Source: a virus
DNA: 38,189 nt
Virus record (IMG/VR): IMGVR_UViG_3300027151_000017
Span: 1 to 38,189 of that record
Reading direction: 5' to 3' (one strand)
Shown here: in pieces, positions 1 to 38,189 of the stretch
Numbering within the stretch: position 1 is the first letter of the stretch
How the letters are laid out: every line of letters starts with the position of its first letter
The notes under the pieces: model-generated
The model's database searches: none
Told to the model about the DNA's origin: nothing
Seen by the model: the letters and a program-made list of their open reading frames with translations, nothing else
Program-made: the position numbers and the translations under genes

Positions 1-23
1 ACAGGAACAACCACCCAATAGTG

Positions 24-440
24 ATGGCTGAACTATTAGACGAGCGTCAAGAAAAATATCTAAACTGGCTACTCGTACCTGCACCCATGCGTCAACCACG
101 CACACAAGAACAATACGCAGCCGACAATGATATCGATACAACGACCCTGCGTCGTTGGCAGAAGAAGCCACACTTTAAGCAGGAGTGGCAGAAGCGTGTG
201 GAGGACCTGCAAGGTTCGCCTGAGCGAACCCAGAAGTTGCTAGACACAATTTATGAGCGTGCTTTGGGCGGAGACAATAAGGCAGCCCAATTGTACCTGC
301 AGGCCACCAACAGGTTGGCCCCGACTCAGATTACGGTTGAACACACCTCCAAGGCTTCTGAGATTTCGGATGAGGAGTTGGACCAGTTGATTGCGTCGGT
401 GGCTGCAGCCGAACGGGCTGCACGCCATAAAGAGCCGTGA
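24..440 (+). CDS. terS: Putative terminase small subunit
   Basis: The protein is 138 residues from the ATG at 24; a GTG at 21 would add one residue. Residues about 25-50 read as a helix-turn-helix (EQYAADNDIDTTTLRRWQ), followed by a helical stretch and an acidic C-terminal segment (EISDEELDQL). This is the layout of small terminase subunits that bind phage DNA and hand it to the large subunit for packaging. It is the first gene of the rightward late block and lies about 4.9 kb upstream of the large terminase, separated from it by the fibre genes, which is unusual. The window starts only 23 bases upstream, so its promoter is not visible. Function is inferred from the HTH, the size and the phage context. 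Confidence 0.65.
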   Translation: MAELLDERQEKYLNWLLVPAPMRQPRTQEQYAADNDIDTTTLRRWQKKPHFKQEWQKRVEDLQGSPERTQKLLDTIYERALGGDNKAAQLYLQATNRLAPTQITVEHTSKASEISDEELDQLIASVAAAERAARHKEP

Positions 441-577
441 ATACTATTGAGTGTCCTAATTGTGGGTGCGAGTACCCGCCGGAGGCGACACGATGGTTAT
501 GTCCTGAGTGCAAATTTAAGGACCATTGCTGTGAGGGCGAACCAAGAGTTCGCAAAATGAAAAAAGACGATTTCTAG
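437..577 (+). CDS. Zinc-ribbon microprotein (46 aa)
   Basis: A 46-residue reading frame starts with GTG overlapping the stop of the small terminase gene (GTGA). It contains two Cys pairs, CPNCGC near the N-terminus and CPEC in the middle, then CC, followed by a basic tail (RVRKMKKDDF). The spacing of the pairs fits a zinc ribbon. The tight overlap and the motif argue that it is real. Such microproteins are common between phage structural genes and usually have no known role; nucleic-acid or protein binding is possible. Confidence 0.6.
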   Translation: MNTIECPNCGCEYPPEATRWLCPECKFKDHCCEGEPRVRKMKKDDF

Positions 578-598
578 GGGAACGAACGGGGTATTGGT

Positions 599-940
599 AT
601 GGGTGTTCCTGCTGTCAAAAATATTAAGGTGGTCCGTGGTGACACGGAGCAATTGAATGTCACCTTTTTTCAGTCGAATGGCACTACCCCTGTTAATTTG
701 ACTGGGGCTGCTTTTGCAGCCCAAATTCGAACTGAAAAGAATTCGTCTACTATTGCTGCTTCTTTTGTGTGTACGGTTCCAGACCCAACTAATGGTACTG
801 TCCAGTTGGTTTTGACTTCCACTTCTTCGGCTGCGCTGACGGATGGTGTGGCTTATTGGGATTTGCAACGCACCGTTGGAAGCGTCGTTACTACTATTTT
901 GGCTGGTAAGTGTACGGTTCTGGCGGATGTGACCCGATGA
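599..940 (+). CDS. Baseplate/fibre-type virion protein (BppU N-terminal-like)
   Basis: This 113-residue protein is beta-rich. Its pattern ([12 protein letters not shown] near the start, then [14 protein letters not shown] and VAYWDLQRT) resembles the small beta-sandwich domain found at the N-terminus of BppU-type baseplate or fibre proteins. It overlaps the collagen-like fibre gene by ATGA, so the two are probably made together and this protein may attach or cap the fibre. The fold assignment rests on the pattern only, but a structural role is well supported by position. Confidence 0.55.
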
Positions 941-2010
941 GCATTGAAGCAATTGGTGTTATAGAAGAAACTGTCACTTTAACTAGCGGTGACACTGTTG
1001 CTGTTTCTGACACAGACAACATTACGGTTATTTATGCAGCCAATGTTGGTTCACAAGGCTCTCAGGGCTCCCAAGGTGCGCAAGGCGCACAGGGGGCGAC
1101 GGGTCCTCAAGGTTCGCAGGGCGCACAGGGCGCAACTGGACCTCAGGGCATTTCTGGTGTTCAGGGACCTCAGGGTCCCCAAGGTTCTCAAGGACCTGTT
1201 GGCCCGCAGGGTGCTGCTGGGCCTCAAGGTACCCAAGGTTTTACTGGCCCTCAAGGTGCTGTAGGTCCGCAGGGTAGTCAAGGTGCGCAGGGTGCAACCG
1301 GCTCTCAGGGTGCAACTGGTCCCCAAGGACCGCAAGGCGACATTGGTCCACAAGGACCTCAGGGTGCCACGGGTCCTCAGGGTGCTGTTGGGCCTCAAGG
1401 AGCCACGGGTTCTCAAGGTCCTCAAGGTTCACAGGGACCTCAAGGCCCGCAGGGCGATGTCGGCCCTCAGGGTTCTCAAGGTGCCGTTGGCGCACAGGGA
1501 CCTCAGGGTCCGCAAGGCGCAGTAGGTCCACAAGGCCCACAGGGTCCACAGGGAGACATTGGTTTAACTGGACCTATCGGACCTCAAGGTCCTCAGGGTG
1601 ATATTGGTCCACAAGGTGCTACTGGTCCGCAAGGTCCTCAGGGTGCGACGGGTCCGCAGGGGCCTCAGGGGGATGTGGGTCCGCAGGGCGCACAAGGTCC
1701 TCAAGGCGCACAGGGAGCCACGGGTCCACAGGGACCGCAAGGAGACATAGGGCCTCAAGGTTTAACTGGCCCGCAGGGTTCGCAAGGTCCACAGGGGGCC
1801 ACCGGCCCGCAAGGTCCACAGGGTCCAATTGGTCCACAAGGTTTTACCACTTTGGATGGCGCAACAGATGTAACCATTACCAGTCCGGTAACGGGTCAAG
1901 CATTAGTGTATAATGCGTCATTGTCGCAGTGGGTCAATACTACCGCTAGTACGGACCCGATGAATGACACCAAGTTTACGGCCTTGGTAACTATGGATGT
2001 AGGAGTTTAA
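937..2010 (+). CDS. Collagen-like tail fibre protein
   Basis: From the ATG at 937, which overlaps the upstream TGA, the protein is 357 residues. Residues 1-37 form a short beta-rich head. Residues 38-301 are about 88 uninterrupted Gly-X-Y triplets dominated by GPQ, GSQ, GAQ and GAT, with occasional GDI or GDV. The C-terminal 55 residues include [12 protein letters not shown], a pattern frequent in phage fibre tips. Uninterrupted Gly-X-Y implies a collagen triple helix, so a trimeric rod displaying the C-terminal domain is expected. Pro is mostly in position X and Gln in Y, so stability would not depend on hydroxyproline. An upstream GTG at 910 is possible but lacks the coupling overlap. Confidence 0.85.
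1048..1839 (+). repeat. Gly-X-Y coding repeat tract
   Basis: About 88 imperfect 9-base units (consensus GGNCCNCAR with variants) encode the collagen-like rod. Synonymous variation between units is high, so the tract is not a recent simple expansion, yet runs such as ggtcctcagggt recur and could support recombinational length change. Long antisense open frames here are a by-product of the repeat. Confidence 0.9.
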
Positions 2011-2011
2011 T

Positions 2012-2344
2012 ATGGCTGTTGGAGATAGAACAGAATCACGACTGGTTGGACCAGTTACCTTGACTGCTAGTGATGCTGGTGTGGGCAGTGCTGTCCCCGC
2101 CAACCGTGTCTGGGTTTTGAAGCAGGTTGTGTTTTGTAATACAACTGGAGCCGAACGACTTGTGTATTTGGGTGTGGGTTCTGGTACTGCTAATCGTGTG
2201 ATTCATGCTTTGCCTGTTGCACAGTTCGATACGGTGGTGTGGGATACAGCATTGGTGCTTGCTGCTGGCGAGCAACTTTATGGCTATAGTGATTCTGGTT
2301 CTGCTGTTAATGTTGTTGTTATGGGCTGGTCGAAAGAAGTCTGA
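2012..2344 (+). CDS. Small beta-rich virion protein
   Basis: A 110-residue protein begins 2 bases after the collagen-like gene, with GGAG in the sequence upstream of the start. The residues are short hydrophobic strands (RVWVLKQVVFCNTTG, ERLVYLGVG, AVNVVVMGW) and look like an all-beta domain. Similar small proteins lie beside phage fibre genes and may act as tip or chaperone-like domains. I do not recognise a specific family. Position in the fibre module supports a structural role. Confidence 0.55.
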   Translation: MAVGDRTESRLVGPVTLTASDAGVGSAVPANRVWVLKQVVFCNTTGAERLVYLGVGSGTANRVIHALPVAQFDTVVWDTALVLAAGEQLYGYSDSGSAVNVVVMGWSKEV

Positions 2345-3000
2345 TGGGTATTTCACGAGGCGTTGGCGATTTTGCAATGACCCCCAGCGGGGTCATTGTG
2401 CCGTTCGCTGGTTCCAATGCTCCTAGCGGATGGTTGCTGTGTGCTGGTCAGGCTATTAGCCGTACACAGTACGCTAGTTTGTTTCTGACCATCAGCACCA
2501 CCTATGGTGCGGGCGATGGTTCTACTACTTTTAATTTGCCCGACTTGCGGGGTCGGACAATTGCTGGCGTAGACAACATGGGGGGTTCTGCTGCTAGTCG
2601 CTTGACTTCTGGCGTTAGTGGTATTAACGCTACAACGCTTGGTGCTGCTGGTGGTGTTGAAGGTGTGACGCTTACTGCTGCACAGTCTGGTACACCAGCG
2701 CACTCTCACGCAAACACATTGTCTGACCCCAGTCACGCTCACGGAGTTTATGACCCAAGCCACGCTCACGGTATGACTACCAAGAGTAATGCTGGTGGTT
2801 TTGGAACAGAGTTTCCTGCCCGTGCGTTGTATGGTAGTGACAGTTCTTTTACAATTTGGAACGCCAATACTGGTATTGGTATTTACGGTAACTCCACTGG
2901 AATATCAATTACGAATGTTAACAACACGGCTGCAAATGCTAGTTCTGCACACACAAACACCCAGCCGACGATTGTTCTTAACTACATAATTAGGATTTGA
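2344..3000 (+). CDS. Phage tail-collar domain protein
   Basis: This 218-residue protein carries the tail-collar signature APSGWLLCAGQAISRTQYASLF near residue 26 and FNLPDLRGRTIAGVDN near residue 63. Its middle holds several His-x-His elements (AHSHAN, SHAHG twice), like the metal-coordinating needle of trimeric fibre tips, and it ends NYIIRI, as these tips often do. The start overlaps the previous stop (TGATG). A second collar protein lies at 15402-16286 with the same signature and ending. The likely role is a trimeric receptor-contacting fibre tip. Confidence 0.85.
   Translation: MGISRGVGDFAMTPSGVIVPFAGSNAPSGWLLCAGQAISRTQYASLFLTISTTYGAGDGSTTFNLPDLRGRTIAGVDNMGGSAASRLTSGVSGINATTLGAAGGVEGVTLTAAQSGTPAHSHANTLSDPSHAHGVYDPSHAHGMTTKSNAGGFGTEFPARALYGSDSSFTIWNANTGIGIYGNSTGISITNVNNTAANASSAHTNTQPTIVLNYIIRI
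2375..2398. repeat. Perfect 10-bp hairpin, loop CAGC
   Basis: CAATGACCCC and its exact complement flank a 4-nt loop inside the collar gene. It is one of the strongest members of the hairpin set described in the findings. Confidence 0.8.
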
Positions 3001-3001
3001 A

Positions 3002-3175
3002 ATGTTTTATCATCGTTTTGTTTTTAATCCAGTAACTGAAGAACAAGAAAAACATTTTGTTAAGAAATTTAACGATGGTGACTTTGTGTTTTTTGCTGAA
3101 CATAAGGGTCCATTGTTTGACCAGTTGCGGGAATGGATTGCCAATGGCAATGAAACAACAGAGTGGGTTGGCTGA
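3002..3175 (+). CDS. Small fibre-module protein (57 aa)
   Basis: A 57-residue frame fills the gap between the collar gene (ends 3000) and the first tip protein (starts 3178). It begins MFYHRFVFNP, contains a charged EEQEKHF stretch and FDQLREWIANGNE, and ends WVG. Exact packing between its neighbours supports expression. I do not recognise the family; short proteins with a similar LREWIANGN-type helix occur beside phage fibre genes. Confidence 0.6.
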   Translation: MFYHRFVFNPVTEEQEKHFVKKFNDGDFVFFAEHKGPLFDQLREWIANGNETTEWVG

Positions 3176-3177
3176 TT

Positions 3178-3867
3178 ATGCCTATTAGTAATGTTTCTGG
3201 TGGTTTGCGCAGTGGTGTTTGTACTAGCACTACTCGTCCTAGTGCGCCATACGAAGGTCAAATGATTTACGAAACCGACACGAACCGTGTGTTGATTTGG
3301 GATAACGCCGCATGGGTCATGATTGCCGACACAGATGCGCCACCAGCGTTAAGTCTAATAACACCAACAAGCGTTGCTGGAACAAATGTTTCGATTTCTG
3401 GTGCAACTGTAACAATGTCTGGTACAACGGCTGCCTTTATTAACGGTTGTTTTACGAGCGAATTTGATAATTATCGTATTGTTATTAGCGATACAACAAT
3501 GAGTTCCTCCAGTAGTTACTATATGAGATTAAGAACAACCACCGATAGCACAACAACCTACTATTACGCAGGACCATATCGTTTTTATGCTGCTGCTGGT
3601 GGTGGTGATACATTTGGGAATAACACAAGTCAATGGATTCTTGGTACGCCAAATGCCACAATTCCAAGCATGGCTGTTGTTGATGTGTGTAGTCCTAATC
3701 TTGCCAAATTTACAACCTTTCAAGCCCTATGCACGAACTGGGATACTATGATAAATGTCGGCGGAAATCACCAGACGGCGACTTCTTATACGGGATTTAC
3801 GATTTTTTCAATAGGCGGTATTGCTATTACTGGTACTGTTCGGATTTACGGATATAGGAATTCATAA
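3178..3867 (+). CDS. Tandem receptor-tip protein A
   Basis: The ATG at 3178 follows the previous stop by two bases and gives 229 residues; an in-frame GTG at 3163 lies inside the previous gene. Residues about 10-50 (GVCTSTTRP, PYEGQMIYETDTNRVL, WVMIADTD) are nearly identical to the same part of the next gene, and both end TVRIYGYRNS or TVRVYGYRNS. The middle is divergent, Ser/Thr-rich and beta-type. The PYEGQMIYETDT element is typical of phage fibre or tip proteins. It probably forms an exchangeable receptor-binding or decoration protein together with its paralogue. Confidence 0.7.
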   Translation: MPISNVSGGLRSGVCTSTTRPSAPYEGQMIYETDTNRVLIWDNAAWVMIADTDAPPALSLITPTSVAGTNVSISGATVTMSGTTAAFINGCFTSEFDNYRIVISDTTMSSSSSYYMRLRTTTDSTTTYYYAGPYRFYAAAGGGDTFGNNTSQWILGTPNATIPSMAVVDVCSPNLAKFTTFQALCTNWDTMINVGGNHQTATSYTGFTIFSIGGIAITGTVRIYGYRNS

Positions 3868-4553
3868 TGGGTCTAAGCAATTACTATCCTTCTAGTCGTC
3901 TATCGCAGGCTGGTGTTTGCACTAGTTCAACTCGCCCTGCGTCACCATATGAGGGTCAGATGATTTATGAGACTGACACGAATCGTGTGTTGGTGTACGA
4001 CAATACAGCGTGGGTGATGATTGCCGACACAGATACACCACCGGGAGTGCAATTTATAACAAGTAATACATTTTCGGCAGTATCGTCAGTCAATGTTGAT
4101 TCATGTTTTACCAGTGAGTTTTCCAACTATTTGATGACTATCAACATTACATCCGTAAGTGGTGCGACTGGAATATTTCTTCGCATGAGAACTGGTGGAA
4201 CGACTAACTCTAACTCAAACTATGGGTGGGCTGGTTCACAATCATATATGGGGTCAACAATACTTGCAGGTATTAACAGTGGTGGCTTAACAACGGACTG
4301 GAAATTGGCAGACCAAGATACGGGAACATATGCCAATACGCCAATTTCTGTCCAAGTTATGAGCCCGCAATTGTCATACAGAACCGCTATTTTTTCTCAT
4401 GGTTTTACTCCTGTTGACCCAATGCCGTATTACAGAACACTTGGTGGAATCATGTCTGTAACCACTTCATACGATGGATTTACTTTGGTCACAAATAGCG
4501 GAAGTTTTACCATGTCTGGCACTGTTCGGGTATACGGTTATAGGAATAGTTAA
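3867..4553 (+). CDS. Tandem receptor-tip protein B
   Basis: This 228-residue paralogue of the upstream gene overlaps it by TAATG. It shares GVCTSSTRP, PYEGQMIYETDTNRVL, WVMIADTDTPP and CFTSEFSNY, and the last ten residues are the same but for one change. The central approximately 130 residues differ. Conserved ends with a variable middle suggest a duplicated attachment domain carrying two different surface-binding faces. Function is inferred. Confidence 0.7.
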   Translation: MGLSNYYPSSRLSQAGVCTSSTRPASPYEGQMIYETDTNRVLVYDNTAWVMIADTDTPPGVQFITSNTFSAVSSVNVDSCFTSEFSNYLMTINITSVSGATGIFLRMRTGGTTNSNSNYGWAGSQSYMGSTILAGINSGGLTTDWKLADQDTGTYANTPISVQVMSPQLSYRTAIFSHGFTPVDPMPYYRTLGGIMSVTTSYDGFTLVTNSGSFTMSGTVRVYGYRNS

Positions 4554-4555
4554 TT

Positions 4556-5335
4556 ATGCATATTGCCGTCATAACAACGGCGTACAAAACACCAGACTGG
4601 GTACTAGCCAGAACATGGGCATCGTTAAAAGCGCAAACCTACACCAACTGGTCATGGTATGTGTACGATGACTCACCACTAGAATTTGATGGCGTACACC
4701 GTCAGGTATACGGCTATCAGGCTGATGAACGCTATGTGGTGCATTACATGAAACCATATGCACCATCAGGTGGCAACATTGGTTTTGCTAAACGCTGTGC
4801 GTTCATGTGGGCAGACGCAGATATTCTGGTCGAGTTAGACCATGATGATGAACTAATGCCAGACGCACTGGAGTTAATCGCTGAACAGTTTGCTGACCCG
4901 CAAGTTGGGTTTGTTTACTCAGATTGGTGCGAAATTCTCCCCAATGGTGAATCCGGTATTTATCCTGATGGTTGGGCTTTTGGTTACGGTGGCAAATACT
5001 GGGATAACGGTGTCTGGGTGATGCGTGCGCCACAAATCAACGCAACTACACTGGGACATATTGTCTCCGCACCTAACCATGTTCGTGCGTGGCGTTCAAG
5101 CGTGTACCATAATGTTGGTGGACATAATCCGCAACTTGAAGTTGCGGATGACTATGAGTTGGTTGTGCGAACTGCTTTGGTGACCAAGATTGGGTACATT
5201 CCCAAGATGTTGTACCGTCAACATATTGGTCCTCATTCGGCGCAAAGACAAAAGAACGCAAGAATTCAGGAACTGGTTGCAGAAATTTCTGCCGAGTATC
5301 AAGATAGAATTATGGCTGTTTATGGAACTAAATGA
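4556..5335 (+). CDS. Family 2 (GT-A fold) glycosyltransferase
   Basis: A 259-residue GT2-type enzyme. The N-terminal strand and loop IAVITTAYKTPDW and YDDS (residues 38-40 region) match the nucleotide-sugar binding start. LDHDDE at residues 94-99 is the metal-binding DxD motif, and VADDYELVVRT near 196 fits the acidic catalytic-base region. There is no membrane segment, so it should be cytosolic. It lies between receptor-tip genes and the large terminase, is late-expressed and overlaps the terminase start by 14 bases. It could glycosylate a virion protein such as the Ser/Thr-rich tips or the fibre, or alter host surface sugar. Family confident, substrate unknown. Confidence 0.85.
   Translation: MHIAVITTAYKTPDWVLARTWASLKAQTYTNWSWYVYDDSPLEFDGVHRQVYGYQADERYVVHYMKPYAPSGGNIGFAKRCAFMWADADILVELDHDDELMPDALELIAEQFADPQVGFVYSDWCEILPNGESGIYPDGWAFGYGGKYWDNGVWVMRAPQINATTLGHIVSAPNHVRAWRSSVYHNVGGHNPQLEVADDYELVVRTALVTKIGYIPKMLYRQHIGPHSAQRQKNARIQELVAEISAEYQDRIMAVYGTK
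5127..5149. repeat. Perfect 10-bp hairpin, triloop TGA
   Basis: ATCCGCAACT and its exact complement are separated by three bases, within the glycosyltransferase gene. In random sequence of this length, about 0.04 such hairpins would be expected. Confidence 0.8.
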
Positions 5336-6920
5336 ACTAATTAACGAAAAAGAATGGCGTAGATGCCGTGGCCCCGAAGATGCCACTTTGGAGCAGCAAC
5401 TTGAGGCGTTTGTTTACTTCTGCGAAAACTATTGGCATATCAAACATCCCGAGCGTGGTCGTATCAAGTTTGAGATGCGTGAAGCGCAGATTGAAACAAT
5501 GCGTATTTGGATGAGCGAACGCTATAGTGTGGTCCTTAAGGCTCGCCAGATTGGTTTCTCGACTTTGGCTGCTGCTTACGCTTTTTGGCTAGTCTATTTC
5601 AGGCAGGACCGCTTTATTGTTATGTTGTCCCGTACCGAGCGTGAGGCTATGAAGTTGCTTGCCAAGTCTAAGTATGGTTACCGTTTTTTGCCTGCGTGGA
5701 TGAAAGACCGTGGACCTAAGCAGGTAACCGACCACCAGTTGAAGATGGTGTTTGATAACGAGTCGGCTATTGAGTCGTTGCCATCAGGCAGCGACCCTGC
5801 TCGTGGTGAGTCGGTGTATTTGGTGATTGTTGACGAATGGGCGTTCTTGAACAACCCAGAGGAGGCGTGGGCTTCTATTGAACCGATTGCGGATGTTGGT
5901 GGTCGTGTCATTGGTTTGTCTACCGCTAATGGTTCTGGAAACTTTTTCCATAGTTTGTGGGTTGGGTCCCAAACTGGGACCAACCGCTTTAAAGGGATTT
6001 TCTTTCCTTGGTCTGCTGGTGACCGTTCGGATGACTGGTACGACGACAAAGCAAAGAATATGCAATCGTGGCAGTTGCATCAGGAATACCCACGCTTCCC
6101 TGAGGAAGCGTTTGTTAAGTCTGGTAACCCAGTGTTTGACATTGACCTGTTGGACTCTTTGCCCACTATTGAGGCGACGGTTGGGTATCTTCATGTTTTT
6201 GCCGATGGCAAGACAGAGTTTCGTGAAGCCGATGATGGTCCGTTAAGTATTTGGGATTTTCCATCAGATGAGGGTGTTTATGTTATTGGGGCGGATGTGG
6301 CTGAAGGTTTGTCGTATGGTGACTATAGTTCTGCTCATGTTATTGACGCTACTACTGGCATCATTGTGGCTCATTGGCATGGGCATATTGAGCCTGATTT
6401 GTTTGGTGAGATGTTGGCAGAACTGGGTTGGTTCTACAAGACGGCGTTGCTGGGTATCGAAAACAACAACCACGGTCTAACCTCACTCAAGGCTGCCCAG
6501 CGGGTCGGCTACCGGAACCTGTACCGCCAGCGTAGGTTGGCCCAGCGTTTACCTGAGGCGACTGAGGTGCTTGGATGGCGTACTACGGCTGCCACCAAAC
6601 CGTTGGCTATTGACGAGTTGTCTGCTGCCATCAGAAACTCGGACCTAGAGATTTATTGTGCTAGGACCATTGCCGAGTTGCGGACCTTTGTCCGCAAGCA
6701 GAATGGCAAAATGGCGGGTTCCCCGCACGATGACCGGACCATGTCTTTGGCTATTGGTAACCAGATGCTGAAATATGTGTGGCTTCCAGAGTACCGTGGG
6801 GACATTAAACCCCCCACCAATAGCCTTTTGTGGTGGGAGCAGCATATGTTTTCAGAGGTTGGGTCTGCCAAGACCCCAATTGGGGCGCATAATGTCCGTA
6901 GTTCGACCAGATATTCCTAG
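5322..6920 (+). CDS. terL: Terminase large subunit
   Basis: From the ATG at 5322 the protein is 532 residues; this start overlaps the glycosyltransferase end by 14 bases and avoids a long implausible GTG extension from 5190. The ATPase has the atypical terminase Walker A KARQIGFST (73-81) and Walker B LVIVDEWA (about 166-173). The C-terminal RNase H-like nuclease shows GADVAEG (323-329), GIENNNHG (378-385) and HDD (469-471), the three acidic positions expected. It pumps DNA into the prohead and cuts concatemers, docking on the portal encoded at 7549. All key residues are present. Confidence 0.95.
   Translation: MELNELINEKEWRRCRGPEDATLEQQLEAFVYFCENYWHIKHPERGRIKFEMREAQIETMRIWMSERYSVVLKARQIGFSTLAAAYAFWLVYFRQDRFIVMLSRTEREAMKLLAKSKYGYRFLPAWMKDRGPKQVTDHQLKMVFDNESAIESLPSGSDPARGESVYLVIVDEWAFLNNPEEAWASIEPIADVGGRVIGLSTANGSGNFFHSLWVGSQTGTNRFKGIFFPWSAGDRSDDWYDDKAKNMQSWQLHQEYPRFPEEAFVKSGNPVFDIDLLDSLPTIEATVGYLHVFADGKTEFREADDGPLSIWDFPSDEGVYVIGADVAEGLSYGDYSSAHVIDATTGIIVAHWHGHIEPDLFGEMLAELGWFYKTALLGIENNNHGLTSLKAAQRVGYRNLYRQRRLAQRLPEATEVLGWRTTAATKPLAIDELSAAIRNSDLEIYCARTIAELRTFVRKQNGKMAGSPHDDRTMSLAIGNQMLKYVWLPEYRGDIKPPTNSLLWWEQHMFSEVGSAKTPIGAHNVRSSTRYS
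6678..6697. repeat. Perfect 8-bp hairpin, loop CTTT
   Basis: TTGCGGAC and its complement flank CTTT within the terminase gene. Confidence 0.7.
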
Positions 6921-6945
6921 TTTGGGAACGAAACAGGTATTTGCG

Positions 6946-7173
6946 ATGGTGGAATTTGTTTGTGAACAGTGTATGCGCAGTTTTTACGACGAGGATTTGC
7001 CTCGTCGTGGGGAAATTTGCTTTGGATGCCATGTGAAATCGGTTAATTTGGGTTTCACCTATGGTAAAGAGAACTTCCATGGGGACACCATTGGTGAGCG
7101 TCAACGCAAAACGGTGGAAGATGCCAAGATTAACGGCTATAACGCCGAACCTGTCGGGACTCGGTGGGTGTAA
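6946..7173 (+). CDS. Small double-CxxC zinc-binding protein
   Basis: A 75-residue protein from the ATG at 6946, preceded by AGG at usable spacing; an earlier ATG at 6892 would overlap the terminase. It starts MVEFVCEQCMRSF and has a second pair CFGC, so CxxC-x(n)-CxxC should bind zinc. The rest contains GFTYGKENFHG and ends with a conserved-looking tail (AEPVGTRWV). It sits between the terminase and the membrane-protein genes. Function unknown. Confidence 0.65.
   Translation: MVEFVCEQCMRSFYDEDLPRRGEICFGCHVKSVNLGFTYGKENFHGDTIGERQRKTVEDAKINGYNAEPVGTRWV
6986..7008. repeat. Perfect 9-bp hairpin, loop ATTTG
   Basis: ACGACGAGG pairs perfectly with CCTCGTCGT inside the zinc-protein gene. Confidence 0.75.
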
Positions 7174-7179
7174 TCTGTC

Positions 7180-7380
7180 ATGGATTGGTGGGTTCCCATT
7201 GTCGTAGCCATCATCACGGGTCCTGTGGTGGTTTTGCTTCAGAAGTTGCGACGGGAAAACACCAGCCAGCACGCCGAGTCTCGAGGGTTGCTGGAGCATT
7301 TGGTCATTAAGGTTGACAATATGGACGATAAGTTGGATAATCACATAGGGGATGGTCATGGTCATCAAAGAAGCGCATAA
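7180..7380 (+). CDS. Small single-span membrane protein (holin or antiholin candidate)
   Basis: A 66-residue protein with one N-terminal transmembrane segment (about residues 3-21, WWVPIVVAIITGPVVVLLQ) followed by a charged, helical cytoplasmic tail with His-rich end (DNHIGDGHGHQ). It overlaps the next membrane protein gene by 23 bases. Size, topology and pairing fit holin or holin-regulator genes. In Actinobacteria phages similar small membrane proteins accompany lysis genes, but here the endolysin is far away at 24110. The lysis role is an inference. Confidence 0.6.
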   Translation: MDWWVPIVVAIITGPVVVLLQKLRRENTSQHAESRGLLEHLVIKVDNMDDKLDNHIGDGHGHQRSA

Positions 7381-7549
7381 GCAGGTTATTTGGTCTTATG
7401 CACGGTCAGCCTTGGCTGCCGTGCTGGCTTTGGCTTGGGCGGGTGAAACAGACCCCACCAGTCTGTTGAAGGCAGCCTTGGCTGCTGTTGTACCGCCGTT
7501 GATTCGCTGGTTGAACCCGAACGACCCAGCATTTGGCAGGTCTAAGTAA
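7358..7549 (+). CDS. Small two-span membrane protein (holin candidate)
   Basis: The ATG at 7358 is preferred over 7352 because an AGGGG sequence lies 7 bases upstream of it but directly abuts the earlier ATG. The 63-residue protein has two hydrophobic helices (about 12-27, ARSALAAVLALAWAG, and 33-50, LLKAALAAVVPPLI) and a basic C-terminus. This is typical of class II holins, which form lesions letting the endolysin reach the wall. It ends in a TAATG overlap with the portal gene. Confidence 0.6.
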   Translation: MVIKEAHKQVIWSYARSALAAVLALAWAGETDPTSLLKAALAAVVPPLIRWLNPNDPAFGRSK

Positions 7550-9252
7550 TGGCTCGTAAGTCTAATACTGACATTCTGGCTTCTTATCGGAAGCATATTG
7601 ATGCTTCCAAGAAGTGGCGCAAAGACGAAGGGTTTGATGCTGTTTGGCGCAGACTGTTGGATTTGTATAAAGGCAAGCATTATGACTATTATACGGATTC
7701 TGACCGTTTGCTGATTAATATGACATTTTCAACAATCAATGTCATTTCGCCCAGCATTTCGGTGAACTTTCCAAAGATTACGGTTAATGCAATTAATCCT
7801 GAAAATGCTGCTAATGCAGTTATCGCTGAGGCCGTGTCTAACTATTGGTGGCGTTTTCGTAACATCCGTGACGAGTTCCGCCGTGCCGTTAAGGATATGT
7901 TGATTTTTGGTCATGGTTGGGTAAAGGTTGGTTACCGGTTTGTTGAGGAGGAGCGTGTTGGTATCGATGAAGAAGTCTCCGATGCGGACCCGAATGGTAT
8001 GCCAACTCCGAACACTGTGGTCATACAGGATTCTCCTTTTGCAGAAAGAGTCTCTGTTTTTGATGTGTTCGTTGATTGTGATGCTACCAGTATGCACGAT
8101 ATTAAGTGGATTGCGCAACGGATTCGTCGCCCTCTTAAAGATGTTCAAGCGGATAAGCGTTATAACAAGGCAGCCCGTGAAGCCGTCCAGATGATGGCCG
8201 TCAGCAGGTATGCTGACGACCCGAGCCGTAAGAAGGTTTATGACCGCACTTACGGTTATGCCGAGATTTGGGAATACTACGATATCAAGAACCGGACTAT
8301 GTCTGTGTTTGCTGAGGGCGGAGACAACTTCTTGGTAAAGCCGATGCCGATGCCGTATTCGTTTGGGCATCCGTTTGTGATGCTGCGCAATTACGATGTG
8401 CCGGATTCATTTTATCCGATTGGTGACCTTGAGCAGATTGAACCACTCCAGAAGGAGTTGAACGAGACTCGTACCCAGATGATGAACCACCGCAAGCGGT
8501 TCGCCAGAAAGTACCTCTATAAGGAGTCGGCGTTTGACCAGATGGGTCGCACCGCATTGGAGTCCGATGAGGACAATACTATGGTGCCAGTTGCGTCAGA
8601 TGAGCCATTGACCAATGTGGTATCTGCTTTCCCAGCGGTTATTAACCCGCCCGAGTTCTATAATCAGTCTGAGTTGATTGCTGGCGATATTGACCGTGTG
8701 TCGGGTGTCACCGAGTTTATGCGTGGTGGTACCACCGAGATTCGCCGTACCGCCACGGAGGCTGGCCTGATTCAGGATGCGTCGAACGCCCGCACTGCGG
8801 ACAAGTTGGCTACGGTTGAACACGCCATCAGCGAGGTGGCTCGCCGTATGTTGATGGTTGCCCGCCAGTTTATGACTGGCGAGCAAGCAGCACGCATTAT
8901 GGGCAAAGACGGAGAACCTGTTTGGGTCAACTTTGACCGTGACTATCTTGAAGGCGACTTTGATTTCGAGGTGGTTGGTGGTTCTACACAACCTCAGAAT
9001 GAGTCTTTCCGTCGCCAGATGGCACTTCAGATGGTGGATGCTATGGCTCCGTTCGCTGGTGCCGGTGTGGTCAATATGCAAGAGTTGGCAGCCTATGTGT
9101 TGCAGTTTGGTTTTGGTGTGAAGAATCCGGAGAAGTTTGTCTCCGCACCACCGCCTCCGCCCATGTCGCCACAGGCGACTGGGCCGGCAGGCCCTCCAGC
9201 CTTACCGATGGGTCCAGCAGCGGAGGCTCCGCCTCCGATGCCACCCCAATAG
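7549..9252 (+). CDS. Portal protein
   Basis: A 567-residue portal-type protein. The N-terminal half has the usual crown and clip layout with WWRFRNIRDEFRRAVKDMLIFGHGWVKVGY near residue 98, and the central part contains QIEPLQKELNETRTQMMNHRKRF, a long helix seen in portals. SGVTEFMRGGTTEIRRTATEAGLIQ near 383 matches the conserved portal segment of podovirus-like phages. The last about 35 residues are Pro-rich. The dodecamer would form the DNA channel at one capsid vertex and dock the terminase. It is followed by scaffold and capsid genes in the usual order. Confidence 0.9.
   Translation: MARKSNTDILASYRKHIDASKKWRKDEGFDAVWRRLLDLYKGKHYDYYTDSDRLLINMTFSTINVISPSISVNFPKITVNAINPENAANAVIAEAVSNYWWRFRNIRDEFRRAVKDMLIFGHGWVKVGYRFVEEERVGIDEEVSDADPNGMPTPNTVVIQDSPFAERVSVFDVFVDCDATSMHDIKWIAQRIRRPLKDVQADKRYNKAAREAVQMMAVSRYADDPSRKKVYDRTYGYAEIWEYYDIKNRTMSVFAEGGDNFLVKPMPMPYSFGHPFVMLRNYDVPDSFYPIGDLEQIEPLQKELNETRTQMMNHRKRFARKYLYKESAFDQMGRTALESDEDNTMVPVASDEPLTNVVSAFPAVINPPEFYNQSELIAGDIDRVSGVTEFMRGGTTEIRRTATEAGLIQDASNARTADKLATVEHAISEVARRMLMVARQFMTGEQAARIMGKDGEPVWVNFDRDYLEGDFDFEVVGGSTQPQNESFRRQMALQMVDAMAPFAGAGVVNMQELAAYVLQFGFGVKNPEKFVSAPPPPPMSPQATGPAGPPALPMGPAAEAPPPMPPQ
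8199..8218. repeat. Perfect 8-bp hairpin, loop GGTA
   Basis: CGTCAGCA and its complement flank GGTA within the portal gene. Confidence 0.7.
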
Positions 9253-9312
9253 TAGGGAACAACATCAACAATTTGTAGAGCAACCTTTTACGGACTCTAG
9301 GAGAAAAAACAC

Positions 9313-10098
9313 ATGAGCGAGGAAATCGCACCCGTCACTGAAATGGAACCCGTTGGGTCACCCGAAGTTTCAAGTGGGGATACATCGGCCACAGAAACGC
9401 CTAGTCTGGATGTGAGCCAGTATGCGGAATACCGCATACCGGTGAAACTAGATGGTGAGGAAATTAGTGTTCCACTTTCTGAGGCAATTGCTGGTTATCA
9501 GCGTCAGGCGGATTACACCCGTAAGACACAGGAGTTGGCGGAGCAGCGACAGCAGTTGCAGTTCGCAGCCACTTTGCAGTCTGCGTTGGAGCGTGACCCG
9601 TCAGCAACCATTGATTTGTTGGCACGCCATTATGGCATCTCCAAAGCGGAGGCCCAACAGATGGTGGATGACGAGTTTGAGGACTTGGACCCGCAAGAAA
9701 AGCGGATTCGAGAACTTGACCAGCGTATTGCACAGTTTGAGGAGTACCAGTCTCAACAGCAGATTGAGCGAGAGATTGCTAAGTTGCAGTCCAAGTATGA
9801 GGATTTTGATGTAACCGAGGTAATCAATGCTGCTATGCGTATTGGTTCCACGGACTTGGAAGGCACTTACAAGCAAATTGCTTTCGACAAGTTTATGAGA
9901 CAGCAGGAGATTCAACGCAAGGCTGCCGAAATGAAACAAGCCGAGGATTCTCGGATTGTTGAATCAAAGCGTCAAGCGTCTGTTGTTGATGGGGGTTCTA
10001 GTGCCACTGCTTCAACAACCGATGAAGATGTTGTCCCAATTACAAGTCTGAGCGATGCTTGGTTTGCAGCCAAGAGACAATTAAACGCCAACTTCTAA
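9313..10098 (+). CDS. Capsid scaffolding protein
   Basis: A 261-residue acidic, highly helical protein. After a disordered Ser/Thr/Glu-rich N-terminus it has YRIPVKLDGEEISVPLSEAI and a long coiled-coil region rich in Gln and Glu (about 75-220). This layout, together with the portal-scaffold-capsid order, identifies it as the internal scaffold that templates capsid assembly and is later removed. AGGAG precedes the start. The 60-base gap before it holds no other gene. Confidence 0.85.
   Translation: MSEEIAPVTEMEPVGSPEVSSGDTSATETPSLDVSQYAEYRIPVKLDGEEISVPLSEAIAGYQRQADYTRKTQELAEQRQQLQFAATLQSALERDPSATIDLLARHYGISKAEAQQMVDDEFEDLDPQEKRIRELDQRIAQFEEYQSQQQIEREIAKLQSKYEDFDVTEVINAAMRIGSTDLEGTYKQIAFDKFMRQQEIQRKAAEMKQAEDSRIVESKRQASVVDGGSSATASTTDEDVVPITSLSDAWFAAKRQLNANF
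9420..9439. repeat. Perfect 8-bp hairpin, loop AATA
   Basis: GTATGCGG and its complement flank AATA near the start of the scaffold gene. Confidence 0.7.
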
Positions 10099-10115
10099 TA
10101 TAAGGAGATAACAAC

Positions 10116-11060
10116 ATGGCCGCAGGCAATGTTAACTTTGATGCGTTGCTTTCAACAACGCTCGCAAACTATCGTGACCAACTCACAGACAATGTGTTCA
10201 CGGCTCGTCCGTTGACCTACTTCCTCTCTGACAAGGGTCGCATCCGTATGCTCAATGGTGGTACCAAGATTGTGGAACCGCTTATCTACGGGCAGAACAG
10301 CACCGTTTCATCGTACTCGGGTTATGACCCGATTTCGCTGACACCTCAGGCAGGAATGTCGGCTGCTGAATTCGAATGGAAGCAGTACGCTGCTTCTATC
10401 GCAATCAGCGGTATCGAAGAAGCCAAGAACAATGGCGAGCAGGAAATCATCAACCTGCTCGAGGCCAAGATTATGCAGGCAGAGGAATCGCTGCGTGAAG
10501 GCTTCAACCAGATGTTCTTTGCAGATGGAACCGGCAACTCGGGCAAGAACTGGAACGGCTTGGGCAACCTTGTTGAGTCCGGCAACACCGTTGGCGGAAT
10601 CGACTCGTCTGACGCAGACAACACTTGGTGGCGTTCATATGAGAACAACACTGCTGGTGCATTGACGCTTGCCCAAATGGCAACCGCTTACAACAGCGTG
10701 TCGGTGGGTAATGACCACCCAGATATGGTTCTTACGACTCAAACACTGTTTGAGAAGTATGAGGCACTTCTGCAGCCACAACTCCGTTACACCGACACCA
10801 AGACCGCAGATGCTGGTTTCCAGAACCTGCTGTTCAAGGCTGCTCCGGTTGTCTATGACACGCACTGCACCGCAGGCGTTATGTACTTCCTTAACAGCAA
10901 GTACATCACCCTTGTCGGCCACAGTGGCAAGTGGTTCAGCCAGACGGAATTTGTCCGTCCGGAGAACCTCGATGCCCGCTATGCGCTGATTATGTGCTAC
11001 GGCAACCTGACCGTGCGTAACCGTGCCAAGCAAGGCAAGTTGACGGCCAAGACCGCCTAA
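10116..11060 (+). CDS. Major capsid protein (HK97 fold expected)
   Basis: A 314-residue protein with a strong ribosome-binding site (AAGGAG). There is no long N-terminal delta domain, as expected when a separate scaffold exists. The order strand-rich N-arm, spine helix (IINLLEAKIMQAEESL, about 110-126), A-domain and C-terminal strand fits the HK97 fold. Codon choice is visibly richer in C-ending codons than in neighbouring genes, as expected for the most highly expressed gene. It is followed at once by a strong hairpin terminator. Confidence 0.9.
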   Translation: MAAGNVNFDALLSTTLANYRDQLTDNVFTARPLTYFLSDKGRIRMLNGGTKIVEPLIYGQNSTVSSYSGYDPISLTPQAGMSAAEFEWKQYAASIAISGIEEAKNNGEQEIINLLEAKIMQAEESLREGFNQMFFADGTGNSGKNWNGLGNLVESGNTVGGIDSSDADNTWWRSYENNTAGALTLAQMATAYNSVSVGNDHPDMVLTTQTLFEKYEALLQPQLRYTDTKTADAGFQNLLFKAAPVVYDTHCTAGVMYFLNSKYITLVGHSGKWFSQTEFVRPENLDARYALIMCYGNLTVRNRAKQGKLTAKTA

Positions 11061-11094
11061 CATGGCGGAGTTCTCCGAGTGGGAACAGGTGTGT

Positions 11095-11125
11095 AATGGT
11101 GGGGGGATAAAAGCCCCCCACCATT
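11095..11125 (+). terminator. Hairpin terminator after the capsid gene
   Basis: A perfect 12-bp stem (AATGGTGGGGGG with its complement) encloses a 7-nt loop (ataaaag). It is followed by CGCATTTT, a short U-rich tract. It lies 35 bases after the capsid stop. Because late genes continue downstream in the same direction without an evident new promoter, it may be partial and set a lower level for later genes. Confidence 0.8.
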
Positions 11126-11147
11126 CGCATTTTATGGGAGTTTTATA

Positions 11148-11630
11148 ATGGCAAGTAGCAGAAAGCCTAAGGGCTATGATGATTTGGCCCGTGAACTTAT
11201 TAAGAAGTTGATGGGCAAGAAGGCCACCAAGGAAGCAATGGAGGCTAGCGCAAAGCGTGTTGCCCAGATTGACCGCAAGGGTGCCGAGGCTGCTGCCCGT
11301 AAGGCGACACAAAAGAAAACACAGAAGTCTGTTCAGAATCGTATTCGCCTTGTTGAGGTTAGCGAAGCCAAGGCTGGTAAGTCTGGTGAGGGTTATAACT
11401 CTTATATGCAGGCCAAGAAGGGTAAGAAGCCACCGACTGGCAAGCAGCGTGCCGAGGCAGCCATTAAGGCCAAGAAGGTTCAGGGTGGCATGAAGAAGGA
11501 ATTTTCTGGTCAGGCTGCCAAGCAGGCTGAGTTGCTTAAAGCCACCAAGAGTGGTACTCCCGAGCAGCGTCGTGCTGCTCGTCAGAAGTTGCGCAAGCAC
11601 CAAGACAAGTACGGGCGTTTCGGCAAGTAA
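11148..11630 (+). CDS. Very basic Lys/Ala-rich protein 1
   Basis: A 160-residue protein, strongly basic, with Lys/Ala/Gln/Arg dominating and few hydrophobics, resembling histone H1-like or other nucleic-acid-binding tails. The N-terminus MASSRKPKGYDDLARELIKKL resembles the start of the gene at 12004 and more weakly that at 11630. It follows the capsid terminator and overlaps the next gene by TAATG. A role in condensing or escorting packaged DNA inside the virion is inferred; no family recognised. Confidence 0.6.
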   Translation: MASSRKPKGYDDLARELIKKLMGKKATKEAMEASAKRVAQIDRKGAEAAARKATQKKTQKSVQNRIRLVEVSEAKAGKSGEGYNSYMQAKKGKKPPTGKQRAEAAIKAKKVQGGMKKEFSGQAAKQAELLKATKSGTPEQRRAARQKLRKHQDKYGRFGK

Positions 11631-12004
11631 TGGCTGCTAAACGGAAGGCTAATAAACCCAAGGATTTGGGTGACATCATTGACCGTGTTTTACGGGAATT
11701 TGATGTTAAGCCAACCGTGCGTAGTGGCAACCAGCAACGAGCCAATGTTGCTGGCAGGGGTGCCGTAAAAGCAGTGGGAAAAGCCCAGATGGATGCTGCA
11801 AAATGGTGGTACGGCTCTAGTCCCAAAGATGTTGCCATAAACTCTGCAATTAGCGCAATTCCAGTTGGTAAAGGAATTAAAGCAGCCGTAAAAGGTGCCA
11901 AAAAGATTATACCTACCGCAGCAGTTGTCTTGTCTCCGCCTAAAGCAAAAGCAAAACCCAAGCCCAAGAAATCTAGTGGCGGTACACCAGCGAGGAAAAA
12001 GTAA
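11630..12004 (+). CDS. Very basic Lys/Ala-rich protein 2
   Basis: A 124-residue basic protein. It opens MAAKRKANKPKDLGDIIDRVL, has a small Ala/Gly/Ile-rich middle (INSAISAIPVGKGIKAAVKGAKKIIPTAAVV split by Gly) that might touch a membrane, and ends in a Pro/Lys tail (PPKAKAKPKPKK). It is coupled by TAATG to both neighbours. The Pro-Lys tail is like H1-type DNA-condensing tails. Function inferred only from composition and position. Confidence 0.6.
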   Translation: MAAKRKANKPKDLGDIIDRVLREFDVKPTVRSGNQQRANVAGRGAVKAVGKAQMDAAKWWYGSSPKDVAINSAISAIPVGKGIKAAVKGAKKIIPTAAVVLSPPKAKAKPKPKKSSGGTPARKK

Positions 12005-12762
12005 TGGCTAGTAAGAAGCGTAATCCGTGGGATGACATCGCCAAGATGGTCATTAAGTCTCTTGAGGGTCAAGCCAAAAGTCGTGGTGGCAAAAAGGCTG
12101 CTGAAGAAATAGCCGAAAAAATTAAAGGCAAAGGCAAGCCACCCAAAGGTAAAGGTGGCACCGCTGGTTCTGGTGCTAAGCCAAAAACACCACCGAAGCC
12201 AACCAAACCCAGTGTTGAAGCCAAGGAAGTTCCTAAGCCCAAGACAACCAATGTTGGTCCCAGCAACAAGGCTGTGGTGCTTCCTAAGCGTCCGTCACGC
12301 CCAGCCCGTTCTATTGGTGCGTTGATGCAAGACAACGCCCAGCGTCGTCAGGCAGAGATTGATGCTCGTCGTTTCTTGAAGCAAGCAGACGGCCCCCGTA
12401 TGGGCCGTCCTGACCGTTCACCTAATGCGGATGTGCGTCGTGGCGCACCTCCGCCGGTTGGTCGCTCCAAGTCGCAACCTAAGGGACCATCTAGCCAGTA
12501 TGAGGCTGACGAGATGAGGCGTTTGGTTGCTCAGGACAAGAAGCGTATGGGTGCCGGTGTTGCTGGCAGAAACGCCCAGAAGGCCCGTATGCAGAACGAA
12601 TTGGCTCGTCTTGAGGCCAAATTGGAGTCTGCTAAGCCTGACCGTAAGAAGTTCTTTCACGACAAGATTAACCAGCAACGCAAGTTGATGGGTTTGGCTG
12701 CTGTGAAGTTTGAGCGTTCTTCGGCTACCCCTAAGCGTCGGCCTGCAAACCGCAACAAATAA
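12004..12762 (+). CDS. Very basic Lys/Pro-rich protein 3
   Basis: A 252-residue basic protein. The start MASKKRNPWDDIAKMVIKSLEG aligns by eye with protein 1. Residues about 40-110 are Lys/Pro/Gly-rich and probably disordered, and residues about 165-240 are Arg/Lys/Gln-rich helices (NELARLEAKLESAKPDRKKF). It ends the run of three basic proteins. Candidate roles are DNA binding in the virion or an internal capsid protein delivered with the genome. Confidence 0.6.
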   Translation: MASKKRNPWDDIAKMVIKSLEGQAKSRGGKKAAEEIAEKIKGKGKPPKGKGGTAGSGAKPKTPPKPTKPSVEAKEVPKPKTTNVGPSNKAVVLPKRPSRPARSIGALMQDNAQRRQAEIDARRFLKQADGPRMGRPDRSPNADVRRGAPPPVGRSKSQPKGPSSQYEADEMRRLVAQDKKRMGAGVAGRNAQKARMQNELARLEAKLESAKPDRKKFFHDKINQQRKLMGLAAVKFERSSATPKRRPANRNK

Positions 12763-12789
12763 GCCTCCTAGAGGAACAGAACGCCATTT

Positions 12790-13059
12790 ATGATGGCTAA
12801 TTCTTCTGTTCATGCTCACGCCTATTATGGGGAACCGGTTACCGGTTCCCGTTTGGCTGCTATTTCTGATGCCCAATTGGCTGCTGCCAGTGGCCCTTAT
12901 ATTGGTCGTGGCAACAAGTGTGTTGCCAACGACGATACTTGTGAGGGAAATCGTGTGAAGGATGAGCATTTGTGTGCTGGTCATTTGCGGTCATATAACA
13001 AGTCTTTGGAGAAGGCCCTGAAGGCGGAGACAAAGCCGGAGGTTGTCGATGGCGTATAA
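12790..13059 (+). CDS. Small Cys/His protein, likely zinc-binding
   Basis: An 89-residue protein (ATG at 12790, or the next codon). Its C-terminal half has C-x6-C-x10-C-x2-H (CVANDDTC, LCAGH), a plausible zinc site, followed by a helical LRSYNKSLEKALK tail. It overlaps the adaptor gene by 11 bases. Similar small proteins are found beside adaptor genes in environmental phages as far as I recall. Function unknown. Confidence 0.55.
   Translation: MMANSSVHAHAYYGEPVTGSRLAAISDAQLAAASGPYIGRGNKCVANDDTCEGNRVKDEHLCAGHLRSYNKSLEKALKAETKPEVVDGV
12830..12850. repeat. Perfect 9-bp hairpin, triloop TTA
   Basis: GGGAACCGG and its complement flank TTA inside the small Cys/His gene. Confidence 0.8.
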
Positions 13060-13762
13060 TCCGATGACGGCAGCGGAAATCCGGTCCACGGTCCGCAGTA
13101 TTGTGGATTTGGATGCGGATGATTTGCCGGACAGCATTTTGGATTTGTATATCCGTGATGGCTATTACCGCATTTTGGATGTGGAGAAGCGGTGGCCATG
13201 GTTGGAGACTACTTTTACTTTGACGACCCGTGTTAATACTCGGGCGTATGATGTCTCTGCGATTACGGATGAACCTATTTCTCAGGTTGTTTCAATTGTT
13301 GACCCAACTGGGGTTGGGGCAAGATTGTCGATGATTGGTTATGATGCTGGTGAGGAAGTTTATATTGGGTCGTATGACACGGCTGGGGACCCGCTGTTTT
13401 ATGCGGTGTGGGCTGGTCAGATTCATTTGTATCCGAAGCCGAACACTGCCCGCCAGTTGATTTGCCGTGGGTACCGTGAGCCTATTGATTGGCAGACGGA
13501 GAACGGCGATGTTGATGCTGCTCCTAGTTTGCATTTCCCGCTGGTTTATTATGCGGTGTCTCGTGTGTATCAGCAACTTGAGGATGCTGCTTTGGCTTCG
13601 GTCTATAAGCAGTCGTTTGATGAGGGTGTTGCTTTGGCAACCAAGAACATCCAGACTCCCACCAGCCACACACCTTTGGTGTTGTCTGGTGGCAAGACTA
13701 ATGGTCGCCCAACCTTTAAGGGCTGGATGCAGAACATGGGTCGTAATTTGGGTCAGCAATAA
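13049..13762 (+). CDS. Head-tail adaptor protein
   Basis: The ATG at 13049 is preferred because GGAGG lies 6 bases upstream; a TTG at 13043 is in frame but poorly placed. The 237-residue protein has an N-terminal helical segment (MTAAEIRSTVRSIVDL, DSILDLYIRDGYYRIL) then EKRWPWLE, typical of podovirus adaptors that ring the portal base. The rest is beta-rich with a C-terminal helical region. Position just before the nozzle gene supports this role. Confidence 0.75.
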   Translation: MAYNPMTAAEIRSTVRSIVDLDADDLPDSILDLYIRDGYYRILDVEKRWPWLETTFTLTTRVNTRAYDVSAITDEPISQVVSIVDPTGVGARLSMIGYDAGEEVYIGSYDTAGDPLFYAVWAGQIHLYPKPNTARQLICRGYREPIDWQTENGDVDAAPSLHFPLVYYAVSRVYQQLEDAALASVYKQSFDEGVALATKNIQTPTSHTPLVLSGGKTNGRPTFKGWMQNMGRNLGQQ

Positions 13763-15402
13763 TGTCTGATTTGCAGATTTTTCAACAGCAGGATTTCAGC
13801 GGTGGTTTGAATCTGCGTTCTGACCAGTTTCAGTTGGCTGACAATGAGTCGCCATTGATGCTGAATGTTGAAATTGACCCTCGTGGTGGCATTTTTGGTC
13901 GTGGTGGCATGGAGCGTATTAATACGACTGCCGTCCCCAGTGCTGGTTGGACACCTCATAAGTTGTTTACTTTCCGTGCTGCTACCGGACCAAAGATTAT
14001 GTTGACGGAAAACAATAATGTTTTCTATTCTACTGGTGGCAACTTTACTAAGTTGCAGTGGAATAACGCTGGGACACCAACTGATGTCACGACAGTTAGT
14101 GACCATGGTGCTTGCATGACTCCTTGGGGTAATGTCATGTATTTTGCTACTGGTGCAACTGGAAGCAATGGTGGTTACAAGTGGACTGGCACTGGTTATG
14201 CCACCCAGATTACGGCCACCGGTCAAGGCCCTCACCCGTGGCAAGATTCTACAAACATTAGTCAAAGTGTTATTCCGCAGGCGGAACATTATTTGACGCA
14301 CGCAAACAAGTTGTTTGCAGCGTATGTAAGTGAACCACCAGAAAAAAATCTCGCTTCACCTATAGTTACTTATCCGAATCGTTTGCGTTGGTCCCGTGAA
14401 GGTGTGCCTGAGAACTGGGATTATGAAGATTATATTGACATCAATGGTGGTGGTGATGGTATTCACGCCATAATTGTTGTTCAGGGCCAATTGTTGATTT
14501 TTAAACCACGGGCAATATATGTTTTGACTGGTTATAACTCGAGCAACTTTGCGGTGACAGAACTAACCAGTACGCTTGGCGTTGACGACCATCATTGTGT
14601 TGCTGCCTCGGATTCCGGTTGTTTCTTTTTTGTTCACGGCAAAGGTTTGTATTACTATAATGGTTCTTCAATCTCCGATATTTTTGCACCATTGAAGCCA
14701 ATCATTGACTTGGGTTATATTAGTGATTCGGTTGCTGCTAGAGCAAATATAACGGTGTCTTGGGTTGGTCAGCGTGTCTGGTTGTCTTTGCCTTACAGCA
14801 AGAGTTATTCACCGAATAACATTACGGTCAATTTTGTTTATGACCCGTATTTGAACGCTTATACGCAATTCCAAACAGCCGATGGTTATGGCGTAATGGG
14901 TGGAATTGATTTCATCGATTCCACCAACAGGGAATACAGGTTGTTTATTCATCCTGTTCAAAAATTTGTGTTGGATGTGGACAAGTATGGTGTTGCTACT
15001 GACAACATTTCTGGCACAACACAGGGTTTTAACTCTTACTATAGAACCAAGTGGTATGACGCTGGGTCTTATATGCAGCGCAAAATGTTCCGTAGACCAG
15101 AAATTGTTATTAAGGAATCTAATAACTCGCAGACTATTGGTGTTTCTGTTTTCCACGATTTTGATGAACAGGAAGCACAGAGAACCTTTAATATTTCCCA
15201 ACCCCAAACCGGAGGTTTGGTGTGGGATAGTGGTTTGTGGGGCGAGTTGTGGGCTGCTGGTGCAGAGTCATCTCGCATTTCAAAAGGAAAGAATCTTGGA
15301 TTGGCGAAGACAGTCCAGTTGCAGTTCACTGGCCCAACAGGTCAGGAGTGGGGAATCAACAGTGTTGGGTTCAAATTTAAACCAAGGAGAGTGACAGGCT
15401 AA
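13762..15402 (+). CDS. Tail nozzle/hub protein (P22 gp10 or T7 gp12-like)
   Basis: A 546-residue beta-rich protein starting with QIFQQQDFSGGLNLRSD and followed by repeated blade-like segments (LLIFKPRAIYVLTG, GCFFFVHGKGLYYYNG, VWLSLPYSKSY). The DFSGGLN opening and propeller-like repeats match nozzle proteins of short-tailed phages, which close the tail end until DNA ejection. It couples by TAATG to both adaptor and the next gene. The podovirus assignment of the whole genome relies partly on this gene. Confidence 0.75.
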   Translation: MSDLQIFQQQDFSGGLNLRSDQFQLADNESPLMLNVEIDPRGGIFGRGGMERINTTAVPSAGWTPHKLFTFRAATGPKIMLTENNNVFYSTGGNFTKLQWNNAGTPTDVTTVSDHGACMTPWGNVMYFATGATGSNGGYKWTGTGYATQITATGQGPHPWQDSTNISQSVIPQAEHYLTHANKLFAAYVSEPPEKNLASPIVTYPNRLRWSREGVPENWDYEDYIDINGGGDGIHAIIVVQGQLLIFKPRAIYVLTGYNSSNFAVTELTSTLGVDDHHCVAASDSGCFFFVHGKGLYYYNGSSISDIFAPLKPIIDLGYISDSVAARANITVSWVGQRVWLSLPYSKSYSPNNITVNFVYDPYLNAYTQFQTADGYGVMGGIDFIDSTNREYRLFIHPVQKFVLDVDKYGVATDNISGTTQGFNSYYRTKWYDAGSYMQRKMFRRPEIVIKESNNSQTIGVSVFHDFDEQEAQRTFNISQPQTGGLVWDSGLWGELWAAGAESSRISKGKNLGLAKTVQLQFTGPTGQEWGINSVGFKFKPRRVTG

Positions 15403-16286
15403 TGGCTGTTTTGACAATTCCGAATTCGTTTACCGCTGGCACTAGTGCTATTGCCAGTCAGGTAAACCAAAACTTTACCGCTATCAAAAACTTTATTGAC
15501 ACCAACTTGGTGCAAGTTGATGGCACGGTTAAGGCTGGTCCTAATGCGTTGGAGAATATTGGCACCGCCAATATGACTTCTACCGCTATCAACTTTTTGG
15601 CACCTACTGGGTCTATTATTGCTTACGCTGGTGCTTCCGCACCCAGCGGTTACTTGCTGTGTGACGGCACAGAGTATTCGCAGACCGGTGCTTATGCTGC
15701 TTTGTACGCAATCATTGGTAATTCGTACAACACTGGTGGAGAAACGGCTGGCTACTTCCGTGTACCAAACCTGAAGGGTCGTGTGCCTTTTGGTTTGGAT
15801 GGTGCAGATGCGGATTTTAATTCTCGTTCTGACCTTGGTGGTTCAAAGGCTGGTGTTGCATATCACCGTCACTCTGCTGATGGCGATTTGACTGCTGCTA
15901 CTGTTAACCTTGAACACACCCATGCGGATGGTAACCTTGCTGCTGCAGGTGTCGGCAACCACAGCCACGGTGGAGTTACAAACAATGCTGGGGGTCACTA
16001 TCATGACTGGTCTGTTGGTTTGTATTTTTCAACTGGTAGCAATGTTATTGCAACAATAATGACCCCCGGAGCCAATGCCACTTATGCAACATCGGCTGTT
16101 GGTGACCACGCCCACGGCATTAACGCTGATGGTGCGCACGGTCACGATGTCACCGGCAGCACCAGCGGTATGAGTACCAACATCACACACGGTCACGACA
16201 TTACCGGTTTCACAAGTTACGAAGGTACAGCCGGCAACGGCAACCTGCCACCATACTTGGTGGTTAACTACATCATCAAGTGGTAA
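15402..16286 (+). CDS. Second tail-collar domain protein
   Basis: A 294-residue protein. The N-terminus (FTAGTSAIASQVNQNFTAIKNFIDT) resembles the helical attachment segment of fibre proteins. The collar signature APSGYLLCDGTEYSQTGAYAALY lies near residue 79 and FRVPNLKGRVPFGLD near 121. Many His-x-His elements follow (HRHSA, HTHAD, HSHGG, HAHG, HGHD), probably coordinating metal in a trimer. It ends NYIIKW, like the paralogue at 2344. It lies next to the nozzle, so it may be the tail-proximal fibre or a tail-tip needle. Confidence 0.8.
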   Translation: MAVLTIPNSFTAGTSAIASQVNQNFTAIKNFIDTNLVQVDGTVKAGPNALENIGTANMTSTAINFLAPTGSIIAYAGASAPSGYLLCDGTEYSQTGAYAALYAIIGNSYNTGGETAGYFRVPNLKGRVPFGLDGADADFNSRSDLGGSKAGVAYHRHSADGDLTAATVNLEHTHADGNLAAAGVGNHSHGGVTNNAGGHYHDWSVGLYFSTGSNVIATIMTPGANATYATSAVGDHAHGINADGAHGHDVTGSTSGMSTNITHGHDITGFTSYEGTAGNGNLPPYLVVNYIIKW

Positions 16287-16289
16287 GCA

Positions 16290-16442
16290 ATGGAAAGTAT
16301 TTGGTCTGTTCATTTGTTAACTAGTTTGACGGGTTCTGACGCAGTTGTGCTGCGCCAGATTTTGTCTTCGCTCGGGAACCAGTTAAACAAGCAGGCTAAA
16401 GAAATTGAAGAACTAAAGAAGCAGTTGGGGAGCATGAAATGA
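16290..16442 (+). CDS. Small coiled-coil protein (50 aa)
   Basis: A 50-residue frame starts three bases after the collar stop and overlaps the next gene by ATGA. The C-terminal half is a predicted coiled coil (LNKQAKEIEELKKQLGSMK). Packing between two genes supports expression. No known function; it may help assembly of the adjacent virion proteins. Confidence 0.6.
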   Translation: MESIWSVHLLTSLTGSDAVVLRQILSSLGNQLNKQAKEIEELKKQLGSMK

Positions 16443-16870
16443 GCGATGTTTATTATGGTGATTATGGCCTGAGTGAAGCCAGTGCCATATTTAATCGTGC
16501 CAAGCGTTCTGCAGCCACACAGGCTGCAATGTTCCGTGGGCAAACCCGTGGGCGCAGACGAGTCGGGGACATTCAACGGCAGTACCGTGAAGGGTTTGAC
16601 CCACTGGTGTCTTCGTTTGGTCAGCGTGGTTTGCTTGGCCCTAATGTGCAGTCTGGTATTACCCGTGAGGGTCTATCTAGGTATGCGGAATCTTTGCAGC
16701 GTGATTTGGGTACCGAAAATGAAAATATGCAGGACGAAATGAACAGGCTTGCTATTGAGGGTGCTTCTTCTCAGGAGGAGTTGGAGAACTATTTGGGTCA
16801 GTTGCGTTTGCAGAAGGCTCAAGATGTGATGCGTGCTGCTACTGAAATTAAGAATTTGGCTAGTTACTAG
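16439..16870 (+). CDS. Putative internal or structural virion protein
   Basis: A 143-residue helical protein beginning MSDVYYGDYGLSEASAIFNRAKRS, with GLLGPNVQSGITREGLSRYA in the middle and a long helical C-terminus. The gene lies in the run leading to the giant internal virion protein, so it probably belongs to the ejected core. No specific family recognised. Confidence 0.5.
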   Translation: MSDVYYGDYGLSEASAIFNRAKRSAATQAAMFRGQTRGRRRVGDIQRQYREGFDPLVSSFGQRGLLGPNVQSGITREGLSRYAESLQRDLGTENENMQDEMNRLAIEGASSQEELENYLGQLRLQKAQDVMRAATEIKNLASY

Positions 16871-16878
16871 GAGTTATT

Positions 16879-18099
16879 ATGGCTTACGAATGGGACCCAA
16901 TTAACCGTGTTTATACTGTTGTGCCGAAGAACCGTCAGGTTGTGACGACACCGCAGGTTCGTCAAGGGCAAACACAGGCAGCCGTTCAGGCTGCCCGTGG
17001 ACCTGTTCAGGGTGTTTCCGCCATAAAGGCACCCGAGGGTGCCAAAGGCCGTGTGCGTATGCCGGTCACCAAGAAGCCTGCGGTTAGAGGGCCTCAGTTG
17101 CCTCAGGGGCCTGCTTTGTTTGGTACAGCAGACCAACCTTATTCTCAGGTTGAGAACATTTTGAAGAATGACCCAACACTTCAGGATGATACAGATACGA
17201 CTGGTTTGTTGGAATCGATTTTGGCAACCATTGGTGGCGGTGGTGGCACTGGTCGTAATGATGCTCGTGATTATGCACGAGCAATGCAGGCTGCAAAGGT
17301 GTATGAGCGTGCTGGTTTGGCTGCGCAGGGACAGTACGCTGGTGAGGCTGAGCGTGCTTATCAGGCGATGCTGGACCGTATTGCGCCACGATATGAGCAG
17401 ATGCGCACGGATGTCGGTGCGGGGTTTGATGCCCGTGAGAAGGCTGTTCGTGAGTATTTGGCTGGTCAGTTGGGTGCTGGTGAGACTGCTATTACGGGTG
17501 CTGGCACTCAGGGTGCCACCACTATTGGTGAAGCAGAGAAGGCTTTGTTGGCGCAGTTGACTGCGCCAACGGCTTATCAGAATGTTCCGTTGGCGATGAC
17601 AACACCAGAGATGCAGGCGTTGGGTCAACAGTTGGCTTCGTATGGTGCTTCTGGTGAGCAGGCTGCTGCAGCCCGTCAGGAGAGTGCTGATTATGGTCGT
17701 CAGTTGGCTGAGATTCAGGCCCGTGAGATGGGGCAGTTGAATACTGCTCAGCAGAATTATATAACGGCTTTGCGTAATGCTGGTGTTGGGGCTGCTGCTG
17801 CAGCCCGCCAAGGTTTGGCTGGAAATGTGGCTAGTCAGTTGGCTGCTTTGCGTGGTGGCATTGCTGCTAATCAGGCTACAACTCTTAGCGATTTGGCTGG
17901 TGCTAGGTCTGAGGCGTTGCGTGGTTTGACTTCCAGTGAGATGGAGCGTCAGTTGGGGGCTGAGGATTTGCGTCAACAGTTGCTGACCAAGGGTTTTGAA
18001 ACCGGTTTGGCTGGTAAGCAATCTAGGGCTGAGGCCGAGGCTGCTGCTGTTAAAGAATTTGGTGTGCCGAAGAAGAAGAAGGGCAAGGGCAAGAAGTAA
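16879..18099 (+). CDS. Ala/Gln-rich helical virion protein
   Basis: A 406-residue protein. The first about 110 residues are low-complexity and Pro/Gln-rich; from about 130 to the end it is helical with Ala, Gln, Glu and Arg dominating (AAARQESADYGRQLAEIQAREM). It ends in a Lys-rich tail (KKKKGKGKK). Likely a core or ejection protein, by analogy with podovirus internal proteins encoded before the largest one. The long antisense frame over it (Ser/Leu-rich) is a by-product of codon bias. Confidence 0.55.
   Translation: MAYEWDPINRVYTVVPKNRQVVTTPQVRQGQTQAAVQAARGPVQGVSAIKAPEGAKGRVRMPVTKKPAVRGPQLPQGPALFGTADQPYSQVENILKNDPTLQDDTDTTGLLESILATIGGGGGTGRNDARDYARAMQAAKVYERAGLAAQGQYAGEAERAYQAMLDRIAPRYEQMRTDVGAGFDAREKAVREYLAGQLGAGETAITGAGTQGATTIGEAEKALLAQLTAPTAYQNVPLAMTTPEMQALGQQLASYGASGEQAAAARQESADYGRQLAEIQAREMGQLNTAQQNYITALRNAGVGAAAAARQGLAGNVASQLAALRGGIAANQATTLSDLAGARSEALRGLTSSEMERQLGAEDLRQQLLTKGFETGLAGKQSRAEAEAAAVKEFGVPKKKKGKGKK
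17547..17570. repeat. Perfect 10-bp hairpin, loop TTGA
   Basis: GTTGGCGCAG and its complement flank TTGA within the Ala/Gln-rich virion gene. Confidence 0.8.
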
Positions 18100-18899
18100 T
18101 GGCTAAGAGCAAGAAGAACATTACCCCTGACAGAATTGTTGAGTATTTGTTGGCTGGTGGCGATGCCTCCAGCGCAATGAAGCAGGCTGGCATTAACCAG
18201 ATTCAGTTGGTTGCTGCTTTGCTATCACGCCCTGATGCTATTTCTAAGTTGCGTAATGTTGCGGTCAAGAAGGGTGGGGCTTACGAGGAGTTTGACCCAA
18301 CTCAGGTTTATAATCCTGAAGCCACTAACGATGTTGAGGAACGCTACAAGATGTGGGGTCCTAAGTATCAGGGTTTGATTCAGGAGTTTTTTAACACGGT
18401 TCGGGCCACCGGAGGTGGACCCGAAACTGACCAGTTTTTGAATGACATTTCTTCTCGTGCTGCCGAATACGCTCCGGCGTATGGGGTTAACGAGAACGAG
18501 TTAATTTCTTTGACTAATGCTTTGCGCAAAGACAAGGACAACTTTGTTTCTGCTGAGGTGAATAAGAAGCAGTCGCAGTTTTCTGCTTTCCAGAAGCAGC
18601 GGGAGAAGTTGGCTGGCGATTATGGTTCCCCGACGATGGGGGCTTTTGCCGAGTTGACCGGCACCCCAGAGTTGCTGGATGTGCCGACCAGCATTGAGCA
18701 ATTGGCTAAGCAGCGGGCTGGCAAGGTGGGCAAGAAGTTGTCCACCAAGTTTAAGGGCATGAACGAGGCCCAGTTGGCTGGTTTTGAAAAGGCATACGCT
18801 GAGGCGTATGGCCGTCAAGCCAAGGCAAAGAAGATTGACCCAACCAAGGTGGGAACAATTGGCCTATTAAAGGAACTGATGAAAAAGACTTTGGGATAG
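18099..18899 (+). CDS. Putative internal virion protein
   Basis: A 266-residue basic protein. Residues 1-40 include a possible HTH-like helix pair (RIVEYLLAGGDASSAMKQAGI), and residues about 140-240 are helical and charged. It is coupled by TAATG to the preceding gene and directly precedes the 1734-residue protein. No family recognised; membership in the internal core is inferred from order. Confidence 0.5.
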   Translation: MAKSKKNITPDRIVEYLLAGGDASSAMKQAGINQIQLVAALLSRPDAISKLRNVAVKKGGAYEEFDPTQVYNPEATNDVEERYKMWGPKYQGLIQEFFNTVRATGGGPETDQFLNDISSRAAEYAPAYGVNENELISLTNALRKDKDNFVSAEVNKKQSQFSAFQKQREKLAGDYGSPTMGAFAELTGTPELLDVPTSIEQLAKQRAGKVGKKLSTKFKGMNEAQLAGFEKAYAEAYGRQAKAKKIDPTKVGTIGLLKELMKKTLG

Positions 18900-18903
18900 G
18901 TTT

Positions 18904-21900
18904 ATGGCTGTTACACGCTCACCTTTCTCGTCTAAGCCTCAGGCTGGCGGGAGCGACTCTGGAACACCCATATACGACTCTTTAAAGAAGAAGTCTGGTG
19001 TGCCAGTTCCGGCACCGACGAACAAAACTAACCTGATTGAAGAAAAAGCCAAGTTGGCTTCTGCTGTTGCTAGCACTCAGGCTCGTGCTGCTGGTGCGGT
19101 TCGACCTGACCCGAAGGCAATTGCGGATATTCAGAAAATTGCGGAGACTGGCAAGGAGCCTGACCGTTCCAAGGGTTTGTTGGGAATGTTGGGCAAGATT
19201 GCTGTTCAGCCGATTCGTGGAATCGGCAAGGTTTTTGAGACTGGTGCAGCGGTTGGTCGCAATATTCAGTCTGGCATTAAGGAAACTGGCGACCTGCTAA
19301 TTGATGGTTTGGACAAGGTTGGTTTGACCAACGAGAAAGCCCACATTCACGCTAAGAAAAACAGTGCATCGTGGAAGGACTTTAGAAAGCAAGCCACCGA
19401 TAAGGACTTTAAACTTATTAAGACTGGTGTTGGTTGGCTGGACAGCACTTTGGATTTTGCTGTTGATGTTGCCAGCGACCCGTTGACTTATGTGACCGCT
19501 GGTGCCGGTGCTTATGCCGGTGCCACGGGGCGTACTGTCTTGGCGACCAAGTTTGCTACTACGGAAATGTTGGCTAAGTATCCGCAAATGGCATCCAAGT
19601 TGGATGATGTTTTGCGTTATGGTGAGTGGGCTATTCCGAAAGATATTCGTGATGCCGAAGGCATCAAGACTGGTTTGCGGTTTGCTGGCAAACTAATCCC
19701 CAAGACTGAAAAGTTGGCTCAGGGTGTAACCGGCAAGTACGGTCTTATTAGCGGTCCCCGTAGGGCGTTGGGTGATATTGTTGATACTCTTGCACCAAAC
19801 GCAAAGCGTTTTGTGACACCGAAGTCATTGAAGCCGTTAACTGAGGCTGGGGCTGGGCGTGGTTTCCAGTTGGCTGTTGATGAGGTGGTGCCGTTGCTGG
19901 CGCACAGCACCGCCAGACGATTCTCGAGGGGCGCAACGACAACAAGTTATACCCAGAATGTAAACGGCATCAAGGACACAATTAAGCAGTTGCGTGCATT
20001 GGGTCCTGAGGTGAATGACCAAGTGCGCAGGGCTGTTGATGACATTGTTGAGTTTGACAAGTTGCCTGCTGGAGAAGTCAAAGATTTGGCTATAAAATAT
20101 AAAGCGTGGCAGGATGATTTGCGTGAGCAAGTGAACTCTGTTTATAAGAAGTTTGGCGATGATTATGGTGCCAAGGTTCGAGAGATTGGTTTTGTTGACA
20201 ACTATTTGCACCACCGCTTGTCTGCGAAAGCAGCCGAGGTTGTTTTGAATCCACGGTACGCCAAGTTCTTCAAGGATGAGGATTTGACCGCTGAGGAGTT
20301 GACGGGTATTACTGGCGCAATGCGACATCGTCGCTTGCGTGGACCAAGGGTCAACCCCAAGACTGGCGAAACAGAGTATGCACAGTTCATGGGTGAGAAT
20401 GTGCAAAAGGGAACGATTGATGAAATTAACCAGATTTTCCGTGACAAGACTGGTTTGGATGTTGATTTCTTTGAAACCGATATGTCCAGCATTGCTGACA
20501 GTTACGCCTATAGTATGGCAAAAGCCAAGGGTCGTGAGTCGTATTTTCGTAGGTTGATGGATTTCGGTGATGACACTGTTCAGGTGATTGGAACCAAATT
20601 GTCGCCAAACAACAAGTTGATTGGCGAACTAACCGATGCGCACAAGAAACTGATTCAGGCTCGCAACGCATTGACAACAAAGGTGTCGGCTGGGCGTAAG
20701 GGTGTGACATCCAAAGCACAGGGCGTACTTAAGCAGGCGCAAGACATTCTTGACGGCAAAGCACGCAAGGGTGCAGATGTTGATAAGAAGATTGCTGGCG
20801 TTAAGGCAACCTTGGAAGGTATTGAGAACCAGTTGTCTGCTGCGTTGTTGTCTGCGCAAGGCAAGCAAGCAAACGAGGTTGCTGGTTTTCTCGAGATGTG
20901 GGGACCATTACTAGATGAGGTGCGCATTATGCGCACTGCTCTTGAGAATGGTCAGGCAGAAGAATACGCTGTTGTTAAGCAACTTAAAGAGATTTATGCT
21001 GCTTTGTACCCTAATCGCAAGAACATTCCTGACACTGTTCAGGCATTGAAAGAAGCGATTGATGTCAAGACCGGCAAGGGTGTTGTCCCGAAGGAAACAC
21101 GGGAAATTAACAAGCGTTTGAAGCAGATTCAAGCAGAGTTGTCTCAGCCTGTTGAGGATGGTGCGATGCGTCAGCAGTTGCTTGACGAGGAGCGTATGTT
21201 GGTTGAGCATCTTGGTGGCATACAGGCTTTGGGTGGGACCCGAGCAGCAGCGGATTATGCCCCAGACGGTGTGCTTTATGGCAAAGTGGATGACATTGTT
21301 GAGCGTCCATTCAACCCGAACGAAGTAGACCAGCGTCCTTTCAGGACATTGGACACCAAGGTCATAAACCCTGATGATGTAGCCGATGATGGTGGTGCTG
21401 CATATTTTGATTTCTGGCGCAACGAACCAGATAGCGTTATGGTCCACGCAATTCCCACGGAGGAATTGGTGGACCTTCGTGACCCCGATGGGTACTACTG
21501 GTTCTTCAGCCCAGACAACAATGTCCACGAGGCATTGGGACAGGCGATGAACCGTGCCGGTTTGCAAGGTGACACATTCATTAGCGAATACGAGTCCGCT
21601 TTGAACGAGGGGCTTATTGACCCAATGTTCGAAGAACTGTTCCCTGAGATGAACGACCTGTTGAATGTTGTTTATAACGCTGACCAGTTGGAGTTTGCTG
21701 GCGGTGTTGTTGACGAAGAAGCGTTGAACGGCGTGTTTAACAGCATTAGGGAAACTTTGACCGGTATTGCTTCATCGAATGGTTTGGAAAATGCCGACTT
21801 GGTCGGCAAGCAAATTTATGACGACTTCTTGGGGTACATGGCTGATGCGGGTGCTGGCGATATGCAAGGGTTCATTATGCCCAGCACACTGGTTTACGGA

Positions 21901-24108
21901 CCGGACAATCTGTCTGCGCAAGGGTCTTACAGTGTTGTCATCCCTGACCGTTACGGTTACACAAAGGGTGCAAGCCCAGAGGAGTTGGCTGGCAAGGCCA
22001 ACTCCAAAGTGCAGTTCGTTAAGGATAACGATTTCGCAAAGACAATCATTGACAACGAGTACGAGGGTGCCAGTTTCATTGCTAATGAGGCGTTGAGTTC
22101 AACGGTACGCAAGTTGGCTGACATTGAGGGCGCAGCATTGACCCGTCAGGAACTGGCGAGTGAAGCAAAGCGTCTGGGTGGACGCAAGGGTGCGATTGCT
22201 GCTGATAATGCTCGTAAGCAAAAGTTGGTTGAGAGGGCTGTCACTAGGTTCCAAGAGGCTGGCACGATTTCATTCAAGGTGAATGGCGAAACGGTTGAGT
22301 TGCCCCGTGACAAGGTTCTTGGTTTGATTGCTGCCAAGGAGAAGAAGATTAAGTCTGCTTATGACAGGCTTTATGCGAAACTCGACGGCATTGTCGATGC
22401 GGAAACAAAGTCGGTGATTGCTCAGCGCACTTCTTATGAACAACGACTTTCGTCGTTGTTTAACCAGAAGAAGGTTCTTCAACGGTGGGATGAAACTACG
22501 GGTGCGCAGTTGCGCAACGACATTGCTGTCTTGGAGAAGGAGATTATGGATGAACCGCCGGAGGGCGCAGCGGGCGTTGTCGCCCGTGCGTGGGCGGACA
22601 AGGTTCGTAGGTCCATTGACGCTATTCCGCAGATTAAGGATAAGTCGGCTGCCCGTGCTTATGACCGTGTGGTAACCACACTTCATGCCGATGAGGGAAT
22701 GTTGGCGTTGCTGGATAGCGAGCAGATTCCTGAGGCTGCTGCAATGATTAACGCAGCGAAGTCAGGGTTGTTTGGTGGCAAGATTCAGGACGATATTTAT
22801 GACGGCTGGAAACAGATTGAGTCTTTGGGCTTGCAGGTTCCGGAGGAAGTTGATGCGTTGTGGCGACCCAACTTGGACAAGTTGAGGTCGAAAGCAAACC
22901 GTAACGCTTTCGTTAAGGCTTATCAGCAGTACCACAAGTTCTTCAAGATTTACGCCATGGCAAGCACCGGATTCTCTATTCGTAACGCAATGTCGGCAAC
23001 CTTTATGAACTGGGTTGCTGGTGTTGGTTACCGTGAAATGGCTGAAGGTCCTGTGGTTGGTGCTGCCATTATGAAACACGGCAACGACTGGTTGGATGAA
23101 CTGGGGCTTGAGGGTGCTGAGCGTGAACTGTATGAGCAGGCTTGGCGTGCAACCGAAGCAACTGGTCGTGGTATGGGTGACGAGTTGGCTATCCCTGCCG
23201 TTAAGGGTGTGGGGGCAAGGCTTCTTGATAACAAGTTTACACGGTTCTTCGGCGGGTTTAACGATTATGTGGAGCGTAGTGTGCGTTTCCCAATGGCATT
23301 GGATTCACTGCGTAAAGGCATGAGTTACGACGAGGCTGTGACCCGTATTGCCAAGTACCACTTTGACTACTCGGATGTCTCCGCATTGGACGAGAAGGCT
23401 ATGAACTTTGTGCCGTTCTGGATTTGGACGACACGCAATATACCTTTACAGATTACGCAGATGTGGACTCGGCCTTCGGCCTACGCCACATACGAAAAGG
23501 TCCGTCAGGCTAATCCGGTCAACGAGGAACTGATTGTTCCGAGTTGGATGTCGGACCTGAACCCATTGGGCTTTGGAGAAAACGCTGTGTTGACTCCTGA
23601 CTTGCCGATGAACCGACTCGAGAAGTCGGCAAAGGACCTCTTTAGCCCACGAATTCTTGGGATGCTTAATCCGGCTTTGAAGTTGCCGATTGAATTGGGT
23701 GTCGCCAACAAACAGTTGGCGTTGGACATTCCGTTTAGCGACAAGTACGAAGAAGCCAAGGGCATAGACAAAGCGATTGCTGCGTTGGGTGAATTGATTG
23801 GTGCGGACTCGCTGGGTAGGCGTGACCCTGAGACTGGCAAGTTGCTGGTCAGCCCGAAGGTGCAGTATGCGTTGGGCAACTTGATTCCTACATTGGCTCA
23901 GGTACAGCGTCTTAGCGGTGGTGCTATTGGCGGTAAGGGTACTTACGATGAGCGTCAACTGTCTAGCATCTTGAACTATGTCGGTATTCCGGTACGCCAA
24001 GTTGGTGAACAACAGCAACGGAGCGAGGTTATTAACCGCCAGTTTACTGTTAAGGATTATGCGAAGTGGCTTGAGAAGCAAGGCAAACTAGGTCCGAAGG
24101 AGGACTAA
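18904..24108 (+). CDS. Giant internal virion (DNA-ejection) protein, 1734 aa
   Basis: The largest gene in the window, about 14% of it. The N-terminal 250 residues contain amphipathic Gly/Ala-rich segments (KIAVQPIRGIGKVFETGAA) and LDFAVDVASDPLTYVTAGAGAYAG, a pattern seen in very large phage virion proteins. The middle holds long coiled-coil helices (about 560-750 and 1090-1260). The C-terminal 400 residues have KIYAMASTGFSIRNAMSATF and NFVPFWIWTTRNIPLQI, resembling the membrane-active end of large ejection proteins. It probably forms the trans-envelope conduit for DNA. I see no convincing lysozyme or transglycosylase catalytic motif in it. Confidence 0.75.
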   Translation: MAVTRSPFSSKPQAGGSDSGTPIYDSLKKKSGVPVPAPTNKTNLIEEKAKLASAVASTQARAAGAVRPDPKAIADIQKIAETGKEPDRSKGLLGMLGKIAVQPIRGIGKVFETGAAVGRNIQSGIKETGDLLIDGLDKVGLTNEKAHIHAKKNSASWKDFRKQATDKDFKLIKTGVGWLDSTLDFAVDVASDPLTYVTAGAGAYAGATGRTVLATKFATTEMLAKYPQMASKLDDVLRYGEWAIPKDIRDAEGIKTGLRFAGKLIPKTEKLAQGVTGKYGLISGPRRALGDIVDTLAPNAKRFVTPKSLKPLTEAGAGRGFQLAVDEVVPLLAHSTARRFSRGATTTSYTQNVNGIKDTIKQLRALGPEVNDQVRRAVDDIVEFDKLPAGEVKDLAIKYKAWQDDLREQVNSVYKKFGDDYGAKVREIGFVDNYLHHRLSAKAAEVVLNPRYAKFFKDEDLTAEELTGITGAMRHRRLRGPRVNPKTGETEYAQFMGENVQKGTIDEINQIFRDKTGLDVDFFETDMSSIADSYAYSMAKAKGRESYFRRLMDFGDDTVQVIGTKLSPNNKLIGELTDAHKKLIQARNALTTKVSAGRKGVTSKAQGVLKQAQDILDGKARKGADVDKKIAGVKATLEGIENQLSAALLSAQGKQANEVAGFLEMWGPLLDEVRIMRTALENGQAEEYAVVKQLKEIYAALYPNRKNIPDTVQALKEAIDVKTGKGVVPKETREINKRLKQIQAELSQPVEDGAMRQQLLDEERMLVEHLGGIQALGGTRAAADYAPDGVLYGKVDDIVERPFNPNEVDQRPFRTLDTKVINPDDVADDGGAAYFDFWRNEPDSVMVHAIPTEELVDLRDPDGYYWFFSPDNNVHEALGQAMNRAGLQGDTFISEYESALNEGLIDPMFEELFPEMNDLLNVVYNADQLEFAGGVVDEEALNGVFNSIRETLTGIASSNGLENADLVGKQIYDDFLGYMADAGAGDMQGFIMPSTLVYGPDNLSAQGSYSVVIPDRYGYTKGASPEELAGKANSKVQFVKDNDFAKTIIDNEYEGASFIANEALSSTVRKLADIEGAALTRQELASEAKRLGGRKGAIAADNARKQKLVERAVTRFQEAGTISFKVNGETVELPRDKVLGLIAAKEKKIKSAYDRLYAKLDGIVDAETKSVIAQRTSYEQRLSSLFNQKKVLQRWDETTGAQLRNDIAVLEKEIMDEPPEGAAGVVARAWADKVRRSIDAIPQIKDKSAARAYDRVVTTLHADEGMLALLDSEQIPEAAAMINAAKSGLFGGKIQDDIYDGWKQIESLGLQVPEEVDALWRPNLDKLRSKANRNAFVKAYQQYHKFFKIYAMASTGFSIRNAMSATFMNWVAGVGYREMAEGPVVGAAIMKHGNDWLDELGLEGAERELYEQAWRATEATGRGMGDELAIPAVKGVGARLLDNKFTRFFGGFNDYVERSVRFPMALDSLRKGMSYDEAVTRIAKYHFDYSDVSALDEKAMNFVPFWIWTTRNIPLQITQMWTRPSAYATYEKVRQANPVNEELIVPSWMSDLNPLGFGENAVLTPDLPMNRLEKSAKDLFSPRILGMLNPALKLPIELGVANKQLALDIPFSDKYEEAKGIDKAIAALGELIGADSLGRRDPETGKLLVSPKVQYALGNLIPTLAQVQRLSGGAIGGKGTYDERQLSSILNYVGIPVRQVGEQQQRSEVINRQFTVKDYAKWLEKQGKLGPKED
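20920..20936. repeat. 7-bp hairpin, triloop TTA
   Basis: GTGCGCA and its complement flank TTA inside the giant gene; another 7-bp triloop pair lies near 21796. Confidence 0.6.
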
Positions 24109-24109
24109 T

Positions 24110-24571
24110 ATGACTGTCAACCATGTTGACTTTTACAATTGGCAAAAGCCAACCAAGGCTGACTATTTGAAGTTCCGTAAGGAGTCACCGAATTTGGTGG
24201 CGATTAACGATGGTTTGTGCAAGATGTTTGGTGGAACCAACATTGGTATTTACAACAAGCGTGACATCCGTGGGGGTGGTGCGCCTAGTTCACATTCGTT
24301 TGGTGCTGCTTTGGATTGGCGTTACCCGACCCGCAAAGCGGGTCTGGCTGCCATTAGGTTTATGATTGATAACTCTCTTGAATTCGGTATTCAAGCCATC
24401 CACGATTATGTTGGTAGCACCATTTGGCGGTCAGTTCGTGAGGGTGGGAAAGCCGGCTGGCAGAAGCAGCCAGCCGATTCAAACGGGATGGGTCAGTCGT
24501 GGGCAAAGTGGTTGCACATCGAGACGACGAAGTCTGAGTGGGCGAATAGCAAGCGCATCGACAATCGTTAG
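24110..24571 (+). CDS. M15-like peptidase endolysin
   Basis: A 153-residue protein with the M15/VanY-like zinc peptidase signature: SHSFGAALD at 61-69 supplies the His and Asp ligands and WLHIE (H136) the second His with a nearby acidic residue. No signal peptide is present, so release through a holin is expected. The enzyme would cut peptide cross-links of peptidoglycan at the end of infection. It is the last late gene, and the convergent early block begins on the next base. The small membrane proteins at 7180-7549 are the holin candidates. Exact bond specificity cannot be read from sequence. Confidence 0.8.
   Translation: MTVNHVDFYNWQKPTKADYLKFRKESPNLVAINDGLCKMFGGTNIGIYNKRDIRGGGAPSSHSFGAALDWRYPTRKAGLAAIRFMIDNSLEFGIQAIHDYVGSTIWRSVREGGKAGWQKQPADSNGMGQSWAKWLHIETTKSEWANSKRIDNR
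24328..24344. repeat. 7-bp hairpin, triloop AAA
   Basis: GACCCGC and its complement flank AAA in the endolysin gene; a second perfect stem (8 bp, 7-nt loop) lies near 24452. Confidence 0.6.
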
Positions 24572-24820
24572 TCACGGCTCTTGCAGGGCTTTCAGTAGGT
24601 GTTCCATAATTTTGGAGTATTCACGGAAGCAGAACTTTTGAGCCCGTCTGTCTCCGAGGGTGGCTTTTAGCCACTGTTTAACTAGTTCTCTGGCGGACAT
24701 TTCCGACACCATGAATTCCATTATGAAGCCGGTTTCGGCTTCATGTACAAGTGCGTCAAATGTTTGTGTTAGTTCTTGGATGTCGTCTGGGTCGAAGAAG
24801 TCTTCGTCGTCATGTTCCAT
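24572..24820 (-). CDS. Small acidic early protein (82 aa)
   Basis: An 82-residue protein with an acidic N-terminus (MEHDDEDFFDPDDIQEL) and a helical rest ending in HLLKALQEP. It is the last gene of the leftward block and ends on the base after the endolysin stop, so the two operons meet with no spacer. No family recognised. Confidence 0.55.
   Translation of the reverse strand: MEHDDEDFFDPDDIQELTQTFDALVHEAETGFIMEFMVSEMSARELVKQWLKATLGDRRAQKFCFREYSKIMEHLLKALQEP
24723..24744. repeat. Perfect 9-bp hairpin, loop GTTT
   Basis: ATGAAGCCG and its complement flank GTTT, about 150 bases past the point where the two operons converge. It could act on either transcript; no U-tract follows on either strand. 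Confidence 0.7.
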
Positions 24821-24992
24821 GATGTTTCTCTCGTGCTTCTTCCATCATGCCGATAACCAGCAACACATCTTCCAACTTGCGTCTGTGCGCCATTGGAATC
24901 TTGAGTCGTTCTGCTTCAACCATCAGGAACTGTGTCTTGTCTCTATAGCCCTTGAGGTTCACCAGATGGTGAGGGGTTTTGGATTTTGTCAT
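24810..24992 (-). CDS. Small basic early protein (60 aa)
   Basis: The ATG at 24992 is chosen because GAAGG lies six bases upstream; a TTG at 25058 would add 22 residues and overlap deeply. The 60-residue protein is helical and rich in Lys, Glu and Met (EAERLKIPMAHRRKLEDVLL). It overlaps both neighbours. Function unknown. Confidence 0.5.
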   Translation of the reverse strand: MTKSKTPHHLVNLKGYRDKTQFLMVEAERLKIPMAHRRKLEDVLLVIGMMEEAREKHHGT

Positions 24993-25185
24993 AAATGCCT
25001 TCTGCCATAACTGAAATAATGTCACCAACTGGTGCGTCGTCCTCTGAGTTTTTGCCAATAATCATCTCGAGGAAAACGATGATTGAACTGATTATAGAAA
25101 ACAGCATCGCTTCGTTGACCCAGACTTGTTGACCATCCAGACTCAGGAGTACACCCTTGCCGTCTTCGCCCATTCGTTTATTCAT
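24943..25185 (-). CDS. Small early membrane-associated protein (80 aa)
   Basis: An 80-residue protein with one hydrophobic segment (about residues 27-43, AMLFSIISSIIVFLEMII) flanked by charged parts. AAGGA precedes the start. It overlaps the upstream Nmad1-like gene by 8 bases. It might be a membrane-anchored early protein; no family recognised. Confidence 0.5.
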   Translation of the reverse strand: MNKRMGEDGKGVLLSLDGQQVWVNEAMLFSIISSIIVFLEMIIGKNSEDDAPVGDIISVMAEGIYDKIQNPSPSGEPQGL

Positions 25186-25675
25186 CTTGCATATCCTTCG
25201 CTAGTTCTAGTTGAAACGAGTCATTCCTGAGCATGATGCTGATGGCTGCGTAGCCAACAATGTCGCACCATGTGTCGTGTAATGATTCGTTGTTTGCTTC
25301 TGTGCCACGAGCCAAAAGGTTTTTGGCTCGTGCAATCTTGTCGCATAACCTGATGGCTACGCCAACCACACCAAACTTGTTGATGTTGTCGTGACCGTAG
25401 TCGTGCTGTTTGCTGACCAGCGTTTTAGCCATGTCGATTATGCTGAAGGTGGAGTATTCGTTGATTTGAAGGATGCCTTCCGTGCCTGCTTGAGTGAGCA
25501 TCGCATAAACCATGTCGGTGTCAAGTGTGTTGCCTTCGGCAATCCAATCGGAAATGTAATCTGAAACAATGTCCAGCACATCCATAGACGGGCTCTTGTA
25601 TTCTTGAACCTTGCTCGCAATTTCCCGAACCGCATTGAAGGCTCCCTCATCCCATGTTGTTGGATTGTTTTCCAT
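25178..25675 (-). CDS. Nmad1/DUF1599-like nucleotide-metabolism protein
   Basis: The ATG at 25675 has AAGGAG at 7-base spacing; the longer frame to 25777 overlaps the sigma-like gene and is not used. The 165-residue protein has LVSKQHDYGHDNINKFGVVGVAIRL, then DKIARAKNLL, NESLHDTWCDIVGYAAI near the end. The HDYG, N-FG, R-DK-R and D-DI-GYA pattern is that of the DUF1599 or Nmad1 family, related to MazG-type helical hydrolases and associated with nucleotide modification in phages. It may act on nucleotides during replication. Family call is moderately sure; the reaction is not. Confidence 0.65.
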   Translation of the reverse strand: MENNPTTWDEGAFNAVREIASKVQEYKSPSMDVLDIVSDYISDWIAEGNTLDTDMVYAMLTQAGTEGILQINEYSTFSIIDMAKTLVSKQHDYGHDNINKFGVVGVAIRLCDKIARAKNLLARGTEANNESLHDTWCDIVGYAAISIMLRNDSFQLELAKDMQDE

Positions 25676-25991
25676 TCCATATCTCCTTGAATCTTTCGTG
25701 TTTAAGTAGTTCTTCTTGTAAGTTTTGCATTGCTTTGCGTGTCTTGCGCCACGCATGAGATTTTGCTTTTGTGCCAATATTAGACGCTAGTTCTTCATAT
25801 GTCTCACGCAGGAAGAAAATTCTGTGCAGTATTTCTTGGTCTTGCGGAGACAACTTGTCGATGCACTCGTTGACGATGTCGAGCAGTTCCCAGTTTGGTT
25901 CCAATGCTTCGTCGTCATAGAACGGCATCATCAGCCGTTCAATGGGTGACGAGAACCTATTTAGTTTCTGTGTCGGTTCGTACTTCATCAT
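25647..25991 (-). CDS. Sigma-70 region-4-like DNA-binding protein
   Basis: A 114-residue protein (ATG at 25991 or 25988). Residues about 47-95 read CIDKLSPQDQEILHRIFFLRETYEELASNIG followed by a basic recognition-like helix and ALRNLQEEL-type end, the layout of sigma-70 region 4. Region 2 is missing, so it is not a full sigma factor. It may bind DNA alone or alter host RNA polymerase to switch to late genes, in line with small sigma-like late regulators such as ArpU-type proteins. It overlaps both neighbours. Confidence 0.65.
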   Translation of the reverse strand: MMKYEPTQKLNRFSSPIERLMMPFYDDEALEPNWELLDIVNECIDKLSPQDQEILHRIFFLRETYEELASNIGTKAKSHAWRKTRKAMQNLQEELLKHERFKEIWNGKQSNNMG

Positions 25992-26442
25992 AGGATTTGT
26001 TGTTCATTAGGTCCATAACTTGGTCGGGATACAGCAAGTATCCTTTGGACGGGTTCGAACTTGTCCTCGCAAATGTCACCAGCGTTTCAGCGTTGAATAA
26101 GTGTGTGTTTGCTTCGAGATAGCGTTTTAGTCTGGGGACTGAAACCATAACGAAAGCCCCATCGAGTGTGTACACATACACCCACCATTCGGCTTTGGTG
26201 ACCATCAAACCTGATGGTTTCCAATATGGGGTTCCGTCATCGTTCTTCTTGCGTCGTGGGTTTTGTTCCACTTCTACAACCATGCGCCCGTTGCGGTAGC
26301 GGTCTGTTTTGACTTCGAAAGCACCAGCCTCAATTGCGTCTAGGAATCCGCTAACTAAGGCTTCGCCTTCTTTGCCGTACTTTAAGTCCTCGTGAAAGTT
26401 GTACTTTCGTGCCGGCAGGTCGAAGTCAGACAACTTACCCAT
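25957..26442 (-). CDS. Putative PD-(D/E)XK-type nuclease
   Basis: A 161-residue protein. GKEGEALVSGFLDAIEAG (about 23-40) followed by FEVKTDRYRNGRMVVEVEQNPR (about 42-63) resembles the GE...E...D...ExE order of PD-(D/E)XK nucleases; WWVYVYTLDGAFVMVSVPRLKRYLE completes a core-like strand set. It is located between sigma-like and RusA genes in the recombination cluster. A role in degrading host DNA or resolving intermediates is possible. The catalytic reading is by eye and not certain. Confidence 0.5.
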   Translation of the reverse strand: MGKLSDFDLPARKYNFHEDLKYGKEGEALVSGFLDAIEAGAFEVKTDRYRNGRMVVEVEQNPRRKKNDDGTPYWKPSGLMVTKAEWWVYVYTLDGAFVMVSVPRLKRYLEANTHLFNAETLVTFARTSSNPSKGYLLYPDQVMDLMNNKSYDEVRTDTETK

Positions 26443-26578
26443 CGGAGTTTTCCTTTGGACCGAAACCCTCCATATATGTGATTTTCACTGGGCGGGGGTG
26501 GGAAGATGTGTACGATGGACGAGGCTTTCCGAGTTTAATTTTACGCTTGCGCTTGCTGGTTCGGTATGCACGGCTCAT
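26435..26578 (-). CDS. Small basic early protein (47 aa)
   Basis: The ATG at 26578 overlaps the RusA stop (ATGA). The 47-residue protein is rich in Arg/Lys (SKRKRKIKLGKPRPS) and ends GPKENSDG. It overlaps the nuclease start by 8 bases. A longer in-frame start (26623) would lie inside RusA. Function unknown; the composition suggests nucleic-acid binding. Confidence 0.5.
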   Translation of the reverse strand: MSRAYRTSKRKRKIKLGKPRPSYTSSHPRPVKITYMEGFGPKENSDG

Positions 26579-26934
26579 CGCTTCACGACCTCTACATAAT
26601 GCACCTGCTTGTCGTCTGCCCAAGCAGCACCATTAAGACCATCCATCAGCAACTTTAAATAGTTGTCCACATCGCCACGCAGTTTGGATGGCAGGCCATC
26701 ATATGGTGCTACCGTTACAACTGTGCCGTCAGGGGAGAACTCAACCATAATCTGGACTGTGCCTTCGTATGTGGGGCCTGTCCATCCGTCACGGATTACA
26801 GCCTCAGCGTTCAGCGTTGTCTCGGGCGTGAACACACGCCCTCGCCTACCTAGTCTGGGTCTGCCTTTGGGGACTGGGCGGTCCTTGTAGAATTCTGTCC
26901 ACGGCTTTGTGGGGTCCGGCTTCTTGCGCCTCAT
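26575..26934 (-). CDS. rusA: RusA-family Holliday junction resolvase
   Basis: A 119-residue protein with the RusA order: PVPKGRPRLGRRGRVFTPETT near residue 20, the acidic core RGDVDNYLKLLMDGLNG (D88, D90, K94, D98) and ADDKQV (107-108). These are the metal-binding Asp and the Lys of the family. It would resolve four-way junctions so concatemers can be packaged. It overlaps the primase by four bases and lies with helicase, exonuclease and nuclease genes. Confidence 0.88.
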   Translation of the reverse strand: MRRKKPDPTKPWTEFYKDRPVPKGRPRLGRRGRVFTPETTLNAEAVIRDGWTGPTYEGTVQIMVEFSPDGTVVTVAPYDGLPSKLRGDVDNYLKLLMDGLNGAAWADDKQVHYVEVVKR

Positions 26935-27824
26935 GTGAACACTCTACTAACTAATTTATCTATTTCCAACTCGCCGTCAGCACGAAGATGGTACTTGCCC
27001 CAGCGTCGGTCAGCGTCGGTTATAACAACCTTGACCTGCGACGGGTTGAGCCCGTCTTCGGCACAAACATATGCCAGTCGTGTCAGCGTGGTGGAACGGT
27101 CACGGTTCGGCAACGGTCCGTCACGCCAGATGACTTTGGCAAGTGGTGACATGAACTTGAGTGCTTCGTCCATGCCTTCGCACTGCTGGTCGTCGTTACG
27201 CACATCGTATGTGCGGACCGGTGGCTTGTAATAAGCAGCGAGTCGGGTGATTATGTCAACATCGGTGGTGACTACATTCTGTAGAAACGAGTCCATCGGT
27301 ATCGGTTGCTGTGTGTGCCTGTCAATTATGACACGCCGTGCCGGCGTGCAGTTGTAACCACTGAAGTATGGAAGCCGAACATAGTTGCCGTATTGCCCTG
27401 CTCGTAACGCAACCTGTTTGGGGTTGACCTCACGGGCAGGCACCTCTGCAACCTGATGCGCTGCGAGAAACATAGACCTCATATCAGGGGCGAAGACAGG
27501 ATTAGTGGCAAAGACCCATATGTGGTAACCCTTCGAGCGTGAACGCTCTAGGTACGGATGTGCGCCACCTGCCTCGAGTGCGTCGTATATAGATGCAGCC
27601 ATGTCGAAGTCGTCTATGTCTATGTCGCTACAACCCCACGCCACAATGAATGTGCCTTCGGGTGTTGGAACAATTGGGTAAACGCCGATTGCGTTTACAC
27701 CTAATAGGTGACTTTCAAATACGGCAGGTGTCAATGGTTCCTTGACGCATCTGCCTTCCTCATGTCCGTATACATCGCCACGGCCACGAAATAGCATAAT
27801 GAATTTGTCAAGTGCTGCGTTCAT
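26931..27824 (-). CDS. Archaeo-eukaryotic-type (AEP) primase
   Basis: The ATG at 27824 is preferred because GGAGG lies 9 bases upstream and the helicase stop is one base away. The 297-residue protein carries the AEP catalytic DxD in CSDIDIDDFD (about 66-74), and SRSKGYHIW (95-103), the His-containing motif, then NYVRLPY. This is the PrimPol/TOTE-type primase core. Residues 220-297 form a helical tail with no extra domain. It should make primers for the DnaB-like helicase encoded next to it. No phage DNA polymerase was found, so host replicase probably extends them. Confidence 0.8.
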   Translation of the reverse strand: MNAALDKFIMLFRGRGDVYGHEEGRCVKEPLTPAVFESHLLGVNAIGVYPIVPTPEGTFIVAWGCSDIDIDDFDMAASIYDALEAGGAHPYLERSRSKGYHIWVFATNPVFAPDMRSMFLAAHQVAEVPAREVNPKQVALRAGQYGNYVRLPYFSGYNCTPARRVIIDRHTQQPIPMDSFLQNVVTTDVDIITRLAAYYKPPVRTYDVRNDDQQCEGMDEALKFMSPLAKVIWRDGPLPNRDRSTTLTRLAYVCAEDGLNPSQVKVVITDADRRWGKYHLRADGELEIDKLVSRVFT

Positions 27825-27825
27825 A

Positions 27826-28899
27826 TCACCAATCCTCCTCCCATAAAGCAATGTTCTCCGGCTCTGGTTCCGGTTTGTCTACGCCTTGTGTCCAAGGCAA
27901 ATTACCAGCAGGCAGACGGTTGAGTCTGCCGGTGCCATATTCAATTTCAAAGTCAATGTCATCAAGCAACTGCGACGATGGTCGCTTGCACTTCACAAGG
28001 TTGACTGTGATGGTGTGCTGGTGGATACGCAGGTCGTAACGCAACGAGTCCAGTCGTTCAAGCAAACGCTCAGTTTGGTTTGAACGGTCCAGTCGTTCTT
28101 CTATTTCACGAATCTGCGATTCAATCTCAAACCGCTTGCGACGCACACCAATGATATGTGTCGCTTGTTGTTCACCACCGTATGCACCGGACGAAATGGT
28201 CATCTTCTTGCCTTCGGCACCAGCAGACCGTGAGGTCTGGTGAAGCACTAGCAACGGGACATTATGGCGTTTGCCAAACGCTTTCAGCGTGTTGGCTTTT
28301 GACGGCACATCTTCACCGCCACCTTGCAACAATTCCAAATAGTCATAAACCAGCAACGCTGGTTTTGACCATAGGTCCTCGATTTCACCTAACGCTTTTT
28401 CCATCTCGTTTAATGTCATCATCTGGTCAAACACTGCGAGTTTGGGGAAGTATTGGTTGGCGGTGTCACGCAGAAGCGCAATCGCTTCTTGGTCGTTTTC
28501 CGCAATGCGTTCTTCTACAATGTTCGCATCTATGCCATGCACAAGGCAGGTCAACTTAATCAAGGTCAAGGTTCGTGGCTCATCGGGGCAGAAGTAAACC
28601 ACCGGTTTATCAGCGTTCGCCAACAGAATCTGCAACAAGAACAGTGTTTTACCACTGTGGCTATAACCATTGATGAGGCACATTTCTGCGGGGGCAATGC
28701 CACGCATCTGTGCATCTATATCTGGGAAGCCTAGATATATGCGTTCTTGTGGATGTTGCGCCCAGTGAACAAAGTCGTCCGCTGCATGAACCAAAGGTTC
28801 ATAAAAGGTTTTAATCTTTGGAGCAGAAAACACATCGGGAGGGGTAGTTGTACCCCTCCCTAGTGCCTGCCATCGCTCCGCATAGTTCGGAGCGTTCAT
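27826..28899 (-). CDS. DnaB-like replicative helicase
   Basis: The ATG at 28899 has GAGG 8 bases upstream and follows the previous stop by one base; the longer frame to 28986 would overlap. The 357-residue protein has Walker A GYSHSGKT (78-85) and Walker B LLVYDYLEL (182-190), with HQTSRSAG (switch-like) and an Arg-rich C-terminal part. It lacks the usual DnaB N-terminal domain, so it is a compact RecA-fold helicase. It should unwind DNA ahead of host polymerase, paired with the AEP primase. Confidence 0.85.
   Translation of the reverse strand: MNAPNYAERWQALGRGTTTPPDVFSAPKIKTFYEPLVHAADDFVHWAQHPQERIYLGFPDIDAQMRGIAPAEMCLINGYSHSGKTLFLLQILLANADKPVVYFCPDEPRTLTLIKLTCLVHGIDANIVEERIAENDQEAIALLRDTANQYFPKLAVFDQMMTLNEMEKALGEIEDLWSKPALLVYDYLELLQGGGEDVPSKANTLKAFGKRHNVPLLVLHQTSRSAGAEGKKMTISSGAYGGEQQATHIIGVRRKRFEIESQIREIEERLDRSNQTERLLERLDSLRYDLRIHQHTITVNLVKCKRPSSQLLDDIDFEIEYGTGRLNRLPAGNLPWTQGVDKPEPEPENIALWEEDW
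28837..28860. repeat. Perfect 10-bp hairpin, loop GTTG
   Basis: GGGAGGGGTA and its complement flank GTTG inside the helicase gene near its 5' end. It is GC-rich and could be stable in RNA; no U-tract follows. Confidence 0.8.
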
Positions 28900-28900
28900 G

Positions 28901-29323
28901 TCACTTGCCTCGTGGAGCCCAGAAAGCGTCATCAGTTGTGGTTGACTTGAACCACGGACGCTTTGGGTTGGCAGACAAACCGTCACGGTTGTCCCACACT
29001 TCGGTCACTCCCTTGGAGGCGCAGGCTGTGACCAGCCACTCCGGAATCGGACCGTGTTGCTTGCCCTTAATGCGAACCGACATTCCACCAGTGGTGGTGA
29101 CGGTTGCGTTCGGGAACGCTTGCTGGACATTTGCCACTGCCTGCTCAGGGGTGACTGCTGATTCGCCAGAGAAACCATGTTCGGTGAACATGAGGTCCTT
29201 GACTGCGTCAAACGCTGTTGCGAACGAAACAATGTTTGCGTTCACATCATCTGACTTGGGTGTGAGTTCGGCAGCGATTTTTGCTGCTACCTGCATCACA
29301 ATGGACTGGTCTTTATTGACCAT
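28901..29323 (-). CDS. Early protein between helicase and exonuclease genes; possible ssDNA-binding-type
   Basis: A 140-residue protein with GGAGG near the start. The N-terminal half is helical; the C-terminal half contains MSVRIKGKQHGPIPEWL and a conserved-looking VWDNRDGLSANPKRPWFK, followed by FWAPRGK. A WDNR...NPKRPxFK tail is shared with phage proteins that bind single-stranded DNA, as far as I recall. Its own promoter lies just upstream. Function is tentative. Confidence 0.5.
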   Translation of the reverse strand: MVNKDQSIVMQVAAKIAAELTPKSDDVNANIVSFATAFDAVKDLMFTEHGFSGESAVTPEQAVANVQQAFPNATVTTTGGMSVRIKGKQHGPIPEWLVTACASKGVTEVWDNRDGLSANPKRPWFKSTTTDDAFWAPRGK

Positions 29324-29355
29324 GGCAACCTCCTTGTTGCTTGTTGTTGTTTGTT

Positions 29356-29387
29356 ACTATAGCAAAGACAAGGTCAACTAATGTCAA
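29356..29387 (-). promoter_or_regulatory. Extended -10 early promoter for the replication genes
   Basis: On the minus strand TGCTATAGT (29356-29364) matches an extended -10 element. A TTGACA is centred about 20 bases upstream (29382-29387) and a second TTGACC 10 bases nearer, so the -35 spacing is not ideal and the extended -10 probably carries the activity. The predicted start is about 26 bases from the ATG at 29323. The same TGCTAT opening occurs in the promoter at 36461. Confidence 0.55.
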
Positions 29388-30213
29388 CGGGAACTGTCAC
29401 AGGTGACAGGTCCTGTTCAGTTAGAAACGCACCTTTGCAAATAGACCAATAAGAACACCATTTCTCTGAACAGAGATTAGAACTGTCATTCATGGGCCAT
29501 GAATTGTCTACGCCAACAAGTAGACCAGTAGACAGGACAGGTTTAATCGTGTGTTCGAGCCACCGCAGGTGGGAAGAACCACGGCTTAGACGAACGATTT
29601 GGGAGCGTGGCTTCTCTTGCCTAATCATAACCCCATAACGGAAGTCAACCGGCAAGTCGGACAGTCCCAAGTGATGCACTGCGCCAGCGTACACGCTGGC
29701 TTGAATGGACTGGGACTGCTTCTCTTTGGCATTATAGGCTCTCGAGGCTGTTTTCCAGTCCCATACAACACCACTGGGGGACACATAATCCATGGTGCCT
29801 TCAGCCCAGACAGCCCAGTCGTATGCGGTGAACCCCATCGGGTACTGGAACCGCATCTCGCAGGTGCCACCCAACTCCACATCGGGGAAGATTCCATCAA
29901 GGAAGGACTGGCACATTGACCGGATATAAACTTCATATTTATCGGAGTCAATGTTGGTTGGTTGCCACTGTTCAGTTGCTTTCAATTCTTTGAATTGAGC
30001 AATAGCAGCATCTTCCATTTCGTATGTAGCGATGGTCCCTGTCAGGACCAACTCGATGGCGTAATGGACAGCGGTACCCATGATGGTTGCATCGCTACCG
30101 GTGCGCATCTCGGGCTTTACCATGCCCAACCTGCTCCTTTCACCGCAGGTGACAGCGTCGTTCAGCCAAGACTGTCGGACGAAAATTCGTTGGTTTGCTT
30201 TATCTAATTTCAT
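29374..30213 (-). CDS. Cas4/RecB-like Fe-S exonuclease
   Basis: A 279-residue PD-(D/E)XK nuclease. It shows MGTAVHYAIE (H50), WAEGTMDY (E138, D142), VVWDWKTAS (D152, K154) and QASVY (Q171, Y175), the full motif set. Cys23 together with Cys248, Cys253 and Cys259 (LCSEKWCSYWSIC) forms the four-Cys cluster layout of Cas4/AddB-type enzymes, so a 4Fe-4S cluster is likely. It would process DNA ends for recombination. No Cas1 or repeat array is present, so a CRISPR role is not indicated. Confidence 0.85.
   Translation of the reverse strand: MKLDKANQRIFVRQSWLNDAVTCGERSRLGMVKPEMRTGSDATIMGTAVHYAIELVLTGTIATYEMEDAAIAQFKELKATEQWQPTNIDSDKYEVYIRSMCQSFLDGIFPDVELGGTCEMRFQYPMGFTAYDWAVWAEGTMDYVSPSGVVWDWKTASRAYNAKEKQSQSIQASVYAGAVHHLGLSDLPVDFRYGVMIRQEKPRSQIVRLSRGSSHLRWLEHTIKPVLSTGLLVGVDNSWPMNDSSNLCSEKWCSYWSICKGAFLTEQDLSPVTVPVDIS
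29394..29409. promoter_or_regulatory. Operator-like 7-2-7 palindrome
   Basis: CTGTCAC-AG-GTGACAG is a perfect 7-bp inverted repeat with a 2-base centre, at the 3' end of the exonuclease gene and 7 bases upstream of the TTGACA of the promoter at 29356. Its size and place fit a dimer-binding operator. It could also be a coding coincidence. Confidence 0.4.
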
Positions 30214-30238
30214 ACTGACATCCTATCGTATGGGTGTA

Positions 30239-30985
30239 TCATTGTGTGAATCGTTGACGGTACTTCGTTACCGAAGAACTGTGGTATTTTCTGCCGAATT
30301 CCTCAAGGACAATACGGCATATTTCATGTGGAAGAAGGTCGGTGTTTAAAGCCAAGTCATGCATACGCTCCTTAGCCATCTGCTCCGGTGGCAGTTTGCC
30401 ACGGCGACGCTTCCAGTAGCGCAACAAACTGCGCACATTGCCTTTGGACAACCCTGTTTCTCGGGCAACCTCCGACATATTCACCGACTTCTGTGTGAAC
30501 TTTTCGTCCAGTTCCGCCAACTGCTCAAAGGTCATGCTTGTCGTCGCCTGACCGGCGCAAGCAGCCTCCAGAAACTGGTCCGGTGTAACATCAAGATGTT
30601 GCAGAATATGAACCAACGGCAAGTCCAGCCGGTCCATGCACATCTTGACCGTTTCACGGATTATAGCCCACTGCTCAAACTTTCTGCCCTCGAGATGCAA
30701 CCCCCTAGGCACATCGTTCAGCGTGAACCCAGCCTCATCGTTCTGCATAGTCCACGAATCGTAGAACCTGCACAAGTCTGTGAAGTAATCCAACATCTGG
30801 CTCGGGGTCCATGGGACCCCGTAACCACGCAACTCACAAATTTGTGGACCCATAAACATTTCCTTCACCGCATCCTTCACACGGATAGGTGTCGGAGTTT
30901 GTGGCAGAACCACATCACACAAACATTTCTCGTGGTGTTCAATAACACCACATCCAATTGGTCCAGCGACCATCACAAACCCCAT
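30239..30985 (-). CDS. Helix-turn-helix DNA-binding protein
   Basis: A 248-residue protein. Residues about 168-196 read NMSEVARETGLSKGNVRSLLRYWKRRRG, an HTH with a basic recognition region, and the C-terminus adds a second helical segment (HEICRIVLEEFGRKYHSSSVTKYRQRF) that may form another DNA-binding unit. The N-terminus has several Cys. It lies between the Rpf-like gene and the exonuclease gene. It could be an early transcription or replication-initiation regulator, and is one candidate for the array at 36491. Start 30985 versus 30973 is undecided. Confidence 0.6.
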   Translation of the reverse strand: MGFVMVAGPIGCGVIEHHEKCLCDVVLPQTPTPIRVKDAVKEMFMGPQICELRGYGVPWTPSQMLDYFTDLCRFYDSWTMQNDEAGFTLNDVPRGLHLEGRKFEQWAIIRETVKMCMDRLDLPLVHILQHLDVTPDQFLEAACAGQATTSMTFEQLAELDEKFTQKSVNMSEVARETGLSKGNVRSLLRYWKRRRGKLPPEQMAKERMHDLALNTDLLPHEICRIVLEEFGRKYHSSSVTKYRQRFTQ

Positions 30986-31434
30986 TTCTTCGGGTCTAAA
31001 GACTTCCTGTTTTTAATGCAACCCCAGCCGAAAAAGCCGACAGGTTTCTTGGCATAATAGCCGTAGTAGTAGCCATGCACCGCTATGCGGTTAGCCACCA
31101 CTATTTGTTGAACCGGTGTGGCGTACTGTGGTTTCTTGGCGAACTCTCGTCCACCCCATCGTATCCATGTACCGGTGTATATTCCTAAGCCACCTGACCA
31201 TCTGCCACCATCGTTCCAGCGTGCAGTCGTACCATCCGTTGAGGATTCACACACGGCGACTGCCAGCCAGTATTCCAATGGTGGCGTTCGTTTGTCTCGC
31301 ATTTGCTTCTGCAATTCCAGCAGTGCCTTATCGAAGGTCACGACAGGAACTCGACCACCACTATAGCCTTCGGCGTTAGTGGCGAACAATAGCGACGACA
31401 AACCAATTGCGGTAGCAATTAGTAATCGTCTCAT
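30973..31434 (-). CDS. Secreted Rpf-like transglycosylase
   Basis: A 153-residue protein with a signal peptide (MRRLLIATAIGLSSLLFATNA, cleavage expected near residue 21). The mature part has WLAVAVCESSTDGTT (E63 in the CES position), WNDGGRWSGGLGIYTGTWIRWGG and ATPVQQIVVANRIAV, matching the resuscitation-promoting-factor transglycosylase fold, including the conserved Cys-Glu-Ser. This family is characteristic of Actinobacteria. It starts in an ATGA overlap and sits in the early, leftward block, away from the late endolysin. The role may be wall loosening, release or superinfection control. Confidence 0.8.
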   Translation of the reverse strand: MRRLLIATAIGLSSLLFATNAEGYSGGRVPVVTFDKALLELQKQMRDKRTPPLEYWLAVAVCESSTDGTTARWNDGGRWSGGLGIYTGTWIRWGGREFAKKPQYATPVQQIVVANRIAVHGYYYGYYAKKPVGFFGWGCIKNRKSLDPKKWGL

Positions 31435-31610
31435 TTATACCTTTCCATTTCGAACCATTTGCCCATGCCATGATTATGGCATACCGGTGGCGCAGTCATT
31501 CTGACACCCACCTCTACTAGGCATCCACATTGTGGGCATGAGTATCTGCCAGCGGGGAAGGTCGGCGGTTTATCCGCCGACCCACCCTTGGCTGTTGCTT
31601 TAGTCGTCAT
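31431..31610 (-). CDS. Small zinc-binding protein (59 aa)
   Basis: A 59-residue protein (ATG at 31610; a GTG at 31613 is also possible). It has SCPQCGC and then CHNHG, a plausible CxxC plus Cys/His zinc site, with an N-terminal low-complexity segment. It overlaps both neighbours. Function unknown. Confidence 0.5.
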   Translation of the reverse strand: MTTKATAKGGSADKPPTFPAGRYSCPQCGCLVEVGVRMTAPPVCHNHGMGKWFEMERYK

Positions 31611-32208
31611 CACGGCTGAAGCGGTGCTTGTTGCCTGTAATCAGGTCCGTGATGGCCCCTGTCACATTCCTTTCAAAGGAATCGTAGGCGGTGTGCATAA
31701 TCCTGAAAGCATCCTCGCAGAGTTGTTCGTCTCCGTCGATGGAATCTTGCAGGTACTGGCTCATCAGTTCCACATCCTCAGGTGTCAGGTCGCCGGCTTT
31801 GACAGCCAACGCCAGCACCATTTGGTGCATGACTGACTCGTTGTAGATGTTGGCAACCTGCACCGGCAGGTCCTCCATCAGCAACTTGGACAATTCCGTA
31901 GGAATGTCATGGTCGTCACCGTCATAATCGCCATCGGCGTTGTTTCCCCACACGAGGACGCAGTCCCCGAGCAGTTCCTGACCGAATACGGCGGATGCCA
32001 AGTAGTTCATATCAAGGTCCAGTATACGACCCTCGTCGTGGATGTAACCAACCAGCACTCCATGGAGTGAGTCGCTTAAAGCAACTTCCTTACGGACTGC
32101 GTCGAACCACCCCCCGACCAGTTTGTTTATGGACTCTGAACCATCCACAAGGATGGGCTGTGGCTCGGCTCCAACGCCAGCCGGTAAAATGATGCCTGCG
32201 GTAAGCAT
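31600..32208 (-). CDS. DUF3846-like early protein
   Basis: A 202-residue protein. GGWFDAVRKEVAL, then GVLVGYIHDEGRILDLDMNYLASAVFGQELLGDCVLVWG, matches the pattern of DUF3846-type phage proteins. The remainder is acidic (DGDYDGDDHD) and helical. AAGGAG lies just upstream. The family has no known function. Confidence 0.6.
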   Translation of the reverse strand: MLTAGIILPAGVGAEPQPILVDGSESINKLVGGWFDAVRKEVALSDSLHGVLVGYIHDEGRILDLDMNYLASAVFGQELLGDCVLVWGNNADGDYDGDDHDIPTELSKLLMEDLPVQVANIYNESVMHQMVLALAVKAGDLTPEDVELMSQYLQDSIDGDEQLCEDAFRIMHTAYDSFERNVTGAITDLITGNKHRFSRDDD

Positions 32209-32222
32209 GACATCTCCTTTCC

Positions 32223-32273
32223 GACCCCTATGGGGTCTGTTGTAGGTTTAGTCCGACTAGGTAACACCTAGTC
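32223..32273 (-). repeat. Two triloop hairpins in a 79-base spacer
   Basis: The spacer 32209-32287 holds a 6-bp stem with loop TAT (32223-32237) and an 8-bp stem with loop AAC (32255-32273), each perfect. They lie after the stop of the 32288 gene and before the SD of the 31600 gene. No U-tract follows either, so mRNA punctuation or processing is more likely than termination. Confidence 0.7.
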
Positions 32274-32287
32274 AGCGTTCTATTTGG

Positions 32288-32752
32288 CTAGGCAACCAGC
32301 AACTGCCGGTCACACCAAGCCTTGGCTTCCTTAAGGGAAGCGAACTCTTTGTCATCCAATGGGAACAACTCACCACCACAATGGTGCCACAAGGCACCAA
32401 AGTAGGGCTTCATATTCGTATCGGCACCCACTAGCAGTGGGGTCCGAACCACACAGGCGATGACAAGCCCATCGTTCACCTGAATGGACCTAGTCCATGC
32501 TCGGTCCTTGGTGTCCCACAACCACTTGTGGTTACGGTTAAACAACCAAGGGCAGGCTGTTTCGACTTCGGCTATAAACCTGAACAGGTTATAGAACGAC
32601 CCCATTGCTAGGGCCATGAACCCAGCCAGCACGAACGGTGCCAACCAGAATGGTATGGCACTGCCGTACTCGTACATATTGGCACCGACAATGCCGGCAC
32701 CAGCCATTAAGAACACTGCCATGAAAGCAGATTTAATACTTGTGCGAAACAT
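32288..32752 (-). CDS. Two-span membrane protein
   Basis: The ATG at 32752 has GAGGAAGG 5 bases upstream; the longer frame to 32788 overlaps the next gene more deeply. The 154-residue protein has two hydrophobic segments (about 9-25 and 36-53) and a soluble C-terminal domain with KWLWDTKDRAW and EFASLKEAKAWCDRQLL. It may sit in the inner membrane early in infection. No family recognised. Confidence 0.55.
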   Translation of the reverse strand: MFRTSIKSAFMAVFLMAGAGIVGANMYEYGSAIPFWLAPFVLAGFMALAMGSFYNLFRFIAEVETACPWLFNRNHKWLWDTKDRAWTRSIQVNDGLVIACVVRTPLLVGADTNMKPYFGALWHHCGGELFPLDDKEFASLKEAKAWCDRQLLVA

Positions 32753-32930
32753 TATAACCTTCCTCGCATACATTGACGATGCAAACATCGTTCAGGTCCA
32801 ACCCGTAGGTAGTTACCTGATGTTCAAGTTCGTCATAAGCCATTTCTTCAGCCTCCTCGAGGCTGTGTGCAAGAACACTAATTGAGTATTCAAACACGAT
32901 AGTGAATCGTTTTCTTCTTGCGCTAGGCAT
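32733..32930 (-). CDS. Small early protein (65 aa)
   Basis: A 65-residue protein with a beta-strand start (RFTIVFEYSISVLAHS) and a helical, acidic middle (LEEAEEMAYDELEHQV). It overlaps the membrane-protein gene by 20 bases. No function can be assigned. Confidence 0.5.
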   Translation of the reverse strand: MPSARRKRFTIVFEYSISVLAHSLEEAEEMAYDELEHQVTTYGLDLNDVCIVNVCEEGYNVSHKY

Positions 32931-32931
32931 T

Positions 32932-33090
32932 TCAGATTCCTTCCTCGGCTCGTTCAGCCTTAATGATTAGGTTCGCAATAATTTGCGACATAATCTCCCT
33001 GTTGTCTCCGTATTGGGCGACAATATCATCTGCCTGACGGCAGATGCGTTTCAGTCGCTCAATGTTTTCATTTTGTTGTTCAACACTCAT
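32932..33090 (-). CDS. Small helical early protein (52 aa)
   Basis: A 52-residue frame fills the gap between the 65-aa gene and the spacer before 33163. It is helical (MSVEQQNENIERLKRICRQA, then IIANLIIKAERAEE) and its start follows AAGGAG. It lies one base from the upstream end of the next gene. Function unknown. Confidence 0.5.
   Translation of the reverse strand: MSVEQQNENIERLKRICRQADDIVAQYGDNREIMSQIIANLIIKAERAEEGI
33027..33046. repeat. Perfect 8-bp hairpin, loop TGAC
   Basis: CATCTGCC and its complement flank TGAC inside the 52-aa gene. Confidence 0.65.
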
Positions 33091-33125
33091 CGTGTCTCCT
33101 TGTTTGTTTATAGAACATGGTAGGA

Positions 33126-33153
33126 ACCGGAGAGTGGAGGTTTACCCTCCGGT
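33126..33153 (-). repeat. Inverted repeat in the spacer before 33163
   Basis: ACCGGAG and CTCCGGT (7 bp) flank 14 bases, with an internal alternative pairing of GGAGG and CCTCC. It lies between the 33163 stop and the next gene's ribosome-binding site. The alternative pairings could form a small switch or a processing site; neither is proven. Confidence 0.5.
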
Positions 33154-33162
33154 CCCCGAGAA

Positions 33163-33999
33163 TCAGTCAGTCAGACCCAAGCCTGAGACGGTGGACAGAA
33201 CCCAACCGACAGGGTCGGTTGTCATGAAGTCTTTATCTTCTGTCAGTTTGTCTACGACAACATCGAAGTCCAAACCGGCGTTTCTATGGATATCCACAGG
33301 GATACCGTAGCCACCACCAACTTTGGCACCTTGCTTATCAGCAAGTTTCGACTGCTCCTGCATTGAGAAAAGAACCCTACGGAGCATCGCCGGATGAGCC
33401 ACAGCAAACATGACAGAGTTTATATCCAACATCTGCGAAGATTCATGAATCTTACAGCGGTTGGAGAACTTGCCACCATTGCGACCATCGATGCTTTCAT
33501 CTGCCCACAATTCGATGCCAACACCCAACTTATGCAGAGTGTCAATAAGTGCAACGATAGCAACACCACGACGCAGAATTGTCTCCGCAGGAATGTAATA
33601 CGGACAAGCAACATTGAACACAATTTTGACAACCCGACCCATGGCTCGCTGTTCTTCAGGAACATAATCCAACATACATTCAGGGTCACCCTGAAGGTAT
33701 CTGCCCATGTCAACACTGAACCCACTGTAATTGTGCAAGGTTTGGAATCGTGAATCCAACCGGTCAGCGATACGGTCAGCGACACTGGTGAAAATGTCAT
33801 CGACCTTAGGTCGAACCTCAGACCAGCCAGCCCTTGCCATTGAGATGGCATCAGCCAACGAGGCACACATTGAAAAGTCCTCGTCATCCTTATCGGATGA
33901 CAAAGGATTCGGATTATGCTCCGCATAATCCAGCAGGTCCCAGAACGAGTCGAACGACTCGACATGAACACTGTTGGTATTATAAACCGTAGGTTTCAT
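33163..33999 (-). CDS. Partner of the AAA+ ATPase (possibly DUF7192 family)
   Basis: The ATG at 33999 has AAGGAG at good spacing; the longer frame to 34095 runs into the ATPase gene. The 278-residue protein has a helical N-terminal half with DAISMARAGWSEVRPKV and SVDMGRYLQGDPECMLDYVPEE, then an alpha/beta part VVKIVFNVACPYYIPAE, RRGVAIVALIDTLHKLGVGIELW and HPAMLRRVLFSMQEQ. I recall a phage family with this RG-x-A, ALID-L and HPAM-RR pattern, probably DUF7192, but this is unchecked. The second half could be a von Willebrand A-like fold lacking its metal site. Confidence 0.6.
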   Translation of the reverse strand: MKPTVYNTNSVHVESFDSFWDLLDYAEHNPNPLSSDKDDEDFSMCASLADAISMARAGWSEVRPKVDDIFTSVADRIADRLDSRFQTLHNYSGFSVDMGRYLQGDPECMLDYVPEEQRAMGRVVKIVFNVACPYYIPAETILRRGVAIVALIDTLHKLGVGIELWADESIDGRNGGKFSNRCKIHESSQMLDINSVMFAVAHPAMLRRVLFSMQEQSKLADKQGAKVGGGYGIPVDIHRNAGLDFDVVVDKLTEDKDFMTTDPVGWVLSTVSGLGLTD

Positions 34000-34039
34000 A
34001 ACAACTCCTTTGTTGTGAATGTTGTGAAGATGATGTGCC

Positions 34040-34060
34040 GGTGCCTCAGAATGAGGCACC
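34040..34060 (-). repeat. Perfect 9-bp triloop hairpin across the ATPase stop codon
   Basis: GGTGCCTCA and its complement flank GAA. The hairpin contains the stop codon of the AAA+ gene (34046-34048), like the one at 35436. Confidence 0.8.
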
Positions 34061-35314
34061 AGCGAGCATCTTTGTGGACTGTTCAGGATTCGCACCCTTT
34101 AGGATGGATGCACTGATGACTTCGTCATTGGTGAAGACACCAGTCGTCAGCATTTTGGCACCAGCCAAAGCACCACGAGGCGACACCACAACCTTCAAGC
34201 CGTTGGCTTGAACATTGGCACGAACCTTGCGAACAAAGTTCAACCAGTGTGTAGCAACCTCCGGTTGCAAACCAGTAGCCATAACCATCGCAGTTTCAAT
34301 TGACTCGTCAATTTGAATGTCAGCGGTGACAAACCGGTCAGTGAAAGCCTTATCCAAAGGATTACGACCAACATATTCGGCAGTGGCACCGTTACCGAAG
34401 GTATTGCCAGCAGCGATAGCGACGAAGTCGGCATGACGCTTAACCATACCATCGGGGAACGCCATCCAGCCATTGGCTAGTGCAGAGTTCAGTACACCCA
34501 ACACATTCGGATTACCAGCATCGACCTCATCCAGTAGGAACACTCCACCTTCTTCGAAGCGACGACGAAACTCGGTAGTGACATACTGTCCCGATGCCGA
34601 TATGAACCCCAACAAACTAGCCTCAGAGGTTTGGGCAGTCACCGACTTAGAACCGAACGCCAAGCCAAGGGCTTCAGCGCACTGTTCAGCGATAGTTGAC
34701 TTACCGGTACCAGCCGGACCAACCATAAGAATATGGTTGCGAACCGAGATATGGGCAAGAATCTTTGGGAATTGATGGTGTTGGATACCATCCAACTTCT
34801 TCGGCTCATGGTTCGGAATATGAACCTCGACAACCTTCGGTTGGCGAGACTCAAGTTCGTGAACCTTCCTAATGAGGTTGTAAACAACATCGACTTGACT
34901 GTCGATTCGGTCATTGACCGGTTGCAATTGCTGTTCAACAGCAACCCTGACTTGTTCCAAGTCAACCGATGCTTTTGATGCTTCCTGAACTGCTTTCAGC
35001 AGTTCCTTGATGGCGTTGTCAACGCTCACTTCGTTGCCCTCCTCAGGGATAGGTGATGGTGTCGGTGCCGGCTTCGGAGAAGCCGACCAGTTGGTCTTAA
35101 TTGCATTATAAAAACCATCCAACTCATCCACCGAATGGTGGATGTACGGACGGTCAAACTTGTGACCAAGCATCTTCAATGCTTGACCCTTGTCATTCTT
35201 CGGAAGACAATAGTAGTTCGTCCGTTGGACCCTATCCGGCTTCGCCGGATAATGCCAAAGGACAATGTCAGTGGCGGTATCGACAGATACCACCGTGTTT
35301 GCTTTGCGAGCCAT
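34046..35314 (-). CDS. MoxR-like AAA+ ATPase (AAA_5)
   Basis: A 422-residue AAA+ protein. The N-terminal about 75 residues are a separate domain, followed by a Pro-rich linker (about 79-92) and a predicted coiled coil (about 100-155). The ATPase has Walker A GPAGTGKS (199-206), Walker B VFLLDEVD (258-265), sensor-like IAAGNTFGNG and DRF with the finger Arg. The features are those of MoxR/CobS-type ATPases that remodel a partner protein, often one with a von Willebrand A domain. The next gene downstream (33163) is the likely partner. AAGGAGG precedes the start. Early phage role unknown. Confidence 0.85.
   Translation of the reverse strand: MARKANTVVSVDTATDIVLWHYPAKPDRVQRTNYYCLPKNDKGQALKMLGHKFDRPYIHHSVDELDGFYNAIKTNWSASPKPAPTPSPIPEEGNEVSVDNAIKELLKAVQEASKASVDLEQVRVAVEQQLQPVNDRIDSQVDVVYNLIRKVHELESRQPKVVEVHIPNHEPKKLDGIQHHQFPKILAHISVRNHILMVGPAGTGKSTIAEQCAEALGLAFGSKSVTAQTSEASLLGFISASGQYVTTEFRRRFEEGGVFLLDEVDAGNPNVLGVLNSALANGWMAFPDGMVKRHADFVAIAAGNTFGNGATAEYVGRNPLDKAFTDRFVTADIQIDESIETAMVMATGLQPEVATHWLNFVRKVRANVQANGLKVVVSPRGALAGAKMLTTGVFTNDEVISASILKGANPEQSTKMLAGASF
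35125..35144. repeat. Perfect 8-bp hairpin, loop GAAT
   Basis: CATCCACC and its complement flank GAAT within the ATPase gene. A 7-bp triloop hairpin also lies at 35069-35085. Confidence 0.65.
35233..35251. repeat. Perfect 8-bp hairpin, triloop TTC
   Basis: TATCCGGC and its complement flank TTC within the ATPase gene. Confidence 0.7.
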
Positions 35315-35340
35315 AATGCAACCTCCTTGCTATGGCAAGC

Positions 35341-35381
35341 CGTCGGACCATCCGACGACCATCACACCATCGTAGATGGTG
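35341..35381 (-). repeat. Two 7-bp triloop hairpins in the ATPase leader
   Basis: CGTCGGA with loop CCA (35341-35357) and CACCATC with loop GTA (35365-35381) are both perfect. They lie between the tRNA-like element at 35385 and the ribosome-binding site of the AAA+ gene, separated by a few bases. Confidence 0.75.
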
Positions 35382-35384
35382 CTA

Positions 35385-35432
35385 GTGCATTGTGGGGAAT
35401 CGAACCCCATAAACCACCAACTGGTCAACGCC
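35385..35432 (-). ncRNA. tRNA-like structure lacking the anticodon arm
   Basis: Read on the minus strand this 48-base element has an acceptor stem GGCGTTG with CAATGCA (six pairs including one G-U; the outermost pair is G-A), a D arm ACC-AGTTGGT-GGT with the GG of tRNA D loops, a 3-base linker TTA, and a canonical T arm TGGGG-TTCGATT-CCCCA. There is no anticodon arm and no encoded CCA. It lies in the spacer between the 35450 gene and the AAA+ gene, on the transcribed strand. It may be a decayed tRNA or a selected processing signal for RNase P or Z. Confidence 0.6.
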
Positions 35433-35435
35433 CAC

Positions 35436-35454
35436 TGTGACTCTATGAGTCACA
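35436..35454 (-). repeat. Perfect 8-bp triloop hairpin across a stop codon
   Basis: TGTGACTC and its complement flank TAT. It contains the stop codon of the 35450 gene (35450-35452) and abuts the tRNA-like element. Confidence 0.75.
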
Positions 35455-35851
35455 TCTTGGCTTGATAAGCCTCCAAAGCGGACCGGAACCGGTCCCAATC
35501 GGACTCATACATATCACGCCAAACCACAGGATTACCACCAACGGTGTTAATCCAAAGCCCCTTGCTAATTCGCAAAGACGAACCGACTGTCTCTGCCAAT
35601 TTGGCAGTGCCAGCCTTGTCGGTCATTGAATCCCAACCGATAGACAGCGGTCCCATCCACCAGTCGCCTTCTTCAGCGAATTCGTAAACGAATTCGACCA
35701 TCTCCGTCTTATAGTGTCGAATGACACGAACATTAGCGAAGTCCATGTCGGAGACATAATCTTCGGCTGACCAATTACCAGCGGTCAGTACCTGACCGTC
35801 CTTCCAAGGTGTCACCTTCGGTGACAACGCAGTGATGGATGAAACTCGCAT
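35450..35851 (-). CDS. Early protein of unknown function (133 aa)
   Basis: A 133-residue protein with AGGAGG seven bases before the ATG. The centre has EMVEFVYEFAEEGDWWMGPLSIGW split by Gly, then GLWINTVGGNPVVWRDMY, so it is beta-rich with many Trp. The C-terminal helix is WDRFRSALEAYQ. It is the first gene after the leader with the tRNA-like element at 35897 and lies upstream of the AAA+ gene. I do not recognise it. Confidence 0.55.
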   Translation of the reverse strand: MRVSSITALSPKVTPWKDGQVLTAGNWSAEDYVSDMDFANVRVIRHYKTEMVEFVYEFAEEGDWWMGPLSIGWDSMTDKAGTAKLAETVGSSLRISKGLWINTVGGNPVVWRDMYESDWDRFRSALEAYQAKM

Positions 35852-35878
35852 TATAGAACCTCCTATTGTCTATGCGAT

Positions 35879-35895
35879 TACCGACGAAGTCGGTA
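35879..35895 (-). repeat. 7-bp triloop hairpin before the 35450 gene
   Basis: TACCGAC and its complement flank GAA. On the minus strand it reads nearly the same as the arm inside the tRNA-like element just upstream (ACCGACTTYGTCGGT in both). Confidence 0.75.
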
Positions 35896-35896
35896 G

Positions 35897-35958
35897 CCCT
35901 AAGGACCGGAATCGAACCGGACACCGACAAAGTCGGTGACGCACCAGCGCACCTCAGG
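35897..35958 (-). ncRNA. Compact tRNA-like structure with a hairpin in place of the anticodon arm
   Basis: Read on the minus strand: acceptor CCTGAGG with CCTTAGG (7 pairs, one G-U), then TG, a minimal D arm CGC-TGGT-GCG, a hairpin CACCGAC-TTT-GTCGGTG, and a T arm with the canonical loop TTCGATT on a 4-bp CCGG stem. Total about 62 bases, against about 75 for a tRNA. If the hairpin were read as an anticodon arm it would have C instead of U at position 33 and almost no variable loop, so it is unlikely to decode. It lies in the leader of the 35450 gene. Confidence 0.6.
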
Positions 35959-36460
35959 CGTGGCGTACTTATATACCTGCACAACACCACGCAGGTCACG
36001 GGCAATGGACACACCGAAGGTGTGTACGCACCCCGCCATGCAGTCGGCATAAATGCCGACCACGAGAACCTAGACGCACTTGCTCCTATTATCAGTGCAG
36101 GTCGCCACAAGTGAGAGCGATGCAAAGCACAAGCACCAGTAGAACCTAGGGAAGGGCATTACTCGTAGTGAAACCTAGGGACCAGTGCAAGCCTGACTGA
36201 CCTAACCCCAACCCGAAACCGTAGTCGTGAAACCGTGGGGAACCGCACCACCGACTGACATCCCGTCAAGCCGTGGCATCGGCGTTGCTCTATGGCCACC
36301 GAAACCGGCGGGGCAACGACAAACACCGTAACGGACCCCACAACCACTGTCAAGCATCCCCCCAAAATGGCAACCCCACCGAAGGTGAACCTCGCCTCAG
36401 ACACAGCCGACGCATACCTGAGGCACAGCCACACGCACAGGTCGCACGCCTCAGGCACGC
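35959..36460 (-). other. Long untranslated leader region of the early operon
   Basis: About 500 bases without a convincing gene. It holds two triloop or short-loop hairpins (ACACACC with loop GAA near 36009; GTCGGCAT with its complement near 36042), two copies of AACCTAGGGA, a weak TATATAAG box (about 35967-35974) just upstream of the tRNA-like element, and TTGACA near 36346 without a good -10. The only plus-strand frame of size (36292-36603) lacks a ribosome-binding site. Confidence 0.5.
36143..36181. repeat. Direct repeat AACCTAGGGA, two copies
   Basis: Identical 10-base copies at 36143-36152 and 36172-36181, with a related AACCTAG near 36067. Each contains the palindrome CCTAGG. Possible protein-binding sites in the leader. 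Confidence 0.5.
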
Positions 36461-36489
36461 CCGATAGCAGAACTCGCATCATCTGTCAA
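36461..36489 (-). promoter_or_regulatory. Main early promoter (leftward)
   Basis: On the minus strand a perfect TTGACA (36484-36489) is followed after exactly 17 bases by TATCGG (36461-36466), preceded by TG in the extended position (TGCTATCGG). The start should be near 36454. It would drive the tRNA-like leader, the AAA+ operon and genes to its left. The -10 is only 3 of 6, so help from the array upstream is likely. Confidence 0.65.
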
Positions 36490-36490
36490 G

Positions 36491-36530
36491 TTTTGCATGA
36501 TTATGCACCGTTATGCATGATTATGCAGGG
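36491..36530 (-). promoter_or_regulatory. Four 10-bp-phased repeats directly upstream of the -35
   Basis: On the plus strand the units begin TTTTGCA, TTATGCA, TTATGCA, TTATGCA at 36491, 36501, 36511 and 36521, exactly one helical turn apart; units 1 and 3 share the following TGA, so two 14-base TGCATGATTATGCA copies recur 20 bases apart, each a 5-4-5 inverted repeat. The array ends one base from the TTGACA. That geometry is the place and phasing expected of an activator-binding array. Two weaker GCATGGGGG copies, also 10 bases apart, lie near 36563. Confidence 0.65.
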
Positions 36531-36655
36531 CGATTCTGCTCCTGAGGTGTGCGTGCGCAACACGCATGGGGGTGCATGGGGGGGTGTACGCCCCTATGTG
36601 TGAATGATTCTTTTCCACGAGGGCCAGAGCGACCTCTCCGGATACCCCTGAGGGG

Positions 36656-36730
36656 TGGCTGCCTCGCTTGGGGTCGAACCAAGACTTTACGGATTAACAG
36701 TCCGTTGCACTGCCATTATGCTACGAGGCA
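36656..36730 (-). tRNA. tRNA-Asn (GTT)
   Basis: A full cloverleaf on the minus strand: acceptor TGCCTCG with CGAGGCA (7 pairs), D arm GCAT-AATGGCAG-TGC, anticodon arm ACGGA-CTGTTAA-TCCGT giving anticodon GTT, a short variable loop, T arm with loop TTCGACC, discriminator G and an encoded CCA. It lies 12 bases after the 36743 gene, and a 5-bp ACCCC hairpin with loop TCA follows directly. It is standard in size, unlike the two tRNA-like elements. Confidence 0.95.
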
Positions 36731-36742
36731 CCGCAATATAGG

Positions 36743-37063
36743 TTATGAACCTTTTACCCACTTTTTGTTTTTGGGTTGTGCTGTTTTGCTGGGGGACCAT
36801 TTCACTTTGTCTGCCCAGTAGGCTGCACTGAGTGGGCCACGGGCAATGTTCTTGGCGTGACGGCTTTTGAAGGCTTGTCTTTGCCCAGCGGTTTGGTTGG
36901 TTCGGACACCTTGCTGTCCGAACCGAATTGTCTTGACGGTGCCACCAGACTTCGCTACGACAATATGCGACTTAGTTGGGTGGTTGGGTGTACGCTTTGG
37001 TTTATTGTAGCCGGACACCCCCGCCCTAGCAAGGCGTGGGTCCCTAGAGGTTGGTTTTTTCAT
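36743..37063 (-). CDS. Basic conserved phage/virus protein (DUF6321-like)
   Basis: A 106-residue basic protein. GVSGYNKPKRTPNHPTKSH, KTIRFGQQGVRTN and SRHAKNIARGPLSAAYWADKVKWSP match, as I recall, a small family found in phages and large eukaryotic viruses (probably DUF6321). It is coupled by overlap to the next gene. Roles in virion or nucleic-acid binding are possible; not proven. Confidence 0.65.
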   Translation of the reverse strand: MKKPTSRDPRLARAGVSGYNKPKRTPNHPTKSHIVVAKSGGTVKTIRFGQQGVRTNQTAGQRQAFKSRHAKNIARGPLSAAYWADKVKWSPSKTAQPKNKKWVKGS

Positions 37064-37464
37064 TTACTTTTCCTTGCTTGACGACCAGCCTGTTTGGCTT
37101 TCGGTGTGTTAGGTACGAACTGTTTGCCGGCTTTGGTCCCTTCCCGTTTCTTGCGGGTGGTGGCAGCGTACTCCGCTGCACTGAGCGATTTGATTGCTTT
37201 CTTAGGCAGGTACCGTTCACCGGTTGCTTTGGGGCCTTGGGTGGAAGGCTTACCTGAACGGGTCCCCCATTCCTCTTTGGTCCACTTGCTTAGACTGCGC
37301 TGCTTGCTTGTCTTCGCCCCTTTATAGCCTCCGCCAGCCTTTTCATATGCTTGTGCTAGAAGTTGGGCTTTACGGGCTGACCATTGGCCAGCCCGTCCAC
37401 CTTTTGAACCAGCCATAATCTGGTTTTTTAAACGCTCCCGCAAAGCAGGTTTACTGTAAGACAT
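37060..37464 (-). CDS. Basic conserved phage/virus protein (DUF5872-like)
   Basis: A 134-residue basic protein. LRERLKNQIMAGSKGGRAGQWSARKAQLLA, then GGGYKGAKTSKQRSLSKWTKEEWGTRSGKPS and GERYLPKKAIKSLS, matches the DUF5872 pattern, which also occurs in bacteria and giant viruses. It overlaps both neighbours (TAATG to the one upstream). Function unknown; basic charge suggests nucleic-acid binding. Confidence 0.7.
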   Translation of the reverse strand: MSYSKPALRERLKNQIMAGSKGGRAGQWSARKAQLLAQAYEKAGGGYKGAKTSKQRSLSKWTKEEWGTRSGKPSTQGPKATGERYLPKKAIKSLSAAEYAATTRKKREGTKAGKQFVPNTPKAKQAGRQARKSK

Positions 37465-37625
37465 TACTTGTGCTTAGAGCCTTTCATAATCTTACCATTA
37501 GGCATCTTATGGTAACCCTTGGGGGCAGACTTCTTCTTTGACCCGTACTCTTTCATTCGCTCCTTGGCTGATTCGCTACGCTCATGCTTAGCCTTGGACG
37601 CTTTGGACTTATAGTTACCCGACAT
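37464..37625 (-). CDS. Small basic protein (53 aa)
   Basis: A 53-residue frame with ATG at 37625 and a stop overlapping the next gene's start (TAATG). It is Lys/Ser-rich and contains APKGYHKMPNGKIMKGSKH near the end, a short motif I associate with small proteins of phages and large viruses. Third member of this basic-protein trio. Confidence 0.6.
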   Translation of the reverse strand: MSGNYKSKASKAKHERSESAKERMKEYGSKKKSAPKGYHKMPNGKIMKGSKHK

Positions 37626-37627
37626 GG

Positions 37628-37936
37628 TTACTCCTGCTCTGGTTTATGGTACGGCTTTATAATCTCGATGTCCAAAACCCACCCCAACGGGATGTGGTTA
37701 ATGTCACCGACACACTCGGGGTTGGGTAACTCGGACTCAAAAATGGTCCCAACAACAGTTATGTAATGCTCCTGAACATCATGCCAGATGCGACCCACAG
37801 TGGTCGCAGTAGCATCCTTGGGTTCATAATCAGACACATCATGCCAACCGGCAGCAGGACAATGAGCATCCATCCAACGGACCCGAACCTCCGACCACTC
37901 AGGGATGCCCCTAACTTTGTCAGCCATCAAACCCAT
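37628..37936 (-). CDS. Small early protein (102 aa)
   Basis: A 102-residue protein. The TGATG overlap with the membrane-protein gene supports the ATG at 37936, though 37927 is possible. VRVRWMDAHCPAAGWHDVSDY and ATTVGRIWHDV...ITVVGTI form a strand-rich core like small phage proteins that share a W-x-DAH...GW pattern. No function known. Confidence 0.55.
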   Translation of the reverse strand: MGLMADKVRGIPEWSEVRVRWMDAHCPAAGWHDVSDYEPKDATATTVGRIWHDVQEHYITVVGTIFESELPNPECVGDINHIPLGWVLDIEIIKPYHKPEQE

Positions 37937-38067
37937 CAGTCCAGCACCACCTCGTCGGAATCACGCAACACCTTCAAAAATAGGTAACTGGTTCCCGCCA
38001 AAAACAATGCACAAATGCACAAGCCTGTTAACGGAACCACAACCAGCCCAACAAGCCACTTCCACAC
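37936..38067 (-). CDS. Small membrane protein (43 aa)
   Basis: A GTG at 38065-38067, with GGAG eight bases upstream, opens a 43-residue protein that starts with Trp-Lys and has a hydrophobic helix (about 5-32, LVGLVVVPLTGLCICALFLAG), ending in an acidic tail (DSDEVVLD). Its stop overlaps the next gene by TGATG. Single-span membrane topology is clear; the role is unknown. Confidence 0.55.
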   Translation of the reverse strand: MWKWLVGLVVVPLTGLCICALFLAGTSYLFLKVLRDSDEVVLD

Positions 38068-38189
38068 TGTTTTGTCTCCGCCACATCAACGCTGCCCCCG
38101 CAGGGGCAGCACAATAAACCTAGAAGAAAGGCCATTCGGCTGCTACGCTCACGCTCGCAGCCACCCGTGAGTAACCGTCCCCCCCCCCT
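38068..38189. other. Right-end region with no gene
   Basis: No gene is visible. It holds the hairpin at 38091 and a GGCTGC...GCAGCC pair near 38140, and ends in a run of C, which looks like an end artefact rather than phage sequence. No overlap with the left end of the window was seen. Confidence 0.5.
38091..38110. repeat. Perfect 8-bp GC-rich hairpin, loop CGCA
   Basis: GCTGCCCC and its complement flank CGCA upstream of the leftward genes at the right edge. It could terminate rightward or leftward transcripts, but no U-tract follows. Confidence 0.65.

Follow-up and report, generated by a model that had tools for sequence, protein, structure and literature searches.

The window, by which we mean the whole stretch of DNA that was analysed, is one virus record of 38,189 bases. 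From terS onwards, its genes for packaging and structure are oriented rightwards, and a leftward block contains the genes for an AAA ATPase, a DUF7192 protein, a PD-(D/E)XK exonuclease, a DnaB-like helicase, an AEP-type primase, a RusA-like resolvase and a sigma region-4-like protein. Between this replication block and tRNA-Asn sits the region of a repeat array, where the minus strand carries, in this order, tRNA-Asn, a C-rich box, the array, one base, TTGACA, 17 bases, TATCGG, a leader of about 600 nt and the first gene, which starts at 35851. The promoter P1 is directed at the replication operon (AAA ATPase, exonuclease, DnaB helicase, primase). The features are:

21-440, rightward, on the strand opposite to the P1 operon: terS
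25647..25991, minus: 114-aa sigma region-4-like protein, candidate regulator
26931-27851, minus: AEP-type primase of the leftward block
27826-28986, minus: DnaB-like helicase of the leftward block
30239..30985, minus: 248-aa protein with weak HTH matches, candidate regulator or initiator
34046..35314, minus: AAA ATPase, second gene of the operon, used as bait for finding relatives
35450..35851, minus: first gene of the operon, 133 aa, no family match
35852..36454, minus: leader of about 600 nt, from P1 to the first gene
36325..36353, minus: P2, a second promoter downstream, TTGACA-17-TACGGT, conserved in the relative L220
36461..36469, minus: extended -10 of P1, TGCTATCGG, with TG at 36469-36468 and TATCGG at 36466-36461
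36483-36467, minus: 17-nt spacer of P1, ending in TGC
36484..36489, minus: -35 of P1, TTGACA by direct reading, a hexamer enriched across loci
36491..36527, minus: array of four units 10 bp apart, TTTTGCA and then three times TTATGCA on the plus strand
36565..36598, minus: C-rich box CATAGGGGCGTACACCCCCCCATGCACCCCCATG, a conserved landmark upstream of the array region
36656..36730, minus: tRNA-Asn(GTT), upstream of P1 and also present in G019, G036, L220 and other relatives

The 36743 and 37060 proteins, which lie upstream of P1 beside tRNA-Asn, gave no regulator match. When the window end (38130-38189) is joined to positions 1-30, a terS leader like that of the relatives results, with a C run followed by CTACAGGAACA and, further on, ATG; the record is therefore probably a circularly permuted, nearly complete genome that was cut at the C run. 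Two tRNA-like elements on the minus strand, which have an acceptor-like stem and a T-arm but lack other arms, mark gene junctions in the replication operon: that at 35897-35959 precedes the first gene, and that at 35385-35432 lies between this gene and the AAA gene. They gave weak matches to mascRNA and tRNA-Sec, and the window contains only three such T-arms, the third being that of tRNA-Asn. Such tRNA-like elements were also seen upstream of the first genes in several relatives (among L220, L221, L228, L231, L265, L284 and L109). The elements of window and relatives alike could be RNase P/Z processing sites or trimmed tRNAs.

Direct reading confirmed the geometry and coordinates of the original prediction, namely four units 10 bp apart and one base away from TTGACA-17-TATCGG with an extended TG, and places this promoter on the minus strand. 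On the plus strand, TTTTGCA occupies 36491-36497 and TTATGCA occupies 36501-36507, 36511-36517 and 36521-36527, with a period of exactly 10 bp. Read on the promoter strand, the array is TGCATAATCA TGCATAACGG TGCATAATCA TGCAAAA, followed by a single C (36490) that separates it from the -35, and it spans approximately -37 to -73 if the start is assumed to lie near 36454. The fourth unit is a copy with one mismatch. The same bases also form a 20-bp doublet of two identical TGCATGATTATGCA (36494-36507 and 36514-36527), and the periodicity score was 16 at lag 20 and 13 at lag 10. As TGCA is self-complementary, the orientation of the units is ambiguous from the window sequence alone. The array is the sole place in the window where three identical 7-mers recur at any fixed period from 8 to 24; among 150 Markov shuffles of the window, three contained any such triple and none a triple with a fourth unit. 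The array is thus real and beyond chance, and it is part of a control region found family-wide.

By consensus, the -10 of P1 (TATCGG) is weak, with three of six matches, and P1 is absent from the output of a standard consensus promoter scan. Its status as a promoter is supported by its conservation in relatives: L220 keeps TTGACA-17-TGCTATCGGGCG with an identical extended -10 and a divergent spacer sequence, and close variants are TGCTAAC in L240 and GGCTATC in L226 and L227. On the operon strand, TTGACA occurs nine times in 38 loci (1.2 expected), compared with one TGTCAA for the opposite strand. A generic -10 downstream of the half-sites described below was not above chance family-wide (3.54 vs 3.26 in shuffles, sd 0.32), and for this reason the promoter can be regarded as firm in the window and its nearest relatives only. 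P2 has identical hexamers and spacing in L220, and P2-similar promoters followed by TTTGGCATCG are found in seven other relatives. The leader additionally contains three CTAGGTT repeats at 36059-36181 (minus), and L220 has five CCTAG/CTAGG matches; across the relatives, CTAG was not clearly enriched (3.5 vs 2.4 per kb).

A search of a phage collection returned no near relative of the window. For the capsid protein, IMG/VR contains at least 599 relatives, and none were found in cellular genomes. The 133-aa first gene and the 36743 and 37060 proteins were poor or unspecific baits, whereas the AAA protein worked and led to 80 loci, most of them with the intergenic region. L220 is the nearest relative over the operon, with 55% in the AAA protein. 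Most relatives repeat the same landmarks: the C-rich box GGGGCGTACCCCCCCATGCCCCC is followed by copies of CATAAT or of its complement, and these by the leader; their regions were anchored on the C-rich box, and loci lacking it were not counted. With the window left out, 33 of 37 non-redundant relatives contained CATAAT/ATTATG, with 70 occurrences in total where 6.2 were expected, and CCATAATC was found 26 times in the same 37 loci (0.37 expected). An unbiased EM motif search converged on [CG]CATAAT[GC] with a log-likelihood of 126, compared to 49-59 in shuffles. The density of CATAATC was 7.5 per kb in the intergenic region and 0.79 per kb in the remainder of these loci. Of the 21 pairs of same-strand neighbours, 10 had a spacing of 10-12 bp, where random placement would give 2.5 (P=0.0004). 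The half-site CATAATC, a specific 7-8-mer, is therefore present family-wide at the position of the array.

In the window as a whole, GATTATG is the most over-represented coding-strand 7-mer by a dinucleotide model (26 vs 2.4), and synonymous-codon shuffles gave 9.1 expected against 24 seen, rank 5 of 11,422. A role of the 33 genome-wide copies of CATAATC as stoperators or Chi-like sites was considered and dropped, because most copies lie in genes as GAT-TAT-G or ATT-ATG and the codon shuffles explain part of the excess.

The original prediction had been made to depend on the phased unit occurring in close relatives, and here the outcome was divided: in L220 the half-site is present and the strict arrangement of four units at 10 bp is absent. 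Instead, two CATAATC-type half-sites face each other as a dyad-like pair, TCATAATC-GCTGT-GATTATAG. Many relatives have one to three half-sites in either orientation, spaced by 7-26 bp, and CATAATC pairs or triplets at 11 or 12 bp occur in L005, L250, L233 and L224. G036, whose 37060 protein showed the highest similarity in the first set of relatives (83%), lacks CATAAT at the site and has directly after its C-rich box, at the same syntenic position, a 10-bp array of four to five units of another sequence. When IMG/VR was scanned for the exact pattern of the unit, the only matches came from two unrelated contigs: in L002/L003 the unit forms a tandem repeat at the contig ends, and in L004, an AT-rich phage, four TGCATAA units precede a promoter-like site, the latter a case of recurrence and not of homology. 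Among the loci seen, strict four-by-ten phasing of CATAATC is particular to the window, and the half-site is general.

Phased arrays were also observed elsewhere. An unrelated AT-rich phage, L111 (IMGVR_UViG_3300026549_000119), has two 10-bp-phased arrays (15029-15067 and 16845-16891). One consists of four TGCATAA and lies, flanked by two small HTH-like ORFs, ahead of a promoter-like site, and the other consists of five TGAACNGTA; the TGCATAA unit shares its 7-mer with the window, probably by convergence. One subclade of the relatives has four to six copies of GTAACA/TGTTACA every 11 bp, either immediately before terS or at the 3' end of the 36743 gene (L276:1878, L284:1563, L285:1621, L269:3169, L281:2570, L107:15092-15134, L109:8488-8528). 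These resemble the GTnAC-n6-GTnAC sites of actinobacterial OmpR-type regulators such as GlnR. An inverted repeat TGTTCCC...GGGAACA about 20 bp before the terS start is conserved in L227, L265, L296 and other relatives.

Several known systems share some aspects of this arrangement. The sites of lambda CII have the form TTGC-N6-TTGC, in which, as in TGCA-N6-TGCA of the window, a tetramer at a phage promoter is directly repeated after 10 bp. The CII repeats straddle the -35 (PMC3335776), whereas the window units do not and are four in number. Alt of Lactococcus phage TP901-1 and Ltr of Staphylococcus phage Phi13 are late activators of temperate phages; Alt has four imperfect direct repeats at -76 to -32, and the Phi13 promoter P23 needs four repeats (PMC13123087). 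The window array falls into the range of this group, which has about four direct repeats between approximately -110 and -32 (PMC13123087), and by analogy it may work like such phage activator arrays. However, Alt and Ltr drive late packaging and structural genes and are encoded directly upstream of their promoters (PMC13123087), whereas P1 faces the replication operon and is preceded by tRNA-Asn and the 36743 and 37060 genes, with no recognisable regulators. We do not place the window array in the Alt/Ltr group, because the neighbouring activator gene and the late operon are both absent. Head-to-tail repeats spaced by one helix turn on one face beside the promoter are also typical of activators with an OmpR/PhoB fold (actinobacterial SARPs, PMC4393881; PhoP, PMC3335776), and the function of PhoP sites depends on phase and orientation (PMC3335776). 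The window units differ from SARP sites, where repeats with a period of 11 bp overlap the -35 and the last lies 8 bp from the -10 (PMC4393881): they are spaced by 10 bp and all lie upstream of an intact, perfect TTGACA; some relatives do have 11-bp CATAATC pairs. The CATAATC motif is also unlike the published sites of PhoP and OtcR. No OmpR-fold protein was found among the phage proteins scanned, and such a protein could be encoded by the host.

Two proteins encoded in the window had been put forward as candidates for binding the array. For the 114-aa protein, the suggested sigma region-4 fold was borne out (3hug chain K, TM 0.81 by target length). In the C-terminal part of the 248-aa protein there is a divergent HTH region with weak HTH matches, and comparison of the predicted structure of this protein with the PDB gave no significant match (best E 0.37). 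Neither candidate could be tied to the array: homologues of both proteins occur in G025, and of the HTH protein in G022 and G036, all of which lack CATAATC sites, so that presence and absence favour neither.

Regarding the function of the array, a regulator array beside the -35, as originally predicted, is supported by the conservation of the half-site, its 10-12 bp spacing and the conservation of P1 in the nearest relatives; the origin iterons named alongside it found no support in the tests made. We regard the units, with slightly better than even confidence, as putative half-sites of a transcription factor on the upstream face of P1, taken as an early promoter, through which the factor most likely activates the replication operon. 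Successive subunits of the factor would bind one helix turn apart, all on the same side, and the last would stand beside sigma bound at the -35. We infer protein binding at the array, activation over repression and contact with RNA polymerase. The factor is more likely an activator than a repressor, because all units lie upstream of the -35, outside the core promoter and at the position of phage activators, and because the -10 is poor, which fits a promoter that needs help. The different 10-bp array of G036 at the same syntenic position also speaks for this reading of the units as a whole, whereas the absence of strict four-by-ten phasing in L220 and the one to three half-sites of mixed orientation in relatives speak against it, as does the combination of perfect -35 and extended -10, with which P1 might not need an activator. 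The array could alternatively be a repressor operator that shuts off the replication operon, as an early-to-late switch or in superinfection control, with the two TGCATGATTATGCA, each an imperfect dyad TGCAT-N4-ATGCA, binding dimers 20 bp apart. The exact 20-bp doublet, the dyad-like pairs in relatives such as L220 and the mixed orientations of half-sites agree with an operator, which we nevertheless consider rather unlikely: the -35, the -10 and the start are all free of units, the preferred arrangement of half-sites is same-strand spacing by one turn, and no protein scanned gave an above-threshold match to an integrase or CI-type repressor family.

Short tandem direct repeats near replication genes are also found as iterons at phage and plasmid origins, and an initiator binding such iterons here would load the DnaB-like helicase beside its own genes. 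The long non-coding region with half-site arrays beside the replication operon would suit an origin, and one subclade only (L255, L263, L296) has a perfect DnaA box TTATCCACA beside the half-sites. The GC-skew check suggested with the original prediction gave a divergence at this genome end, as for transcription, but the skew is explained equally well by the direction of transcription. The window differs from iteron origins in its 10-bp phasing beside a -35 and in lacking an AT-rich unwinding region and consistent DnaA boxes. Across the loci there is no conserved unwinding region (at most one of 38 loci reaches 76% AT in any 50-bp bin) and no general enrichment of DnaA boxes (5 in 39.9 kb vs 19 in 356 kb), and in the nearest relatives the sites precede a conserved promoter. 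An iteron origin is thus improbable and a weaker reading than transcription-factor sites. Still less probable is an AT-rich UP-type element for the alpha-subunit C-terminal domains, which would require no dedicated protein. The array lies where UP subsites lie, and the half-site bin has an A+T content of 0.56 compared to 0.40-0.42 on either side, but what is conserved is the specific 7-8-mer CCATAATC and no general A/T tract, and the units contain TGCA. That a chance repeat came to lie beside a chance promoter is hardly credible in view of the shuffle test and the conservation of half-site and promoter, even if the consensus scan misses P1.

Returning to activator sites at P1 as the favoured reading, we tentatively propose, as a possibility short of the probable, that a large family of uncultured phages controls its replication operon through a dedicated new factor that reads CATAATC, with number, orientation and helical phasing of the sites rebuilt from phage to phage and the promoter retained in the nearest relatives. 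The analysis provides a conserved control site, open to testing, for the replication genes of a phage family that is abundant and known from metagenomes alone. This site can be used as bait for the missing regulator, and the family represents a natural series of changes in helical phasing for one half-site.
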